This document shows, piece after piece, positions 1 through 64,000 of a DNA stretch of 64,000 nt. Every line of letters begins with the position of its first letter. Position 1 is the first letter of the stretch. Under the pieces are notes generated by a model. It worked only from the letters and a program-made list of their open reading frames with translations, did no database searches and was not told the DNA's origin. A program made the position numbers and the translations under genes. The DNA is from an uncultured Bacteroidales bacterium (GTDB taxonomy: Bacteria > Bacteroidota > Bacteroidia > Bacteroidales > Bacteroidaceae). The DNA is taken from contig CACZAN010000017.1 in the NCBI GenBank assembly GCA_902779165.1, forward strand, positions 1-64,000, written 5' to 3'.

Positions 1-630
1 GCCTATGAGAAACTGGACGAGAACGACAAGCAGAAGATGGCAGAACTGGAGAACAAATATCACCAATGGACGATCGACTACTACAAAGCCCACCCGATGT
101 TCGGTTTCCTGTTCGAACTCAACGGGCGGCTCAAAGGGTTTCACTTCAATGACACGGGGCTCGCTACTATGCTCGACATCTACCACAGCCAATACACCAC
201 GCTCTATCCTGAGCACCCCGTGCATCAGCGCATAGCCGAGCAGGAAGCTATAGACTATCAGATTTGCGGGCGTAAATACAACGACTACGATGTGCGCACG
301 ATAGACGGCCAGCAAGTCCGCGCCTCTGAATACTACAAGGACAAGTTGACGCTCGTCATCTGCTGGGCCTCATGGTGTTCGCCCTGCATCCGCGATGCCT
401 GCGACATCATCCCCATCTACAACGAGTACCGCAATCGTGGTCTGAACGTGTTCAGCCTCGCCCACGAATTCAAGTCCACCGATGCCATGCACAAGGCCGT
501 CGAACGTCACGCCATTGTGGTGGGCCGCTACGGCTGCAGCACTCGTGGTCGGGTTTGTGTTGGGAAGAAAACTCCCGGACTCGCTCCCCGCCCACCCTAT
601 AAGGGAGGGAGCGGTTACTATAGACAATGA
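1..630 (+). pseudogene. TlpA-like thioredoxin fragment, 5' partial and 3' broken
   Basis: The frame is open from the first base, so the true start lies outside the window. It encodes a thioredoxin fold of the TlpA/ResA type: a helical N-terminal part, then the redox motif WASWCSPC at about 365-388. Family members act in the periplasm on disulfides. After 'KSTDAMHKAVERH' (about position 510) the typical TlpA continuation is lost and low-quality sequence follows, read through a GC-rich palindrome to a stop at 630. The neighbouring frame from about 512 carries an unrelated membrane segment. I infer a deletion or recombination that removed the C-terminal third of the thioredoxin domain, so the product is probably not functional. 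An assembly error at the junction is the alternative. The thioredoxin call is firm; the pseudogene call is an inference. Confidence 0.6.
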
Positions 631-901
631 AGGAACGTTGTCAGCAAGTCATTCTGCTCCCTCCCTAACAGGAAGGGCGGGGGGAGAGTCCTTGGCTGAG
701 TCTGAGCCCACCATCATCCGCGAAGTGATTCACGAAGTGGTGCATGACACTATCTACGAAACCCGTATCGTTCGCGTACCCGTGCAACAGACCATGACCG
801 CTCAGGCAGAGCCCGCTCCTGCATCCCCCGGCTGCTCCATGCTTTGCGACGATATTCCCTACGAGCTCTCTTTTTGGATAAAATGGGTTTCCTACCTGTG
901 A
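512..901 (+). pseudogene. Fragment of a membrane-anchored protein fused behind the thioredoxin remnant
   Basis: In the frame one base after the thioredoxin there is a hydrophobic stretch (WWAATAAALVVGFVLGRK), then a low-complexity linker and a segment rich in paired charged and hydrophobic residues (IIREVIHEVVHDTIYETR). This is the layout of a small Bacteroidetes inner-membrane protein, such as an anti-sigma-like or DUF protein with one transmembrane helix. There is no credible start: the upstream part of this frame overlaps the thioredoxin codons. The linker is encoded by two inverted GC-rich repeats. The end (WIKWVSYL) looks unnatural and may also be scrambled. I do not recognise the family. 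Confidence 0.35.
577..690. repeat. Inverted pair of GC-rich REP-like palindromes
   Basis: Copy one (577-613) contains CGCTCCCC, then CCCT-ataa-AGGG, then GGGAGCG, and can fold on itself. Copy two (657-690) reads CTCCCTCCCTAACAGGAAGG followed by GCGGGGGGAG. Its reverse complement aligns with copy one through the shared core AGGGAGGGAGC. The two copies therefore lie in inverted orientation about 45 bases apart, as in BIME-type REP pairs. Both are translated in the frame that ends at 901. A related palindrome lies in the DUF4861 gene near 62.8 kb. Confidence 0.55.
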
Positions 902-926
902 CAGGTACGTGGAGAGGGATTGAGGG

Positions 927-2111
927 CTAGTAAATGAAGCCGAAGAGCCAGAGGGGAATGCGAGAGCCGTGGCCTACCTCGGTGTCATCTACACCAAGGA
1001 AGCTGTTGGGCTCGTCGGCAATCTGCTCGAAGGTCTTGCGACGGCCTCCTATCTCGAAGAGGTATTTGTCATCGACATAGAAATCACCTTTCTTGGGGTA
1101 CTTGACCTCGTTGCTTACGATGAGCTGGCTATAGAAGAAGGTTTCGCGCTCGTTGCCTTTCTCGACACGGGGACAGAGGGCATGCATGAGGTTGGGATTG
1201 CCCAGGAAGATCTTGTCGGGCTTGTTGAGGTACTTGTAGTTCTTGGGCTTGGAGGTGAGAAGGCCCAGAATCTGTGCTTTGTCGAGGGCATAGAGCATAC
1301 GGAGCCCCAGCTCGTTGTTGGTGGCAAGGGCCGCCCAAAGGTCGGACATCGTGGGCTGGAAGGGTACACGCTCGGAGATGATCATAAGGAGGCGCTTGAC
1401 CTTCTGGATGGTCTCGAAGGTGACGTTCTCTACGGCAGGCAGGTCATCGTCGATGACGACCCGAACGGTCTCGCGAAGGCGAGGGAGGAAGTCTTCGACA
1501 GACTCCTTATAGAAGGGGTAATAGCCGTGCTGGAGATAGGCCTCGAAGAGAGGGGCAACCTTTATCTGACGGGTTATCTGCATGGCATAACGCACATGGT
1601 TCTGGAGGATGTCATCGAAAGTGACGGCATCGAAGGTGAGGACTCCCTCGTAGTCAAGGAACTCACGGAAGGACATGCCGTAGAGCGTGTATGTGGTCTG
1701 GCGACGTGAAAGGTCGACCTTGGCATTGTCCATGATGAGGAGCGATGAGCTGGTGTAGACAATGCTCATGTCGGGATAGTTGTCGTAGATGTTCTTGAGG
1801 TTGACGGACCACTGGTCGTAGCGATGAACTTCGTCGAGGTAAAGGCGCATGATGCCGTGTTGGTAGGCCCAATCGACAAGGTCCATAAGGGGATGGGTGG
1901 CAAACCAGAGGTCGTCAAGAGAGGCATAGAGAGTCTGGTCGACGTCCTGATAGTTTTCGAGGATGTGCTGTAGGAGCATCGTGGTTTTTCCCACGCCACG
2001 AGAACCTTTGATGCCTATGAAGCGGGCATCCCAGTTGATTTGGGAATAGAGATAGCGCTTGAATCGCAGGTCAATCTTGGAGAGCTTGCGATGATAGGTA
2101 TCGATAATCAC
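927..2111 (-). CDS. AAA-family ATPase with DUF4143-like C-terminus
   Basis: A roughly 395-residue ATPase of the group often annotated as 'AAA domain / DUF4143' in Bacteroidetes. A Walker A motif GSRGVGKTT sits near residue 40 and a Walker B LYLDEVHR near 95. The C-terminal half includes a nuclease-like stretch (FEIGGRRKTFEQI), as in DUF4143 proteins. Many genomes carry numerous copies and their role is unsettled; links to toxin-antitoxin or mobile DNA have been proposed. The longest frame begins with TTG at 2126. I chose the GTG at 2111, which gives an N-terminus V/M-IIDTYHRKLSKI like that of relatives. The gene stands alone, convergent to the broken genes on its left, in a degraded region. 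This fits an accessory gene. Confidence 0.75.
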   Translation of the reverse strand: MIIDTYHRKLSKIDLRFKRYLYSQINWDARFIGIKGSRGVGKTTMLLQHILENYQDVDQTLYASLDDLWFATHPLMDLVDWAYQHGIMRLYLDEVHRYDQWSVNLKNIYDNYPDMSIVYTSSSLLIMDNAKVDLSRRQTTYTLYGMSFREFLDYEGVLTFDAVTFDDILQNHVRYAMQITRQIKVAPLFEAYLQHGYYPFYKESVEDFLPRLRETVRVVIDDDLPAVENVTFETIQKVKRLLMIISERVPFQPTMSDLWAALATNNELGLRMLYALDKAQILGLLTSKPKNYKYLNKPDKIFLGNPNLMHALCPRVEKGNERETFFYSQLIVSNEVKYPKKGDFYVDDKYLFEIGGRRKTFEQIADEPNSFLGVDDTEVGHGSRIPLWLFGFIY

Positions 2112-2142
2112 GCCGCAAAAATACAATTTATATTTTAAACTA

Positions 2143-2150
2143 CAAAGATA
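2143..2150 (-). promoter_or_regulatory. -7 box for the AAA ATPase
   Basis: Read on the minus strand this is TATCTTTG, a full match to the Bacteroidetes TAnnTTTG box. The predicted transcript start lies about 10-30 bases ahead of the candidate start codons. A second match (TATTTTTG, 2116-2123) overlaps the beginning of the frame. If that one is used, the downstream GTG is the only possible start. Confidence 0.45.
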
Positions 2151-2430
2151 ATGTGAATTTTTGTGGTTGAAAATGTAAAAACGCGACGATTTTTATGGTT
2201 TAAGAGGTGAAATAGTAATCTAAGGCCTTGATAAAAAAGGAGGGGAGTGGGGAAGGAGACCTTCTTATGATGTTCATTCTTTGTAAATCTTCAACACCAA
2301 TGAAATGAAATCGCATCTTTGTGCGTTAGTAATAGAAGAAACAAATCAGAAACGAACAATGAAAAATGCGATTAAGAGAGAGCCATGCAAGCTTGTTTGC
2401 GGATGGCCGAACGTGAGCATTTTATTTAAC

Positions 2431-2481
2431 ATGCAAACCATCATCACCGCACTACTCGCCCTCGTTGCAATGGCGGGATAA
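2431..2481 (+). pseudogene. Signal-peptide stub of a lost secreted protein
   Basis: ATG is followed by codons for MQTIITALLALVAMAG and a TAA stop. This is a complete Bacteroidetes signal peptide core that ends just before the expected cleavage site. The frame past the stop (DFQAKMPTM) continues briefly in the style of a mature N-terminus and then stops again. It may be the start of a thioredoxin-like gene such as the one broken at the window's left edge, but that link is only a guess. Confidence 0.4.
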
Positions 2482-2528
2482 GATTTTCAGGCTAAAATGC
2501 CCACAATGGTAAAATAAATGAAGAATTA

Positions 2529-2560
2529 TTTGGTTATCTCATCAAATATATATACTTTTG
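2529..2560 (+). promoter_or_regulatory. Bacteroidetes promoter, TTTG-N20-TACTTTTG
   Basis: A -33 element TTTG (2529-2532) and a -7 element TACTTTTG (2553-2560) are separated by 20 bases, which fits the consensus. Transcription would begin near 2567 and enter the broken frame at 2589. Confidence 0.5.
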
Positions 2561-2588
2561 TGAACTAAAAATACAAATAATTTAGAAT

Positions 2589-2741
2589 ATGAGTTCACAA
2601 ACTAGCCTTTTTCAAATGATTCTTGAGAGTCCGAGGACGGTGTTTACGGTGCAGTCTCTGATGATGCAGACGGGCTGCAATCCTAAATATCTTCGTCAAC
2701 GACACAACCTCTTTGAAAGAGCTGGCCGAGGGGCTCTATAA
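2589..2741 (+). pseudogene. Truncated winged-helix / AbiEi-like regulator remnant
   Basis: A 50-codon frame starting MSSQTSLFQMILESPRTVFT and passing through VQSLMMQTG. This resembles the N-terminal helix-turn-helix of AbiEi-type antitoxins or related regulators in Bacteroidetes, though I cannot confirm the family without a search. The frame ends early. In the next frame the sequence LKELAEGLYNRRHVLNQIG continues as if part of another protein, which suggests a frameshift or deletion. A good promoter remains upstream. Confidence 0.35.
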
Positions 2742-2925
2742 TAGAAGACACGTTTTGAACCAAATCGGCAACAACGCCACCTTTTGGGCTATCATGGACT
2801 CATTGCCATGCTGCGGCGCGAGGGTTACACGGTTGAGGCGGTGAAGTAAGCCTTGCGGAAAGAAGTTAAATCATAAAGTATCTTAAAAAAGGGAACAAAT
2901 GCCGCGTTGTTTCCTCAATATTCAG

Positions 2926-2933
2926 TATCTTTG
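2926..2933 (+). promoter_or_regulatory. -7 box for the DUF1573-meaB pair
   Basis: TATCTTTG matches TAnnTTTG and lies 45 bases before the ATG of the DUF1573 gene. A TTGT at 2907-2910 is a weak -33 candidate with short spacing. Confidence 0.45.
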
Positions 2934-2978
2934 AACCCAAATTTTAGTGATTCTCTAAGGAGAAGGGTTTTTAGATAA

Positions 2979-4070
2979 ATGTTTATGTCATATAATAAGG
3001 ATATAAGGCTGTTGATGTGTCTGCTGTTGGCGGCGTGGGGCCTGTGTGCCTCGGCCCAGCCGGAGTTGACCGTGGTTTCTGATGTGGTGAATGTGGGTGA
3101 TGTGATGTTTCAGCAGCCGAAGAGCATCAGTTTCGAGATTCGCAACAGCGGGTCGCAGCCGCTGCAGCTCACAGAGGTACATGCTTCGTGTGGTTGCACT
3201 CATGTAATCTGGCCTCGGGAGCCGATAGCCCCTGGTGAGTCGGCGAAGATCGAGGCGCTGTATGATGCCATGTTGTTAGGTACGTTCCAGAAGGAGCTGG
3301 AGGTGTACTCAAACGCTTCGGCGGAGCCTACGTACCTAACATTGCAAGGACGCGTGGTCTCTACGATGGAAGAGACGGACTACACGGATTTTCCCATAGA
3401 CTTGGGCAACGTGCGGCTGAGCTCAAATGTGGTGGAGTTCGACGATGTGAGTCGCGGCGAGCAGCCTGTGGTGCAGCTGCAGGTGGTGAATATGTCGCGC
3501 TCGAGCTATAAGCCGGAGATCATGCACTTGCCGCCATACCTCACGGCACGCTATCTGCCGGAGAAACTGGCCGGCGGGCGTGTGGGGCGCATCCTGCTGA
3601 CGTTGAATACGGAGGAGTTGAAGAACTACGGGCTCACTGAGACAACTGTCTATCTGGCCCGTAAGGTGGGCGACCGCGTGAGCGCTGAGAATGAGATTAG
3701 TGTCTCGGCCGTGTTGCTGCCTGCCTTTGCGCACCTCTCGGCAGGGGATATGGCTGCAGGACCTCGCATGGTGCTGAGTGCCGACAGTCTGGATTTTGGC
3801 GCTTTGGGTTCAAAGAAGAAAGTGACGCAGACCATCAAGGTCACCAACGAGGGGCAGCGTCCGCTGACCATCTCCAACGTACAGGTTTATGGCAGCGCGC
3901 TGAATGTCAGCCTGTCGAGCCGCATCATCCAACCCGGCAAGAGTGCCAAGCTGAAGGTAACGGTACTGAAGGAATATCTGCAGAAGACGAAGAGCCGTCC
4001 GCGTGTGCTCATCATTGCCGACGACCCCACTCGTCCGAAAGCTGTCATCAACATAAAAGCTAAACCATAA
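2979..4070 (+). CDS. DUF1573 domain secreted protein
   Basis: 363 residues. An N-terminal signal peptide (LLMCLLLAAWGLCASAQ) is followed by two Ig-like ASH/DUF1573 modules, near residues 45-115 (FEIRNSGSQPLQLTEVHASC, then CGCTHVIWP) and 285-350 (IKVTNEGQRPLTISNVQV). The CGCT stretch in the first module is the family signature. These proteins are exported in Bacteroidetes; their exact function is not known. A second ATG two codons downstream (2985) is an equally possible start. The stop overlaps the ATG of meaB by one base (TAATG), so the two are probably co-transcribed and translationally coupled. Confidence 0.85.
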   Translation: MFMSYNKDIRLLMCLLLAAWGLCASAQPELTVVSDVVNVGDVMFQQPKSISFEIRNSGSQPLQLTEVHASCGCTHVIWPREPIAPGESAKIEALYDAMLLGTFQKELEVYSNASAEPTYLTLQGRVVSTMEETDYTDFPIDLGNVRLSSNVVEFDDVSRGEQPVVQLQVVNMSRSSYKPEIMHLPPYLTARYLPEKLAGGRVGRILLTLNTEELKNYGLTETTVYLARKVGDRVSAENEISVSAVLLPAFAHLSAGDMAAGPRMVLSADSLDFGALGSKKKVTQTIKVTNEGQRPLTISNVQVYGSALNVSLSSRIIQPGKSAKLKVTVLKEYLQKTKSRPRVLIIADDPTRPKAVINIKAKP

Positions 4071-5170
4071 TGGAACATCCGGAGAATAACGAGGAATACA
4101 AGGGCCTCACCGTGAACAGCGGCGTGGAGCAGCCCGCTATCATCAACCCGTATCTGAACCGATCCCGTTTTTCGCGACGGAAACTGACGGCGGCAGATTA
4201 TGTGGAGGGTATCGTCAAGGGTAATGTGACTGTCCTGGGTCAGGCGGTGACGCTCGTGGAGAGCACGCATCCAGATCATCAGAAGGTGGCTCAGGAGGTG
4301 ATAGAGAAGTGCCTGCCCTACAGCGGAAAGAGCATACGTATTGGCATCAGTGGAGTGCCGGGAGCTGGCAAGAGTACCAGCATCGATGAATTCGGCATCC
4401 ATGTGCTGGAGCGCACGGGCGGGCGACTGGCGGTGCTGGCCATTGACCCGAGTTCGGAGAAGACCAAGGGCAGTATCCTGGGCGACAAGACGCGCATGGA
4501 GAAGCTCAGTGTGCATCCCGACTCGTTCATACGTCCCAGTCCCTCGGCGGGTTCCTTAGGCGGTGTGGCGCGCAAGACGCGCGAGACCATTATCCTCTGT
4601 GAGGCTGCTGGCTTCGATAAGATTTTTGTGGAGACGGTGGGTGTGGGGCAGAGCGAGACGGCCTGCCACTCGATGGTGGATTTCTTCCTGCTTATTCAAC
4701 TGGCAGGGACGGGCGACGAGCTGCAAGGCATCAAGCGCGGTATCATGGAGATGGCAGACGGCATTGTCATCAACAAATGCGACGGCGACAACGTAGAGGC
4801 TTGTCACCTGGCAGCCCGACAGTTCCAGAATGCCCTGCATCTGTTCCCCATGCCCGAAAGCGGCTGGCTGCCGAAGGTGCTGTGCTATTCCGGTTTCTAC
4901 GGACTGGGCATCAAGGAAGTGTGGGATATGGTGTATGACTATGTGGACTTCGTGAAAAAGAACGGTTACTTCGACTTCCGAAGAGCCGAGCAGGCGAAGT
5001 ACTGGATGTTCGAGAGCATCAACGAGCAGTTGCGCAACGGGTTCTATAACAATGAGACAATTCGCGATCTGTTGCCCGGCGCTGAACGTAATGTGCTGGA
5101 GGGCAGGCAGACGTCGTTCATCGCTGCCAAGCAATTGCTCGACACCTATTATACCTTAATAAGTAGGTAA
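4070..5170 (+). CDS. meaB: Methylmalonyl-CoA mutase-associated GTPase MeaB
   Basis: 366 residues, normal for the G3E/SIMIBI-class GTPase that loads and protects the B12 cofactor of methylmalonyl-CoA mutase. A Walker A GISGVPGAGKST is at about residues 92-103, the magnesium/switch region ETVGVGQSE at 188-196, and the guanine-specificity motif NKCD at 235-238. The family partner (mutase mutAB) is not in the window, so the propionate/succinate pathway role is inferred from family knowledge. The gene follows the DUF1573 gene with a one-base overlap. Its last codons form the left arm of a bidirectional terminator. Confidence 0.95.
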   Translation: MEHPENNEEYKGLTVNSGVEQPAIINPYLNRSRFSRRKLTAADYVEGIVKGNVTVLGQAVTLVESTHPDHQKVAQEVIEKCLPYSGKSIRIGISGVPGAGKSTSIDEFGIHVLERTGGRLAVLAIDPSSEKTKGSILGDKTRMEKLSVHPDSFIRPSPSAGSLGGVARKTRETIILCEAAGFDKIFVETVGVGQSETACHSMVDFFLLIQLAGTGDELQGIKRGIMEMADGIVINKCDGDNVEACHLAARQFQNALHLFPMPESGWLPKVLCYSGFYGLGIKEVWDMVYDYVDFVKKNGYFDFRRAEQAKYWMFESINEQLRNGFYNNETIRDLLPGAERNVLEGRQTSFIAAKQLLDTYYTLISR

Positions 5171-5216
5171 TCAAAATTTCCAGTAGGTGTGTTTATGTAT
5201 TTTTGATCACCTACTT
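5161..5216. terminator. Bidirectional terminator between meaB and rodA
   Basis: AAGTAGGTAATCAAAA (5161-5176) pairs with TTTTGATCACCTACTT (5201-5216) with one mismatch, giving a 16-bp stem. An internal AGTAGGTG (5182-5189) can pair with the same right arm as an alternative. The stem lies between convergent genes and has A/T runs on both sides, so it can serve both strands. The left arm includes the meaB stop codon. Confidence 0.75.
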
Positions 5217-5225
5217 AATAGCCGG

Positions 5226-6578
5226 TTAGTGCAGCAGGCGGGTGCGGCCTGCATCGATGCGGAGGAACAGAAAGAGCAACAGCGTGAACCCCCACAGCGA
5301 TGAGCCGCCGTAGCTGAAGAAGGGCAGGGGGATTCCGATGACCGGCATCAGCCCCAGCACCATGCCCACATTGATGACGACGTGGAAGGTGAAGATGGAG
5401 AAGACACAGTAGCCATAGACCCTGCCGAAAGCGGTAGGCTGGCGCTCGGATACATAAATCAGGCGCCACAGTAATCCCAAGAACAAGGTTAGCACAATGG
5501 CAGAACCTATGAATCCCTGTTCCTCGCCCACGGTGCAGAAGATGAAGTCCGTCTCCTGCTCGGGCACGTATTTCAGTTTCGTCTGCGTTCCGTTGAGGAA
5601 TCCCTTGCCCGCAAGGCCGCCGGAGCCGATAGCAATCTTTGCCTGAATCTGGTTGTAGCCGACACCGTTAGGGTCGTCGCGCAAGCCGAGGAGCACCAGC
5701 ACGCGTTTTTTCTGGTGGTCGGCCAGGTGGTCGACAAGGGTGCTGGCGGAGACGTGGATGGCAAGGGAACCGATGGCAAAAAGACCGATGTAGAAATACC
5801 GGCGCAGGCGCAGACTGTGGAGGGAGACCATGGTCGAACGGCTGTGCTCCTGAGCTTTAATCAGTGCCGATGGACGGCAGTAGACAAACACCATGCCGAG
5901 GGAGAAGAGGATGATCATCAACACCACCAGGACATCGCCCAGTGATACCAGTCCTCCGAGCAGCATAATCTCGGAGAAGCGCAGTCCTACGATGATATAT
6001 GCTACGGCTGCGATGCCGATGAAAAGCACGCTGCCGGGCATGCCCTCGCGGTAAAGCATCAGGAAGAGACTAAGGTAAACGAGGGCGGAACCGGTCTCTT
6101 TCTGAAGGACGATGAGCACCATCGGCACCACCATCAGCGCGATGCACATGAAGAGGTTCTTCCACGAACCCTGCAGCCGGAAACCATAGGTGCCCATGAA
6201 CTTTGCCAGCGCCAGCGAAGTCGCGAACTTGGCGAATTCAGCTGGCTGGATGCTGAAGGAGCCTACCTTGATCCAGGAGAGGGACCCTTTGATGTCGTGG
6301 GTGAGAAACGGCGTAGCAAAAAGCAGGATAAGCAGGACACCATAGATGAGATAGGCAAAGGTGTCGAAGATGCGGTCGTCGAGCATCAGGACGATTACTC
6401 CCAGAACGATGGACGACGCGATCCAGACGAGTTGCATGCCTGTTCGGGTGGAAAACGAGGCCAGCGACAGTAAGTCCTTTGGCTCGCCGTACTCGTAGCA
6501 GGCACCGCAAATGCTCATCCATCCCATTGCGAGCAGGGCAAGGTAGAGGACGATGGTCAGCCAGTCGATGCTGGCCAT
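5226..6578 (-). CDS. rodA: Rod shape-determining glycosyltransferase RodA
   Basis: A SEDS-family peptidoglycan polymerase that works with PBP2 in lateral wall growth. It is about 450 residues, with roughly ten hydrophobic helices and conserved stretches such as WIKVGSFSIQPAEFAKFATS, GSALVYLSLFLMLYREG, and the C-terminal GIPLPFFSYGGSSLW. The frame is open further upstream, but I start at 6578 (MASIDWLTIVLYLALL), which lies 10 bases past the PBP2 stop and begins at the first membrane helix. It is the last gene of the leftward mre-mrdA-rodA operon. The membrane location is clear from the sequence. Confidence 0.93.
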   Translation of the reverse strand: MASIDWLTIVLYLALLAMGWMSICGACYEYGEPKDLLSLASFSTRTGMQLVWIASSIVLGVIVLMLDDRIFDTFAYLIYGVLLILLFATPFLTHDIKGSLSWIKVGSFSIQPAEFAKFATSLALAKFMGTYGFRLQGSWKNLFMCIALMVVPMVLIVLQKETGSALVYLSLFLMLYREGMPGSVLFIGIAAVAYIIVGLRFSEIMLLGGLVSLGDVLVVLMIILFSLGMVFVYCRPSALIKAQEHSRSTMVSLHSLRLRRYFYIGLFAIGSLAIHVSASTLVDHLADHQKKRVLVLLGLRDDPNGVGYNQIQAKIAIGSGGLAGKGFLNGTQTKLKYVPEQETDFIFCTVGEEQGFIGSAIVLTLFLGLLWRLIYVSERQPTAFGRVYGYCVFSIFTFHVVINVGMVLGLMPVIGIPLPFFSYGGSSLWGFTLLLFLFLRIDAGRTRLLH

Positions 6579-6588
6579 GAAAGATTTC

Positions 6589-8427
6589 TTACCTGACGTA
6601 GTCACCATAGCTGATATGCTTGTTTGCAAAGGTTTCGGCTTTCTGCTCGCTGGCGGGCGATAGCTTTCCGTTGATATACTGCTCCATCATCAGTGCGCCG
6701 AGGGGCACGCCGTAGTTGGCGCCCCATCCACCGTTCTCGACGTAGACTGCGATGGCGATTTTCGGGTTGTCCTTGGGCGCAAAGCCCATGAAGACGGAGT
6801 GGTCGTGGCCTCGGTTCTGCGCCGTGCCTGTTTTGCCGCAGACGATGTATTCGGGGGTGTAGGCAGCGCGACAGGTGCCTCCTTCCACGGCCCGCTGCAT
6901 GCCGGTGGCTACCGTCTCGTAGTGAATGGGCGAAACCATGGTGCGTCGCTTCTGGGTGTAGAGCGAGTCGAGCTCCTCGTCCTGAATCTCGCGGACGACG
7001 TGGGGAGTGATGAACCAGCCGCGGTTGGCGATGGTGGCGCCGAGGTTGGCAATCTGCAGGGGAGTCAGTGTCACCTCGCCTTGACCTATGCTGATGGAGA
7101 TAATGGTCAGGCCGTTCCATGATTTGTTATAAGCCTTGTCGTAGAATTCGGCATTGGGAATCAGGCCGCGTTTCTCGCCCGGAAGGTCCACGCCCAGCTT
7201 GTAACCGAATCCCATGCTGACCATATAGTCTTTCCAGCGTGTCATTGCATCCTGCACCGTGCGGTACTTAGAGCGGTTCTCCATCATGTGGTAGAGGCCC
7301 CAACAGAAATAACCGTTGCAGGAGGTGGCGATGGAGGGCACAAGGGGCAGGGGAGAGGCGTGTCCGTGGCACCCCACCTTCAGTCCACGGAAATGGAAAC
7401 CGTGGCTGCAGGGATATTGTGTGGTGGGTTGGATGATACCTTCTTGAAGGAAGGTCAGCGCCTGAGAGGTCTTGAAGGTGGAGCCCGGAGGGTAGAGTCC
7501 CATGATAGAACGGTTCAGCAGCGGTTTCATGGGGTCGGCTGATAGTTCCTTATGGCGCTTGCCTCGCTGGCGGCCTACCATGCTGCGCGGGTCGTAGGTG
7601 GGAGCGTTGACCATGCAGAGGATTTCTCCCGTTGCAGGTTCTATGGCCACGATGCTGCCGAGTTTGCCTTGCATCAGCCGTTCGCCCAGTTTTTGGAGTT
7701 CAAGGTCGATGCTGAGGGTGAGATTCTTCCCGGGAATGGGCTGTACGTCGAACTTGCCGTTCTGGTAGCGTCCCTTGATGCGGCCGCGGACATCGCGCAG
7801 CAGGATTTCGGATCCTTTCACTCCTCGTAGCTGGCGCTCGTAGCTGCTTTCCACTCCGAGCTTTCCGATATAGTCGCCCGAACGGTAGTACTCATCATTT
7901 TCGATGTCCGCTGGCGACACCTCGCCCACATCGCCGAGCAGGTGGGCGGCGTAGGGGCCGGTATATTGTCGGATGTTACGTTTTTGGATGTAGAAGCCAG
8001 GGAAGTGGAAGAGTTTCTCCTGGAAGTTGCTGAATTCCTTGGCCGACAGCTGGCTCATGAACACTTGCTGGGTGTGCATAGAGTAGCCCACGGTGTTTTT
8101 TATCTCCTTCATGCGCCGTTCGTACCACTCGCGGGTAATACCCAGACTGCGGCAGAGGTGTATCGTATCCACACCTACCTGCTCCTTCATGACCACCATC
8201 ACATCATAGGCCGGCTGGTTGTAGACCAGCAGCTTGCCGTTGCGGTCGGTGATGGCTCCGCGGGCAGGGAACAGGATTCGTCGCATGAAGGCATTGGAGT
8301 CTGCCCGCATCTTGTAGTCGTCGGACATCAGCTGCAACGAGAACAGCCTCACCAAATAGATGATGAGGATGAATGCCACGGAGAATCCCAGGACGTACTT
8401 ACGGTTGTTCAGTGAATAGTCGACCAC
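6589..8427 (-). CDS. mrdA: Penicillin-binding protein 2 (transpeptidase)
   Basis: 612 residues, typical for the class B PBP of the elongasome. A single N-terminal membrane anchor (VLGFSVAFILIIYLVRLFSL, about 12-31) is followed by the dimerisation region and the transpeptidase domain. The catalytic triad motifs are visible: S316-T-F-K319 (PPGSTFK), S369-C-N371 and K532-T-G534. It crosslinks peptidoglycan in the periplasm together with RodA, encoded immediately downstream. It lies 39 bases after mreD. Confidence 0.95.
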   Translation of the reverse strand: MVDYSLNNRKYVLGFSVAFILIIYLVRLFSLQLMSDDYKMRADSNAFMRRILFPARGAITDRNGKLLVYNQPAYDVMVVMKEQVGVDTIHLCRSLGITREWYERRMKEIKNTVGYSMHTQQVFMSQLSAKEFSNFQEKLFHFPGFYIQKRNIRQYTGPYAAHLLGDVGEVSPADIENDEYYRSGDYIGKLGVESSYERQLRGVKGSEILLRDVRGRIKGRYQNGKFDVQPIPGKNLTLSIDLELQKLGERLMQGKLGSIVAIEPATGEILCMVNAPTYDPRSMVGRQRGKRHKELSADPMKPLLNRSIMGLYPPGSTFKTSQALTFLQEGIIQPTTQYPCSHGFHFRGLKVGCHGHASPLPLVPSIATSCNGYFCWGLYHMMENRSKYRTVQDAMTRWKDYMVSMGFGYKLGVDLPGEKRGLIPNAEFYDKAYNKSWNGLTIISISIGQGEVTLTPLQIANLGATIANRGWFITPHVVREIQDEELDSLYTQKRRTMVSPIHYETVATGMQRAVEGGTCRAAYTPEYIVCGKTGTAQNRGHDHSVFMGFAPKDNPKIAIAVYVENGGWGANYGVPLGALMMEQYINGKLSPASEQKAETFANKHISYGDYVR

Positions 8428-8466
8428 GGACAGATTGATGAGAGGAAGGTGTTGGAACGTAAAAGG

Positions 8467-8976
8467 TTATTTCTCAGATTTATAGCGCAAGCCTTCGAGA
8501 ATCAAACACATGAGGAACGTCAGTCCCCAGCTGGACGTCATGGCAATCAGGAAATCCAGAGGGTGGAAGAAGTTAAAGGTTTGGATGATGAAGTAGGCAA
8601 TCACAAAAATCGAGGTCATTATCAGCGTGTAGCGGACGTAAGGCCAGAACCCCATGGTGGCAATTCCCGGCTGCAGATCTTCCACGGCGTCCTTCGGCAC
8701 CATGAGCTGTAGCAGGGGAGGCTGGATGAAGGCAACAAAGGTCATTGCAGCCATTCCCACGCCAAGTGTCAGCGAGGCGATATCACACAGCAGTCCGCAG
8801 ACAAAGCCCCAAAGCAAGATGCTCCAGCGGTCTGTGTTCAGAGGAAAGAGCATCAGCAAATAGACGTAAGGCAGCGGTGTGGCATAGCCAAAGAGATGAA
8901 TGTAGTTGAACACCATCACCTGTGCCGCCACGAGGGCAACCATCCATAGCAGTCGTTGTAGGAATGTGATAATCAT
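8467..8976 (-). CDS. mreD: Rod shape-determining protein MreD
   Basis: 169 residues with five or six hydrophobic segments, starting MIITFLQRLLWMVALVAAQV. This matches the small polytopic MreD of the elongasome, which bridges MreC and the MreB/RodA/PBP2 complex in the inner membrane. The frame is open well upstream inside mreC, but the ATG at 8976 overlaps the mreC stop by four bases (ATGA), the standard coupling in this operon. Sequence conservation in MreD is low, so position and topology carry much of the call. Confidence 0.88.
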   Translation of the reverse strand: MIITFLQRLLWMVALVAAQVMVFNYIHLFGYATPLPYVYLLMLFPLNTDRWSILLWGFVCGLLCDIASLTLGVGMAAMTFVAFIQPPLLQLMVPKDAVEDLQPGIATMGFWPYVRYTLIMTSIFVIAYFIIQTFNFFHPLDFLIAMTSSWGLTFLMCLILEGLRYKSEK

Positions 8977-9833
8977 TGTACTTCGCTGTTTAAGGAATCG
9001 GCTCGTTGTTCCAATTCTGATACTTCGGTCTGAAACTCCTGTGCCACCACACAGACATCCTGCAAGCGGGAGAAATCTGTGCCCAGCAGTACCTTCAACT
9101 TGTAGCTGAGGCCGTCGTCGCTGTTGCTGATGGCACGAACGCGCCCTACAAAGATCCCGGGAGGGAAGATGCTGCTGAAACCGCTGGTCTCTACAATGTC
9201 GCCCACCTTGAAGCGTGCGTGGCGGGGAATGTCGTCGAGTACGGCGTGTAGCGGGTTGTCGCCCTCCCACCGCAGGTAACCGAAATACTGAGAGTCTCGC
9301 AAGCGGCAGCTAATGCGGGAGTGCTGGTTGAGAAGCGGCATGACGATAGAGTAGTGGCGGGAGGTCATATAGACGATGCCCACGATACCCGTGCCGGACA
9401 CCACCCCCATTTCCGGCTCAACGCCGTCAGCTTCGCCCGCTGAGATGGTGATGTAGTTGTCGCGCCGCATGACGCTATTCGTCACGACCTTCGCCGGCAG
9501 CAAGCGGACTCCCTGCAGGCGCTCGGCCAGGAGCCGTTCTGTTTGTGTGCTGTCGTGGGTCAGTTCTGCCAGGCGGCGCTGCAGCTCGTCGTTGTTCTGT
9601 TGCAGCAGCAGGTTGCGGCGCATCAACTGTTCGTTGACCTGGCCCAGGGTCAGGTAGTTCAGTACGCTGCGCTCCCACAAGTCTATTCGGCCGACTACGG
9701 CATTGGCGGTAGTCAGCCACACACTGTTCTGATAATGATTGAACTGGAAGAGGAGCACGAAACTCACTACTTCCAGTATGAAGAATATCAGCCAGTGGTA
9801 ATACTTGGCGAGAAAGTCCAGAAGAGTCTTCAT
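8973..9833 (-). CDS. mreC: Rod shape-determining protein MreC
   Basis: 286 residues. An N-terminal anchor (WLIFFILEVVSFVLLFQF) is followed by a coiled-coil (LMRRNLLLQQNNDELQRRLA, about residues 70-95) and the beta-rich MreC domain (SGTGIVGIVYMTSRHYSIVM, VGDIVETSGFSSIFPPGIFV). It is a periplasmic scaffold that activates PBP2. It lies 47 bases after mreB and overlaps mreD by four bases. Confidence 0.93.
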   Translation of the reverse strand: MKTLLDFLAKYYHWLIFFILEVVSFVLLFQFNHYQNSVWLTTANAVVGRIDLWERSVLNYLTLGQVNEQLMRRNLLLQQNNDELQRRLAELTHDSTQTERLLAERLQGVRLLPAKVVTNSVMRRDNYITISAGEADGVEPEMGVVSGTGIVGIVYMTSRHYSIVMPLLNQHSRISCRLRDSQYFGYLRWEGDNPLHAVLDDIPRHARFKVGDIVETSGFSSIFPPGIFVGRVRAISNSDDGLSYKLKVLLGTDFSRLQDVCVVAQEFQTEVSELEQRADSLNSEVQ

Positions 9834-9880
9834 GGACGGCGGTCTGTTATTACGCTGTTAACGATAAGGCGAGTGCTATT

Positions 9881-10900
9881 TTACTTGAAGAAATGGAACT
9901 TGTTGATGTTCTTCAGCGCCACACCTGTTCCCTGAGCCACACTGTGCAACGGATCGTCGGCAATGTGGAAGGGGATGTTGATCTTGTCGGTCAGGCGCTT
10001 GTCGAGTCCGCGAAGCAGAGCGCCGCCGCCCGTCAGGTAGATACCATTCTTCACGATATCGGCATAGAGTTCTGGCGGTGTTTCCTCGAGGGCTGCCAGC
10101 ACGGCGGTTTCGATCTTGGCGATGGTCTTCTCCAGGCAGTGAGCAATCTCCTGATAGCAGACGGGCACTTCCATGGGGAGGGCCGTGATGCGGTTAGGTC
10201 CGTGGACGATATAGTCCTCTGGAGCCTGGTCCCCAAGGTCGGTGAGGGCTGAGCCTACATGAATCTTTATACGTTCAGCCATGCGTTCGCTGACCTTCAC
10301 GTTGTGCTGACGGCTCATATAATCCTGAATGTCACGTGTCAGCTCGTCGCCGGCCACGCGCAGACTCTGGTCGGCCACGATACCGCCGAGTGAGATGACC
10401 GCAATTTCCGTGCTGCCGCCACCGATATCCACAATCATGTTTCCTTCTGGTGCCAGCACGTCGAGTCCTACTCCGATGGCAGCAGCCATAGGTTCATAGA
10501 TGAGGTATACTTCGTGTCCTCCGGCGTGCTCGGCAGAGTCGCGCACGGCGCGCAGTTCCACTTCCGTGCTGCCTGATGGTACTCCAATAACCATTCGCAG
10601 GGAAGGCGTGAAGAAACGAGAGCCCGTGTGAACCATTTTGATGAGGCCGCGCATCATCTGCTCGCAGGCGTTGAAATCCGCAATGACACCGTCGCGCAGG
10701 GGACGGATGGTGCGGATATCTGCGTGTGCTTTCTCATGCATCAGTTTGGCTTTCTCACCTACGGCTATCATCTTGTCCGTGCGGCGGTCCAGGGCTACCA
10801 CCGACGGCTCGTCGACCACAATCTTGCCATCAGTGATGATGATGGTGTTGGCGGTGCCGAGGTCCATGGCTATTTCTTTTGTGAAAGAGAAAAATCCCAT
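9881..10900 (-). CDS. mreB: Rod shape-determining actin homologue MreB
   Basis: 339 residues, the usual length. It has the N-terminal membrane-binding segment (MGFFSFTKEIAMDLGTANT), phosphate-1 loop DLGTANT, the GVPSGSTEVE region, phosphate-2 motif IVDIGGGSTEIAVISLGG and the adenosine motif LTGGGALLRGLD. It assembles into membrane-bound filaments that guide lateral wall synthesis. It follows the IMP cyclohydrolase gene by 27 bases and starts the mre cluster proper. The pairing of mreB with a purH-type gene is a familiar Bacteroidales order. Confidence 0.96.
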   Translation of the reverse strand: MGFFSFTKEIAMDLGTANTIIITDGKIVVDEPSVVALDRRTDKMIAVGEKAKLMHEKAHADIRTIRPLRDGVIADFNACEQMMRGLIKMVHTGSRFFTPSLRMVIGVPSGSTEVELRAVRDSAEHAGGHEVYLIYEPMAAAIGVGLDVLAPEGNMIVDIGGGSTEIAVISLGGIVADQSLRVAGDELTRDIQDYMSRQHNVKVSERMAERIKIHVGSALTDLGDQAPEDYIVHGPNRITALPMEVPVCYQEIAHCLEKTIAKIETAVLAALEETPPELYADIVKNGIYLTGGGALLRGLDKRLTDKINIPFHIADDPLHSVAQGTGVALKNINKFHFFK

Positions 10901-10927
10901 ATATTTTACAATTATACGATTTCAATA

Positions 10928-11515
10928 TTATGACTTGCTGAACCAACCGTGAATGGCTGTGTCGTAGTGGCTGCTTACGCCAAAAGCTGCTGTGGCGAAC
11001 TGACGGCGCTGCTCCAGCGTGGTCTGAGCGCCCTGAGTATTCAGCAGGTCAAGCAGAGGGCGATACTGCTCCTTGGAGGGGATGATGACGACGTCGTTGA
11101 AATTCTTGGCTCCGGCGCGGATGAGCGAGATACCGCCGATATCAATCTTCTCAATGATATCTGCTGCGCTGGCACCGCTGGCCACGGTCTGTTCGAAGGG
11201 ATAGAGGTCCACAATGACGAGGTCTATTTCAGGAATCTCATACTGTGCCATCTGCTGGCGGTCGCCTTCGAGGTCGCGACGACCCAGGATGCCTCCGAAG
11301 ATTTTGGGGTGCAGGGTCTTCACGCGTCCGCCGAGGATGCTGGGGTAGGTGGTGACGTCTTCAACTTTCTGGCAGGGATAACCCAGACTCTCGATGAAAG
11401 ATTGGGTGCCGCCGGTAGAGAGGAATTTCACGCCTTCAGCGTTTAACTTTTTAAGTAGTTCTTCGAGTCCGTCCTTATGGAAAACGGAGATGAGTGCGGT
11501 CTTTATCTGTTTCAT
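10928..11515 (-). CDS. IMP cyclohydrolase, stand-alone PurH N-terminal domain
   Basis: 195 residues covering only the MGS-like cyclohydrolase domain of PurH, which closes FAICAR to IMP in the last purine step. Family motifs include KTALISVFHKDGLEELLKKL, STGGTQSFIESLG, GGRVKTLHPKIFGGIL and KIDIGGISLIRAGAKN. The normal bifunctional PurH is about 510 residues with a C-terminal AICAR transformylase. Here the frame ends cleanly after SSHYDTAIHGWFSKS, which matches the domain linker, and no transformylase follows. A separate transformylase gene elsewhere is expected. It lies between aspC (23-base gap) and mreB (27-base gap), so it is in the operon. Confidence 0.88.
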   Translation of the reverse strand: MKQIKTALISVFHKDGLEELLKKLNAEGVKFLSTGGTQSFIESLGYPCQKVEDVTTYPSILGGRVKTLHPKIFGGILGRRDLEGDRQQMAQYEIPEIDLVIVDLYPFEQTVASGASAADIIEKIDIGGISLIRAGAKNFNDVVIIPSKEQYRPLLDLLNTQGAQTTLEQRRQFATAAFGVSSHYDTAIHGWFSKS

Positions 11516-11538
11516 TATGGGGTGTTTTATTTGGGAAT

Positions 11539-12732
11539 TTATTTCAATTTGGCCAGTGTCTCCTTGATGCGGCGCATGGCTTCTTTAATGTTCTCGTCGC
11601 TGGTGGCATAACTCATGCGGAAGCACTCGGGACTGCCAAAGGCATCGCCGCCGACGGTGGCTACGTGCCCCACCTCAAGTAAATACATTGCCAGGTCAGT
11701 GCTGGTGTTAATAACGCGATCGCCGTCGGCCTTTCCGAAATAGCTGCTACACTTCGGGAAAAGATAGAAGGCGCCCTGAGGATTGTTAACCTCCAGTCCG
11801 GGAATCTCCTTGGCGAGGCTGACGATGAGGTTCTTGCGACGCTCGAAAGCCTGGCGCATATCTTCCACACACTGCTGCGAGCCGGTGTATGCAGCCTCTG
11901 CGGCTTTCTGACTGACAGAACAGGGGCCGCTGGTGTATTGACCCTGCAGCTTGTTGCAGCCCTTGACCACCCACTCGGGAGCGGCGATGAATCCGATGCG
12001 CCATCCAGTCATGGCGTAAGCCTTGCTGACTCCGTTGATGATTACCACGCGGTCACGGATTTCAGGGAACTGAGCAATGCTCTCGTGCTTGCCCACATAA
12101 TTGATGTGCTCGTAGATTTCGTCTGCCAGCACAATGATGCGCTCGTGGCGGGCGAGGACTTCTGCCAGCCCCTTCAGTTCTTCCTTCGAGTAGACAGAAC
12201 CTGTAGGATTCGAGGGTGAGCAGAGGATGAGGGCACGTGTCTTGGGGGTAATGGCGGCTTCGAGCTGGGCGGGAGTGATCTTGAAGTCCTGCTCGATGGG
12301 GGCATCAATATATACGGGTGTACCTTCTGCTAAGAGCACCATCTGCGGGTAGCTGACCCAGTAGGGTGCGGGGATGATGACTTCATCACCGGCGTTCACC
12401 AGTGCCATGATGGCGTTGCAAACGCTCTGCTTGGCACCGTTGGAACAGAGGATTTGTGAGGGAGCATACGTAAGGTTGTTCTCGCGCTGTAGCTTGTCGG
12501 CAATGGCCTGCTTCAGCGAGGGATAACCGGGAACGGGCGAGTAGCGCGACCAGTTCTCCTCCACAGCTTTGATGGCGGCAGCCTTGATGTGGTCAGGAGT
12601 GTTGAAGTCGGGTTCGCCGACGCTCATGTTGATGACATCTACGCCCTGTGCTTTCAGTTCACTGCTGCGCTGTGACATGGCGAGCGTGGCAGACGGGGCA
12701 AGGCGGTTCAATCGGTCTGATAATGTATTCAT
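11539..12732 (-). CDS. Aspartate aminotransferase (class I, PLP-dependent)
   Basis: 397 residues of the fold-type I aminotransferase family, close to the AspC/AspB group. Visible features are the N-terminal VDVINMSVGEPDFNTPDHIK, the cofactor region SNGAKQSV, the aspartate/tyrosine pair in VLADEIYEHI and the Schiff-base lysine in NGVSKAYAMTGWRIGF. It probably interconverts aspartate and oxaloacetate with glutamate; the substrate range cannot be read from sequence alone. It is the first gene of the leftward operon leading into purH-mreBCD. A -7 box lies 25 bases upstream. Confidence 0.9.
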   Translation of the reverse strand: MNTLSDRLNRLAPSATLAMSQRSSELKAQGVDVINMSVGEPDFNTPDHIKAAAIKAVEENWSRYSPVPGYPSLKQAIADKLQRENNLTYAPSQILCSNGAKQSVCNAIMALVNAGDEVIIPAPYWVSYPQMVLLAEGTPVYIDAPIEQDFKITPAQLEAAITPKTRALILCSPSNPTGSVYSKEELKGLAEVLARHERIIVLADEIYEHINYVGKHESIAQFPEIRDRVVIINGVSKAYAMTGWRIGFIAAPEWVVKGCNKLQGQYTSGPCSVSQKAAEAAYTGSQQCVEDMRQAFERRKNLIVSLAKEIPGLEVNNPQGAFYLFPKCSSYFGKADGDRVINTSTDLAMYLLEVGHVATVGGDAFGSPECFRMSYATSDENIKEAMRRIKETLAKLK

Positions 12733-12757
12733 AAGGGGAGTCTTTTGATTCTGCGTG

Positions 12758-12765
12758 CAAATATA
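12758..12765 (-). promoter_or_regulatory. -7 box for the aspC-purH-mre operon
   Basis: On the minus strand this reads TATATTTG, matching TAnnTTTG. The predicted transcript start is near 12752, giving a leader of about 20 bases to the ATG at 12732. No convincing -33 TTTG is seen. Confidence 0.4.
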
Positions 12766-12847
12766 TGAATTTTTGTTGAGATGAGCATTAAGATGGAAGG
12801 TGTATTTTTATAGTGGGTTCCTTTTTATTGATGTATTTCAATATTTT

Positions 12848-14056
12848 TCACTTATTAAAGTGAAGAGTGTGCCCCATGCGTTCCTTCTTGGTCATCAGAT
12901 AACGCTCGTTGTAGGGGTTGGGCTTCACCTCTATGGGTACGTTCTCCACGATTTCAAGGCCGTAGGCTTCCAACCCTACGCGCTTCACGGGATTGTTTGT
13001 CAGCAGCCGGATTTTGTGGATGCCGAGTTTGCGCAGGATCTGTGCTCCGACGCCGTATTCGCGTTCGTCAGGACGGAATCCCAAGTGTACGTTAGCCTCC
13101 ACGGTGTCATCGCCCTGCTCTTGCAGCTTGTAGGCTTTCATTTTGTTAAAGAGCCCGATGCCGCGTCCTTCCTGATTCATATAGAGCAGTACGCCTTTTC
13201 CTTCTTTCTCAATCATTTGCATGGCCCGATGCAACTGCTCGCCGCAGTCACAGCGCTGGCTGCCGAAGATGTCGCCTGTGGCGCAGCTCGAATGCACGCG
13301 CACCAGCACCGGCTCGTCTTCAGTCCACTCTCCCTTGATGAGTGCCACGTGCTCCAGTCCGTTGCTAAGTTGTCGAAAGGTGATGTCGCGGAAGTGCCCA
13401 TAGGCGGTGGGCAGATCCACTTCGGGCGCAGCTTCTACCATCTGTTCGCGTTCCAATCGGTATGCGATGAGGTCGCGGATGGTGATGAGGCGGATGTGGT
13501 GTCGCTCGGCCACTTCCATGAGTTGAGGCATCCGAGCCATCGTGCCGTCGGGATTCAGAATCTCGATGAGTGCTGCTGCGGGCTGCAGCCCTGCCAGTCG
13601 CGCCATGTCGATGCTGGCCTCGGTGTGGCCGGCCCGGCGCAATACTCCGCGATCCTGGGCATACAGCGGATTGATATGTCCGGGCCTTCCGAAGTCTCCG
13701 GGCTTGGCCGACGGGTCTGCCAGATGACGGATGGTGGCTGCACGGTCGGCTGCGCTGACGCCGGTGGTGCAGCCTTCGAGTTTGTCCACGGTGATGGTGA
13801 AGGGTGTTCCCAGCATGGAGGTATTGTCCTGCACCTGATGCGGGAGTTCCAGCTCTTGGGCGCGGCTGATGGTGATGGGTGCACAGAGCACACCTCGTCC
13901 CTCGCGCAGCATGAAGTTCACCTTCTCTGGTGTAATCATCTCTGCGGCTGTGATGAAGTCGCCTTCGTTCTCGCGGTCTTCGTCGTCGACCACGATGATG
14001 AATTTTCCTTGTCTGAAGTCCTCAATGGCTTCTTGGATGGAGGAGAGTTGTATCAT
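12848..14056 (-). CDS. ribBA: Bifunctional DHBP synthase / GTP cyclohydrolase II
   Basis: 402 residues joining the two entry enzymes of riboflavin synthesis. Residues 1-205 are the RibB domain, with the acidic metal-binding motif [11 protein letters not shown] at 24-34 and [13 protein letters not shown] near 144-156. The rest is the RibA domain, with the zinc cysteines C258, C269 and C271 in [20 protein letters not shown] and the GTP-binding stretch [19 protein letters not shown]. Cytoplasmic. No FMN riboswitch is apparent in the 57 bases between its start and the lptG stop, and it probably shares a transcript with the upstream permease gene. Confidence 0.95.
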
Positions 14057-14079
14057 AGTTTCACTTTTCTATTCTCGCT

Positions 14080-14127
14080 TTTCAATGTTTCAATGTTTCA
14101 ATCTTTCAATATTTCAACGTTTCAACC
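14080..14127. repeat. 8-bp tandem repeat array, consensus TTTCAAnn
   Basis: Six consecutive octamers: TTTCAATG, TTTCAATG, TTTCAATC, TTTCAATA, TTTCAACG, TTTCAACC. On the minus strand the unit is nnTTGAAA. The array covers the end of the lptG-type gene and supplies its stop codon (14114-14116) and its last three residues. Similar arrays lie at 16131 and 19856. Confidence 0.8.
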
Positions 14128-16024
14128 TCATAATCACATACCCGCATTGCTTCTGCAGTTGTTCCAGGTCGCGCCAGAGTCGCAGTCGATAGCGCCAGAT
14201 GCGGAACCAGAACACCAATCCTACGGGGAAGACCACGCCCACGAGTCTGTTCAGTCGCATATCTTCGAAAGGACGTGTGTGGGCATCGGGTATAAGGATG
14301 GGCATATCATTCAGCGTGCTTATCACCCTGTTGTCCCGGCTGTTCGACAATTCATCTACAAAGTTCTCGAGGCGATTGCTCAGGTCAATGACCACTCGGT
14401 CGGGCTCGTAGCGGAAGAAGATGCGGAAGTAATTGGGCATCAGGCTGAGGTGATGGGTCTGGACGTAGTTCTCGCAGTCCTCGCAGAATGACTGTAGTTC
14501 CGGTATGAGCCGTTGTGCGTTAGGCTCTTCCATGATGACCTCCTTGCGGGCGATATGTCGGTTCACCCTCAGCCCCAGCAGGCGGCGGATGGCGTTCTGG
14601 TAGGCTTCAACGTTGAAGACGGCGGAGTCCTGATTGGATTTGTAGGTCAGCCAGACGCCAATAGGTGTCAGCACCATCGTACTCAACCAGATGCCGAAGG
14701 TGATGTCCCAGTCTCCGCTCTTTGCCAGTTTCTCTCCAGTGACATTTACCATGTAGTAGAAGATGAAGATGACCACCGAGACCACGACGGGGATGCCCAG
14801 TCCGCCCTTTCGGATGATGGCGCCCAGTGGGGCTCCGATGAAGAAGAAGATGATGCATGCCAGCGAGAGCGAGAATTTCTTGTGGCGTTCCAACTTATGA
14901 ATGCGCAGCGAACGGTTGGTGCGGAAGCTCATGTCGCTGTTGAAGTCCGACTGTTGGGCACCGTTGCGTGCTTGGTCCAGAGCCACACGAGCTACATGAG
15001 CCCGCTCGTTATCGGTGAGATTTGCGAAGACGGTGTCGAAGTTCAGCGGATGCGCCTCGTTGTGCTCTGCCAGCACCGCGGAGTCTCGGCGTCCGCTCAG
15101 CCGTGTCTGTCGCAGGAAACCGTTCTGATAGTATTTGTACTGCTCGCGCCCAGTGGAATCCAGCAGCGACGTGATGGAGTCTACACCCACATCCAGCATC
15201 GCCAGGTTCTTCGTCTGTGCGTTGTCATTGAAGAGGTTGGCATCCATGATGCTGAAATTGTTATCGAATGGAATCAGGTCCACCTCCCGCTTGAAGGTCT
15301 CGCGCATATAGGGTACAGCGGCCTTGTTCAGCGCACCGCCAGTGTTCTGCATATTGCGGAAACGCTCGCCGTCATAGAGCGTCAGACGGAGATGCATCTG
15401 GTCGGCTGTGGACTGGATGCGGCCGGAGTCTGCCAGCACAATCTGGGTGTCGTCGAAGTTTGTGCCCTGCGTGTAGATCATGATGCCATAGAGCATACCC
15501 GTCTCCTTGTCCTTGTGCTCCACAAAGAGATTGTAGCCCGGAATCTCGTTGTAGAACTGTCCCTCGGGAATTTCCATTTCAGGCGATTTCTGGCGCATTG
15601 AATAGATGATGGCTGCCAGTTGTTTGCTCGATTCCGGCGCCACAACATTCTGGAAGTAGAACGATCCGATAGCCACGCCGCAGACAAAGATGAGAACGGG
15701 GCGCAGAATGCGTACCAGTGGGATGCCAGCAGCTTTCATCGCCAACAGTTCCAGACGCTCGCCCATATTGCCGAAAGAGATCAGCGAAGCCAGCAGCAGG
15801 GCCAGTGGCAGAGATATCGGGACCAAGGTCATTGCACCATAGAAGTAGAACTTCCCCAGCACCTCGAATGAAAGTCCCTTGCCGATTAAATCATCGACAT
15901 ATCTCCAGATGAACTGCATCAAGAAGATGAAGAGGCAGATGAAGAAGGTGCCTGCGAACAACAGGCAGAACTGCTTCAGGATATAGATGTCTAATCTCTT
16001 AATAAAACGCATACGTACGCGCAA
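14114..16024 (-). CDS. LptF/LptG-family lipopolysaccharide export permease
   Basis: 636 residues of the YjgP/YjgQ family. Three N-terminal helices (LDIYILKQFCLLFAGTFFIC onward), a large periplasmic beta-jellyroll region (about 130-330) and three C-terminal helices around SLSLACIIFFFIGAPLGAI are followed by a long cytoplasmic extension of about 150 residues that is usual in Bacteroidetes but absent in Escherichia coli. It pairs with LptB to extract LPS. Whether it is LptF or LptG cannot be decided here. The last codons (LKR-stop) come from the 8-bp repeat array, so the natural C-terminus has been altered or trimmed. The next gene on this strand is ribBA. Confidence 0.88.
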   Translation of the reverse strand: MRVRMRFIKRLDIYILKQFCLLFAGTFFICLFIFLMQFIWRYVDDLIGKGLSFEVLGKFYFYGAMTLVPISLPLALLLASLISFGNMGERLELLAMKAAGIPLVRILRPVLIFVCGVAIGSFYFQNVVAPESSKQLAAIIYSMRQKSPEMEIPEGQFYNEIPGYNLFVEHKDKETGMLYGIMIYTQGTNFDDTQIVLADSGRIQSTADQMHLRLTLYDGERFRNMQNTGGALNKAAVPYMRETFKREVDLIPFDNNFSIMDANLFNDNAQTKNLAMLDVGVDSITSLLDSTGREQYKYYQNGFLRQTRLSGRRDSAVLAEHNEAHPLNFDTVFANLTDNERAHVARVALDQARNGAQQSDFNSDMSFRTNRSLRIHKLERHKKFSLSLACIIFFFIGAPLGAIIRKGGLGIPVVVSVVIFIFYYMVNVTGEKLAKSGDWDITFGIWLSTMVLTPIGVWLTYKSNQDSAVFNVEAYQNAIRRLLGLRVNRHIARKEVIMEEPNAQRLIPELQSFCEDCENYVQTHHLSLMPNYFRIFFRYEPDRVVIDLSNRLENFVDELSNSRDNRVISTLNDMPILIPDAHTRPFEDMRLNRLVGVVFPVGLVFWFRIWRYRLRLWRDLEQLQKQCGYVIMRLKR

Positions 16025-16032
16025 AAGCGGCG

Positions 16033-16040
16033 CAAAAGTA
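16033..16040 (-). promoter_or_regulatory. -7 box for the LptF/LptG gene
   Basis: On the minus strand TACTTTTG matches TAnnTTTG and lies about 9 bases before the ATG at 16024. The leader would be very short or absent. Confidence 0.4.
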
Positions 16041-16130
16041 GTGAAAACTTCTGAGAATGCGCCCCTCTGCCCAAAAAATTCTTTCCTCGCGCCCTCCTTT
16101 TTCGTTTTATTTAACCCAAATCAGTCCTTA

Positions 16131-16194
16131 CGTCAATATTTCAATATCTCAATGTTTCAATATTTCAACTTTTCAACTTTTCAACATTTCAACT
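16131..16194. repeat. 8-bp tandem repeat array, consensus TTTCAAnn
   Basis: Eight consecutive octamers from CGTCAATA through TTTCAATA, TCTCAATG, TTTCAATA, TTTCAACT (twice), TTTCAACA and TTTCAACT. The array extends into the bglX gene, encodes its last residues (VEMLKS) and provides its TGA stop at 16173-16175. Confidence 0.8.
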
Positions 16195-18647
16195 TTTGAG
16201 AAATAATGGTTCCGCAGTGGCTTCTGAACGGGCTCGCCAGTGAGAGTGACGGTCTTCTGAAGCCTGATGTCTGCAGAGGAGCTGCCGACCTTGATGAGGT
16301 ACTGACCCGGCAGTACGTTCCATTGGCGCTGGCCCTCGTTGCTGTAGAATCCGAACTGCTCGGTATAGAGCTTCACCTGAATGGTCTTGCTCTCACCCGG
16401 CTGCAGCGTCACACGGGCAAAGCCTTGTAGCTGAATGGGACGGATGGGCTGGTCGGCACTCGTGGGCGAGAGGTAGATTTGTGCCACCTCGTCTGCAGTC
16501 ACTTCGCCCGTGTTCTTCACTTCGAAGGAGAGGCTGATACTTTCGTCCTTCGTTGCTGCCTCGCCAGTGACTTTCAAATTGCTGTATTCGAAGGTGGTAT
16601 AGCTCAGGCCGTAACCGAAAGGCCAGGCGATTCGACGATTAGGGGATTTCGCCATTTGGCGATTGGAGGATTGAACGATTTCGCCATCGCACGATCCGTG
16701 ATCTGAGAGTAGGGGATAGTTGTAGCAGATGGGCTCATAGATTTCGGTGTTGGGGTAGCTGACAGACAGCTTTGCCGACGGTGACACCTTGCCATAGAGA
16801 ATATCGGCCACCGCATTGCCGCCTTCCTCGCCGGGATACCAAGCCTGGATGACAGCAGCACACTTTTCTGCGAGCCCTGAGATCACCTGAGCCCTGCCGC
16901 CAAACATCACCAGCACCACGGGCTTACCTGTCTTGATCAACTCCTCTACATACTGCTCCTGTTTGCCCGGCAGGCGCAGACTCTGGCGGTCGCGGTTCTC
17001 GCCACAGAGCATCACATTCTCACCGACGGCAGCGATGATGACATCTGCCTGCCGGGCCATAGCGAGGGCTTCTGCCTTGTCGGCTTTCTCGCCGGCATCC
17101 ACTCTGCGATGCAGGATTGCATATTCCCAAGCACGCTCGTCGCCCAGCTCGCCGTATTTCGTTTCGATTTCTTCTGTCCAGTCGCAACCGCGGGAGTACA
17201 TCACGTTTACCCCCTCTGGCTTGCGCCCGTTCATACCTTCTAAGAGCTTGACGATGTGCGGATTGTCGCTGTCTGCTATGTTCTCCACCTTCTTCCAGAA
17301 GTACGACATTGCGGGATAGGTGTAGTCGCCGCACATGGCCCAGATGGAGTTGGCATTAGGACCCGTCAGCAAGATGTTGAGAGAGGCGCGTTCGGAGCTT
17401 AGGTTGGAGAGCGGCAACACGCCATTGTTCTCCAGCAGCACCACCGACTGTACGGCGATATCGTATGCCGTCTGGTGCTCTTCTGGAGTATCGAGTTGGA
17501 TTTGTTCCTCTGTGCTGTAGAGGTAGGCGTCTTTGTCGAAGAGGCCGGCGCGGAACTTATGGCGCAGCACGTTCTTCACGGCGCGTTCCAGCGTTTCGGG
17601 TTTGACCAGCCCCTGGTCGATGGCCATCTGCAGGTACTGATAATTGGCGCCATGGGGGAAGTCTACATCGTTGCCGCCATTGATGGCCGCCGCGGCTTTC
17701 AGCACCTCCGGCGCAGCCGCTGGTTCGTCACCTTGCAGCGGTAGCTGGTTGATAGCGGTGTAATCGCTCACCACCATACCGTCGAAGCCCAGATAGCCGC
17801 GAAGGATATCCTGCAATATCTCGCTGTTAGCCACGCACTTGATGCCGTGAACCTCGTGGTAGCCCGGCATCACGCACTTGCTGCCAGCCAGACGGATCAT
17901 CGCTTCATGAGGGAGCAGTATCTCTTCCATCAGTTCCTTCTCCTCGGCGTCACCTCCTCCGCCGTAACCTAAATAATGTTTCGAGCAGGCACCCACACCC
18001 CGTTTCAGATCGCCCTGTTGCAAACCATTGACGAAAGCTACGCCCATAACTGCCGACAGATAGCCGTCCTCACCATACGATTCCTCCAGACGGTTGAACG
18101 AAGGCGTGCGACACACATCCACCATCGGCGACAACGCTAAGATTCCACCCATCTTGCGCAGGGCGGTACTCGTCTGGCGTGTCTTCAGTTCCGCCAGTTC
18201 CGGATTGAACGAACAAGCCTGTCCTATCTGCTGAGGATAGATGGTGGAGCCCAGGGTGTTTACTCCCGAGAGCACCTCTTCGTGCAGCAGGGCGGGTATG
18301 CCGTTCGGAGTGTTATGGATGAGCCAGTCCTGAATGGCCTTAGCACGGTTGCGCAATTCGTTCGGGTCGCGGGGCTGCTGCATGCAGAACTGCGAGAAGT
18401 GTCCGATGCCATAGGGAATCATCTCGCGACACCTGGCGGTATCCAGCTGTCCCTGCTTGTTGAACAGGGTGTCCATATACATACTCCTCAGCTGGGCGAT
18501 GCGCTCTTCCTGCGACATCTTCTGGTACAGTTCGTCTACTTGCTGCTCTATGTCAGTAACGGTGTTGCATCCAGTCATCAGCGCTACCAACCCTGCTATC
18601 AGCAGGCTGGCGCACCACAATCGTGCGAGAACGTTCTTTGGTCTCAT
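16173..18647 (-). CDS. GH3 beta-glucosidase-type lipoprotein
   Basis: 824 residues of glycoside hydrolase family 3 (BglX-like). It starts with a lipoprotein signal (lipobox LMTGC, Cys27) and so is probably anchored at the outer membrane or in the periplasm. Order: GH3 N-terminal barrel (about 40-390) with the nucleophile D295 in GMVVSDYTAIN, the GH3 C-terminal alpha/beta sandwich (about 400-680) ending in WPFGYGLSYTTF, and a fibronectin-III-like domain (about 700-800). Family members remove terminal beta-glucose or beta-xylose; the specificity here is not determined. Oddities: residues 654-675 are encoded by a perfectly phased 8-bp repeat (SSNRQMAK/SPNRRIAW), and the C-terminus is made by another 8-bp array. 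It is divergent from the GH43 gene. Confidence 0.9.
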   Translation of the reverse strand: MRPKNVLARLWCASLLIAGLVALMTGCNTVTDIEQQVDELYQKMSQEERIAQLRSMYMDTLFNKQGQLDTARCREMIPYGIGHFSQFCMQQPRDPNELRNRAKAIQDWLIHNTPNGIPALLHEEVLSGVNTLGSTIYPQQIGQACSFNPELAELKTRQTSTALRKMGGILALSPMVDVCRTPSFNRLEESYGEDGYLSAVMGVAFVNGLQQGDLKRGVGACSKHYLGYGGGGDAEEKELMEEILLPHEAMIRLAGSKCVMPGYHEVHGIKCVANSEILQDILRGYLGFDGMVVSDYTAINQLPLQGDEPAAAPEVLKAAAAINGGNDVDFPHGANYQYLQMAIDQGLVKPETLERAVKNVLRHKFRAGLFDKDAYLYSTEEQIQLDTPEEHQTAYDIAVQSVVLLENNGVLPLSNLSSERASLNILLTGPNANSIWAMCGDYTYPAMSYFWKKVENIADSDNPHIVKLLEGMNGRKPEGVNVMYSRGCDWTEEIETKYGELGDERAWEYAILHRRVDAGEKADKAEALAMARQADVIIAAVGENVMLCGENRDRQSLRLPGKQEQYVEELIKTGKPVVLVMFGGRAQVISGLAEKCAAVIQAWYPGEEGGNAVADILYGKVSPSAKLSVSYPNTEIYEPICYNYPLLSDHGSCDGEIVQSSNRQMAKSPNRRIAWPFGYGLSYTTFEYSNLKVTGEAATKDESISLSFEVKNTGEVTADEVAQIYLSPTSADQPIRPIQLQGFARVTLQPGESKTIQVKLYTEQFGFYSNEGQRQWNVLPGQYLIKVGSSSADIRLQKTVTLTGEPVQKPLRNHYFSKVEMLKS
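16625..16688. repeat. 8-bp repeat array inside the GH3 coding region
   Basis: Eight phased octamers with consensus nnnnGATT: AGGCGATT, CGACGATT, AGGGGATT, TCGCCATT, TGGCGATT, GGAGGATT, GAACGATT, TCGCCATC. Three octamers equal 24 bases, so the array is translated as an 8-residue period. It sits in a surface loop just before the conserved WPFGYGLSY motif, where an insertion is tolerated. Confidence 0.7.
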
Positions 18648-18677
18648 AATTGTTGCGTTGTTTTGCTAATTCGGGCG

Positions 18678-18685
18678 CAAATATA
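18678..18685 (-). promoter_or_regulatory. -7 box for the GH3 gene
   Basis: TATATTTG on the minus strand matches TAnnTTTG, 31 bases before the ATG at 18647. Confidence 0.4.
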
Positions 18686-18759
18686 CGCAAAAGTTGTGAC
18701 TTTAGAGGCTCGCCGCTCAAAATCTTTTGTTTTTATTTTCTGAACTATGAACTTTTCCT

Positions 18760-18767
18760 TATCTTTG
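18760..18767 (+). promoter_or_regulatory. -7 box for the GH43 gene
   Basis: TATCTTTG matches TAnnTTTG, with about 50 bases of leader before the ATG at 18824. With the box at 18678 it makes the 176-base gap a divergent promoter region. Confidence 0.45.
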
Positions 18768-18823
18768 TGCCCAGTAACCATTGATATTGCATACTCCTTT
18801 TTATATAAAACACGTTTCGAGAC

Positions 18824-19861
18824 ATGACACACAAACTGCTTTTCACACTGATGCTCACAGCCATCAGCCTGTCGGCCGCCGCACAAGGGCCGCGCCGAGG
18901 TTTCCGCCGCGAGGCATTCACCACCGAGACACCCATGGCCCACGATCCCGTGATGGCCAAGGAGGGCGACACCTATTATATATATGCTACGGGCATGGGC
19001 ATTCAGCAGATGACCTCCAAGGACCGCAAGACATGGACAGTGCTGCCACAGCCTGTGATGACCGTCATCCCTGGTTGGACTACCGACTCCGTGCCCGGCT
19101 TCGGCAATCATGTCTGGGCACCCGATGTCATCCAGTGGCACGGTCGCTGGTGGATGGCCTACAGTTGCTCCACCTTCGGCCGGAACGGTTCGGCCATCGG
19201 CTTGCTCAGCAGCCGCTCGCTTGCCGCTAATATGTGGAAAGATGAGGGATGCATCGTCACCTCACGGGAGAAGCGCGACAACTGGAACGCCATAGATCCA
19301 AACTTCGTCATCGACGACAACGACCAGCCCTGGCTCGTTTGGGGCTCGTTCTGGGACGGCATCCAGCTCGCTCCCCTCGACTCCACGATGCATCTCAAGA
19401 AGGCTGAAAGCGCCTTCCCCCGCACCATCGCCCGCCGCTACGATCCCAACTACAGACCCACAGAAGAGAACCCCACATCGAAGTATGCCGGCACCAACGC
19501 CATCGAGGCTCCGTTCATCTTCCGTCATGCCGGCTACTACTACCTCTTTGTCTCGTGGGATTACTGCTGTCGCGGCGCCAAGAGCAACTACCGCGTGGCC
19601 GTAGGGCGTAGCCGGAATGTCGCGGGGCCCTATCTCGACCGCACGGGCAAGGATATGGCCAACGGCGGCGGCACCCTCTTCCTCGAGGGCGACAAGACCA
19701 ATTGGGAGGCGGCTGGCCACAGCGCCGCCTACACTTTCGACGGCCAGGATCTCTTCCTCTGCCACGGTTATAGCGCCACCCAGAACGGTGCCGCCTTCCT
19801 CATCCAGCGAACCATCAGCTGGACAGAAGACGGATGGCCGGAGTTGATAACTGATAATTGA
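18824..19861 (+). CDS. GH43 arabinanase/arabinosidase
   Basis: 345 residues. A signal peptide (MTHKLLFTLMLTAISLSAAAQ) is followed by a five-bladed beta-propeller of glycoside hydrolase family 43. The general base D41 (AHDPVMAKEGDTYYIYATG), the pKa modulator D158 (NAIDPNF) and the general acid E228 (NAIEAPF) are in their expected contexts. HVWAPDVIQWHGRWWMAYS is typical of endo-1,5-arabinanase-like subfamilies, which trim arabinan side chains of pectin, but the exact activity is inferred. Its TGA stop lies in a two-unit TTGAAA octamer repeat, which abuts a 22-bp tandem array. Confidence 0.88.
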   Translation: MTHKLLFTLMLTAISLSAAAQGPRRGFRREAFTTETPMAHDPVMAKEGDTYYIYATGMGIQQMTSKDRKTWTVLPQPVMTVIPGWTTDSVPGFGNHVWAPDVIQWHGRWWMAYSCSTFGRNGSAIGLLSSRSLAANMWKDEGCIVTSREKRDNWNAIDPNFVIDDNDQPWLVWGSFWDGIQLAPLDSTMHLKKAESAFPRTIARRYDPNYRPTEENPTSKYAGTNAIEAPFIFRHAGYYYLFVSWDYCCRGAKSNYRVAVGRSRNVAGPYLDRTGKDMANGGGTLFLEGDKTNWEAAGHSAAYTFDGQDLFLCHGYSATQNGAAFLIQRTISWTEDGWPELITDN

Positions 19862-19871
19862 AAAGTTGAAA
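19856..19871. repeat. Two-unit 8-bp repeat at the GH43 stop codon
   Basis: AATTGAAA then AGTTGAAA. The first unit contains the TGA stop (19859-19861) of the GH43 gene. It is the same consensus (nnTTGAAA) as the arrays at 14080 and 16131 but in the opposite orientation, matching the opposite direction of the gene it ends. Confidence 0.6.
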
Positions 19872-19872
19872 G

Positions 19873-20026
19873 GACGTATCGGCTTCCGTAATAAGACGTA
19901 TCGGCTTCCGTAATAAGACGTATCGGCTTCCACGATAAGACGTAACGGCTTCCACGTATGGACGTAACAGGTTTTATGTATATACGTGTCAGGCTTTACG
20001 TATATACGTCTTGGCCGTTACGTATG
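19873..20026. repeat. 22-bp tandem repeat array, seven units
   Basis: Seven units of exactly 22 bases. Units 1-2 are identical and begin GACGTATCGGCTTCCGTAAT; unit 3 changes the end to CCACGATAA; units 4-7 diverge but keep ACGTA near the start and ACGTAT at the end. At the junction of units 6 and 7 the sequence ACGTATATACGT is a perfect 12-bp palindrome, and later units have ATACGT and ACGTAT arms around a variable centre. An eighth unit begins (GACGTGAG) and then breaks off inside the Nudix-like gene. There are no spacers, so this is not CRISPR. Confidence 0.85.
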
Positions 20027-20390
20027 GACGTGAGTAAAACAAACTATAGTCCTTTGCCGCATCATCCTGACCAGTAGCAACGACCGGATAATCCACCAAT
20101 ACCAGATACGCTACCGTGATGGTGCGCCCTCTTGGGTCGCGATCGACCTTGGAATAAGCTCCAATCTGATGGAGTTCTGTCACCACCAGTCCCGTTTCCT
20201 CTTCCAGCTCACGGATGGCGCTTTGTTCCGTCGTCTCGTCCATATTCATGAAACCACCAGGAAAGGCCCAGCAACCCTTAAACGGGTCGAAGCCTCTCTG
20301 AATCAGCAGCACCTGTGGCCGCTCTTCTTTTGTCATTACCACGCAGTCAGCGGTCACAGCAGGTCTTGGATATTTGTATGTATAAGCCAT
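19989..20390 (-). pseudogene. Nudix hydrolase paralogue, C-terminus replaced by the 22-bp array
   Basis: 133 codons. The N-terminal 110 residues closely match the intact Nudix protein at 20713-21147, including YKYPRPAVTADCVVMTKEE and the Nudix box G-x5-E-x7-RELEEE (GGFMNMDETTEQSAIRELEE). After GQDDAAK the paralogue continues ARWFPIDALPPLAFDHDD and about 20 more residues, but this copy switches to DYSLFYSRPYVTAKTYIRKA, encoded by the repeat array, and stops. About 30 residues, including the conserved region that closes the active site, are lost. I infer a duplication followed by truncation. Residual activity is possible because the metal-binding box is intact. Confidence 0.65.
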
Positions 20391-20405
20391 CTTGTATATG
20401 ATTTT

Positions 20406-20711
20406 TTATTCGTAATATTCGATGGGTAATTCGTCACTCACGATGAAGTCCTCGTGGTTATCATCGTAGAGATAGACGATGCGGAGGCCGCGATAAGATG
20501 CCGGTACCTTCAGCGTTTCGAGCAAATGCCATCTTGGCCGTCCAAAGTCATACGATGCGCGGTCAAGCAGCATCCGATTACTGGTCCAGTCAAACTGGTA
20601 GTATCCGCCACCAATGCACTGGTCATCCCCAATCAGCAAATCCTTATGCTGATTGACCATGCCCAGCCGCAAATAGCCATCCATCGTTATAATAAATTTT
20701 GGTAGTGCCAT
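20406..20711 (-). CDS. Hypothetical protein of 101 residues
   Basis: Starts MALPKFIITMDGYLRLGMVN one base after the stop of the Nudix gene, so translation is probably coupled. It contains LIGDDQCIGGGYYQFDWTSN and RIVYLYDDNHEDFIVSDELP. It is acidic, soluble-looking, has no signal peptide, and is rich in aromatic residues. I do not recognise the family. It is sandwiched between two Nudix paralogues, which suggests it was part of the duplicated unit or a partner protein. The ATG at 20711 is preferred over an upstream in-frame start inside the Nudix gene. Confidence 0.6.
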   Translation of the reverse strand: MALPKFIITMDGYLRLGMVNQHKDLLIGDDQCIGGGYYQFDWTSNRMLLDRASYDFGRPRWHLLETLKVPASYRGLRIVYLYDDNHEDFIVSDELPIEYYE

Positions 20712-20712
20712 A

Positions 20713-21147
20713 TTATAACATTCTTTTATATAAAGCTTTTGCATCATTCATGATGTCATCGTGGTCGAATGCCAATGGAGGCAGCGCATCGATGGGGAAC
20801 CATCGTGCTTTTGCTGCATCATCCTGACCTGTGACAGCGATGGGCGCATCAACGAGAGCGAGATAAGCGACTGTAATAGTGCGCCCTCTTGGGTCTCGGT
20901 CAACCTTAGAGTAGGCACCGATCTGATGGATATCGAAAACTTTCAATCTTGTTTCTTCCTCCAGCTCACGGATGGCGCACTGCTCGGTGGTTTCATCCAT
21001 GTTGAGGAATCCACCAGGAAAGGCCCAACAACCTTTGAACAGGCCTGCGCCTCGTTCTATCAGGAGAACCTTTGGATTCTCCTCTTTTGTCATAACCACG
21101 CAGTCAGCAGTGACAGCGGGACGCGGATATTTATAGGTATATTCCAT
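20713..21147 (-). CDS. Nudix (NUDT-type) hydrolase
   Basis: 144 residues with a full Nudix box GGFLNMDETTEQCAIRELEEE preceded by CWAFP and followed by GAYSKVDRDPRGRTITVAYL, the pattern of Bacteroidetes proteins annotated as ADP-ribose or nucleotide-sugar pyrophosphatases. Family members hydrolyse nucleoside diphosphates linked to another group; the substrate is unknown. The frame continues upstream to a TTG at 21165, but the ATG at 21147 matches the start of the truncated paralogue. It lies 10 bases after the small gene at 21158-21331 and is probably co-transcribed with it. Confidence 0.85.
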   Translation of the reverse strand: MEYTYKYPRPAVTADCVVMTKEENPKVLLIERGAGLFKGCWAFPGGFLNMDETTEQCAIRELEEETRLKVFDIHQIGAYSKVDRDPRGRTITVAYLALVDAPIAVTGQDDAAKARWFPIDALPPLAFDHDDIMNDAKALYKRML

Positions 21148-21157
21148 TGTCTTGTTG

Positions 21158-21331
21158 TTAGCCAACGGTGTAATTTAGCACCTCATATTGAACCTTTGAG
21201 GGCTTGAATTCTTTCATGTTTTGTGGCCCAGCCATTATCTCCTGAGCCTTATCCATTGCGTCTGAAAGATTATCAGCCTCAATGGAAAGCTCTTTACTCA
21301 TAACGATATTTGCACGAATCTTGAATTCCAT
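21158..21331 (-). CDS. Small hypothetical protein, 57 residues
   Basis: ATG at 21331, TAA at 21158. It begins MEFKIRANIVMSKELSIEAD, continues through NLSDAMDKAQEIM and ends VQYEVLNYTVG. The alternation of a beta strand, a helix and a beta strand suggests a small alpha/beta fold, and the middle (SIEADNLSDAMDKAQEIM) resembles the 'ADNLEEALEKA' pattern common in small phage and accessory proteins. No family recognised. It sits 14 bases after the membrane protein gene and 10 bases before the Nudix gene, which supports a real gene in an operon. Confidence 0.6.
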   Translation of the reverse strand: MEFKIRANIVMSKELSIEADNLSDAMDKAQEIMAGPQNMKEFKPSKVQYEVLNYTVG

Positions 21332-21345
21332 TATTTGGTTGTTTA

Positions 21346-21645
21346 TTAATTTGTTTCTTCAGAATTTTCTGTATCGTCTTTCTTTTTATCCTCTGTACTC
21401 TTATAGACATCATGGTAGAGTCCGATGATGAAGCCAGCAGCGGCGATGAAGATGAAGCAGAGCCAACTCTCGAAGACTATACCGAGGACTATCCCAAGGA
21501 TTGTGCCGACAACAGCAATCTTGCCGCCTGTAGTCACCGGTTCATCAGAACTTCCAGACGTATATTTCGGAGAAGAGTTATTCTCTTCCTCCTCCATTGC
21601 ATCATTGATGGCCATGAATCCCAAGAAATCTTGAAAGTTAAACAT
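21346..21645 (-). CDS. Small membrane protein, 99 residues
   Basis: An acidic, serine-rich N-terminal part (about 1-38) precedes two adjacent hydrophobic helices (KIAVVGTILGIVLGIVF and LCFIFIAAAGFIIGLYH, about 42-78) and a charged C-terminal tail (STEDKKKDDTENSEETN). It is predicted to sit in the inner membrane as a hairpin. No family is recognised. It lies 106 bases after the DUF262 gene and 14 bases before the 57-residue gene. Its function is unknown; its position at the end of the restriction genes could make it part of the same island, but nothing in the sequence proves a defence role. Confidence 0.6.
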   Translation of the reverse strand: MFNFQDFLGFMAINDAMEEEENNSSPKYTSGSSDEPVTTGGKIAVVGTILGIVLGIVFESWLCFIFIAAAGFIIGLYHDVYKSTEDKKKDDTENSEETN

Positions 21646-21751
21646 AGGCTGTACTTTATCTTTTGTCTCGCTCTACCTTCGCTCTTGCCATACTGTAGCC
21701 ATACTCATGAGTAAGCCTTGGAGTAGCATGGAGTATGGGTAGAGTATAGAT

Positions 21752-23575
21752 TCATAGGCTATAATAATACTGCTTGATGAGGTCTGTCATCTTCGCACGA
21801 CGGGCTTCAAGGAAAGCCTGATAGTTGGTGCAATCCATATCAAGAATCTCAACAGGAATGCAATTGTCTTCGAGATTCTGGCGGAACTCCACTTCACTCT
21901 TAAGAGTTTTGAAAGAGGAATCTTGTGTACCTTTGATAGCATTAAGTGCTTCGTTCAGATATTCCTTCGGTGCTTTCTTACCAATCTTTATGTTGAGAGG
22001 GGTATCAAGATATGCATAGTTCGCAACCTGGTTATATTCATGCTTGTCAAACCCATTATCCACAAGATACTGCTTGGGGAAGATGTGGTGAATATCTCCA
22101 CCAAGATTCACAAGCTCACCAACGGGAATATGAGATAGCAGAGAATCCTTCTTGAAGAAATTCTGCGCTGCAAGGAATACCTGATATGTAGGATTGATGG
22201 ATGAAACAAAGGTCAGATTCTGATTCAACTGTACGTTCCAGAAAGCATCAGACAGCGTAGCATCCTCAATAGCTTTCAATGTGGCTTTGACTCCGTTCTC
22301 TCCTATAGCACGTATATCTTTGGCAAATGAAGATTCTGGCGAGGCACTATAGCGGCCTGTTAATACTGAGAGGACATACCAACGTTGCACAAGACTCTTA
22401 ATCTCATCCACGGGGATTTCCTTGGGCTCCTGCAACAGAAGATAAACAGCATACGCAAAATCTATCGCCATCACCGAATTAACCAGCTTCTTTGACGTGA
22501 AACCAGCAGAACGGATGGCCAGCATAAACTGTGTGAAGTTGTAGCCTTTGATGACATTATTCACGCCAGCTTCCAGCTCCTGATATGTGGATTCAACAAT
22601 TTCTTCCTTGAATTCACGAGTTTCGAAGTCACGTCCTGAGAGCATTGCTACAAGGTCTGCAAGTTTGGCTCTCTTACAGCGATGCATAAATGCCACACGA
22701 AGCACGTCGTCGCATTCTGGATCATAGACGGTTTCTTTGTCATCCTTTAGCCATTCCAACTTGCTAAGATAACCCGAAGCCGCAAAGGTCTGGTCTTTTT
22801 CCTTAATCTTGTTGTAGAACGTACCATCCTTACAAAGATGGGCAAAGTAGTCGATAACCTTGCGAAGCGTATTGCCTCCATGTATTTCGTCTGCGGCAAT
22901 CTTAGACATCACGAAGTCACCTTGACTGAGCGCAGTCCCCTTGGAATTGATACGAATGAAGATATCCGTTACGATGTCTATATCCAGTGACGCATCCAAT
23001 TCTATCACTCCGATATTGCAATGCTGCAAATTCTTTAGACTTTCCAGTACCTTATGCAACTCTTCCTGATCCATCTCAGGATTGTCAGCCACATATTGGT
23101 TTATAAACTTGAAACTGGAGAAGTCTGGCTTAAATAGCTCTGCAATATCCGGAATCCATCGTTTACCTTTGAGGTGTGCCGGAGTTTGGACAGCAAATAG
23201 CTCTGCATCAGGACTGCCAGAAATAGCAGCAAACGGGTCAAAGGCTATTTTTACACGACCCTCGCTGTAGTCATCAAAAACGATGGACTTACCCGCAATG
23301 GCAGTCATCAACGCCGTAATACGCTGCTGTCCGTCAATGAGAACCTTCTTACCCTCAGACAATGAACCATTTTTCAATTTGACAGAAGGATTCTTCCAGA
23401 TGATGATATAACCAGTTGGATAACCCTTATACAGCGAATCCATCAAATCACGCACCTGAGACTTACGCCACACAAATGGACGCTGAATCTCAGGGATGGC
23501 AATATCGTTTGCCTCGATCAAACCCAATATCTGACTGATAGCTAGCGGATAGTTGTTATATTTCTGTTTGTCCAT
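21752..23575 (-). CDS. DUF262 / HNH (GmrSD-like) protein
   Basis: 607 residues. The N-terminal DUF262 domain carries IPEIQRPFVWRKSQVRDLMD (28-47) and the ParB-like motif D81-G-Q-Q-R85, as in the GmrS half of the type IV enzyme GmrSD. The C-terminal region has an HNH-type motif HHIFPK at 496-501, like GmrD/DUF1524. Such proteins bind nucleotides through DGQQR and cleave DNA, often modified phage DNA. Here both halves are in one chain. It starts 67 bases after the restriction-methylation gene on the same strand, so the two are probably co-expressed. Which DNA it attacks cannot be read from sequence. Confidence 0.85.
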   Translation of the reverse strand: MDKQKYNNYPLAISQILGLIEANDIAIPEIQRPFVWRKSQVRDLMDSLYKGYPTGYIIIWKNPSVKLKNGSLSEGKKVLIDGQQRITALMTAIAGKSIVFDDYSEGRVKIAFDPFAAISGSPDAELFAVQTPAHLKGKRWIPDIAELFKPDFSSFKFINQYVADNPEMDQEELHKVLESLKNLQHCNIGVIELDASLDIDIVTDIFIRINSKGTALSQGDFVMSKIAADEIHGGNTLRKVIDYFAHLCKDGTFYNKIKEKDQTFAASGYLSKLEWLKDDKETVYDPECDDVLRVAFMHRCKRAKLADLVAMLSGRDFETREFKEEIVESTYQELEAGVNNVIKGYNFTQFMLAIRSAGFTSKKLVNSVMAIDFAYAVYLLLQEPKEIPVDEIKSLVQRWYVLSVLTGRYSASPESSFAKDIRAIGENGVKATLKAIEDATLSDAFWNVQLNQNLTFVSSINPTYQVFLAAQNFFKKDSLLSHIPVGELVNLGGDIHHIFPKQYLVDNGFDKHEYNQVANYAYLDTPLNIKIGKKAPKEYLNEALNAIKGTQDSSFKTLKSEVEFRQNLEDNCIPVEILDMDCTNYQAFLEARRAKMTDLIKQYYYSL

Positions 23576-23642
23576 ATCAATTACTTGTTTTTATTAGTTG
23601 CAATTTGCGATAGCTATATTCTTCTTCTTTTTTTGCCTTTAT

Positions 23643-26546
23643 TTACTCATCTATCATAGTTATGCAATCGTCGGATACAAGTTTTGACTTGTCCTTTATC
23701 TTGTCAGGAAGGCCTGGTCCTTGAACAAATTCACCATTCTGTTCTTTCTCGAACAAACGGCTATTCAGATTTAGGAGATATTGCAGAATGTCTGCATCAC
23801 GACTCATTCCATAGGCTTCGCGGACAGCGTTGTCAAGTCGAGCCTGAACCTCTGAAACAGGATTCTCTGGAGTATCATCCATAATGCGATACAGCTGACG
23901 AAGCGTATAATGATGTTTCTCCATCATCTCATTTCGCTTGTCTCGCAGCGCCTTAGCTTGTTTAGCAACTTCCTCTATTTGTTTCTTTGTAGGATTCTGA
24001 GGCCAAGGGAATGAATCGAAAACGGTATCAGAAGTATATCTCCAATCGCCCTTTAACGTTGAGCATCTAGCTACGAACCATTCCCAATGAATGGTAGATT
24101 GAAGAATACCAAATGAATAATCATCGTCCACAGGAAATACTGACAATGCATCATTTGGGCTTATCTCTTTGTTGACAAACTCAAAGATTGGGCGTTTAGT
24201 TACTCTTGAACATACTATATATCGGTTCATTGATTCTATAATATTCATCAGTTTATCGCGACTCCTAAACAGCTTATACCACGTCTTAAAAGCGTTCTGG
24301 TGGTCTTTTCTTTCTCGATAATCAGGATTTATCTTCTTTGCCTCATCATTTCGTTCTATTTCTTTGTCAGCTTTTTCTTTAAAAAGAGGATATACGTATT
24401 TGTGAAGATGTTCATAAAGCTCTTTGTATTCAGCAACCTCAAAAACATCTTTTGCCTTACGGAAATCTATGACATAACGTTGGGGCTGAGACTGATACTG
24501 GCCCAGCAGTTCCTCACCAATCAAATAGGGATGAATAACATCTCTGTTCTTTTCATCTTTTAGGTATTCTTTTGCCTGTTCTTTGGTCAAAAGAAAATAT
24601 TTGTTGCCATGTGTCTGACCTTGATAGCAGGCTGTGGATTGACTGTTGCAAAGCAATTTTTTGGCCTTTGTGACATCCGAGAGGCTCAAAGCAGAATTTA
24701 TCTCATCTAATTCATAATCCTCAAATGGAGAGTCTTTGCTGTCACCTCTTTGGAAGGTCAAGGTCTTTTTTCGTTTCTCCTCACCCTTCTTCCATGTGGC
24801 AATCGAGACATAAACGGCAGCATCGCCGGACCATACTTCTGTTGAAACAGAGTCGAGTATGGTACCACCATTTTCTACGATATAGTCAAGGCCTCCCATA
24901 CGAGAATAGTTCTGGCGGATGGTATTGGTGCCAACAAGACCTGCATACTGGCCATCTTTCATCAATTCGTGTGCCTTGCGGAACCAATAGACACAGAAGT
25001 CGGCACGACCAGGTACATCGGGGAACTTTTGGTGAAGGCTGTCAACATAAGCAGCGCCCAATTCCTCAATCATTTTATTTTTTGATTGGTAGGGAGGGTT
25101 ACCTATTACCACATCAAATTCTGGCCATTCATCAAATAGAGCGTCTTGACACAGAATGTTTTCGTCCATATTGTCAAGAGGTAGCGTACTGTCGAAATTG
25201 AAAGAACTGCCATAATGTTGAGAGATGCGCTTCTGATAATTGGTCTCGCAAAGTTCCTTGGCAATCATCATAGTCATCTTTGCCAGTTCAACAGCCATTG
25301 GTTGAACATCTATTCCAAAGAACTGTTTGGTGCTGATGACTGATCCGAAAGGGAAAGATTTACTGTTGATACTCGGGAACTCAAAGAGCCGGTCGATAAC
25401 CTGACACTCCAAATCCTTCATTTCGCGATAAGCCACAAACAGGAAGTTACCACATCCACATGCAGGGTCAAGCACACGATACTCACCCATCTGACGACGC
25501 ACATCCTTCAGTTCATCTATGGTTTTTGCTTTGGCAATCTTTTCTTTCCAAGGGCGGATGATGGTAGGCGTAATTACACGCATCATGTCCTGTTCACTTG
25601 TAAAATGCGCTCCATACTTATGACGTTCATTTGAACGCATTGTACCTTCAAATAGAGCACCAAAAATGGAAGGATTGACGTTTGTCCAGTCTTTATCGGC
25701 AACCTCTTTAAGCACTTTCAGGCAATGCTCATCAACGTCAACAATGTCAACATCTTTGAACAAACCGCCATTGAAGTAACGGATATCTTTGAACTTTCCA
25801 CCTCTTGCAGGTCTCTCGCTCGCCATCTGACGGAACAGATTACTTATCTCATCGTATGGATTTGCCTTTCCATCGAGGCAATCTTGCAGAATTTGAGTAA
25901 AGAACCCCTTGGGTAGTAATTCAATATCTTCAGAGAACAAAGCCAGTACGCATTGTAGGATGAAGTGCTGGGTACGAGTGACATCTTCTTTCTTTTCAAA
26001 TGTGAGATACTGGTAAAGCTCTCCAATCAGATTAGCAGCTTCCTTAGATACACTTTCCGTGTTGTTATTAAAGATTGGAGTATTTCCCTCCAAGAAACTC
26101 ATGCAAGTGTATCTTTCTGGAAGTTCATCAATGGTCACTTCGTCAACTTTGTTGAACTCGTCATAGATGACAAAGCGCTCGAAGTTGCAGAGTATCACAT
26201 AACGGGGTTTTCTGCAACCAGGCCCAATATCAATAGTAGGTTTGAGGTTATCCCAGTAGTCACGGGCTTGCGGTAAATGAGATTCCAAGTCCTTGATTTC
26301 CTTCTTCTTCATCTCTATCAGGACTCCGTCTTTTCCTGGCGGACTCCAGAGGCAATCAATGTAGTTCGTTGTATTGGTATCGGCAATTTTGATACGTGCC
26401 TCTAACTTGCCTTGAGCCTCGTAGATTCCCTTTTGCCCATAAGCGCGGAACAAGCGGTCACAGAAAGTCTGTGCCTGACCTCTTTCATCGCCATACAAAT
26501 CATTCTTGACGAAAGAAACGAATTCTTCTATATCTTGTTTTCTCAT
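23643..26546 (-). CDS. Type IIG/IIL restriction-modification fusion enzyme (MmeI-like)
   Basis: 967 residues combining endonuclease and N6-adenine methyltransferase. The N-terminal part has a PD-(D/E)xK-type core, D64 (YIDCLWSPPG) and E78-M-K80 (VLIEMKKK). The central methyltransferase has motif I DPACGCGNF (360-368), a GIDVQPMAVELAKM segment (411-424) and catalytic motif IV NPPY (483-486). The C-terminal 350 residues form the likely target-recognition domain. In this family one protein both methylates one strand and cuts unmethylated DNA. It is flanked by an AlbA_2 regulator upstream (124-base gap) and a DUF262 nuclease downstream, making a compact candidate defence module. The specificity sequence is unknown. 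Confidence 0.88.
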   Translation of the reverse strand: MRKQDIEEFVSFVKNDLYGDERGQAQTFCDRLFRAYGQKGIYEAQGKLEARIKIADTNTTNYIDCLWSPPGKDGVLIEMKKKEIKDLESHLPQARDYWDNLKPTIDIGPGCRKPRYVILCNFERFVIYDEFNKVDEVTIDELPERYTCMSFLEGNTPIFNNNTESVSKEAANLIGELYQYLTFEKKEDVTRTQHFILQCVLALFSEDIELLPKGFFTQILQDCLDGKANPYDEISNLFRQMASERPARGGKFKDIRYFNGGLFKDVDIVDVDEHCLKVLKEVADKDWTNVNPSIFGALFEGTMRSNERHKYGAHFTSEQDMMRVITPTIIRPWKEKIAKAKTIDELKDVRRQMGEYRVLDPACGCGNFLFVAYREMKDLECQVIDRLFEFPSINSKSFPFGSVISTKQFFGIDVQPMAVELAKMTMMIAKELCETNYQKRISQHYGSSFNFDSTLPLDNMDENILCQDALFDEWPEFDVVIGNPPYQSKNKMIEELGAAYVDSLHQKFPDVPGRADFCVYWFRKAHELMKDGQYAGLVGTNTIRQNYSRMGGLDYIVENGGTILDSVSTEVWSGDAAVYVSIATWKKGEEKRKKTLTFQRGDSKDSPFEDYELDEINSALSLSDVTKAKKLLCNSQSTACYQGQTHGNKYFLLTKEQAKEYLKDEKNRDVIHPYLIGEELLGQYQSQPQRYVIDFRKAKDVFEVAEYKELYEHLHKYVYPLFKEKADKEIERNDEAKKINPDYRERKDHQNAFKTWYKLFRSRDKLMNIIESMNRYIVCSRVTKRPIFEFVNKEISPNDALSVFPVDDDYSFGILQSTIHWEWFVARCSTLKGDWRYTSDTVFDSFPWPQNPTKKQIEEVAKQAKALRDKRNEMMEKHHYTLRQLYRIMDDTPENPVSEVQARLDNAVREAYGMSRDADILQYLLNLNSRLFEKEQNGEFVQGPGLPDKIKDKSKLVSDDCITMIDE

Positions 26547-26604
26547 TTGTTGTTGTTTACATCTTCCATCTCCAAACCATCTTCGAGGGTATAAGCCAAA
26601 TGAT

Positions 26605-26664
26605 GGGTTCAGGATTCAGGGTTCAGGGTTCATGTTTCGCTATGCCCTCCTTCGACAGGCTCAG
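26605..26664. repeat. Heptamer repeats and REP-like motif between two island genes
   Basis: GGTTCAGGATTCAGGGTTCA with one more unit makes roughly four 7-bp TTCAGGN repeats. It is followed by CTCCTTCGACAGGCTCAGGA, a short sequence that recurs in intergenic regions of many Bacteroidetes. They fill the gap between the AlbA_2 stop and the methyltransferase start. Confidence 0.4.
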
Positions 26665-26670
26665 GATAAA

Positions 26671-28113
26671 TTAGCCTTCTGGTTTCTTGAGTAGGACTAT
26701 CCAATGGCCGGCACTTGTGTTGCCCTCTCGAATCAGAACGCCCTTCTTCTGCATGTCTGCAAGGTCACGCTTTATAGTCCTTTCAACTAGTGACAAAACT
26801 AGTGACATTTCTTTCACAGAAACTCGTGAGTCCTTTTTTATCATTTCGCATATTTTCTTCTGTCGTTCAGTGAGTTGCACTACCGACATGCTACCGACAT
26901 CACTGGTGACATCACTGGTGTCACTACTGGTGACATTACCACCACCTTTTCCGACATCTTTTCCGACATCACGGACATTCAACATCTTCATAAACTGGGT
27001 ACGTTCTATCGACACCTGCACGCCGCCGCAGAAGTTCTCCACTTTGGGCATGGGAATGCCGGCAGGCTCAAAGCCCTCACGAATTTTCTTATAGCCACGC
27101 CCCCAGGTATCGATGAAGCCTGCCTTGAAGAAGGCGTTGGCGATGTTCAGGTTGCGAGGTTTGGAAGAATGATTCCCATAAAGTGTCTCCTGAGAATAAC
27201 CCATAGGCAACTCTCCTTCATTCCAAATCTCCAGATGATCATCATATACATGCATTTGAATATCCGGACCCGTATAATCCTTATGAGCGATGGCGTTGTA
27301 GAGAATTTCTCGCATGGCTTCCTTGGGTATCTCCAATTTCTCATAGCGCTGCATGCCTTCAAATCGCACAGGTGACACCAAGTACTTGGCTTGTAGAATG
27401 TCCATCGCACGGTCGGCCATCTGAATGATATTGCCTTCTATCACATCTTGGAACATCAGGTCTGCCTCGTCACGACCGAAGCGACCAATCTTGAATTGCG
27501 CACTGGGGAAGAACTTCTGAGGCTTCTTGCTGAATAGGAGGATGGCTGCATTCTTCAGACCGCCATTGTCATCCACCAGACCAAGGCTTGAAAGCACATC
27601 AACGGTAGATGAATTTCGCTGATCCTCGGGGATACGCTGCGCATCGATGCCTTTGCGGAGGAAATAGTCAATAGCATCACGGTCAATATCATCTATCTTG
27701 GCTCGGTCGTTGGTCACATCGTCCCACGAGCGACCCATCTTCTTCAGCACAAACTGCTGGAGGGCTGGGCCGCGTAGTTCCTGCATGGTACTGCCGGAGC
27801 GGTAGTAGTACTTGCCGCGATAGTTGATGGGGATATTGCTGGCCTCTATCACCACTTCGATGTATTCCAATCCATCCTGCTCGAGTAGGTTCACATCAAC
27901 AACGATGCCCATAGTGGTGACAATCTTGTTGGGGATGTCCTCCATCAGGCGGTCAACATTATCCAAACCAACAACTTCATGGTCGTTATTCACACCGAAA
28001 TACATGACGGCACCCTGCGCATTTGCGAAGCCGCAAATCCACTTCAGGTATTCGTCATGCCAGCTACTCTTGTATTCAACATTCTGGCTCTCGCGTGCTT
28101 TTATCTTTGTCAT
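26671..28113 (-). CDS. AlbA_2 (Schlafen-like) regulator with C-terminal winged helix
   Basis: About 480 residues. An N-terminal AlbA_2 domain (ESQNVEYKSS, WICGFANAQGAVMYFGVNND) is followed by an ATPase-like region of the RecG-associated type (AMREILYNAIAHKDYTGPDI; FFKAGFIDTWGRGYKKI). A low-complexity linker (DVGKDVGKGGGNVTSSDTSD) precedes a C-terminal winged helix (LTERQKKICEMIKKDSRVSV). These proteins are usually called putative transcriptional regulators and are frequent in defence islands. I start at MTKIKARESQNVEYK (28113), because the extra 17 residues upstream do not fit the family. It is first in the restriction cluster and could control it. The linker is encoded by degenerate tandem repeats. 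Confidence 0.8.
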   Translation of the reverse strand: MTKIKARESQNVEYKSSWHDEYLKWICGFANAQGAVMYFGVNNDHEVVGLDNVDRLMEDIPNKIVTTMGIVVDVNLLEQDGLEYIEVVIEASNIPINYRGKYYYRSGSTMQELRGPALQQFVLKKMGRSWDDVTNDRAKIDDIDRDAIDYFLRKGIDAQRIPEDQRNSSTVDVLSSLGLVDDNGGLKNAAILLFSKKPQKFFPSAQFKIGRFGRDEADLMFQDVIEGNIIQMADRAMDILQAKYLVSPVRFEGMQRYEKLEIPKEAMREILYNAIAHKDYTGPDIQMHVYDDHLEIWNEGELPMGYSQETLYGNHSSKPRNLNIANAFFKAGFIDTWGRGYKKIREGFEPAGIPMPKVENFCGGVQVSIERTQFMKMLNVRDVGKDVGKGGGNVTSSDTSDVTSDVGSMSVVQLTERQKKICEMIKKDSRVSVKEMSLVLSLVERTIKRDLADMQKKGVLIREGNTSAGHWIVLLKKPEG

Positions 28114-28622
28114 ATATCTTTTTCCATCTTTCTTCGAACATCCATTCTCAAACATTTTGGGCACAATTCAGGCTGGAAAAACCTATTGAATGCCCTATTA
28201 TGCGGACAAAAATAATGAAAAAAGTTCTATATATAAGGAACGGGCGCGAGAAAAATGGTTAAATGCGGACAAAATATATAATTTTTGCGCCCAAAGCGGA
28301 ACTAAAACGCATCAAAAGACTCTTAGAACCGCAGATAAAGTCATTTTGGATGCAGTTCAACTCGTCTCCAACATTTTGTTTGAAGGAAACGAGGGAAAGG
28401 TTATATTTCTCGGGTTATTTAGAAAAGGAGACATCCGACAGTCAAAGTCAACTGGAGGTCGTGCGATGTGCTAAATGAGCGATGCATTCGTATGCTGACG
28501 TGCCGAGCTTGCTCCATGATAACTCTACTGAGTCGAATGCCTGCTCCTGACATTAATTTACATACCAATAATGTAATAAAAGTTCAGTTCGCCCAATGAA
28601 AGCGGATGTCTCCCGACAGGAA
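28114..28622. other. Non-coding gap ahead of the restriction cluster
   Basis: About 500 AT-rich bases. Open frames here have no coding character. Two near-copies of ATGCGGACAAAA occur 64 bases apart (28199 and 28263) and could be operator-like direct repeats. No terminator or RNA gene is evident. Confidence 0.35.
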
Positions 28623-29078
28623 TCAGAGGAGTTCGGTTTGGAAGTTCAACGTTTGAATTTCAATGTCAAGTTTTCGCAATTTGGCGGAGTATTCATCAAT
28701 CTGCTTGCCCAGCTGCTTGACATCCACTACCGTTACCATCTTTATCTCGGAATGGGAGTAGCGTTCCCGTTGCGATGATGCTTTTTCGAAAGTGTCGCGC
28801 AGAGCGGAGATGCGCATGGTCAGGACGTCTTTCTCTGCAATCATCTGTGTTATGGTCTTGCCTGCCTCGTTGACAGTCTGTACGTTGGTCAGGTTGATGT
28901 GCCATATCAGCTCCTCTAACCTGTTCAGACAACCATCCAGTTCTTTCATCAGCTCCTCGGGATTTTCGGCAGGCTCGTCGCCTTCCTGAACCTTTACATT
29001 GTCTTCTAAACGTTTCTCGATCTGAAAGATGCGTTTCTGCAAGTCTTTGCGGATGCTTAATGCTTCTGCGAGTTTCAT
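28623..29078 (-). CDS. DIP1984 family protein
   Basis: 151 residues beginning MKLAEALSIRKDLQKRIFQI. It is almost entirely helical with heptad character (RLEDNVKVQEGD; LNRLEELIWHINLTN), and the conserved middle AEKDVLTMRISALRDTFEKA matches the DIP1984 ('septicolysin-like') family found in many bacteria. The function is unknown. It is cytoplasmic with no signal peptide. The ATG two codons upstream (29084) is also possible. It has its own position between the accessory island and the PL11 gene and is probably a passenger gene. Confidence 0.8.
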   Translation of the reverse strand: MKLAEALSIRKDLQKRIFQIEKRLEDNVKVQEGDEPAENPEELMKELDGCLNRLEELIWHINLTNVQTVNEAGKTITQMIAEKDVLTMRISALRDTFEKASSQRERYSHSEIKMVTVVDVKQLGKQIDEYSAKLRKLDIEIQTLNFQTELL

Positions 29079-29108
29079 AACCAAATTATTTAGAGTGAGT
29101 CTGTTGTC

Positions 29109-32100
29109 TTATTTGGCCACTTTCACGCGACGACCGCGGAAGATATAGGTCTGGCCGCGGCGCGGGGTCTGCACGGGACGACCGCTGAGGTCATACCAAG
29201 TGTCGTCTGCCTTGCTGTTGACGAGATCGGATATGCCGACGGGTGCGACATCTGTCACACGGAGGATGCCGCGGGCAATGTCGCTGTCATCCCAGAAGAG
29301 GCCAGGGGAGATGTAGTAGCTGGCCAGCTCGGGTGAGCCGCTGAAGGAGGTGACATCCTTCCAAAGGAGAACGCTGTCGCCGACGGCAAGGGTATGGCTC
29401 TCAGGTATGGTCAGCTGGATGGTGCCGTTCATGGTCAGCTTGCCAATCTTCTGGATGCTGGTGCCGCCCGTGGCGGTGGCGGTGGCGTTGCGGGCTACTG
29501 CGAGCTGCAGGGTGGCTCCGCGGGGAATAGTGAGGTTCTTGCCGCCAAAACTCATCAGGCCGGAAGTGGCAGTGGCGCTTGCGCCAACTCGAAGAGTAGC
29601 ACCTGACTGCAGGGTGACGGAGCTGTTGGTGAGGGGGACTGTGGTGGAAGTGACACCCGACAGCATGGCATCCTTGGCCACAGTGAGTGTACCTGTTCCA
29701 AGCTGTGCACCAGCCTTCAGACAGAGTTCACCCGCCTTCACGGTTGTGGTACCGGAGTGTGTGCTCTTGCCGCTGACGGTCATCTTGCAGGATCCGATTT
29801 TAACGAAGATACATTTATTGTTGCCGCCGTCGTCTGTGAAGGTGCCGTCGAAGGTGAAGTCGCCCAGATCGTCGTTGCCCACATTCCAGGTGTTGCTGCC
29901 GCTGACAGCATTCTTGTTCTGGAAGTTTGCCACGGGATGAGCCAGCGAGCCTTTGCCCGTAAGGCGACCTATGGCGAAGCTCTTGGCGACATTGGTTACG
30001 GTGCAACCTTCAGCAATGTCGAGGGTGCCCTTGGCGATACCGCCGGAAGCGTCGAGGGGCAGCCAGATGTCCTTATTGGTGTGCCTGACGGTGCCTTGGA
30101 ACTGGCTCCAGTCGCCAACGATGCGCACGCGGCTGACGGTGTTGCGGGGAACGATGGTCAGGGTGCCTTCGCCAGTGAGCTTGTTGGCGTAGGCGGTGTA
30201 GTAAACGTTGGAGAGCTGCCAGGTGGCAGATTTACCCTTGGGGATGTAGATACCGTGGGAGGTGGCCTGCGCATCGTCCCAAAGCGTGCCACCCTGCATC
30301 TCGACGGTGGTGGCAGGATTGCCTGCCTGAGCGGCTACGGAACCTGCGGTGATGACGAGTCGTGAGAGTGACCCGCTGACGGTGGTGAAGAGACAACCTG
30401 CACCTTTCTTGGTGAGTTGGGAGCCGGAGAGGGCTGCCGACATACGGAAGTCGGCGCTGTTGTTGATGGCTCCGCCTTCGGTGCCCACCATCTTCATCGG
30501 TGAACCCTGTTCCACAGCAGCGGTGGTCTGCAGCGTGGCACCGTTCTCCATTGTGAAGAGGTTGGCGTTGGTGGTGATGGCGCCGAGGTTGCCGGCTGCG
30601 TTATACTGATTGGCAAGCTGAGTGACCTTCACGGTGCCGCCCTTCAGGTAGTTGCCGCCCGTGTAGGTGTTGGTGCCGCTCATGGTGACTATGCCCGTAC
30701 CCTGCTTGATGAACTGGGCAGAACCCTCGATGGCACCTACTCCGCTGAAGGTGTAGGCGGAGGTGTTGTCCACCGTGAAGGAAGCAGGATATACGCTGCC
30801 GACAACGGATACGGTCCTGGAGGTGGCATCGTCGTTGAAGACGACATTATCACCAGAGACAAAGGTCTGGGCTTCTGCCGCACCATCGATGAAGTTTGCC
30901 GTTTCGGCAAAATCCCATTGGTTACTTGCTGTGCCGCTCCAGGTTATGGTGGCGGGGGCGCGCAAGTTCATGATTTCCATGATGAGTTTTCCGTCCTCGA
31001 TGTAGAGCTTTTTCTTCAATGTTGGGAGGCCTTCGAGCAAGAGGTCTTCGACGTTGCCCTCGAGCGTGCCCACTTCGGCAATGATGTATTTGCCTGGCTT
31101 AACGGTCTGCTGACCTGAAGCAGGATGGCCTACGACCTCGACGACAGGCATGAGGTAAGTGGGACCGGCTTTGATCCAGGCGGTGCCTGTCTTGCGTTCG
31201 ATGACGAGTTTGGAGGTGTGGATGCAATCGGCGGCTGCACCATCGGAATAGATATCCACGATGATACGTGATCCGAAGCCCAGGGACAGTTCACCCGTGG
31301 TGATGTCGCCGCGCTGGTCGGCACCTCCGGGACGGATGACAGCACCATAATCAGCTCGGATGCTGAGGAATTCGCCACCGTTGGAATTGAGTTCTGCAAA
31401 GCGGTTCAGCCACAGCGGCGACTGCTTCATGGTGCCGTCGAAGTTCAGGGTGCCAGCCCAGACGTTGGTTTCGCCCGTATGGTTGAAGTCGGTTTTCGGC
31501 AGGGTGAGGATGCCGTCGCCCTGCTTGACAAGGCGTCCGCTGCCAGAGATGCCGCCACCCGTGACAGAGCACGTGAAGGTGGTGTACTTGATTTCGGTGT
31601 TTTGTGTGGTACACTCGCTGGGGGCTGTGCCCTGTACCCAGGTGGGCACGTTGAAAGTGAGCACCTCGGGTGCGGCACCTGCTTCGATGCTGACACTGGC
31701 GTTCTTGTTCTCGTGGAAGAGTACATGCTGGCCGTTGAAGGCGGTGCCGATGGACGAACCATCCGCAACAATGGTGCGGCCTGTGGTTGTCAAGGGCGGG
31801 GGAGCGAGTGTGATGCCCTCGATCTCGCCGAGGTAGTAGCTTGGACGAGGGGGCTGATTGTAGCCACACATTTGCCACACCATAGCGTTGCGGTACTGGT
31901 GGTCGTGCCAGAGCGAGTAGTTGCGGAACTTGGTGGCTGTAGGGGTGGAATAGATGCGGATGTTGTTGTTGGCAGTGCGCATGATGATTTCCTCGCGCCA
32001 GTCGCCGAGAATGTCACCTTGATAGCAGGGAGTGCCCTTGGTGTCGTTGTTCGTCAGCGAGCCGGCACAGGTGTAGATGGGCGTCCAGCTACCATGCTTA

Positions 32101-33653
32101 TGAATGCATCCTTCGGTATTCTTACCGTTGATATAGTTGAAGGATTCCTCGCAGAGGTCGCCATCCCAATAGATGCGGAAGTTCTGATCGACTCCGGTCG
32201 CATCGAGTCCGCTGACGGCTTCGTTGGTAATGAGCGAGATAGCTCCCTCGCGGGCGGAATGCCCCAAGCCGCCAGGAAAAGCGTTGGTGAAGTTGCCAGC
32301 CATGCAGCGGCCATCATCGTTGCCCGCAACAAAGCGGTGGTAGATCTTGGAGGTGGTGGCATCGCGGTAGTTGTTGCCAGGATGGTCTTCCAGGCAAGCA
32401 TAAATCTCATGACCGTGGATGTAAGGATTCAAGTCGCCCACATGTTCTGCATCTCCGTGCCCCAAGCCTGTGGTGGAGAGTCCCTTGCCGTTGTCATCAA
32501 TGACCATATTGCCAAAGATGATCTCATCGCGTCCGTCCCAATCGACATCGGCCACGCAGTAGTTGTGGTAACCGTTGCCCTTCCAAGGACCGTTGGCATT
32601 GCAATACCACTGCCAACGCACCTTCAGTTTATGGGTGGCGGGGTCCACGTCGTAGGCAATCATCTTGTGGCGGGTGTAGATGCCTCGGGCAAGGAAGATA
32701 CTCGGTTTCTTGCCGTCGAAGTAGGGGGCGCCGAAGAAATGCTTCGACGAACGGTGACCATACCCGTCGCCCCAGGCGGCATTGAGGTCGTTCTCACCGT
32801 TTTCCAGTCGCTTCAGCGGGTAGTCGATGCACTGATAGACTTCGCCCGTAGCGCCATTCATATAAACAAGGTATTCCGCGCCGTCGTGCATGAACCAATT
32901 GGTGCCGCCACCAGTGGCTGCGCGGTAGTTGACGTTTTTCTCGCCTACGGTGTAGGTGGTGCCGTCGGCTTTGTGGATGACGGTGCCGTCGGCAGCGCGC
33001 ATAATGGCTTCGGCTTTGCCGTCGCCGTCCCAGTCGTAGGCCACGATGTTCTGCTCATTGTTTTGGAAATCACCCATATTGGGGCCGCAGTTGACCCACC
33101 AGAGACGGGTGCCGTCCTGCTTCAACACTTCGAAGATGCTGTATTCCTTCGTGTCTACGCCGCCAACCTTGGGGCCGTTCTTCGGGTAGGACTGCTCGAT
33201 TTCGCTCCAGTTGTCGAACTTCATAAGGATTTCCAGCTCGCCATCACCGTCGACATCAGCGCAACAAGCATCGTTGGGGATGAGTGTACTCTTGATACCT
33301 TTGTGCGTCAGTCGGATTTCCTTGTAGCTACTGGCCCATACGTCGGGAGCCTGGCATTGGTCCTGTTCCTTGCCGCCGATGACTGCCGCTACCGTGTACT
33401 TTGAACTGGTGGTGCCGCTCTTGTCTGTGAAGTTGGAGACTGAGATAGGCTCATCGGTAATCTTAGTTCCGTCGCGATAGACGTTGTAGGTCACGTCATA
33501 GTATTCTTCGGCGAGGATGCGCCAACTCAGGTATACGCCACCAGAAACTTTCATGGCCACGAGGCCGCGGTCGAGGTGGTCGGTCTGGCGCTGGGCGAAT
33601 GTCATGTGAGCCAGGCTACACAGCGCGATGAGGAGTAAGAATCTCTTTTTCAT
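29109..33653 (-). CDS. Rhamnogalacturonan lyase (PL11) with long autotransporter-type repeat region
   Basis: 1514 residues, about two and a half times the length of a plain PL11 enzyme. It has a signal peptide (MKKRFLLLIALCSLAHMTFA), then an eight-bladed propeller lyase of polysaccharide lyase family 11 (about 21-620), with calcium-binding DVDGDGELEI, DWDGDGKAEAI and DVDWDGRDEI repeats and the conserved GNGYHNYCVADVDWDGRDE. From about 660 to 1460 there are glycine/threonine-rich autotransporter-associated beta-strand repeats (SGSGRLVKQGDGILTL, EGSAQFIKQGTGIVTMSGTN). The end is a Bacteroidales-type tail (WYDLSGRPVQTPRRGQTYIF). It cleaves rhamnogalacturonan I by beta-elimination at or outside the outer membrane. 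The repeats may form a beta-helix stalk. This combination is unusual. Confidence 0.9.
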   Translation of the reverse strand: MKKRFLLLIALCSLAHMTFAQRQTDHLDRGLVAMKVSGGVYLSWRILAEEYYDVTYNVYRDGTKITDEPISVSNFTDKSGTTSSKYTVAAVIGGKEQDQCQAPDVWASSYKEIRLTHKGIKSTLIPNDACCADVDGDGELEILMKFDNWSEIEQSYPKNGPKVGGVDTKEYSIFEVLKQDGTRLWWVNCGPNMGDFQNNEQNIVAYDWDGDGKAEAIMRAADGTVIHKADGTTYTVGEKNVNYRAATGGGTNWFMHDGAEYLVYMNGATGEVYQCIDYPLKRLENGENDLNAAWGDGYGHRSSKHFFGAPYFDGKKPSIFLARGIYTRHKMIAYDVDPATHKLKVRWQWYCNANGPWKGNGYHNYCVADVDWDGRDEIIFGNMVIDDNGKGLSTTGLGHGDAEHVGDLNPYIHGHEIYACLEDHPGNNYRDATTSKIYHRFVAGNDDGRCMAGNFTNAFPGGLGHSAREGAISLITNEAVSGLDATGVDQNFRIYWDGDLCEESFNYINGKNTEGCIHKHGSWTPIYTCAGSLTNNDTKGTPCYQGDILGDWREEIIMRTANNNIRIYSTPTATKFRNYSLWHDHQYRNAMVWQMCGYNQPPRPSYYLGEIEGITLAPPPLTTTGRTIVADGSSIGTAFNGQHVLFHENKNASVSIEAGAAPEVLTFNVPTWVQGTAPSECTTQNTEIKYTTFTCSVTGGGISGSGRLVKQGDGILTLPKTDFNHTGETNVWAGTLNFDGTMKQSPLWLNRFAELNSNGGEFLSIRADYGAVIRPGGADQRGDITTGELSLGFGSRIIVDIYSDGAAADCIHTSKLVIERKTGTAWIKAGPTYLMPVVEVVGHPASGQQTVKPGKYIIAEVGTLEGNVEDLLLEGLPTLKKKLYIEDGKLIMEIMNLRAPATITWSGTASNQWDFAETANFIDGAAEAQTFVSGDNVVFNDDATSRTVSVVGSVYPASFTVDNTSAYTFSGVGAIEGSAQFIKQGTGIVTMSGTNTYTGGNYLKGGTVKVTQLANQYNAAGNLGAITTNANLFTMENGATLQTTAAVEQGSPMKMVGTEGGAINNSADFRMSAALSGSQLTKKGAGCLFTTVSGSLSRLVITAGSVAAQAGNPATTVEMQGGTLWDDAQATSHGIYIPKGKSATWQLSNVYYTAYANKLTGEGTLTIVPRNTVSRVRIVGDWSQFQGTVRHTNKDIWLPLDASGGIAKGTLDIAEGCTVTNVAKSFAIGRLTGKGSLAHPVANFQNKNAVSGSNTWNVGNDDLGDFTFDGTFTDDGGNNKCIFVKIGSCKMTVSGKSTHSGTTTVKAGELCLKAGAQLGTGTLTVAKDAMLSGVTSTTVPLTNSSVTLQSGATLRVGASATATSGLMSFGGKNLTIPRGATLQLAVARNATATATGGTSIQKIGKLTMNGTIQLTIPESHTLAVGDSVLLWKDVTSFSGSPELASYYISPGLFWDDSDIARGILRVTDVAPVGISDLVNSKADDTWYDLSGRPVQTPRRGQTYIFRGRRVKVAK

Positions 33654-33691
33654 TTGTTGTCAGTTTTTGTTGAAGCATTGTAATTTGGTTG

Positions 33692-33699
33692 CAAATGTA
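33692..33699 (-). promoter_or_regulatory. -7 box for the PL11 gene
   Basis: TACATTTG on the minus strand matches TAnnTTTG and lies about 40 bases before the ATG at 33653. Confidence 0.4.
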
Positions 33700-33846
33700 G
33701 TTTGTTTTTTCGAGAAAACATAATATTTACAGCCTTTTAACCTTTGTTTTTTGCTCAAAGAGGCAGTTTTTGAAAGAAAAATGCCCATTTGTTTGCAAAG
33801 CAGGGGAAAAATATCTTACTTTGTACCACAATTGCAAAATGATGAT

Positions 33847-34161
33847 ATGGATAAACTAAAAATCGAAGAGCGTGTCGTGGAAATGTTGAAGACGGTTTAT
33901 GATCCCGAGATACCTGTTAATGTCTATGACTTGGGACTCATCTACCGCATTGAACTCAACGACGATCTTACGCAACTAGATGTCGATATGACCATGACAG
34001 CCCCCTCATGTCCTATGGCTGATTTCATCCTTGAGGATGTACGACAGAAGCTGGAGACCATTGAGGGCCTCGCAACGGTGAATGTTAATCTCGTCTTTGA
34101 ACCGGAGTGGACGCAGGATATGATGACCGAAGAAGCTAAACTGGAACTGGGACTGCTATGA
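33847..34161 (+). CDS. SufT/MIP18-like (DUF59) protein
   Basis: 104 residues of the MIP18/DUF59 family, which acts in iron-sulfur cluster maturation. The signature is YDPEIPVNVYDLGLIYRI and the conserved cysteine region MTMTAPSCPMADFI. Upstream frame sequence is open to 33751 but has no family similarity, so the ATG at 33847 is chosen. The last four bases (ATGA) overlap the start of lpxH, implying translational coupling. The client protein is not known. No Suf genes are nearby. Confidence 0.87.
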   Translation: MDKLKIEERVVEMLKTVYDPEIPVNVYDLGLIYRIELNDDLTQLDVDMTMTAPSCPMADFILEDVRQKLETIEGLATVNVNLVFEPEWTQDMMTEEAKLELGLL

Positions 34162-34922
34162 AACCGATCTACTTTCTCTCTGATGCTCATCTGGGCAGCC
34201 GCGCTCTTAAACACGGGCGCACACAGGAGCGGCGTCTTGTCCGTTTCCTCGACAGTATAAAGGAAAAGGCCGGTGCCGTGTATCTGCTGGGTGATATGTT
34301 CGACTTTTGGTACGAATATAAGCTCGTGGTGCCGAAAGGTTATACGCGTTTCCTCGGTAAGGTCAGTGAACTCACAGACCTTGGTGTGGAAGTACATTTC
34401 TTCACGGGCAACCATGATATCTGGGCTTACGACTATCTGGAGCGCGAGTGCGGCTGTATCATTCACCGCCAGCCCATCACCGTAGAGCTGGCCGACAAAC
34501 TGTTCTTCCTTGCTCATGGAGACGGTTTGGGCGATCCCAACCGTACGTTTAAGTTCCTTCGTTGGCTGTTCCACAATCGTCTGGCTCAGGTGTGCTTCTC
34601 AGCACTGCATCCCCGTTGGGGTGTTGAACTGGGATTACGTTGGGCAAAACATAGCCGTCTTAAGTACGAGGCAGAGGAACCGCCCACCTATCTTGGCGAG
34701 GATCATGAGCCCCTTGTGCTCTTCGCCAAGGACTACTTATGTGGGCACCCTGATGTGAACTATTTCATCTTTGGTCATCGCCATATAGAACTTGACCTCT
34801 TCCTCTCAAGAGAGTCAAGGGTCATCATCCTTGGCGATTGGATTTCGCAGTTTACCTATGCCGTTTTCGACGGGCAAAGCATACACCTGAACAACTACTT
34901 GGAAGGCGAGACACAGCCGTAG
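34158..34922 (+). CDS. lpxH: UDP-2,3-diacylglucosamine diphosphatase LpxH
   Basis: 254 residues of the metallophosphoesterase family. It hydrolyses UDP-2,3-diacylglucosamine to lipid X in lipid A synthesis, at the inner membrane face. Metal-binding motifs: D9-A-H11 (LSDAHLGS), GDMFDFW (D46), GNHD (85-88) and GHRH near residue 207. The start overlaps the SufT-like stop (ATGA). The 3' end overlaps the convergent DUF4254 gene by 28 bases. Confidence 0.93.
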   Translation: MKPIYFLSDAHLGSRALKHGRTQERRLVRFLDSIKEKAGAVYLLGDMFDFWYEYKLVVPKGYTRFLGKVSELTDLGVEVHFFTGNHDIWAYDYLERECGCIIHRQPITVELADKLFFLAHGDGLGDPNRTFKFLRWLFHNRLAQVCFSALHPRWGVELGLRWAKHSRLKYEAEEPPTYLGEDHEPLVLFAKDYLCGHPDVNYFIFGHRHIELDLFLSRESRVIILGDWISQFTYAVFDGQSIHLNNYLEGETQP

Positions 34923-35518
34923 AGTACCGGGTTGGTGGAGGGATCGTTGTACATTTTCATCTGCTTGTAGACCTTCATCCATTTACGCCCGGCCTCGATA
35001 TCTGCCAACAATTGGTCGATAGCGGTGCTGAGGTCTACTTGCTGTTCGAGAAGTACATCGAGTTTCTTTTGGCATGTGGCACGATGCTCCTCTGAAGCAT
35101 CTGTGCGCTGCACTTGTTCATGCATGTGGTAGATCTTCAAAGCGAGGATGCTCAATCGGTCGATGGCCCAGGCTGGGCTCTCGGTGTTAATTGTGGCATC
35201 GGCCTGCGGTACGATGCAGTGGTACTTCGTGAAGAAATAGCTGTCGATGGTTTCTACCAAATCCGTACGGTCCTGGTTACTCTTGTCGATACGACGCTTC
35301 AGCACCAGGGCTGCGGCGGGGTCGATCTGCGGGTCGCGGATGATATCCTCGAAGTGCCATTGTACGGTGTCAATCCAGCTCTTGCGGTAGAGGTCTGCCT
35401 CGATGGTTCCTGCAGCATAGGGATTCTGAATGGGGGTATCGACGTTATCTGTCAGATGGTAGTCGGCTATAGCCCTGTCGAAGATGGGGCGTGCGAGTTC
35501 GGTGAAGGTCATAGTCAT
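34895..35518 (-). CDS. DUF4254 domain protein
   Basis: 207 residues, mostly helical. It begins MTMTFTELARPIFDRAIADY; the middle has SPAWAIDRLSILALKIYHMH followed by a coiled-coil-like HRATCQKKLDVLLEQQVDLS. This is the Bacteroidetes family DUF4254, frequently found next to glycosyltransferase genes. Here a glycosyltransferase (36253-37350) lies two genes upstream on the same strand with radC in between. The function is unknown. The 3' end overlaps that of lpxH, so the terminators must be intragenic or absent. Confidence 0.85.
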   Translation of the reverse strand: MTMTFTELARPIFDRAIADYHLTDNVDTPIQNPYAAGTIEADLYRKSWIDTVQWHFEDIIRDPQIDPAAALVLKRRIDKSNQDRTDLVETIDSYFFTKYHCIVPQADATINTESPAWAIDRLSILALKIYHMHEQVQRTDASEEHRATCQKKLDVLLEQQVDLSTAIDQLLADIEAGRKWMKVYKQMKMYNDPSTNPVLYGCVSPSK

Positions 35519-35569
35519 TAACGGATTTATGATTGATGATTGACGAATCAGATGAATAATATTTTCTGC

Positions 35570-36256
35570 TTAACATAACTGTCCCTGCTCCCGATAGCTA
35601 TAGTAGTCGCCATCTGTGATAATGACGTGATCCAGCAACTTGATGTTCATGAGTTTGCAGGAACGGGCGAGGCGTTCTGTGAGCTGGTTGTCCTCATTGC
35701 TGGGACGTTTACTGCCCGACGGATGATTGTGGGCGAGGACGAGGGTAGGAGTCTGGCGGATGAGTGCCTCTCTTAGGACGAGACGAATGTCTACTTGTGT
35801 ACCTGTTATGCCGCCTTTACTGATGAGAAAGGGTTGTCCCTCAAGGCTATAGTCAGCTCGAAGGTATAGGGCATAGCATTCTTCGTGGGGGAGGTCGCGC
35901 ATGCGCGGGTACATTATATTATATAGGTCGGTAGAGTCCTTGATGTGGCGTTTCTCAGCCGCTGTTTCCATCATGCGACGCTTGCCAAGTTCGCAGGCAG
36001 CGAGGATGGTCACAGCCTTGGCAGGCCCCAGTCCCTTATAGTTTTTCGTCAGGTCGGACAGCGATAAGCGGCTGAGCGCTTTCAGACTTCCCCCACAGTC
36101 AGAGAGCAGCCGCTGCATCAGTTGCACAGCACTCTCTTCTGAATTGCCGGAACCAATGAGGATGGCCAGCAGTTCTGCAGGCGAGAGCGCTTCGGCACCC
36201 TGGTCTATCAAGCGTTCGCGTGGTCGCTCGTCGGATGGAAGGGACTTGATGTTCAT
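35570..36256 (-). CDS. radC: RadC-family JAMM protein
   Basis: 228 residues. A helix-hairpin-helix-like N-terminal half (KNYKGLGPAKAVTILAACEL) is followed by the JAB/MPN domain, with the JAMM metal motif in VLAHNHPSGSKRPSNEDNQL near residues 170-185. It was once named a DNA repair protein, but its role is unproven. The start overlaps the glycosyltransferase stop by four bases (ATGA at 36253-36256). Confidence 0.92.
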   Translation of the reverse strand: MNIKSLPSDERPRERLIDQGAEALSPAELLAILIGSGNSEESAVQLMQRLLSDCGGSLKALSRLSLSDLTKNYKGLGPAKAVTILAACELGKRRMMETAAEKRHIKDSTDLYNIMYPRMRDLPHEECYALYLRADYSLEGQPFLISKGGITGTQVDIRLVLREALIRQTPTLVLAHNHPSGSKRPSNEDNQLTERLARSCKLMNIKLLDHVIITDGDYYSYREQGQLC

Positions 36257-37350
36257 TTATAGAGTCGCTCGTTGTTGTCGAATCCCTCTTCTTTCTTCTT
36301 CAGGACTATGCGTTTCCAGAAGGCAGAGAGGAACCCTAAACCATAGCCCAGGAGCTGGATGAAGGAAGCTGGGATGGATAGAATCCCGACCCAAAGGCTG
36401 TGGTTGCGAATGGAAGAATCTATGAGGATAAGAAGGGAGTAGAGTAAGAGAGGCAGCAGTGAGATCAGCATGATAACTCCGCCGAAGAAAACTGCTACCC
36501 ATCCCATGTTGCAGCCAGGTTCCATGTATTGCTGTTGCCATACGGATAATCCACCCATGATTGCCAGCACTAATCCAAACATGAAGGGGATGACCAGCAA
36601 CATGCAACCCACCGTGAAGACCGCAGGCAGCGTATGTACAAACTTCATTGAACCTGGATGCAACAGATGCAGGTTGATGCGGGCGGTGCCAGAGTTGCGC
36701 ACTTGGCGGAAGAATTTTCCGAAGTCTGTGCGACGCTTGTGCCACACCCAAGCTTCTGGGAACAGGCGGCAGCGGGCACCTGCCTTGCAAATGCGATAGC
36801 TGAAATCGATATCTTCACCGAAGCGCATGGCTCGAAAGCCGCCCAGTTGCTGCCACAGTTCCCTGCTCACGCCCATATTGAAGGAACGGGGATAGAACTT
36901 GTCGAGTTTCTGTTTGCCGCCACGAATTCCACCCGTAGTGAAGAAGGACGTCATGGAGTAGCTGATAGCCTTTTGTACAGGGGTGAAGTCGGGGTGTGCG
37001 CGGTCGGGGCCTCCGAATGCATCGCAGGGATGCTGTGTCAGTTCCTCTTCTATAGCGGATAGGTAACCAGGTGGCAGTACTACATCGGAATCGAGTACGA
37101 TGAAGTAATCGCCGTCAGCGTGCTCGGCACCATAGTTGCGGGCGGCGCCGGGCCCACCATTCTCTTTTATATAATAATGTAGTGGAAGGTGGTCGGCATA
37201 GCGGTCGCAAACCTCCTTGCACGGAACATCACTCCCGTCCTCGACGATGTGGACGTCGAAGTCATGGCAGGTCTGCTCACACAGGCTGTCCAGCAACTCG
37301 TCCACCTCATCGGGGCGGTTGAAAACAGGAATGATGATGGAATATCGCAT
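36253..37350 (-). CDS. Family 2 glycosyltransferase with C-terminal membrane helices
   Basis: 365 residues. GT-A fold at the N-terminus: MRYSIIIPVFNRPDEVDELL, NGGPGAARNYGAEHADGDYF and the DxD-type motif LDSDV (86-90). A later QLGGFRAMRFGEDIDFSYRI segment is typical of processive or membrane-associated GT2 enzymes. Hydrophobic segments near 235-265 and 275-330 anchor it in the inner membrane. The substrate is unknown and could be LPS or exopolysaccharide sugars. It overlaps radC by four bases. Confidence 0.88.
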   Translation of the reverse strand: MRYSIIIPVFNRPDEVDELLDSLCEQTCHDFDVHIVEDGSDVPCKEVCDRYADHLPLHYYIKENGGPGAARNYGAEHADGDYFIVLDSDVVLPPGYLSAIEEELTQHPCDAFGGPDRAHPDFTPVQKAISYSMTSFFTTGGIRGGKQKLDKFYPRSFNMGVSRELWQQLGGFRAMRFGEDIDFSYRICKAGARCRLFPEAWVWHKRRTDFGKFFRQVRNSGTARINLHLLHPGSMKFVHTLPAVFTVGCMLLVIPFMFGLVLAIMGGLSVWQQQYMEPGCNMGWVAVFFGGVIMLISLLPLLLYSLLILIDSSIRNHSLWVGILSIPASFIQLLGYGLGFLSAFWKRIVLKKKEEGFDNNERLYK

Positions 37351-37390
37351 CTGTATTTAAAGGAATACTAAAAGAGTGAGAAGTGGAATA

Positions 37391-38584
37391 CTATGAGACT
37401 AAAGCCAGCGTGTCCATAGCAATCATCAGTTCCTCATCGGTGGGAATGACGCAGACTTTCACGCGGGAAGAGTCCTTGCTGATAATGGCTTCGGTGGCAC
37501 GACAGGCGCGGTTCTTCTCATTGTCAAGCTCCACACCGAGGAACTCCAGGCCACGTGTGGCACCTTCGCGAACCTCGTACTGGTTTTCACCAGCACCGGC
37601 AGTGAAGAGGATGACATCCACACCTCCCATGGCTGCGGCGTAGGAACCGATGTATTTCTTGATGCGATAGGTGTACATCTCCTTGGCCAATCTGGCGAGG
37701 TCATTACCTTCGGCGATGCCTGCGAGGATGTCGCGGAAGTCACTGCGTCCTTCGCTGACGCCCAACAAACCGCTCTGCTTGTTCAGCAGGTTGCTGATGC
37801 CTTTGGTGTCGAGGTTGAGTTTATCCATGAGGAAGGTGACAGCTCCTGCATCAATGTCGCCAGAACGAGTGCCCATCATCAGGCCTTCGAGGGGTGTGAG
37901 ACCCATGGAGGTATCTACGACCTTGCCGTCCTTGACAGCTGCAATAGAAGCTCCGCCCCCGATGTGGCAGGTGATAATCTTTGAGCCTTCCTTTGGCATC
38001 CCCAGAAATTCCAGTACACGCTGGGAAACGTAACGGTGGCTGGTGCCGTGGAAACCATAGCGACGCACACCATGTTTCTTGTAAAGCTCATAGGGTAGGG
38101 CGTACATGTAAGCGTAGTCGGGCATGGTCTGATGGAAAGCAGTATCGAAGACGCCCACTTGCGGCAGGTCGGGCAACAGGGCTTTGACGGCATTGACACC
38201 TTTGATGTTGGCGGGGTTGTGGAGGGGGGCGAGGTCATTGCAAGCCGCAAACTGCTCCATGACTTCAGGCGTGAGGAGTACACTTTGTGAGAATTTCTCT
38301 CCGCCATGCACCATGCGATGTCCTACGGCATCAATCTCATGGAGGTCCCTTAATACGGCATGTTCGCCTTCGGACAGGACTTTGAAGATGAGTTGCACAC
38401 CAGCGGTGTGTTCGGGTACGGGAGACTCAAACTGGAACTTCTCACCATTGGCCTTGTATTTAATAAAGGAGTCGGGCAGCCCGATCTTCTCGATGCCACC
38501 GCTGGTGATGACCGAGCGGTCATCCATGTTGTATAAAGCGTATTTTATACTGCTGCTTCCACAGTTCAAAACAAGTATTTTCAT
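37391..38584 (-). CDS. ackA: Acetate kinase
   Basis: 397 residues, the normal length. It starts MKILVLNCGSSSIKYALYNM, with FDTAFHQTMPDYAYMYALP, GFHGTSHRYVSQRVLEFLG, CHIGGGASIAAVKDGKVVD and a late VDVILFTAGAGENQYEVREG. It makes ATP and acetate from acetyl phosphate, a main energy step in fermenting Bacteroidales. The frame is open upstream to 38629, inside the gap before pta's stop region, but the family start is at 38584. It lies 7 bases after pta. Confidence 0.95.
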   Translation of the reverse strand: MKILVLNCGSSSIKYALYNMDDRSVITSGGIEKIGLPDSFIKYKANGEKFQFESPVPEHTAGVQLIFKVLSEGEHAVLRDLHEIDAVGHRMVHGGEKFSQSVLLTPEVMEQFAACNDLAPLHNPANIKGVNAVKALLPDLPQVGVFDTAFHQTMPDYAYMYALPYELYKKHGVRRYGFHGTSHRYVSQRVLEFLGMPKEGSKIITCHIGGGASIAAVKDGKVVDTSMGLTPLEGLMMGTRSGDIDAGAVTFLMDKLNLDTKGISNLLNKQSGLLGVSEGRSDFRDILAGIAEGNDLARLAKEMYTYRIKKYIGSYAAAMGGVDVILFTAGAGENQYEVREGATRGLEFLGVELDNEKNRACRATEAIISKDSSRVKVCVIPTDEELMIAMDTLALVS

Positions 38585-38591
38585 TGATTCA

Positions 38592-39599
38592 TTATTTTGC
38601 ATCCATAGCCTGACAGGCTGTGATGGCAATCAAGTAATAAATATCATCGATAGAACAGCCGCGGCTGAGGTCATTGACGGGGCGGGCGATACCTTGAAGG
38701 ATCGGACCGATTGCTATGGCTCCGCCCAGACGCTGGACAAGTTTGTAGCTGATGTTGCCTACTTCGAGGTTCGGATAGACTAGGACATTTGCATGACCGG
38801 CAATGGCGCTGCCGGGAGCCTTCTTCTCACCCACAGAGGGCACGAGGGCGGCATCGGCCTGCAGCTCGCCATCCACTTTCAATTCGGGGCAACGCTCCTT
38901 GGCCAGACGGGTGGCCTCGATGACCTTGTCCACCACTTCGTGCTTGGCAGACCCTTTGGTAGAGAAACTCAGCATGGCAACGCGGGGATCGTCAAAGCCA
39001 GCTACACTCTTGGCGGTCTGTGCTGTGCAGACTGCAATCTGAGCGAGTTGGTCTGCATCGGGCATTGGTGTCACTGCCACATCGCCCACGACGAGAACGC
39101 CATCCTCTCCGTACTCTGGACGGTCGGTGATGAGGAGCATGGCACCGCTGACACAGGTGATACCCGGAGAGCACTTGATGATCTGCAGAGCGGGGCGCAG
39201 TGTCTCGCCCGTTGTGGAAAGGGCGCCGCTAATCTGACCATCGGCGCCTTCGGTCTTGATAATCATGCAGCCCAGATAGAGCGGATTCTTCACTAATTGG
39301 CGGGCCTGCTCAATGGTCATACCTTTGCTCTTGCGAAGCTCGCATAGCAATTGTGCCAATTCCTCGCTACGCTCATAGTTTTCCGGGTCTATGAGTGTAG
39401 CCTTGTCGATGTGTGTTAGCCCGTGTTTCTTTGCCAAAGCGTAGACCTTATCGGGATTGCCGATGAGGATAATGTCTGCCAACTTGTCGGCCAATGCCTT
39501 GTCTGCCGCAGTGAGTGTACGCTCTTCCTCGGCTTCGGGTAGCACGATGCGCTGGGGATTTGCCTGCGCACGTGCGATGATTTTCTCAATTAATGACAT
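38592..39599 (-). CDS. pta: Phosphate acetyltransferase
   Basis: 335 residues, the short form without the DRTGG/P-loop extension. Motifs include QANPQRIVLPEAEEERTLTA, TTGETLRPALQIIKCSPGIT, MLSFSTKGSAKHEVVDKVIE, VDGELQADAALVPSVGEKKA and the C-terminal GGAIAIGPILQGIARPVNDL. It converts acetyl-CoA and phosphate to acetyl phosphate, used by AckA encoded 7 bases downstream. Cytoplasmic. Confidence 0.95.
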   Translation of the reverse strand: MSLIEKIIARAQANPQRIVLPEAEEERTLTAADKALADKLADIILIGNPDKVYALAKKHGLTHIDKATLIDPENYERSEELAQLLCELRKSKGMTIEQARQLVKNPLYLGCMIIKTEGADGQISGALSTTGETLRPALQIIKCSPGITCVSGAMLLITDRPEYGEDGVLVVGDVAVTPMPDADQLAQIAVCTAQTAKSVAGFDDPRVAMLSFSTKGSAKHEVVDKVIEATRLAKERCPELKVDGELQADAALVPSVGEKKAPGSAIAGHANVLVYPNLEVGNISYKLVQRLGGAIAIGPILQGIARPVNDLSRGCSIDDIYYLIAITACQAMDAK

Positions 39600-39650
39600 G
39601 TAGAATTATTCTTTATGATTTATAAATTAGGTTTTTTGTGTGATAAGTCG

Positions 39651-42600
39651 TTATTTAATCATAATCTTCCGCCCTTGAGTGACATAAATGCCGTGGCGCA
39701 AGTTCGTGGTACCAAGAGGACGGACAATCCGTTGTCCCTGGAGGTTATAGACGGCATCGTCGGTAGCTTGTCTCGGACGTATGAGCGTCAGAGGCTGAAC
39801 TCCAGTATCGATGCCGTCGAGTGTCATTAGCAGTTGCGACAACTCTGAACGGGTGATGATGAGCACTTTACCCATGTTCATGCCTTCTGGCACAGCGCAG
39901 GAACCATACTCATAAAGGCTCCAAGATAACTTTTTAGCTTCGGCTAAACCTGCAGAGGCAAGTAGGAACTCCCCATTCAATGTACCCATCATCAGCCAGC
40001 CATCGCCGCTGAAAGATGGAATCGTGGTGGACGCTTTAAGTTTCAAATTGTTGTTGAACACCTTCTTGACATTCGAGAATTTACTCTGCGAAGGATTCAA
40101 ATTCTTGCTGTGGGCTGTACATAGACCACGATTGTCGGGGTCCGTGAACAAAGCCACGTATTCTTCGCCGTCCTTGAAGATATGTAAATCGATGGCACTG
40201 GAACCGGCGGAAAAATAACTCACTACCTTGCTGAAATTCACGAAGTCTTCTGTTCGGGTATATAGTGGAACATATTGCCCTTCGCTGAGATTTGTCCAAT
40301 AGTAGATCCAATGCTGGGTTGCGGGATCAAATCCAATCTCAGGAGAAAGAACTTTCACATCGAGAACTTTTCCATCTGTGCCGTTGACTGGCTCCCAGGT
40401 TAACAAGTCCTGAGATGTCCAGTGGTAGAGCCCTTTCGCATCTGGCAAACCGTGAATGAGATGGAAGCGAGTCTTTCCCTGCTCATCTTCCATCCGATAG
40501 AGAAAAGGGCCTTGTACATCGGGCTGACCGTCCTTTACTCCAAAGACACTCTGGCCTCCCTTCAGTGGCAGCCAGGTCAGTCCGTCGAGGCTATAGGAAT
40601 AATACATATGGTTGTCATCGTTCTTGGTATAGCAGAGAAGGTATGCTTGCTTGGGATCCTCTTCCATCGTGGGCATGTTAGCCTCGATAGGCTTTACGAC
40701 CAGCGTCTCATTACTTTTGAAGGATCTCAGACTGAATCCGGCATCAATATACTGTCCGCCGCTGGTTTGCTTCGTGTGAATGGCAATAGTGTTTTCACCT
40801 GACAGGTTAATAGTCTTGCGAACAGCCTCGTTCAGCTCAAACAGTTGGTAAGTGGTGTTGTAGCCTGTGACGGTTACGGCCAGTACACCATTGATGTAAA
40901 CTTCCGTATCCTCATCGTGGAACATTCGCAGGCAGAGATCCTGGAGGCTTTCTTCTTTGACGTTTGAGAAACGGAAGCGACGCCGAATCCAAATCTCCGG
41001 TGTGCTCCAGCTTGTTCGTACACGGGCATCGGGCTGGCTGATATCGCCGAATCCAGCCATTCCTCTTTTCCATCTGGAATCCGAGAATTCGGGCATCATC
41101 CAGTCTTCTTCAGGTTCGTTGGTAGTATATCGCCAAGATATGTTTTCGGAATTATCACCAGCAGATACCACACTCTTGGCATTGGCCATGCGGCTGTTGA
41201 TGGTCTGCTCAATCTTTGCACGGATAGATGCCAGTTGCTCGTCGTTGATCTTCAGAACTTTGCGGTCGTAGGTAAGGATGCCGTTTACTTCCTGCTCCAC
41301 ATCAGTGATTTGTGTGTAGACACCAGCCCAGAGACCTTTGGTATATTGGAGGGCTTGCAGAGCAAAGGTGTACTGATTGAAACGTTCTGTATAGTCATCG
41401 CTATTGCTCACCTGTGTGTAGGTTTGTTGACTTCCCGCCCAGAGATGCCCTTCAATCATCAGGGTGATTCCTCCGTATTCTCCGCAGACATTGATGCGGT
41501 CATTGCGACTGTTGGCCTGTCCGTTAGGCGAGGGATAGCTATGTGCATCAGCAATGTCGCCAATCTCGAAGTCAGTCCATCCGGAAGCAGCATTCATGAG
41601 GCGTCCGTGGTCGGCATCAGCGTTGCGAACAACAAGGTAGCCCCGTACAGTATGATCAGGTCCTGCATTCGCGTCCTGTCCCCATCCTTCATTATAGGGC
41701 ACCCAAACTCCTATACAGGGGTGCTGCTTCAGTGCTGTGACAATATGCAGGCACTCATCGTAGAAGTTTTGTTGAATTTCTTCTTTCGAGCCGATGCTTC
41801 CGCTGGAGCCCCCACTGGGCATATCCTGCCAGACGATGAGTCCGTTACGGTCGCACCATTCATACCAAAGGTCGTTCTCTACCTTAATATGCTTACGAAC
41901 CATGTTCATGCCCAGTGACTTAATTGTCTTCAAGTCATAGATCATGGCTTCGTAGGAAGGGGGAGTCAGTAAACCATCGGGCCACCAACCTTGGTCCAAC
42001 GGACCAATCATGAATATAGGTTTACCGTTGAGCAGGAAGGCGGGATGCCCATCAACCATCCCTTTCGAGAGTGTGCGCAATCCGAAATAACCTTTAACGT
42101 GGTCACATTCTTCAGTGTCTGCACCGATGAGGGTGATATCCAGATCGTAGATAAAAGGAGTGTCGGGTGTCCACAATTTGGCATCGGGGATAGTGAGCGT
42201 AACCTCCTCGCCCACAGGGGTCTCTTCAGAAGAGGCGACTGTTCGCTCGCCATCGAATGCTGTGAGCTTGAACTTACAGGTGGGGTCCGTGGCGATGACC
42301 TTGATACGGGCTGTGCCACTTGCTGCATCGGGAACGACTTCATAACGTTTAATATGTGCAGCATTCACAGCTTCGAGCCATACTGTCTGCCAAATACCGC
42401 TGCAGCTGGTATACCATATACTGCTTGGGTTGATGGTTTGTTTGCCGATAGGCTGTCCGCCACGGCTGCTGGGGTCATAGACGGCCACTTGCAGTTCTTG
42501 TTCACCGTCATTGGTCAGAGCTTCGGTAATATCAAAGGTGAAGGGATCGCTTCCACCTTGATGTTCTCCAACTTCTGTACCATTGATCCATACGACGCAA

Positions 42601-43022
42601 CGCCAGTCTACAGCACCAAAATGCAGAAGTGTGCGTTTGCCCTGAAATTCATTTGTGAGAGTAAATGTACGTCGATACATCAATGTGGAGTTGGCAACAC
42701 TGGAGTAGTCCGTCTCCATGATGCCGGAGAGAGCTGATTCCACGCCAAAAGGCACGAGGATGGTTTTCTTGAAATTGTTCTTGTTGTTCTCGTAGGTCAT
42801 TTTCACGCTGTTGTTACGGCGGAAATATTCCCACGGTCCATTGAGGTTTATCCATGCTCCACGTACCATCTGCGGACGAGGATATTCCTGCCATACATTC
42901 GCGGGGTCAATGGCTTCGCCCCAAGGAGTCATTAGTTTGGCCGAAAGGCGCTGCCATTCGGTGGCAGCACTTGCTGCAAAAGCGAGCAGCAGAAGACAGG
43001 CCGTTAGCAAAGATTTTTTCAT
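39651..43022 (-). CDS. GH2-type enzyme fused to a GH43/GH32-like propeller
   Basis: About 1123 residues. A signal peptide (MKKSLLTACLLLLAFAASAA) is followed by GH2 sugar-binding, immunoglobulin and barrel domains (about 30-600). The acid/base sits in PYNEGWGQD and the nucleophile in CGEYGG. Next is a beta-sandwich (about 620-770), then a propeller-like part with YLLCYTKNDDNHMYYSYSLD, GPFLYRMEDEQGKTRFHLIH and LYHWTSQDLLTWEP, which has the style of GH43/GH32 enzymes. It ends with a Bacteroidales tail (YNLQGQRI...GRKIMIK). It may act on a galactoside or arabinoside side chain. Whether the propeller is catalytic is not clear. Confidence 0.8.
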   Translation of the reverse strand: MKKSLLTACLLLLAFAASAATEWQRLSAKLMTPWGEAIDPANVWQEYPRPQMVRGAWINLNGPWEYFRRNNSVKMTYENNKNNFKKTILVPFGVESALSGIMETDYSSVANSTLMYRRTFTLTNEFQGKRTLLHFGAVDWRCVVWINGTEVGEHQGGSDPFTFDITEALTNDGEQELQVAVYDPSSRGGQPIGKQTINPSSIWYTSCSGIWQTVWLEAVNAAHIKRYEVVPDAASGTARIKVIATDPTCKFKLTAFDGERTVASSEETPVGEEVTLTIPDAKLWTPDTPFIYDLDITLIGADTEECDHVKGYFGLRTLSKGMVDGHPAFLLNGKPIFMIGPLDQGWWPDGLLTPPSYEAMIYDLKTIKSLGMNMVRKHIKVENDLWYEWCDRNGLIVWQDMPSGGSSGSIGSKEEIQQNFYDECLHIVTALKQHPCIGVWVPYNEGWGQDANAGPDHTVRGYLVVRNADADHGRLMNAASGWTDFEIGDIADAHSYPSPNGQANSRNDRINVCGEYGGITLMIEGHLWAGSQQTYTQVSNSDDYTERFNQYTFALQALQYTKGLWAGVYTQITDVEQEVNGILTYDRKVLKINDEQLASIRAKIEQTINSRMANAKSVVSAGDNSENISWRYTTNEPEEDWMMPEFSDSRWKRGMAGFGDISQPDARVRTSWSTPEIWIRRRFRFSNVKEESLQDLCLRMFHDEDTEVYINGVLAVTVTGYNTTYQLFELNEAVRKTINLSGENTIAIHTKQTSGGQYIDAGFSLRSFKSNETLVVKPIEANMPTMEEDPKQAYLLCYTKNDDNHMYYSYSLDGLTWLPLKGGQSVFGVKDGQPDVQGPFLYRMEDEQGKTRFHLIHGLPDAKGLYHWTSQDLLTWEPVNGTDGKVLDVKVLSPEIGFDPATQHWIYYWTNLSEGQYVPLYTRTEDFVNFSKVVSYFSAGSSAIDLHIFKDGEEYVALFTDPDNRGLCTAHSKNLNPSQSKFSNVKKVFNNNLKLKASTTIPSFSGDGWLMMGTLNGEFLLASAGLAEAKKLSWSLYEYGSCAVPEGMNMGKVLIITRSELSQLLMTLDGIDTGVQPLTLIRPRQATDDAVYNLQGQRIVRPLGTTNLRHGIYVTQGRKIMIK

Positions 43023-43070
43023 AATCATAGGTGTTTCATAGGTTTTATAATGATGTTCATTCTTTTGTTC

Positions 43071-45086
43071 TTATTTAACTTTATTCATCATACTTGCCTT
43101 TACCATATAAAGGATAAGCAGGGCATATGCTGCGAGGGAGCAAACCTCTGAAAGCGGATTTGAAAGCCATGACTCCTGAATGGGGTTAAAGTTCAGGTAG
43201 CGCAACAAGGCGGAGATTACTCCCATAAGTGCGCCCCCAGCGATAAATCCAGAAGCCAGCAGGGTACCTCGCTCGCCGCGTGCTTTGTTCAGAGACTCGT
43301 CCTTGGAGCGCGAGGTGACATACCAGCTGATGGCACCACCCACTACCAGCGGCACGTTCAGCTCCAGAGGAATAAACATGCCGAGGGCAAAGGCCAGGGC
43401 GGGTACGCCACACCATGTCAGGATCAGCGCCAGCACGGCACCGATGGCATACAAGATCCAAGGTGCCCCCACGCCGCTCATCAGAGGCTCAATGACGGCT
43501 GCCATCGCATTGGCTTGGGGAGCTGCTAACTCACCAGAGGCGAAGTCATAAGTTTCGTTGAGTAGTATCATTACACCGCCAACAGTGGCTGCAGAAACAA
43601 GAACACCGAGGAACTTCCATGTCTCTTGCTTTGCCGGTGTTGTGCCTAACCAATAACCAATCTTCAGGTCGGTAATGAACGAGCCAGCCACACTCAAAGA
43701 CGTGCAGACGACACCGCCCATGATCAGTGCCGCTACCATACCACCTGTTCCACTCAGTCCCACGGCCACCATCACCACGGAAGCCAAGATAAGTGTCATC
43801 AAGGTCATTCCGCTCACAGGATTACTACCGACGATGGCGATGGCATTAGCAGCCACGGTGGTAAATAGAAAGGCAATGAAAGCAACCAGCACGATGCCGA
43901 CTAATGCAAACAGCAGGTTTCCTTGCATCACGCCCAGCCAGAAGAACAGGAAGGTGACGATGATGGTCAGTAGAGCACCGAAACCGATAATGCGGATAGG
44001 CAGGTCTCGATCGGTGCGGGTTGTTCCGGCAATATTTTCATTCCTTTCAGAGTTTTCACCTTCTATATGTGAGGGATTGGATTTCCCGATTCTCTTTACA
44101 GCCTCTACGATGATTCCTCGACTTTTCCAAATTCCGATGAGTCCTGCCATGGCTATACCTCCGATACCAATACTCTTTCCGTAGGCACGGAAGATCTGTT
44201 CGGGTGACATGTCACCGACAGCGGTAGTGATGGAAGGGTCCCACTGATTAAGGACGGTGTCGGGGAATAAAAGGGCTAGACCAGGAACGATAATCCACCA
44301 TACACAAAGGGAACCTATCGTGATAATGGAGGCATATTTCAGACCGACAATATATCCCAGTCCGAGAACAGCAGCACCGGTGTTGACTTTAAAGACAAGT
44401 TTGGCCTTCTCTGCTACGGTCTCCCCCCAAGCCATGCAACGTGTCGTGAAATTCTCGTTCCACCAGCCGAAGGTGGCGACAATGAAGTCATACAGGCCAC
44501 CGACCAATCCTGCTATTAAGAGGGGCTTGGCTTGGTTGCCGCCTTTCTGTCCGCTGATCAATACTTGTGTTGTGGCTGTGGCTTCAGGGAAAGGATATTT
44601 ACCGTGCATATCCTTTACGAAGTATTTGCGGAAAGGAATCATAAACAATATTCCGAGCACACCTCCTAGCAGTGAACTGAGGAAGATGCTCATGAAATCG
44701 GCCGTCATCTCTGGGTATTTGGCTTGAAGGATATAGAGTGCCGGCAAGGTGAAGATGGCACCAGCAACAACACTCCCAGAACAAGCACCGATGCTTTGGA
44801 TGATAACGTTCTCGCCCAGGGCACCTCGTCGACGTGCGACCGTACTGACGCCTACGGCAATGATGGCAATGGGGATAGCGGCTTCGAACACCTGTCCCAC
44901 TTTCAGCCCAAGGTATGCGGCAGCTGCTGAGAAAAGAACTGCCATCACGATACCCCATGCGACACTCCATGCGGTTACCTCCGGGTATTCCCTGTCGGCG
45001 CGCATCAGTGGTTCATATACTTCGCCTTCCTTCAACACGCGAAAAGCATTGTCGGGCAGCCCAATCTGTTCTTGTTCCTTTTCCAT
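43071..45086 (-). CDS. OPT-family oligopeptide transporter
   Basis: 671 residues with about 14-16 hydrophobic segments and OPT signatures: EVTAWSVAWGIVMAVLFSAA, AYLGLKVGQVFEAAIPIAII, KYPFPEATATTQVLISGQKG and ANAIAIVGSNPVSGMTLMTL. These inner-membrane carriers import peptides or metal-chelate compounds; the substrate here is unknown. The stop is 48 bases before the GH2 gene start and its own start lies 29 bases after cdaA, so it may ride on the folP-cdaA transcript. Confidence 0.9.
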   Translation of the reverse strand: MEKEQEQIGLPDNAFRVLKEGEVYEPLMRADREYPEVTAWSVAWGIVMAVLFSAAAAYLGLKVGQVFEAAIPIAIIAVGVSTVARRRGALGENVIIQSIGACSGSVVAGAIFTLPALYILQAKYPEMTADFMSIFLSSLLGGVLGILFMIPFRKYFVKDMHGKYPFPEATATTQVLISGQKGGNQAKPLLIAGLVGGLYDFIVATFGWWNENFTTRCMAWGETVAEKAKLVFKVNTGAAVLGLGYIVGLKYASIITIGSLCVWWIIVPGLALLFPDTVLNQWDPSITTAVGDMSPEQIFRAYGKSIGIGGIAMAGLIGIWKSRGIIVEAVKRIGKSNPSHIEGENSERNENIAGTTRTDRDLPIRIIGFGALLTIIVTFLFFWLGVMQGNLLFALVGIVLVAFIAFLFTTVAANAIAIVGSNPVSGMTLMTLILASVVMVAVGLSGTGGMVAALIMGGVVCTSLSVAGSFITDLKIGYWLGTTPAKQETWKFLGVLVSAATVGGVMILLNETYDFASGELAAPQANAMAAVIEPLMSGVGAPWILYAIGAVLALILTWCGVPALAFALGMFIPLELNVPLVVGGAISWYVTSRSKDESLNKARGERGTLLASGFIAGGALMGVISALLRYLNFNPIQESWLSNPLSEVCSLAAYALLILYMVKASMMNKVK

Positions 45087-45115
45087 GACAATAATTTAAT
45101 TATCCAATTTACATT

Positions 45116-45883
45116 CTAAAACGAGTCCTCCGTCAGTATACGCTCTAAATCCTCTGCACTTATGCGCAATTGGAAAGAGCCTCGAAAGGCGATGGAGATA
45201 TTTCCTGTTTCCTCAGAGACGACGATTGCCAGCGCGTCAGTCTCTTGTGAAATACCGAGGGCAGCGCGATGGCGCAATCCCAGTTCTTTTGGTAGGCTAA
45301 GGTCATGGGCAACAGGGAGAATGCACCCCGCAGCAGTGATGCGCTTATGCGAGATAATCATACCTCCGTCGTGGAGGGGGGAATTCTTGAAGAAGATATT
45401 CTCGATAAGGCGCTGGCTGATACGTGCATCGAGCAATTCCCCAGACCTGATAAAATCGTTCAAGGGAAGGGAGCGCTGCATGACAATCAGTGCTCCGACT
45501 TTCTGTTTGGACATTGACAGACAAGCCAACACAATGGGCATGATGTCCTCTCGAGTATGCGACTGTTTCTTTTCACCACTGAAGAAACGTAGTGCAGACC
45601 TTACACGAGGGTGCGTACCAATAGAATAAAAGAACTTACGGATTTCATCCTGAAACAGTATCAGCAAGGCGATGGCTCCTACACTGACAACGCGGTCCAA
45701 TAAGGTTCCCAAAAGACGCATCTCCACAATCTGCGAAACAAAGAGCCAGAACACCACAAAGACAAGAACACCAAAGAAGATGTTCAGCGAACGGGATTCC
45801 TTCATCAGGCGGTAGGCGTAGTACAATAGTACAGCCACCAGCAGGATATCTATCAGGTCTTTTATTCCAAGGGAGATGAACAC
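45116..45883 (-). CDS. cdaA: Diadenylate cyclase CdaA
   Basis: 255 residues. Three N-terminal membrane helices (DLIDILLVAVLLYYAYRLMK; NIFFGVLVFVVFWLFVSQIV; VSVGAIALLILFQDEI) are followed by the DAC domain with the conserved DGGMII and the RHRAALG motif. It makes the second messenger cyclic di-AMP, which controls potassium and turgor. The typical partners CdaR and GlmM are not here. Instead folP lies immediately upstream (24-base gap), a common Bacteroidetes order. Confidence 0.94.
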   Translation of the reverse strand: MFISLGIKDLIDILLVAVLLYYAYRLMKESRSLNIFFGVLVFVVFWLFVSQIVEMRLLGTLLDRVVSVGAIALLILFQDEIRKFFYSIGTHPRVRSALRFFSGEKKQSHTREDIMPIVLACLSMSKQKVGALIVMQRSLPLNDFIRSGELLDARISQRLIENIFFKNSPLHDGGMIISHKRITAAGCILPVAHDLSLPKELGLRHRAALGISQETDALAIVVSEETGNISIAFRGSFQLRISAEDLERILTEDSF

Positions 45884-45907
45884 GGATTAATAATACTAAT
45901 AAATGAA

Positions 45908-46771
45908 CTAATGTTGAATGCCAATTTGTGTGGCCTTCCATACTTTTACGGTTTCAACGGCCTCGCGCACATCATGCACCCGAAGGATATGTGCGCCAGC
46001 CTGTAGTGCCAGAGTATTCAATGCGACAGTGCCTGTCAGCGCTTCCTCAGGAGCGGAATCCAGCAGGTGGTAGATCATGGATTTGCGTGAGAAACCGATA
46101 AGTATGGGATAGGTGTCGAAACAACGGATGAGGTCTGGTAGGGAATGTACCAAAGCATAGTTCTGCTGCAATGTTTTTCCGAAACCATAGCCGGGGTCGA
46201 GAATGATATCCGCCACACCCAACTCCTGCAAACGCTGAATGCGTCCGGCCAGATAACGTGCCACAGAACTCAGGACTTCTTCGGGCGAGAGGTCTGGATG
46301 CTGGGAGAGAGCGGAATCGTTATGTGTCAAAACATAGGCGACTCCTAACTCAGCTATAGTTTCGAACATAGCATGGTCAGCATCGCCTCCACTGATATCA
46401 TTGATAATCTCTACGCCGAACTCTTGTACGCAACGGCGCGCCACAACTGCACGAAAGGTGTCAACGCTTAAAGGAACCTCTGGCAGTGCTTTTCGAACAG
46501 CTTCTAATCCAGGAAACAGTCGCTGCCATTCCTCTTCCTCGCTGGGTGCTTTGCTACCAGGGCGTGTACTGCAGCCTCCGATGTCCAGGATTGTGGCGCC
46601 TTCTGCCACCATCTTTTCTGCCCTTCGGAGCACATCTTCAGCGTCCTTCGCACGACTGTCGGGGAAGAATGAGTCGGGTGTGACATTCAGGATACCCATC
46701 ACTTGTGGTAGAGATAGGTTCATGAGTTGTCCTCTGAGGTTTATCGTGGGCATGAACTTTGTTGTACTCAT
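45908..46771 (-). CDS. folP: Dihydropteroate synthase
   Basis: About 287 residues. Pterin- and phosphate-binding motifs: VMGILNVTPDSFFPDSR near residue 24, ILDIGGCSTRPGSKAPSEEE, INDISGGDADHAMFETIAEL, and IGFSRKSMIYHLLDSAPEEA. It joins DHPP and p-aminobenzoate in folate synthesis and is the sulfonamide target. The longest frame begins at 46828, over the promoter box, so I start at MSTTKFMPT (46771); MPTINLRGQ (46753) is an alternative. It is the first gene of the folP-cdaA-OPT series. Confidence 0.92.
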   Translation of the reverse strand: MSTTKFMPTINLRGQLMNLSLPQVMGILNVTPDSFFPDSRAKDAEDVLRRAEKMVAEGATILDIGGCSTRPGSKAPSEEEEWQRLFPGLEAVRKALPEVPLSVDTFRAVVARRCVQEFGVEIINDISGGDADHAMFETIAELGVAYVLTHNDSALSQHPDLSPEEVLSSVARYLAGRIQRLQELGVADIILDPGYGFGKTLQQNYALVHSLPDLIRCFDTYPILIGFSRKSMIYHLLDSAPEEALTGTVALNTLALQAGAHILRVHDVREAVETVKVWKATQIGIQH

Positions 46772-46817
46772 CGTTGGTGCTGATGCTACCGCGTAGTCGG
46801 TTGCGCGATTTGCGCCA

Positions 46818-46825
46818 CAAAGATA
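46818..46825 (-). promoter_or_regulatory. -7 box for folP-cdaA
   Basis: TATCTTTG on the minus strand matches TAnnTTTG. Predicted start about 46812, with a leader of about 40 bases to the folP ATG. Confidence 0.5.
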
Positions 46826-47073
46826 CAACTTTTTTCTCTCTTGGAGAAAGAAACGATAAAAAAATAGCAGAAAATCAAGAAAATCTTTGATGAATCGCGC
46901 GCGCGTACCTTATTTTGTTATTTCCGCCTCCCCTTTTCCTGTATGATTCTTGCTTTTTCACAACACGAACGTGGAGGGCAATATGATGATGGAAGAAAAA
47001 TGAAAAATGAGGGACAAGGGCCGTGAGAAGAGTTTTTCTTTCTTCTTTTTTCTTTTGTTTGTAAAAGAATGCG

Positions 47074-47081
47074 TATCTTTG
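47074..47081 (+). promoter_or_regulatory. -7 box for the GH20 pair
   Basis: TATCTTTG followed by CAGCGCAA. TTTG at 47054-47057 is a possible -33 with a short, 16-base spacer. The leader would be about 90 bases. The sequence CTTTGCAGCGCAA recurs exactly at the AraC-type promoter near 51.9 kb. Confidence 0.5.
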
Positions 47082-47178
47082 CAGCGCAAAACCGCATAGC
47101 ATGTTATCATGACATGTCATTCCATCATCTGAGGACGTAAGATTCCTAATACAAATAACAAATAACACTAATTTACTT

Positions 47179-48855
47179 ATGAAGAAATTTCTATTTTCTG
47201 TATTGTTTATGTGCGCTGCAGTATCCATGACGGCAGAGCGTGCCGACTACCGTATTATCCCTCTGCCAAAGAGCGTGCAGACAGACTCAACACAGGTGTT
47301 CACTCTCTGCTCGGGCATGGGTATCGCTTATGATGCTGCAGATCCCGAGGTTTCCCGCAACGTACAATTCCTACGTCAGTGGGTGGAGGAGCTGACAGGG
47401 GTGAAATTGGCTCTGACTCCTGATGACAAGAAGGCCGCAGTGCAGTTTACACTGGGCCTTGCAACTGACAGGAAGGTTAAGAAAAGCAAGAAAAGGCAAC
47501 CTGCTCCCCAGCTGACAGCCCAGCAGGAGGAGGCATACACCATTGATGTTACGAAAGATGGCATTCAGCTGCGTGCTCGCAAGCCCATAGGTTTTTTCCG
47601 TGCCGCACAGACATTGCGCAAAAGCCTTCCGCTTGCAGTTAAGGGTCAGACGCTTGCAAGTGTGGATTTCCCTTATACTCAAATTCAGGATGAGCCTCGC
47701 TTTGGCTATCGTGGAGTGATGTTGGATTGTGCCCGGCATTTCTTTGCTGTGGATGTCATCAAGCAATATATTGATGTGATGGCTCTGCATGGCTGTAACC
47801 AACTGCATTGGCATTTGACTGAAGATCAGGGTTGGCGCTTTGAGGTCAAGGCTTTGCCGGAGTTGGCGAAGCAGGGACAGTGGCGCGAACAGACTGTGTT
47901 GGGGCATAACACTGGCGTCTATGACGGTCAGCGCTATGGTGGTTACTATACTCAGGAGCAATGTCGCGAGTTGGTGAACTACGCTGCGGAGCGGTACATC
48001 AATATCATTCCTGAAATCGACCTTCCAGGTCATATGATGGGTGCTCTGCATGTTTTTCCCAACTTGGGCTGCACTGGTGGTCCGTATCCTGTATGGCCTC
48101 ACTGGGGTGTCAGTCGCGAAGTGCTCTGTCCTGGAAATCCGGAGACGATGACGTTCCTGAAGACGGTCGTGGGTGAATTATGCGACGTGTTTCCTTCGAA
48201 GTTCATTCATATCGGTGGCGATGAATGCCCGAAGGAGCGCTGGAAAAATTGTCAGAAGTGCCAGGAAAAAGCCAAGGAACTGGGACTTCAGGATGACGGC
48301 AAACATAGCATTGAGAATCAGTTGCAGACATGGGTGAACCACCAGATGGAGGCATTCCTCAGTGAACGTGGCCGCGACATGATTGGTTGGGACGAAGTGC
48401 TGGAAGGAGGACTGACGGAGAATGGCATCGTGATGTCGTGGCGTGGAGTCAATGGGGGCATTGAAGCCGCCAAGCAACATCATCGCGTCATCATGACCCC
48501 GACCACCTTCTGCTATATCGATTATTATCAATTAAAGGACCACTACCGCCAGCCCGATGCTATCGGTGGCTATCTGCCTGTCTCGAAGGTGTATAGCTTC
48601 GAACCCCTGTTGCCCGACCAGTTATCAGAAGAGGAACAGCAGTATATCCTCGGCCCGCAGGTGAACCTATGGACGGAATATGTAGCCTTCCCGCAACATG
48701 TGTTCTTTATGCTGCTTCCGCGTCTCGATGCTATCAGCGAGGTGCAGTGGTGCCGCTCTGATCAGAAGGATTTTGAGGATTTCAAGGTTCGTCTGCCACA
48801 CATGAAGCAGATCTATGACCGTATGGGTGTCACCTATTGTCGCGATATAGAATAA
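47179..48855 (+). CDS. GH20 beta-N-acetylhexosaminidase, first copy
   Basis: 558 residues. A signal peptide (MKKFLFSVLFMCAAVSMTAE) is followed by the GH20b N-terminal domain (about 22-170) and the GH20 barrel. The catalytic pair is D348-E349 in HIGGDECPKERW, with RHFFAVDVIKQYIDVMALHG and QLHWHLTEDQGWRFEVK upstream. It keeps the complete active-site loop LGCTGGPYPVWPHWGVSREV before the catalytic strand. It removes terminal N-acetylglucosamine or N-acetylgalactosamine in the periplasm; host glycans or recycled peptidoglycan are possible sources. The second copy begins 34 bases downstream. Confidence 0.92.
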   Translation: MKKFLFSVLFMCAAVSMTAERADYRIIPLPKSVQTDSTQVFTLCSGMGIAYDAADPEVSRNVQFLRQWVEELTGVKLALTPDDKKAAVQFTLGLATDRKVKKSKKRQPAPQLTAQQEEAYTIDVTKDGIQLRARKPIGFFRAAQTLRKSLPLAVKGQTLASVDFPYTQIQDEPRFGYRGVMLDCARHFFAVDVIKQYIDVMALHGCNQLHWHLTEDQGWRFEVKALPELAKQGQWREQTVLGHNTGVYDGQRYGGYYTQEQCRELVNYAAERYINIIPEIDLPGHMMGALHVFPNLGCTGGPYPVWPHWGVSREVLCPGNPETMTFLKTVVGELCDVFPSKFIHIGGDECPKERWKNCQKCQEKAKELGLQDDGKHSIENQLQTWVNHQMEAFLSERGRDMIGWDEVLEGGLTENGIVMSWRGVNGGIEAAKQHHRVIMTPTTFCYIDYYQLKDHYRQPDAIGGYLPVSKVYSFEPLLPDQLSEEEQQYILGPQVNLWTEYVAFPQHVFFMLLPRLDAISEVQWCRSDQKDFEDFKVRLPHMKQIYDRMGVTYCRDIE

Positions 48856-48889
48856 GGTTATCTGATAGTTGAAGATATAAGATGATAAA

Positions 48890-50551
48890 ATGAAGAGAAT
48901 AACATCCATTATACTGCTTGCATGTGTAACGATTACGGCTATTGCTGATCGTGCCGATTATCGTATTATTCCTCTTCCAAAAACTATTGAGACAGATACA
49001 ACAAAGGTGTTTACACTTCATGACGGGATGAGTGTTGCCTATGATGCCAATGACCCGGAGGTGGTTCGCAATGCACAGTTCTTGTGTCAATGGATAGAGG
49101 AACTTGCAGGCTTGAAACTGGTGCTGTCCCCAGATGATAAGGCTGCTCCTGTTCGTCTGGTCTTGGGGCTCTCGGCCGACAAGAAGTTGAATAAATCCAA
49201 AAAAAGTGATAAGCCTGTTAAGCTTACTCCTCAACAGGAAGAAGCATATACGATAACGGTTGATAATGGTGGCATCGTTCTTACGGCCCGCAAGCCTATC
49301 GGTTTCTTTCGTGCTGCACAGACGTTGCGTAAGAGTCTTCCAATAAAGAGAAACCTGTCAACTGATGCAACGTCTGCCAACAGTGTGGATTTTCCTTTCA
49401 CGAAGATTGCAGACGAACCTCGCTTTGAATATCGCGGCACCCACCTCGACTGTTCTCGTCATTTTTTCAGCGTAGATTTCATCAAGCGGTATCTCGATGT
49501 GCTGGCGTTGCACGGCTGCAACCAGTTTCACTGGCATCTCACCGACAATGATGGCTGGCGTTTTGAGGTCAAGGCGTTGCCGGAGCTGGCAGAGAAGGGT
49601 CAGTGGCGCGAACAGTCGCCTCTACGCCGCGCAGGCTTGTGGGACGGTGTGCCCTATGGTGGCCGCTACACTCAGGAGGAGTGCCGCGAACTGGTGCGTT
49701 ACGCTGCTGAACGTTACATCAATATCATCCCCGAAATTGATATGCCGGCTCATATTGGCAGTGCCCTGAAAGTCTATCCGAACCTTCGTTGTGACGTTCA
49801 GAACGAGAGGGGTGTTGATCAGGTGCTTTGCGCCGGCAATCCAGAGACGATGCCCCTGCTTAAGACCATCTTCGGCGAGCTTTGTGATGTTTTTCCTTCA
49901 AAGTTCATTCATATCGGAGGCGATGAATGTCCGAAGGGGGGATGGCGTAAATGTCCGAAGTGTCAGGCTAAGATTAAGGAATTAGGCCTTCAGGATGATG
50001 GCAAGCACAGCCTGGAGAACCAGCTGCAGACGTGGATGAATCACCAGATAGAAGAGTTCCTCAGCCAGCGTGGTCGCGACATGATTGGCTGGGATGAGGT
50101 CCTGGAAGGTGGTTTGACAGAAGGGGGAGTCGTGATGTCGTGGCGAGGTGTCAAGGGTGGCATCGAAGCTGCCAAGCAACACCATCGTGTCATCATGACC
50201 CCCACGGATTACTGCTACGTTGACTACTATCAGTTGAAGGATCACGATCGTCAGCCACCAGCTATTGGTTACTACCTTCCTGTCAGCAAGGTTTATAGCT
50301 TCGAACCTCTCGAAGGAATCCCAGAAGAGGAGCAGCATTACATTCTTGGCGCTCAGGCAAACCTGTGGACGGAGTATGTGGCCTACCCCCAGCACGCGTT
50401 CTATATGCTCCTCCCTCGTCTCGATGCCCTCAGTGAAGTGCAGTGGTGTCGGCCAGACCAGAAAGACTATGAGGACTTCAAGGTGCGCCTCTCCCACTTA
50501 CAACGCCTCTACGACCGCATTGGCGTCAATTACTGCCACGATATGGAGTAA
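48890..50551 (+). CDS. GH20 beta-N-acetylhexosaminidase, second copy
   Basis: 553 residues, a clear tandem paralogue of the gene just upstream, with the same order of a signal peptide, GH20b domain and GH20 barrel. The catalytic pair D345-E346 (HIGGDECPKGGW) is intact. Two differences stand out. The conserved PGHM is PAHI, and the aromatic loop GGPYPVWPHWGVSREV of copy one is replaced by a shorter polar segment (CDVQNERGVDQVLCAG). Because this loop lines the substrate entrance, I infer a changed substrate range. The two genes are probably one transcript, and the ABC ATPase follows 38 bases later. Confidence 0.92.
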   Translation: MKRITSIILLACVTITAIADRADYRIIPLPKTIETDTTKVFTLHDGMSVAYDANDPEVVRNAQFLCQWIEELAGLKLVLSPDDKAAPVRLVLGLSADKKLNKSKKSDKPVKLTPQQEEAYTITVDNGGIVLTARKPIGFFRAAQTLRKSLPIKRNLSTDATSANSVDFPFTKIADEPRFEYRGTHLDCSRHFFSVDFIKRYLDVLALHGCNQFHWHLTDNDGWRFEVKALPELAEKGQWREQSPLRRAGLWDGVPYGGRYTQEECRELVRYAAERYINIIPEIDMPAHIGSALKVYPNLRCDVQNERGVDQVLCAGNPETMPLLKTIFGELCDVFPSKFIHIGGDECPKGGWRKCPKCQAKIKELGLQDDGKHSLENQLQTWMNHQIEEFLSQRGRDMIGWDEVLEGGLTEGGVVMSWRGVKGGIEAAKQHHRVIMTPTDYCYVDYYQLKDHDRQPPAIGYYLPVSKVYSFEPLEGIPEEEQHYILGAQANLWTEYVAYPQHAFYMLLPRLDALSEVQWCRPDQKDYEDFKVRLSHLQRLYDRIGVNYCHDME

Positions 50552-50589
50552 GTATGAATAACTGAGAATAGTTGAGAAATAAGTAAGCA

Positions 50590-51369
50590 TTGGAAATAGA
50601 ACTGAAAAGCCTCTCGACAGGCTATCATACAAAGAAGGGTGACCGTGTGGTCTCTAAGTCGATAACAGCGACCTTGCAGGCAGGTGAACTTACCTGTCTG
50701 CTGGGTCCTAATGGTGCAGGAAAAAGTACATTACTTCGCACTTTGTGTGTCTTCCAGCCTCCATTGAGTGGTGAACTGTTATTGGATGGATGTCCTTTAG
50801 AGAGTTTTACGTCTCAGGAGTTGGCTACACGTATCGGCGTCGTGCTAACTGAGCGACAAGATATAAGAGGAATGCGCGTGCGCGAAATGGTAGCTATGGG
50901 GCGCAGTCCCTACACAGGCTTCTGGGGCAAACTGTCTGCTGATGACGAGTCGGCTGTGGATGCTGCAATTGCAGCCGTGGATATTCAGCCCCTTTCCCAA
51001 CGGATGGTTCATACCCTTAGTGATGGCGAACGCCAGAAGGTGATGATAGCTAAGGCTCTGGCGCAGCAGACTCCTGTAATCCTCCTTGATGAACCTACTG
51101 CTTTCCTGGATTTTCCGTCTAAGGTGGAGATGTTGCTGTTGCTGGCACATCTGGCTCATGATATGCAGAAAATCATCTTCTTGTCTACCCATGACCTTGA
51201 ACTCGCTCTACAGATAGCCGACCGCCTGTGGCTCATGGGAAAGGAAACAGACGGAGTGGTTATTGGCACCCCCAGTGAGCTCGCGTCCAGTGGCGCTTTA
51301 CCACATTTCTTCTCTGGTCCTGGTATCAGTTTTGATGCCAAGACTATGAGATTTGAGGTGAAGAGCTGA
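50590..51369 (+). CDS. ABC transporter ATPase, FecE/BtuD-like
   Basis: 259 residues. Walker A GPNGAGKST (about 38-46), signature motif LSDGERQKVMIAKAL (near 142-156), Walker B VILLDEPTAFLDF (near 160-172), and the switch histidine in STHDLE. The closest group is the ATPase of iron-siderophore, haem and cobalamin importers. No permease or binding protein is adjacent, so it is an orphan in this window. The start is a TTG codon at 50590: an in-frame stop lies 6 bases before it and no ATG is suitably placed. The gene follows the GH20 pair by 38 bases. Confidence 0.87.
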   Translation: MEIELKSLSTGYHTKKGDRVVSKSITATLQAGELTCLLGPNGAGKSTLLRTLCVFQPPLSGELLLDGCPLESFTSQELATRIGVVLTERQDIRGMRVREMVAMGRSPYTGFWGKLSADDESAVDAAIAAVDIQPLSQRMVHTLSDGERQKVMIAKALAQQTPVILLDEPTAFLDFPSKVEMLLLLAHLAHDMQKIIFLSTHDLELALQIADRLWLMGKETDGVVIGTPSELASSGALPHFFSGPGISFDAKTMRFEVKS

Positions 51370-51382
51370 TTGCTATGATTCT

Positions 51383-51697
51383 TTAATCCAGGTGGAACAC
51401 CTCCTGGATAGGGATTGTAACGGGACTGTTGTCGGGATTGGTTTCCATGATATCTTTCATGTAGTCCCACCAACGTTGTGTCGTCTCATCTGCCCCCATG
51501 TCCTGCGAGCTCTGTTCTCCTTCGATTTCCTGATAGCCGAAGAGTATGTTCGTCTCCTTGTCCCAGAAGATACTGTAGTTCCCAACGCCGGCGTCCTTGA
51601 TTCCCTTCCGCAACTCTGGCCATAAGGCGGAGTGGCGCCGTTCGTACTCTTCCTCGCAACCGGGTTTCAGGAACATTTTAAAAGCAAATCTTTTCAT
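51383..51697 (-). CDS. rhaM: L-rhamnose mutarotase
   Basis: 104 residues with the dimeric alpha/beta-barrel fold of RhaM/YiiL: MKRFAFKMFLKPGCEEEYER, HSALWPELRKGIKDAGVGNY, SIFWDKETNILFGYQEIEGE and the C-terminal WWDYMKDIM. It converts alpha- and beta-L-rhamnose, the sugar released from rhamnogalacturonan by enzymes encoded elsewhere in this window. It is convergent with the ABC ATPase, with 13 bases between the two genes. Confidence 0.92.
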   Translation of the reverse strand: MKRFAFKMFLKPGCEEEYERRHSALWPELRKGIKDAGVGNYSIFWDKETNILFGYQEIEGEQSSQDMGADETTQRWWDYMKDIMETNPDNSPVTIPIQEVFHLD

Positions 51698-51740
51698 GTT
51701 GTTAAAGTGTAATTTTTGAATAGTTCTGAAAACGATGCTG

Positions 51741-51748
51741 CAAAAGTA
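51741..51748 (-). promoter_or_regulatory. -7 box for rhaM
   Basis: TACTTTTG on the minus strand matches TAnnTTTG and lies about 45 bases before the rhaM ATG. Confidence 0.4.
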
Positions 51749-51895
51749 GTGAAAAATTGATTTTACTACTCTTTTTCTTCCTTTTTTCTTCAGGAAATGG
51801 GATAAAAAAGCTTAAAAAAGGACTTTTTGGGGTGTTTTTGTCAAGTAAAAAAGCACTTTGACCCGTAAAACAAATCTTATTGTACTTGAATGAGT

Positions 51896-51903
51896 TACCT
51901 TTG
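51896..51903 (+). promoter_or_regulatory. -7 box for the AraC-type gene
   Basis: TACCTTTG matches TAnnTTTG and is followed by CAGCGCAA, as at the GH20 promoter. The leader would be about 60 bases. Confidence 0.45.
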
Positions 51904-51967
51904 CAGCGCAAGGTGAAGCACTCCCTCGCATGAGAAGGAATTTTATTAGTTACTTAGTAAAGAATTC

Positions 51968-52330
51968 ATGTTTATGCCTGATACAGTTAAGAATAGTAGG
52001 CACAATCACAAAATTGATTTAGGGGACTTCATGGAGAAAAACTTCAGAAGTGACATGTCAATGACCGAGTTTGCTCAGGCCACGGGACGTAGCCTATCCA
52101 CTTTTAAACGCGACTTTAAGAAACTGAGTACCCTTTCGCCTGAACGTTGGCTTACGGCCCGACGTCTTAGAGCTGCCTTTGACCTGTTGAAGCGTGGTCA
52201 GAGAGTGTCGGATGTTTGTTTCGACGTGGGCTTTAAGAACGTCTCGCACTTCTCTGCTATTTTCAAGAAGAAATTTGGAATAACTCCCGGTGAGGCGAGA
52301 AAGGGTCTAATGCCCATCAATCCTCTATAA
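51968..52330 (+). CDS. AraC-type DNA-binding domain protein, no sensor domain
   Basis: 120 residues containing just the two helix-turn-helix units of the AraC family: SMTEFAQATGRSLSTFKRDF and RVSDVCFDVGFKNVSHFSAI, ending FKKKFGITPGEARK. Standard AraC regulators are about 280-300 residues with an N-terminal ligand domain. Here only about 20 residues precede the first helix-turn-helix, and a promoter box sits close upstream, so the short form may be genuine rather than a sequencing artefact. The target is unknown. An alternative start is the ATG at 51974. A strong terminator follows. Confidence 0.82.
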   Translation: MFMPDTVKNSRHNHKIDLGDFMEKNFRSDMSMTEFAQATGRSLSTFKRDFKKLSTLSPERWLTARRLRAAFDLLKRGQRVSDVCFDVGFKNVSHFSAIFKKKFGITPGEARKGLMPINPL

Positions 52331-52336
52331 CAAATC

Positions 52337-52366
52337 AGGGATGTGTCGATTGTATGACACATCCCT
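52337..52366 (+). terminator. Intrinsic terminator after the AraC-type gene
   Basis: AGGGATGTGTC (52337-52347) and GACACATCCCT (52356-52366) form a perfect 11-bp stem with an 8-base loop, followed by GTTTGTTCTTT. It lies 7 bases after the stop codon and 33 bases before the end of the convergent SIMPL gene. Confidence 0.85.
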
Positions 52367-52398
52367 GTTTGTTCTTTGGGTTCAGGTGTGAGTAGACG

Positions 52399-53121
52399 TC
52401 AGTCGTTGAGGTAATAGATAACAGTGGTCACAACGCGCACGTTCTTAATCCAAGGTGTGTTCTGGTCACGGCTCTCGATAGAGAACTGACCTTGGTCGGC
52501 GGTGCGGATTTTACCCAGCTTGCTTTTGGAGTCCTCTGCGAAACGCTCGGCTGTTTTGCGGGCGTTCTTTGTGGCCTCTGCAATCATTTCAGGCTTGATG
52601 GTGTTCAGACCCGTGAACTCATAGCTCACCACTGACCCCTCGTCATATTCGTTGCCCACGATGGTCACGCCCTGACGCATCAGTTCTGTCTGGCGGCTTA
52701 CGAGTTTGCGCACGAGATCCACATCTTTAGATACTACGGTCACTACGCAGTTTGCTTTGTAGCGGTAGCGTACGGTCTCGCTCGAATAGCTCATGTTTGC
52801 TTGTTGGTCTACCAGTGTGGGAGGAGCCAACGAGATCTCTTCATTCTTTACGCCGTTGGACTTCAAGAAGTCCACCACCGTCTGGGTGTTGCGCTCGATG
52901 CGGTCGTAGAGTTCAGATGGGTCGTTGCCCAACTCCTTGAACTTCAGAGGCCATGTGGCTTTGTCTGCCTTCACCTCTTTTTCCGAGAGTCCTTTGGCTG
53001 TCACCGTGCGGTCCATTTCCTTGAACTGCACAATACCTTGTTTGATGGATCTTCCTCCGAGGAAGATGCCGATAGCGAGTAATAGAGCCTCGCCCATGAA
53101 TTTGAAGTTAATGGATTTCAT
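52399..53121 (-). CDS. SIMPL (DUF541) domain protein
   Basis: 240 residues. A single N-terminal hydrophobic helix (FMGEALLLAIGIFLGGRSI) is followed by a SIMPL domain beginning DRTVTAKGLSEKEVKADKAT and containing AEATKNARKTAERFAEDSKS, a family hallmark. These envelope proteins form oligomers; their role is poorly defined. Monocistronic, convergent with the AraC-type gene. Confidence 0.88.
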   Translation of the reverse strand: MKSINFKFMGEALLLAIGIFLGGRSIKQGIVQFKEMDRTVTAKGLSEKEVKADKATWPLKFKELGNDPSELYDRIERNTQTVVDFLKSNGVKNEEISLAPPTLVDQQANMSYSSETVRYRYKANCVVTVVSKDVDLVRKLVSRQTELMRQGVTIVGNEYDEGSVVSYEFTGLNTIKPEMIAEATKNARKTAERFAEDSKSKLGKIRTADQGQFSIESRDQNTPWIKNVRVVTTVIYYLND

Positions 53122-53214
53122 AGCCTTGTATCCTTCAATTGGTTATAGGGGTTATTAAGATTCAATATTTCAGGAAAGGTTCACGAAGAACAAATACTTT
53201 GCCTTTTTGCATTG

Positions 53215-53222
53215 CAAAAGTA
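53215..53222 (-). promoter_or_regulatory. -7 box for the SIMPL gene
   Basis: TACTTTTG on the minus strand matches TAnnTTTG. The leader would be about 90 bases. Confidence 0.4.
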
Positions 53223-53325
53223 GTGGAAATATGGCGAATAGACGAGAAAACGCGGGAATATTTAAGGTAGTTTAACGGTAGGAGGGATAACATAATGTAA
53301 ATAGTGTAAAGAAAATGTAAAAGCG

Positions 53326-53356
53326 TTGGCATTTCCAATAAAAGGCTCTATTTTTG
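53326..53356 (+). promoter_or_regulatory. Promoter abutting the start codon of the next gene
   Basis: TTGG (53326-53329) as -33, a 19-base spacer and TATTTTTG (53349-53356) as -7. Only four bases separate the -7 box from the ATG at 53361, so the transcript would start at or next to the start codon. Confidence 0.5.
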
Positions 53357-53360
53357 CACC

Positions 53361-53762
53361 ATGTTTCCGCTATTACTCCCCTTATTATTCCTGTCTGCCT
53401 CCCTGCCACAAGACTCTGTGCCCCAGCAGGACTCTCTGATGATGGAAGGAGTGGACACGTTGCGTGAGGTGACGGTGCGTGCTGGTCGGCACATCCCCTT
53501 GCCAGGGATGGTGATTTCCGATAAGTACAAACAGGGTGTTGTCCCTCCGCCCAACTTGGGCGATGTCATCGAAAAACTTTCGCCAGGTCTCAAGGACAAA
53601 ATCATGCATCCCTTCGCTATCAAGCAGCGCAAGAAGGAACGTCGGCGCAAACGTAGCCTGAAGGCTCTCGAAGAATTCGGGCGTGTCAAGACCTTCGACG
53701 AGTTGCTGCAGGAGGCCTACCGCCAGCAACTCTACGAGGATTCCCTCGCAAATAGCCATTAG
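53361..53762 (+). CDS. Secreted hypothetical protein, 133 residues
   Basis: A short hydrophobic N-terminus (MFPLLLPLLFLSASLPQ) looks like a signal peptide. The mature part has DTLREVTVRAGRHIPLPGMV, reminiscent of the beta-strand before a TonB-dependent receptor plug, then a basic stretch KQRKKERRRKRSLKALEEFG and an acidic C-terminus. No family is recognised with certainty; similar short proteins occur in Bacteroidales. The ATG is fixed by the promoter that immediately precedes it. The GH76 gene follows after 70 bases. Confidence 0.65.
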   Translation: MFPLLLPLLFLSASLPQDSVPQQDSLMMEGVDTLREVTVRAGRHIPLPGMVISDKYKQGVVPPPNLGDVIEKLSPGLKDKIMHPFAIKQRKKERRRKRSLKALEEFGRVKTFDELLQEAYRQQLYEDSLANSH

Positions 53763-53832
53763 CGATATGAAATAAACTGTCTAAGAGGTTTATGATATTA
53801 ACACAAAGAACCAGCTACCAACCTATTGTTGT

Positions 53833-55959
53833 ATGAAGAAACTTTTAGCTACCTTTATTCTTTTGTCCTGTTTCATCGTTGCTTCGGCCGTGGAAGTGGG
53901 TAAGACCTATCGTATCAGCCCTCAAGGCGATTTGTCAAAATCGCTGTTTATTAAGAACTCATTCCGTGATGCCAGCGTTGATATCATGTTGTGGGAGGAG
54001 ACCGATGTGCCTTCGCAGCAGTGGACTCTCCTCGAGGGTGCCGACGGAACTTATGTCCTCCAGAATGTGTACTCAAAGCTCTATGCTGCTCCACGCACAA
54101 AGAAAAAGGGCGGTACCCTGTACACGCATCGTGTCGCCAGCTACGGACGCATAGCTCTCGAGGCGGTGGACGAGGCATCTGGGATTTACCATATACTCCC
54201 CATCGCTCGCGACTTGTATCTGTCGTCATCCACAGGAGAGGATGGCATTCTTCCATTCTGGGACGAGAAGGATGAGGCCAGCAGAAATCAGCTTTGGGTG
54301 TTCCAGGAAGTGGAACCCAAAACGGCGTTCACGGCTGTGATGCGTGATGAAATGGTGGACAACTACCTCAAGGCGTACTGTAAGCCGAAGGGGAGTGGGA
54401 TGCGAACGTTCAGCAAAGGCGGTTGGGGTGAATCTGAACAGTTGGAGGTGTTGCTCGACGCCTATGAGAGTACGGGGAATGAGGCCTATCTCAATAATGC
54501 CCGTTATGTCTACAGCTATTTTAAGAACCAGGTTGGCGACAACTGGAATCATTTGGTATATACTGATGATTATAAATGGTACGGCCATGATTTCAACGAT
54601 GATGTCATGTGGCAGATTATCGCCGTAGCCCGACTCGGGTGGCTGACGGGTACAAAGTCTTACACTACAGCCGCAAAGAATAACTTTGACAAGATCTACG
54701 AGCGGGCATATATCCCATTCACGGGATTGATGCGTTGGGCAGAAAGTTCTGGCGATGCCTATGGCACCAACTCGTGCATTGCAGGACCAACGGAGGTGGC
54801 TGCCTGCTACCTTGGCATGAGTGGCTGTGGCGAAGAGTATTTTGAGAAGGCACGTGACCTCTATGCCGCCCAGCGTTACACCTTAACGAATAATATGGCT
54901 ACGGGAAAGGTCTGGGACAGTGTTGTCTGGGACCCCAGTACCAAGACTGTTAAGAGTAAGAACGAATGGGCGTCGACCTATAATCAGGGTACGATGCTTG
55001 GTGCTGCCTGTCTCCTCTATGAACATTATGGCGATGAGCAATACCTGAAGGATGCAAAGAAACTCATGGATTTCACCAAGAAGAATCTCTGTACCTCCTA
55101 TGGTTTCATCAACGTCTGTCAGGATGAATCCAACGGCGACCTTTGTGGCTTCAAGGGAATCCTTATGCGCTATGTGCGTCGCTTCGTGTTGGATATGAAT
55201 CAGCCAGACTATCAGGAATGGCTGATGAGAAATGCGCTGCTGGCTTACTGCAATCGTTCGGCTAACGGTCTTACCGGAACTGGCTGGCTGACGAAGGCCA
55301 CCGATGCTTCCACGACCAATCCTTTCGGTTGTTCGACAGCGGTCTCTGCGGCAGTGAACGTTCCGCTGTGGGATGTGGTGAAGAACGGGTTCGATACCTT
55401 GCAGGCAGAGCGCTTCGACTACCACCGCGGACTCCTGACGTCAGAAGAGGAAGGCTGCGGACAGGGCGCTGTAGCCCAAGTCTCTAACGGCTCTTGGGCA
55501 CAATACGACAATGTGGACTTTGGCGAGCAGACGGTTCGCAGTATGTCGCTTGACATCACGGCACCTGTCAACAACGCCACAGGAACGGTGGAAGTCTATT
55601 TCGATAAGATGGAAGGAACGCCTGCCGGCGTCTTTGAACTGAAGGAACTCGACGAAGGCATCACCTGGCACTCGCTGTTGGCCGATGTCATCCCAACGAC
55701 AGGCCTTCATCGCGTCTACCTTCGTTTCACGTGTACTACCTCGCGCAGTAAGGCTTATCGTGTCGACAGCTTCCGTTTCTTTGTCCAGAACGCAGATGAG
55801 GTGAGGACGGGAATCTCTGCCCCGTCGCTGACAACACAGCATGTGCCGCTGCCGACCGACAAGCTTTATAACCTCATGGGGATGCGCTTGCCGCAATCCT
55901 CTCTTCGGGGAACTGTGGCACTGAAGCGGGGGCGTTCCTCGCGCGTAATAATAAAATAA
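53833..55959 (+). CDS. GH76 alpha-1,6-mannanase with lectin and carbohydrate-binding modules
   Basis: 708 residues. A signal peptide (MKKLLATFILLSCFIVASAV) and a ricin-type beta-trefoil (about 21-160: YRISPQGDLSKSLFIKNSF, QQWTLLEG, NQLWVFQEV) are followed by the GH76 barrel (about 165-530) with catalytic aspartates D256-D257 (FNDDVMWQII) and GPTEVAACYLGMS. A CBM6-like beta-sandwich comes next (about 540-660, VSNGSWAQYDNVDFGEQTVR), then a short C-terminal tail (LYNLMGMRLPQSS). GH76 enzymes cut alpha-1,6-mannan, as in fungal cell walls. The tail is unusual: its expected GIYIxNGRKV core is replaced by LRGTVALKRGRSSRV. Confidence 0.88.
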   Translation: MKKLLATFILLSCFIVASAVEVGKTYRISPQGDLSKSLFIKNSFRDASVDIMLWEETDVPSQQWTLLEGADGTYVLQNVYSKLYAAPRTKKKGGTLYTHRVASYGRIALEAVDEASGIYHILPIARDLYLSSSTGEDGILPFWDEKDEASRNQLWVFQEVEPKTAFTAVMRDEMVDNYLKAYCKPKGSGMRTFSKGGWGESEQLEVLLDAYESTGNEAYLNNARYVYSYFKNQVGDNWNHLVYTDDYKWYGHDFNDDVMWQIIAVARLGWLTGTKSYTTAAKNNFDKIYERAYIPFTGLMRWAESSGDAYGTNSCIAGPTEVAACYLGMSGCGEEYFEKARDLYAAQRYTLTNNMATGKVWDSVVWDPSTKTVKSKNEWASTYNQGTMLGAACLLYEHYGDEQYLKDAKKLMDFTKKNLCTSYGFINVCQDESNGDLCGFKGILMRYVRRFVLDMNQPDYQEWLMRNALLAYCNRSANGLTGTGWLTKATDASTTNPFGCSTAVSAAVNVPLWDVVKNGFDTLQAERFDYHRGLLTSEEEGCGQGAVAQVSNGSWAQYDNVDFGEQTVRSMSLDITAPVNNATGTVEVYFDKMEGTPAGVFELKELDEGITWHSLLADVIPTTGLHRVYLRFTCTTSRSKAYRVDSFRFFVQNADEVRTGISAPSLTTQHVPLPTDKLYNLMGMRLPQSSLRGTVALKRGRSSRVIIK

Positions 55960-55965
55960 GGTATA

Positions 55966-58071
55966 CTACGTCAGCACGCGGTCGCCTCGCATACGTCCTA
56001 ACTGCGACTGCACATGCTTGATATCCTGATAGCGTTTCATCACTTCGATGGAACGCTCTTTGTCTGCCATCACCTCTGGAGAACTTATCAGTTCCATCAG
56101 TTTCCGCAGTTCGCGGTCGACAACCGCCAGCTTGTAATCTCCCATCAGATGGGGTATCAGCTCACCCAGGCGCTCTTCCTCCGGCTTGATGGGAATCCCC
56201 TTGTTGTGGATCTTGCTGAGGGTTTCCTTTTCGTGAGCCAACTCTGTGGCCAGCTCGGCGATGGTTAGGTCGGGGTGGTTCTCGAAGTAGCGGTCACAGC
56301 GGAAGCCCTCTTCCCAATAATGTTCCAGTGCCTCGTCCAGGATGCGCTGATGCAGGGGGCTTTGCAGCTTCAGTTCATCGTCCATGAGCGAGAGGTTGAT
56401 ATACTCCACTACGGTTATGGGGCGCTCGGTGCCGTCTTGGTCCTTGATGTTGCACATCACTTTCTCTCCATGGCGGATAATCATCTGAATCAGCAGCTGC
56501 TCGGTCTGCAGGAACAGCTCATCGTCCTTCTGTCGCTTGGTCTGCAGGTTGATGGCGGAGGGCGTGGCGGGCTTGGATTCTGGGATGATTCCTGCCAGCA
56601 CCGCTTCCTCTTCAGCCGTCAGGACTGGTTCCGTGTTCTCAGTCTGAGGGGGGACATCCGTTTGAGCTACATTGTTATAGCCGCCGGTAGAGGGCCGGGA
56701 GGTTTCTGAGGTTGCAGACTGTCCCTGCTGGCGAGCGGCTTCGCGCTGACGTTCCTCGCGCAACTGCTTTCGCACTTTACCTACGGCTGTGGTGATGATG
56801 CGCTCTTCAACCGAGAGCATCTGTGATGTCTCCTTGATATAGAAGGTGCGCGTGATTTCGTCGGGAATGACTGCCAGGCTCTGCACGATATTACCAGTGA
56901 GTCGCGAGAGTTTGATGGGGTCGCCCTGTGCTTCTTCCAGAAGGAGATTGGTCTTGAATTGGATGAAGTCCACCTGATGTTCTGCCAAGTACTTCTGGTA
57001 GTCTTCTGCCGTGTGCTTGCGTGCAAAGCTGTCGGGGTCGTCTCCATCGGGCAGCAGCAGCAGTTTGACCGTCATCCCTTCGGCGAGCAACATATCTATA
57101 CCTCGCTGTGAGGCTTTGATGCCTGCTGCATCGCCGTCGTAGATGACCACGATGTTCTCTGTGAAGCGGTGGATGGCACGTATCTGTTCGTGGGTCAGGG
57201 CCGTACCGCTGCTGGCAACGACGTTTTCCACCCCCTGCTGATGCATGGCCATCACGTCCGTGTAGCCTTCAACGAGGTAGCAGAGGTCCTGTTGCACGAT
57301 GGCTTTCTTGGCGAAGAACAGTCCATAGAGCTCGCGCTTCTTGGAGTAGATGATGCTTTCGGGCGAGTTCTGGTACTTCACCTGCACGCCTTTCGTGCGA
57401 CTGTCGAGCACGCGGCCTCCGAAGCCCACGACTTTGCCGGATATTGTGTGGATGGGAAAGATCACTCGGTTGCGAAATCGGTCGTAAGTCTTCCCCTGTT
57501 CATTGCGGATACAAAGTCCTGTCTTCAACAGGAACTCTTCGTTGTATCCCGCTTCCTTGCCGGCTTTCCACTGGGCGTCGTACTTGTCGGGACAGAAGCC
57601 GAGCTGGAATTTCTTTATCAAGTCGTCGCGGAAGCCACGCTGGCGGAAGTAGGCGAGACCTATTGCGCGCCCGTCCACCGTATCATTCATCTGCTGCTGG
57701 AACCATTCGTTGGCCCATTCGTTGACGATGAACAGGCTCTCGCGTTCGCTCTGTTCTGCCTTTTCTTCATCGCTGAGCTCACGTTCCTTGATTTCGATGT
57801 GGTATTTCTTGGCTAAGTAGCGGAGGGCATCGGGATAGCTGAGTTGCTCGTGCTTCATGATGAAATGCACGGGTGTTCCTCCCTCTCCGCAGGCAAAGCA
57901 CTTGCAGATGTTCTTCGACGGCGACACCATGAACGAAGGCGTGCGGTCGTCGTGGAATGGACATAAGCCCTTCAGGTTCGCGCCGGCTCTTCGCAGGGTC
58001 ACGAAGTCTGATACGACATCCACGATGTTCGCTGCGTCCAAGATTCTATCGACAGTTTGTCGGTCAATCAT
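55966..58071 (-). CDS. dnaG: DNA primase
   Basis: 701 residues. The CHC2 zinc finger has C37, H40, C58 and C61 (LCPFHDDRTPSF; CKCFACGEGG). The N-terminal catalytic part follows with FGGRVLDSRTKGVQVKYQNS. The TOPRIM metal motifs are the glutamate in CYLVEGYTDVMAMHQQG and the DxD in VVIYDGDAAGIKASQRG. The C-terminal helicase-binding region comes after a glutamine/serine-rich linker. It makes RNA primers for replication. The stop lies 6 bases from the stop of the GH76 gene. The start is followed upstream by the palindromic repeat array. Confidence 0.95.
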   Translation of the reverse strand: MIDRQTVDRILDAANIVDVVSDFVTLRRAGANLKGLCPFHDDRTPSFMVSPSKNICKCFACGEGGTPVHFIMKHEQLSYPDALRYLAKKYHIEIKERELSDEEKAEQSERESLFIVNEWANEWFQQQMNDTVDGRAIGLAYFRQRGFRDDLIKKFQLGFCPDKYDAQWKAGKEAGYNEEFLLKTGLCIRNEQGKTYDRFRNRVIFPIHTISGKVVGFGGRVLDSRTKGVQVKYQNSPESIIYSKKRELYGLFFAKKAIVQQDLCYLVEGYTDVMAMHQQGVENVVASSGTALTHEQIRAIHRFTENIVVIYDGDAAGIKASQRGIDMLLAEGMTVKLLLLPDGDDPDSFARKHTAEDYQKYLAEHQVDFIQFKTNLLLEEAQGDPIKLSRLTGNIVQSLAVIPDEITRTFYIKETSQMLSVEERIITTAVGKVRKQLREERQREAARQQGQSATSETSRPSTGGYNNVAQTDVPPQTENTEPVLTAEEEAVLAGIIPESKPATPSAINLQTKRQKDDELFLQTEQLLIQMIIRHGEKVMCNIKDQDGTERPITVVEYINLSLMDDELKLQSPLHQRILDEALEHYWEEGFRCDRYFENHPDLTIAELATELAHEKETLSKIHNKGIPIKPEEERLGELIPHLMGDYKLAVVDRELRKLMELISSPEVMADKERSIEVMKRYQDIKHVQSQLGRMRGDRVLT

Positions 58072-58111
58072 CTTCTATCGCTTTGCTCGAAAATTTCTAT
58101 ACGTTTAGGCT

Positions 58112-58129
58112 TGTCTCACTAGTGAGACA
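58112..58129. repeat. 18-bp perfect palindrome flanking the 22-bp array
   Basis: TGTCTCACTAGTGAGACA is its own reverse complement. A degenerate copy, TCTCACTACTGATACA, lies on the other side of the array (58301-58316), so the array is bracketed by related palindromes. It also lies just upstream of dnaG and could affect dnaG expression. Confidence 0.75.
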
Positions 58130-58132
58130 CTT

Positions 58133-58298
58133 GAGTTCCACTGCTGGAATTCCCGAGTTCCACTGCTGGAATTCTCGAGTTCCACTGCTGGAATTCTTGA
58201 GTTCCACTGCTGGAATTCTCGAGTTCCACTGCTGGAATTCTCGAGTTCCACTTCGAGTTCCACTGCTGGAATTCTTGAGTTCCACTGCTGGAATTCGT
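58133..58298. repeat. 22-bp tandem array of hairpin units
   Basis: Seven full 22-bp units plus one 12-base partial unit (58243-58254). Each unit is GAGTTCCACTGCTGGAATTC plus two variable bases (CC, TC, TT or GT). GAGTTCCA and TGGAATTC are near-complementary arms around CTGC, so each unit can form its own hairpin with an 8-bp stem containing one mismatch. Units are almost identical, which suggests recent expansion or selection. Every full unit contains GAATTC. It lies between the dnaG start and the GH105 stop and has no coding role that I can see. Confidence 0.9.
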
Positions 58299-58322
58299 TT
58301 TTCTCACTACTGATACATTGGT

Positions 58323-59810
58323 TTACTTCACGGCCTCTCCCTTGCCATCTTCGGTCAAGTAGAAGAGTGGGGCAGGATTCGTCTGCTCCTGTTTGTAATA
58401 GTGGAGGCCGCTATCATTAGTACGGGGATACCACTCACACAGTAGGTTAATCATCTCGGCAGCAGCCCAAATGACGGGACCGTAGCCGTGTGCGGCAGCA
58501 GAGCTGACGGGGCGGTAGTAGTAGAAAGCGGGGTCGAAGGCCATTCCCGTTCCTACACAGGTGCCGGCGACCTTACCTTCTTCCGTGATCTTGGTGCTGA
58601 TGGCGTGCCAGGCGAGCTGTGCCACGCCGCCGTAGGTGATACCCTCAATCCAACCCTTCCGAATGGCGTGGGCGATGGAGTAGCAGTAGATGGCGGTGGC
58701 GCTGGTTTCGAGGTAGCTGTCCGTACGGTCGAGGAGTTGGTGCCAGAAGCCCTCGCTGGACTGCAAGGCACAGAGGCCGGCGATGTGCTCGCGTAATTGA
58801 TTAAGGATAAAGGGGCGGTCGATGTGGTCTTCGGGCAGCATGTCCAGCAGTTCCACGGTGGTCAGCAAGGCCCATCCGTTGGCTCGTGCCCAGTGATATG
58901 TTGGCTGCTGCGCCAGCCCTTCGACATATCCGTGGCGGTAGATTTTCTTCTCAGGAACCCACATCCGCTTCACGAAGTTCTTGTACATCGTGGCTGCCTC
59001 GTCAAAGTACTTCGGGTCATTGAAATAGATGCCGGCGTAGGCAATGGTCGGGATGCCCATATACATATCATCGAGCCAGACGGTGTTGTGCTGCGGACGG
59101 TGGCGCGCGAAGAGTCCGTCCTCCAGACGGTACTGCCCGTGCTCCACGAATTGGAAGTAATTGTTGATGAGCGTGTCCTCTGTCACATCAAAGTGAACAT
59201 AATCGCCTTCTACCGTAGTCTTATGCTCACGGGTTGATTCATTCCGCTTCATCCATTTCATCATTGCCGTACACATCGTGCCGCAATCATCCAGCGCACG
59301 GGGGTGGATGACCTGTTCCATCTGTGCGTCGGCCACCTCGGGCTTGTCGGCATCACGCTCTTTGAAAAGATAATAAGCCGTGGTCAGCAGGGTCAGATTA
59401 TTAAATACATACTCCTCGTAGCGCATATCTCCTGTGGCATCCTTGGCAGCGAGCAAGGCCTGATAGGTGATACCCCATTCGTAGGAACCGATGCGGAAAG
59501 CACCGCGATGCAGGCTGATTCCCTCTTCCAGCGGATAGAGCCGCTTGTTGTCTGGAACTTCATTGCCGTCGGCATCAACAAACCCCTTAGGCCGTTCGCT
59601 GTCGATGTAGGCGAACACGCGCTCGAGGTCAGCTTTCACCTCATCGGCAGTCAGTTCGCCATAGGGCACCTTGTAGTCGGGCTTCAGCAGGTGGAGTGGG
59701 GTTGTGGAGTCGTTGATTTCCTCCGTTGTCTGAGGCGCATTCTTGCAGGCAGTGGCTGCAAATGCTACCAATACGGCACTCAGGAGATGCACAAAAGAGA
59801 ACTTTTTCAT
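58323..59810 (-). CDS. GH105 unsaturated rhamnogalacturonyl hydrolase, lipoprotein
   Basis: 495 residues. A lipoprotein signal (LLSAVLVAFAATAC, Cys22) is followed by the (alpha/alpha)6 barrel of family GH105/GH88: HPRALDDCGTMCTAMMKWMK with the catalytic aspartate region, TVWLDDMYMGIPTIAYAG, YHWARANGWALLTTVELLDM and the late GTGMAFDPAFYYYRPV. It removes the unsaturated galacturonyl group left on rhamnogalacturonan fragments by PL lyases. It is divergent from the PL26-like gene and shares a promoter region with it. Confidence 0.9.
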   Translation of the reverse strand: MKKFSFVHLLSAVLVAFAATACKNAPQTTEEINDSTTPLHLLKPDYKVPYGELTADEVKADLERVFAYIDSERPKGFVDADGNEVPDNKRLYPLEEGISLHRGAFRIGSYEWGITYQALLAAKDATGDMRYEEYVFNNLTLLTTAYYLFKERDADKPEVADAQMEQVIHPRALDDCGTMCTAMMKWMKRNESTREHKTTVEGDYVHFDVTEDTLINNYFQFVEHGQYRLEDGLFARHRPQHNTVWLDDMYMGIPTIAYAGIYFNDPKYFDEAATMYKNFVKRMWVPEKKIYRHGYVEGLAQQPTYHWARANGWALLTTVELLDMLPEDHIDRPFILNQLREHIAGLCALQSSEGFWHQLLDRTDSYLETSATAIYCYSIAHAIRKGWIEGITYGGVAQLAWHAISTKITEEGKVAGTCVGTGMAFDPAFYYYRPVSSAAAHGYGPVIWAAAEMINLLCEWYPRTNDSGLHYYKQEQTNPAPLFYLTEDGKGEAVK

Positions 59811-59843
59811 ATCGTTTTGGAGTTATTTGTTCGTTTGTCGCCG

Positions 59844-59851
59844 CAAAAATA
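59844..59851 (-). promoter_or_regulatory. -7 box for the GH105 gene
   Basis: TATTTTTG on the minus strand matches TAnnTTTG, about 35 bases before the ATG at 59810. Confidence 0.45.
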
Positions 59852-59894
59852 GCGAATATTCTTCAAATAACGTGCTGCTTTAGCAGTTTTTTTA

Positions 59895-59902
59895 TACCTT
59901 TG
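59895..59902 (+). promoter_or_regulatory. -7 box for the PL26-DUF4861 pair
   Basis: TACCTTTG matches TAnnTTTG and lies 28 bases before the ATG at 59931. With the leftward box at 59844 it forms a compact divergent promoter. Confidence 0.45.
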
Positions 59903-59930
59903 TCGCAGAAATCCACCTATAGCACTTCCG

Positions 59931-62621
59931 ATGAAACGTTTTTTGCTCTTTCTTGCCGCTACTTTTTGCCTTTCTGCAGTACCCTATGCGGCTAAAAACA
60001 AATCAAGGGTAGCCTTTGACCCAACGCCAGCCCGACTGCATTGGATTGGCAAGACCCCAGAGGCGGCGAAACCTGTCAGCTTCGGCATTCCGTTCCTACG
60101 AGGGGAACTGAAGCCCAGCGATGCCTTCTCCCTTACTACCGACAAGGGCCAGGTGATACCTGCGGATTTCTGGCCTACAGCCTATTGGCCTGACGGAAGC
60201 GTGAAGTGGGGAGGCTTCGCAACGGTGGTGCCTGGGGGCACAGAGAGTGTGCTGTTTAGACCCATTCCCGTTCCCTCACGTGGTGGGAACGCAGAGGCTG
60301 GCATGTTGAACGTTGATGCAAGCGGTTCTCACATCTGCATCAACACCGGTTCCCTGCAAGCCTACATCCCAAAGAGTGGTAGCGCCATTCTCGATAGTCT
60401 GGTGTTGGGAGGCGTGAAGGTGGCTGGTCGCGGACAGCTCGTGTGTACCAAGCAGAGCGAGCCTTTTGCCGAAGACGTCCGTACGGTTCACTACAGCAAC
60501 TACTTCTCGGATGTGGAGAAGGTCGAAGTGGAGCGCGCAGGCAACGTCCGAGCCGTAGTGAAGATCGAAGGCCATTATCTGTATGATATGAGTCAACTGG
60601 AGATTGTGCCGACTTCTGCAGATCTCGGTAAGAATACTGGCCTGGGGATGTGGCTGCCCTTTACGGTTCGTCTTTACTTCTACGCAGGTTCTGAACAGGT
60701 TCGCCTTGTGCATTCCTTTATATATAATGGTGACCAGCATCATGATTTCATCCGCTCGCTGGGCGTCCGCTTCGAGGTTCCGATGCGTGAGCAGGCGTAT
60801 AATCGCCACGTAGCCTTTGCTACTCAGGACGGTGGCGTGTGGACAGAGAGCGTTCAGCCGCTGAGCGGTCGTCGTTTCCTGATGAAAGACGGAGATTTCA
60901 GCTTCGAATACAAGCAGGTGGCGGGCGAACGCATTCCAGAACCCGATGTCTTCGACCAGGCTGGCCGCGACCTGTTGCATCACTGGGCAAAGTGGAACAC
61001 CTTCCGCCTCACGCAGCTTACGGATCAGGGCTATGCCATACAGAAACGTGCCCACACGAACAATCAATGGATAGGAACCCATACGGGTCAGCGCGCCGCA
61101 GGTTATGTCTTTGTCGGCGATGTAAGTGGTGGCTTGGGACTGAGCGTCAAGGACTTCTGGGAGAGCTATCCTGCCAGCCTGCAGGTTGACAGCGCTTCTC
61201 ATGACATTGCTTTCCTGACGGCATATCTCTGGAGTCCTGAAGGGGGAGCAATGGACTTGCGACATTATGACAACGTTGCCCACGATCTCAACGCCAGCTA
61301 TGAGGATGTGCAGGAAGGGATGTCTACTCCCTACGGCATTGCCCGCACCAGCGTAGTCACCCTGATGCCGGAACGGGCGTATCCGGGGAAAGCTGCTGTG
61401 GCGGCGAGAGCCCGACAGCAGGTGGAAGATGCTCCGCTTATCTGCACGCCGGAGTATCTTCATTCGCGCCGTGCTTTCGGCGTGTGGAGCCTGCCGGATA
61501 GCAGCAACGAGCGGCGTGCGGTCGTGGAACGGCAACTCCAGGAGTATCTGGATTTCTATGTTCAGGCAATTGACGAGCATCACTGGTATGGTTTCTGGAA
61601 CTATGGCGACGTGATGCACCAGTACGACCCCGCCCGCCACGAATGGAAATACGATGTGGGCGGTTTCGCCTGGGACAATACTGAGCTGGGCAGTATCTCC
61701 TGGCTCTGGTATAGCTTCCTGCGGACGGCACAGCCCAAAGTGTGGCGCATGGCAGAGGCGATGACCCGCCATATCAGCGAAGTCGATGTCTATCACCTCG
61801 GTCCCTTTGCCGGCCTTGGTTCCCGACATAATGTAAGCCACTGGGGCTGCGGCGCCAAGGAAGCCCGTATCTCTCAGGCTGCCTGGAACCGCTTCTACTA
61901 TTATCTAACCACCGACGAGCGGACGGGCGACCTGATGACAGCCGTCCGCGATGCCGACCAGATGCTCTACACCATCGACCCCATGCGTCTGGCTCTGCCT
62001 CGGGAGAAGTATCCTTGTACTGCTCCGGCCCGACTGCGAATCGGTCCTGACTGGATTGCTTATGCCGGCAACTGGATGACCGAGTACGAACGGACACGCA
62101 ATGAGAAGTACCTGAAGAAAATCCAGGCGGGGATGAAAAGCATCGCAGCTCTGCCCAAAGGAATGTTCACGGGACCGGGAGTGCTCGGCTTTGATCCTGC
62201 AACGGGCATCCTCAGCTATGAGGGCGACACCGCCGTCATCTCCAACAGCCACCTGATGTTCATCATGGGTGGTTTCGAGTTGATGCATGAATTGATGGAA
62301 CTGGTGCCTGACGAGCAGTTCGAAGCCTGTTATCTCGACCACAATGCCCGTTATCATCAGATTACCAGAAACCACTTCCGTATCAGTCGTCTCAAGGGCT
62401 ATGCTGCCGCCAAGAACAATGACCGCGCTATGGCAGAAGATACGTGGAAGGATATGTGGCGCTACAGCAATGCAGAGCAACACTACCGCTTCGATCCACA
62501 TCCGCTGTTACCACCCGAAGTACCACAACCTATGACCGAAAGTGTGGAAACGACCACGAACGACTGTGCCCTCTGGTCGCTCGATGCTATTTACCTATTA
62601 GAAGTTATCCCTCAAGAATGA
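59931..62621 (+). CDS. Exo-rhamnogalacturonan lyase-type protein (PL26 / YetA-like)
   Basis: 896 residues. A signal peptide (MKRFLLFLAATFCLSAVPYA) is followed by the N-terminal RIFT-like barrel of PcRGLX/YetA proteins (VSFGIPFLRGELKPSDAFSL, PTAYWPDGSVKWGGFATVVP), a central helical toroid region (HHWYGFWNYGDVMHQYDPAR; AWDNTELGSISWLWYSFLRT) and a C-terminal beta domain. The family contains the exo-acting rhamnogalacturonan lyase of Penicillium (PL26). The GSRHNVSHWGCGAKEARISQ segment is strongly conserved. It probably acts on RG-I oligomers made by PL11-type endolyases. It overlaps the next gene by four bases (ATGA). Confidence 0.82.
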   Translation: MKRFLLFLAATFCLSAVPYAAKNKSRVAFDPTPARLHWIGKTPEAAKPVSFGIPFLRGELKPSDAFSLTTDKGQVIPADFWPTAYWPDGSVKWGGFATVVPGGTESVLFRPIPVPSRGGNAEAGMLNVDASGSHICINTGSLQAYIPKSGSAILDSLVLGGVKVAGRGQLVCTKQSEPFAEDVRTVHYSNYFSDVEKVEVERAGNVRAVVKIEGHYLYDMSQLEIVPTSADLGKNTGLGMWLPFTVRLYFYAGSEQVRLVHSFIYNGDQHHDFIRSLGVRFEVPMREQAYNRHVAFATQDGGVWTESVQPLSGRRFLMKDGDFSFEYKQVAGERIPEPDVFDQAGRDLLHHWAKWNTFRLTQLTDQGYAIQKRAHTNNQWIGTHTGQRAAGYVFVGDVSGGLGLSVKDFWESYPASLQVDSASHDIAFLTAYLWSPEGGAMDLRHYDNVAHDLNASYEDVQEGMSTPYGIARTSVVTLMPERAYPGKAAVAARARQQVEDAPLICTPEYLHSRRAFGVWSLPDSSNERRAVVERQLQEYLDFYVQAIDEHHWYGFWNYGDVMHQYDPARHEWKYDVGGFAWDNTELGSISWLWYSFLRTAQPKVWRMAEAMTRHISEVDVYHLGPFAGLGSRHNVSHWGCGAKEARISQAAWNRFYYYLTTDERTGDLMTAVRDADQMLYTIDPMRLALPREKYPCTAPARLRIGPDWIAYAGNWMTEYERTRNEKYLKKIQAGMKSIAALPKGMFTGPGVLGFDPATGILSYEGDTAVISNSHLMFIMGGFELMHELMELVPDEQFEACYLDHNARYHQITRNHFRISRLKGYAAAKNNDRAMAEDTWKDMWRYSNAEQHYRFDPHPLLPPEVPQPMTESVETTTNDCALWSLDAIYLLEVIPQE

Positions 62622-63850
62622 AACAGCTCATCACCCTCTTTGCGCTCCTGCCGATAGCGGCTGCGGCGCAGACTTTCAAAGTCGAAGTTTCCAATCCCTC
62701 CAATACAGACCGTAAGGACGTTCCCGTGGTTGTCGACCTGCATAAAACTCTGAAGAAGAAAGCCGCCACCGTCCTTTCGGCAGAGGTCACCGCCCCTACC
62801 CTCACAGGGCAGGGGAGCGGGTTGATTCCCTGCCAGCTTGATGACCTCGACGGCGACCTGATTCCCGATGAGCTCTGCTTCGTCTGCGATGTTCCAGCTC
62901 GCTCTGCTGCCACCTTTGAGGTCGTGTGCTCTGCTGTTTCTCCGCAGAAAGATTATTCTCCTCGCACGGCAGCCTTCATGAAAGTTTGGGACCGCAAATA
63001 CCGCTATCCCTATATCAACAGCATTGAATATCAGGGCCGCAACGAACCCCTCGCCACCTACGACGCCATCTATGGTCATGGTGCGCAGTGGGAATCGGAG
63101 CTCGTAGGCTTCCGTGTCTATATGGACCATCGCCAGAGTATCGATATCTATGGCAAACCCACTCCCCAGCTCGTCCTCGACCAGACCAATTTCTATAGTA
63201 CGCGCGAAGATATTGCCGAAGGACGGGGTTGCGACATTCTCTTTGCAGGTCCCAGCGTGGGAGCCGGTTCCTTCCGTGGATACCTCAATGGTCAGCCTAC
63301 GTATGTCGATGAGGTCGAGGCACGTGGTCAGCGTGTTTTGGCCTCTGGGCCTGTGCGCGCTATCGTGGAGGTGACAGACCGCAATTGGAGCTACGACGGC
63401 CGCCGTCTGCAGATGCGTCAGCTCTATACCCTTTATGCCGGACATCGCGACGTCGTAGTGGATATCCAGTTGGCTGGTGCTGATGTCAACCGTCTTTCAT
63501 TCTGTACGGGTGTGCAGAAACTGGAACTTGAGAACGAAGGGCTCATGGACCGCACCACCCCGCTTGTCGGCTCCTGGGGAAAAAACGTTCCCGATAAGGC
63601 GGCAGAGGATCTTGTGGAGGGAGTCGGATTGGGCGTCAGCGTCGAAACAAAATACTTGAAATCGAAGAAGGAAGATGCCTATAACTACCTCACAATCCTC
63701 CGTCCCGTCGATGGTCGCATCCGTTATCATCTGGCTATCTGTGCTCTGATGGAGCGCGATGGGTTTAGGGATTCCCGCAGTTGGTTCGACTGGCTGAGGC
63801 AGTGGCAGACAGAACTGAATCACCCTTGCACCATAAAAATAAAGCGCTGA
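62618..63850 (+). CDS. DUF4861 domain secreted protein
   Basis: 410 residues. A short signal peptide (MKQLITLFALLPIAAAAQ) precedes a beta-rich domain: VSNPSNTDRKDVPVVVDLHK, IPCQLDDLDGDLIPDELCFV, VYMDHRQSIDIYGKPTPQLV and GRGCDILFAGPSVGAGSFRG, all typical of DUF4861. These proteins are regularly linked to pectin and RG-I degradation in Bacteroidetes; their exact reaction is unclear, with sugar or ester cleavage possible. The ATG at 62618 overlaps the PL26-like stop, so the two are coupled and probably act together. A GC-rich palindrome is translated as APTLTGQGSGL between VLSAEVT and IPCQLDD. The stop codon is part of a terminator stem. Confidence 0.82.
   Translation: MKQLITLFALLPIAAAAQTFKVEVSNPSNTDRKDVPVVVDLHKTLKKKAATVLSAEVTAPTLTGQGSGLIPCQLDDLDGDLIPDELCFVCDVPARSAATFEVVCSAVSPQKDYSPRTAAFMKVWDRKYRYPYINSIEYQGRNEPLATYDAIYGHGAQWESELVGFRVYMDHRQSIDIYGKPTPQLVLDQTNFYSTREDIAEGRGCDILFAGPSVGAGSFRGYLNGQPTYVDEVEARGQRVLASGPVRAIVEVTDRNWSYDGRRLQMRQLYTLYAGHRDVVVDIQLAGADVNRLSFCTGVQKLELENEGLMDRTTPLVGSWGKNVPDKAAEDLVEGVGLGVSVETKYLKSKKEDAYNYLTILRPVDGRIRYHLAICALMERDGFRDSRSWFDWLRQWQTELNHPCTIKIKR
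62790..62820. repeat. GC-rich palindrome inside the DUF4861 gene
   Basis: CCGCCCCTACCCT, then CAC, then AGGGCAGGGGAGCGG can fold into a hairpin through CCCT/AGGG and CCCC/GGGG pairs. It is related to the pair near 577-690: the encoded peptides PTLTGQGSGL and PSLTGRAGGES are similar. The element reads through in frame without a stop. Confidence 0.5.
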
Positions 63851-63870
63851 GGCCTCGGCCCCGGCGCTTT
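63841..63870. terminator. Bidirectional terminator after the DUF4861 gene
   Basis: AAAGCGCTGAGGCC and GGCCCCGGCGCTTT pair with only a short internal mismatch, leaving a two-base loop. The stem has A-rich and T-rich ends on opposite sides and lies between convergent genes. It contains the TGA of the DUF4861 gene. Confidence 0.7.
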
Positions 63871-63898
63871 GCTTTGCTACGAACAACGGACAGCTTTC

Positions 63899-64000
63899 TT
63901 AGAAACGATAGGCGATGCCAATGTTGAAGACGCTGTGGCCGTAGTCGTTCGTAATCATGTATTTGTACTGGAGGTTGGCTGCAATGTTGGGCGTGATGTC
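63899..64000 (-). CDS. C-terminus of an outer-membrane beta-barrel protein, partial
   Basis: The minus strand reads ITPNIAANLQYKYMITNDYG, then HSVFNIGIAYRF and a TAA stop. Alternating polar and hydrophobic residues and a terminal phenylalanine are the mark of the last strand of an outer-membrane barrel. The rest lies beyond the window, so the family (OmpA-like, porin or other) cannot be determined. Confidence 0.6.
   Translation of the reverse strand, partial: DITPNIAANLQYKYMITNDYGHSVFNIGIAYRF

Follow-up and report, generated by a model that had tools for sequence, protein, structure and literature searches.

A 22-bp array of inverted half-sites beside dnaG is one locus of a genome-wide, satellite-like repeat class recurring across a Bacteroidales genus

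Upstream of dnaG in an uncultured Bacteroidales bacterium stands a short tandem array of symmetric units, which raises the question of whether it serves that gene or belongs to something larger. An initial annotation of the window (the whole stretch of DNA analyzed, 64,000 nucleotides) had described seven near-identical 22-bp units at this place, and direct reading of positions 58112-58317 bore this out. Seven exact GAGTTCCACTGCTGGAATTC units (20 bp) start at 58133, 58155, 58177, 58199, 58221, 58255 and 58277, and the TRF score of the array (226-237) is far above chance. The features of the locus, together with the other array of this period in the window, are as follows.

19873-20025, no strand: the other 22-bp-period array of the window, in which GACGTATCGGCTTCCGTAATAA units pass gradually into ACGTATATACGT-like ones
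55966-58071, minus strand: dnaG, DNA primase (Pfam DNAG_N, Zn_ribbon_DnaG, Toprim_2)
58072-58322, no strand: intergenic gap (251 bp) from the GH88 gene to dnaG, holding the array
58112-58129, no strand: perfect 18-bp palindrome TGTCTCACTAGTGAGACA, which belongs to a second unit family and keeps the 22-bp register
58133-58152, plus strand: TTCCA unit 1
58155-58174, plus strand: TTCCA unit 2
58177-58196, plus strand: TTCCA unit 3
58199-58218, plus strand: TTCCA unit 4
58221-58240, plus strand: TTCCA unit 5
58243-58252, plus strand: truncated eighth unit GAGTTCCACT, a deletion within the array being probable
58255-58274, plus strand: TTCCA unit 6
58277-58296, plus strand: TTCCA unit 7
58300-58317, no strand: degenerate TCTCAC-type palindrome TTTCTCACTACTGATACA, read directly, its centre 22 bp from that of unit 7
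58323-59810, minus strand: glycosyl hydrolase family 88 (GH88) gene (Pfam PF07470, 1.2e-72)

The truncated unit accounts for the single irregular spacing (34) in the window array. At its core each unit reads TTCCA-N4-TGGAA, and farther out a G/T mismatch keeps it from being a perfect hairpin, which corrects the earlier description of the units as hairpins. A perfect 18-bp palindrome on one side of the array and a degenerate copy of it on the other had also been described, and both are present. Their centres lie exactly 22 bp from that of the nearest unit (58120.5 to 58142.5 and 58286.5 to 58308.5), so that both palindromes are in the array's register. Elsewhere in the window, repeats of 8-bp period (TTTCAATG and TCAATATT) are found at 14080-14125 and 16133-16197.

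The unit is dispersed over the whole genome to which the window belongs (G000; 3.59 Mb in 75 contigs, 86% complete). A search for the 20-mer with at most 3 mismatches gave 49 forward and 51 reverse matches, and the reversed 20-mer, used as a control at the same threshold, gave zero. The tandem pattern TTCCA-N4-TGGAA-N8-TTCCA-N4-TGGAA matched 81 times. We read 32 places, the window and 31 others: the strict core is present in 31 and absent from L044, at least two strict units stand at 27 (window included), and the four places with one strict unit may be due to chance. Strict units total 113, of which 93 are distinct, with 1-7 per array. Tandem TTCCA units occur in three settings: between genes, within a MITE-like element and within genes.

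Reading of the flanks by eye placed 13 of 31 own loci (for example L039, L049, L056, L061, L064 and L065) within a common element of ~540-565 bp, the inverted ends of which are TTGCAGTAGATTT repeats (25 end matches). The other 18 loci, the window array included, are without this element. In two other genomes all TTCCA matches (one in G035, at L023; three, forming one array, in G083, at L024) lie, again as judged by eye, in apparently the same element. Near such ends on contig C25, positions 1367-3478 and 4080-6121 of L361 hold what we take to be genes for VirE-, RhuM- and KilA-N-type proteins, possibly part of a larger mobile element. Long open frames contain tandem arrays at L062 and L067, and one strict unit at L054, L055 and L063. 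L067 encodes a PD40 beta-propeller protein, and its array is translated in frame within a linker. Alignment of nine sequences revealed that this insert is absent from the orthologs in G089 and G106, that a similar insert stands at this site in the ortholog of G019 (locus L227, with a TTCCA array at 603-666), and that G044 and the other four aligned orthologs have different or shorter sequence there.

The letters of the core proved to be specific to species. Exact tandem core patterns were searched in 139 genomes: TTCCA tandem pairs were found in seven (G000 81, G019 54, G097 4, G028 3, G083 3, G110 2, G035 1), TACCA-N4-TGGTA pairs in four (G083 17, G089 8, G057 5, G108 5) and TATCA-N4-TGATA pairs in six (G099 53, G129 9, G030 4, G107 3, G052 1, G108 1), and 123 genomes had none of the three patterns. 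The TACCA and TATCA patterns scored zero each in the own genome, and the reversed-pattern controls gave matches in two genomes alone, both in the search for TTCCA (5 and 1). Core letters are nearly uniform within a genome and differ between species, where both arms change together, and the 22-bp pitch is kept. This joint change of the arms would be expected equally from symmetry of the DNA and from pairing in an RNA. A two-letter code, T-W-Y-CA, was also considered and failed as stated, because its predicted fourth member, TTTCA-N4-TGAAA, is nearly absent (one pair in one of the 139 genomes). G055 instead has TTTCA-N5-TGAAA at 21 bp, and near a Y1 transposase of the same genome (L148, 630-715) TTCCA-N5-TGGAA and TTTCA-N5-TGAAA units are mixed at a 21-bp period.

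In the order and phylum collections TTCCA matched the own genome alone (1 of 149 and 1 of 118), and a wider scan of a contig collection gave 73 matching stretches, 65 bearing Bacteroidales names and 8 from elsewhere. TTCCA arrays are also present in isolates (Porphyromonas levii, P. uenonis, P. endodontalis and P. crevioricanis; Prevotella brunnea) and so are not solely an artefact of metagenome-assembled genomes (MAGs). Outside Bacteroidales, the Verrucomicrobia MAG Tb.RUG.75 (L126, 5911) has TTTCCAACGTTGGAAA three times in tandem with a 22-bp spacing. Two alphaproteobacterial records with similar surroundings (L102, 6021; L114, 586) each hold three phased, operator-like palindromes at 22 bp, TGATTTCCATATATGGAAATCA and two variants.

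Period 22 is the commonest tandem period between 10 and 45 bp in 20 sampled congeners and is rare in samples from the wider order and phylum. For the congeners TRF was run on contig C5, with a maximum of 20 kb per genome (276 kb in all), and periods of 10 to 45 were counted. Among the congeners period 22 made up 25 of 86 rows and every other period at most 5; 11 of the 25 come from a single stretch (L283), and 10 of the 20 stretches have any. The order sample (20 genomes, 269 kb; 19 of other families and G197 of the same family) gave 1 row of 24 and the phylum sample (20 genomes, 317 kb) 2 of 18, although several of these stretches were very short, the smallest having 387 bases. Period 22 made up 20 of 198 rows in a 464-kb sample of the own genome, fewer than periods 8 (30) and 15 (23). 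Certain related arrays have periods of 21 or 23 bp.

Symmetry accompanies this period. Period-22 consensus sequences had a mean palindromicity of 5.48 against 4.76 in shuffles, and 29 of 56 reached 6 or more of 8 pairs; consensus sequences of other periods had 4.74 against 4.35. This set includes chosen stretches, and a separate TRF set of relatives includes ones picked for arrays or dnaG. Identical tandem dyads showed a peak of spacing at 22 in congeners (12 of 29, six of the 12 in stretches picked for arrays or dnaG). In the own genome 9 of 11 dyads at 22 are the window array itself, and the order and phylum samples had none at this spacing. An unbiased palindrome-period scan found period 22 about twofold up in the own 464 kb (20 and 24 clusters, compared with means of 10.5 and 11.1) and not clearly raised in the small samples of relatives. 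TRF is the more telling of the two approaches.

Constraint within the unit was analyzed in 28 register chains at 27 own loci, the window counting twice since the truncated unit splits it. At all 53 interior unit positions the ten core bases were unchanged; columns 3 and 20 were likewise fixed, and the ten remaining columns had minor-base fractions of 0.06-0.53. The 53 positions are not independent events, because copies within MITEs are related. A set mixing G019 with all other contig-collection matches, in which 11 of 53 interior positions were not exact, was left out of this result. Parsed from consensus strings, the unit consists of ~7-bp arms (here AnTTCCA and its complement) and 4-bp gaps of freer sequence, and half-sites therefore alternate in direction about every 11 bp, that is, one helical turn. 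Symmetric conserved half-sites on a helical pitch, as in a protein-bound operator or partition array, are thus a property of this repeat. No compensatory pairing at the variable columns was found within the own genome, and an apparent negative pairing at the unit centre probably arises because units occur in both orientations. Exact cores made up 110 of 119 for TTCCA, 5 of 29 for ACGTATATACGT and 1 of 6 for GTCTCAC (10, 12 and 14 scored bases), the TTCCA loci having come from a near-exact search that is biased toward TTCCA exactness. We read these differences as younger and older layers.

Different unit families are able to stand together in one register. Palindromes pairing at 6 or more of 8 positions were placed by phase around 18 non-MITE TTCCA loci (four of them with one strict unit; ~234 positions per phase). 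Phase 0 of 22 held 13, and the other 21 phases 30 in sum (mean 1.4, with a maximum of 4, at phase 11); around 13 MITE loci the same test gave two palindromes. Three of the 13 are TTCCA-like. The other ten, clustered in 5 of the 18 loci (the window, L038, L040, L051 and L055), are GTCTCAC-N2-GTGAGAC, ACGTATATACGT-like sequences and a few others. With up to 2 mismatches, TGTCTCACTAGTGAGACA occurs at 13 places in the own genome, two of which adjoin TTCCA arrays. The GTCTCAC family forms 22-bp rows itself, three copies on C35 and three on C20, and on both contigs ACGTATATACGT-like units adjoin these rows in the same register. The flanking palindromes had been taken for borders of the array; their 13 places and the in-register test identify them instead as another unit family. 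The initial annotation had itself named a unit found once, or flanks with no conserved borders, as evidence against its reading: the unit is far from unique, but conserved borders are indeed absent.

The window array is one locus of a genome-wide, satellite-like repeat class that recurs across the genus. As to its cause, we tentatively prefer a reading in which a putative dimeric DNA-binding protein recognises inverted half-sites arranged as a satellite-like lattice, with ~11 bp from one to the next. Two reasons weigh for it: a single pitch and register shared by unrelated letters is best accounted for by a physical ruler, and the bases that stay fixed make up symmetric half-sites with free gaps between them. 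The putative protein, dimeric and sequence-specific, would occupy half-sites along one face of the helix and contact its neighbours, so that only symmetric, in-register units would be retained. Arrays would lengthen or shorten via slippage or unequal recombination, and the MITE-like element would in part carry them to new sites. A drift in specificity, or takeover by a related protein, could then place a new unit family beside the old one, which would decay in place. The binding, the protein and any cellular role we infer from the arrangement of the repeats. Several observations speak against such a lattice. Two tandem arrays lie within long open frames, as would be expected of selfish spread more than of binding sites under selection; in-register non-TTCCA palindromes are limited to 5 of 18 loci; many period-22 arrays have no clear consensus palindrome, and some related arrays keep a period of 21 or 23 bp. 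Further points against it are the concentration of period-22 rows in one congener stretch, the greater number of period-8 and period-15 rows in the own genome, the near absence of the predicted TTTCA core and the lack of compensatory pairing at the variable columns. The array had been thought to be a protein-binding or recombination array rather than random satellite DNA. Its fixed period and its symmetric, conserved half-sites support a protein-read array, and it is not random, but it is satellite-like and is not bracketed by borders. A more far-reaching version, which we consider doubtful, is that of a bacterial satellite-DNA system, in which a chromosome-wide 11-bp half-site lattice would serve a rapidly evolving DNA-binding protein, each species would have its own code, and successive codes would be layered in an unbroken 22-bp register.

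Ranking second after the protein-read lattice, although unlikely, is that the units are REP-like selfish palindromes: a 22-nt single-strand hairpin would be mobile, or amplify, via an enzyme other than the known RAYT, and insertion beside an existing unit would give tandem growth. Such an origin fits uniform species-specific families, dispersal, insertions within genes and symmetric change of the arms, and as in REP/RAYT systems the TTCCA unit is a dispersed, multi-copy short palindrome (27 tandem loci, 113 strict units). According to the part of the source available, CGTC-type REPs are similar in stem (8-9 bp), loop (4-5 nt) and intragenic copies, and like the TTCCA units they are short, dispersed, species-specific palindromes with some copies inside genes; they are mostly head-to-head dimers, clusters being rare (PMC3733652). 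TTCCA arrays differ in their fixed 22-bp tandem register, which across unrelated families is not a described REP property in the literature covered, itself available in part. They also differ in the tag, since neither GTAG nor CGTC is present in the eight commonest own spacers (for example CTCGCGAG and TTCGTGAG).

The transposases give a mixed answer. A Y1_Tnp profile search of 139 genomes matched 62 at E<=0.001, 53 of them over the cut-off. The own RAYT (L143; G000:C5:81182-81523), a RAYT-like Y1 transposase that is stop-free inside, is flanked by inverted GAGGTAGCCAGC-type repeats holding GTAG, similar to a repeat in the flank of L045. A palindrome scan and TRF were empty within 1.5 kb of it, yielding neither TTCCA units nor phased arrays nor TRF rows. 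Mobilisation by this RAYT is disfavoured, as it carries other repeats and no TTCCA unit. The array-rich G099 (53 tandem pairs, 100% completeness) has a partial Y1 match barely above the cut-off (24.2 bits, positions 40-87 of 121), and G028, with 3 TTCCA pairs, has none. In favour of a REP-like origin, 21-22 bp arrays lie within 3 kb at four of eight Y1 loci examined (L144, L147, L148 and L149), about twice the sampled background; seven loci were scanned by TRF, and the own L143 by palindrome scan and TRF, both empty.

Other repeat systems are more distant. A CRISPR does not fit, judging from the gaps of 4 and 8 bp, which recur and leave too little room for spacers. Iterons and partition-site arrays are tandem protein sites at whole-helical-turn spacing and are single loci of replicons, whereas arrays of the TTCCA type are scattered along the chromosome and have letters specific to each species. 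Eukaryotic satellite DNA is likewise tandem, with rapid turnover, a fixed unit length and older layers next to younger ones; the arrays described here differ from it in being short (1-7 strict units), dispersed and bacterial.

It is rather improbable that the arrays are neutral minisatellites, in which slippage and gene conversion would homogenise 22-bp repeats with no trans-acting factor and hairpins would promote slippage or template-switch repair. The truncated unit in the window, the variable number of units and the local homogeneity are all consistent with this, but neutrality leaves unexplained the single pitch over different families and species, the common register of mixed families and the 53 of 53 fixed interior core positions beside variable neighbours.

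Very improbable is that the array is nothing but a MITE-borne minisatellite, cargo of a transposable element in the manner of BrickBuilt. The 13 of 31 own loci in the common element, and apparently the matches of G035 and G083, agree with it; the 18 loci without the element, among them the window, do not, and nor do the in-register palindromes of other families, found beside non-MITE loci and not beside MITE loci. As far as the available parts of the sources go, BrickBuilt of Porphyromonas gingivalis is the nearest Bacteroidales case found in print: a MITE minisatellite at 19 places in ATCC 33277, with 23-nt units, reported always intergenic, and ends like those of IS5-family elements (PMC4596501). 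Both systems belong to Bacteroidales and have short tandem repeats in MITE-like elements, variable copy number and predicted stem-loops. TTCCA arrays differ in unit (22 bp against 23 nt, compared by length), in their inverted half-sites, in the 18 of 31 loci outside the MITE-like element, in the two tandem arrays within open frames and in the several unit families sharing one register. A BrickBuilt-like layout (leader, tail and terminal inverted repeats) is present at 13 of the 31 own loci and absent at the window array. The accessible text also mentions 22-nt direct repeats in P. gingivalis W83, their places not being given (PMC4596501). Two further sources, PMC6006769 and PMC5771137, were likewise available in part. 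In the literature searched, which included few subscription papers, we found no report of 22-bp in-register palindromic arrays.

There remains the gene beside which the window array stands. We sought dnaG in 61 genomes, found it in 55 and read the best 30 loci. GH88 adjoins the start of dnaG in the own genome and eight others. The dnaG gap of three of these eight syntenic congeners holds a 22-bp array of other units (TACCAGCGGTGGTACAAATCTA in G089, TATCA-N4-TGATA in G129 and GTATATAC in G106), and that of the other five has no 22-bp array. An effect of the array on dnaG expression, which had been suggested, is not supported, because TTCCA arrays stand at 26 other places, two of them in long open frames, and because the gap is empty of arrays in five of the eight congeners and holds other units in three. 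A scan for sigma-70-type promoters at the dnaG array was empty, which says little in Bacteroidota. A structured RNA, also suggested earlier, or a transcription terminator acting on the dnaG mRNA is scarcely credible: the transcribed strand does fold (z -5.5) and the array has one terminator-like site (plus strand), but this site and the stronger fold (z -7.7) are both opposite to dnaG transcription, Rfam gave no matches to the array, TTCCA arrays are found in many unrelated contexts, and sense-strand mismatches at 11 loci, with gene directions taken from ORF picks, are more often A.C than G.U (44 against 19, 14 of the 44 A.C being from the window; 30 against 19 without it). The array at dnaG is most likely a by-product of array turnover rather than a regulator of dnaG, and this cautions against taking such arrays for local regulatory elements of the adjacent gene.

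Short palindromic repeats are already known in bacteria. Here a unit length of 22 bp is kept despite the turnover of letters, and unrelated families stand in register, which suggests a physical ruler, either a lattice of protein on the DNA or an enzyme of fixed reach. If a protein reads the arrays, they would amount to a so far unrecognised system of Bacteroidales, either selfish or chromosome-organising, and the species codes would, if this is true, make the coevolution of a protein and its DNA sites directly testable.
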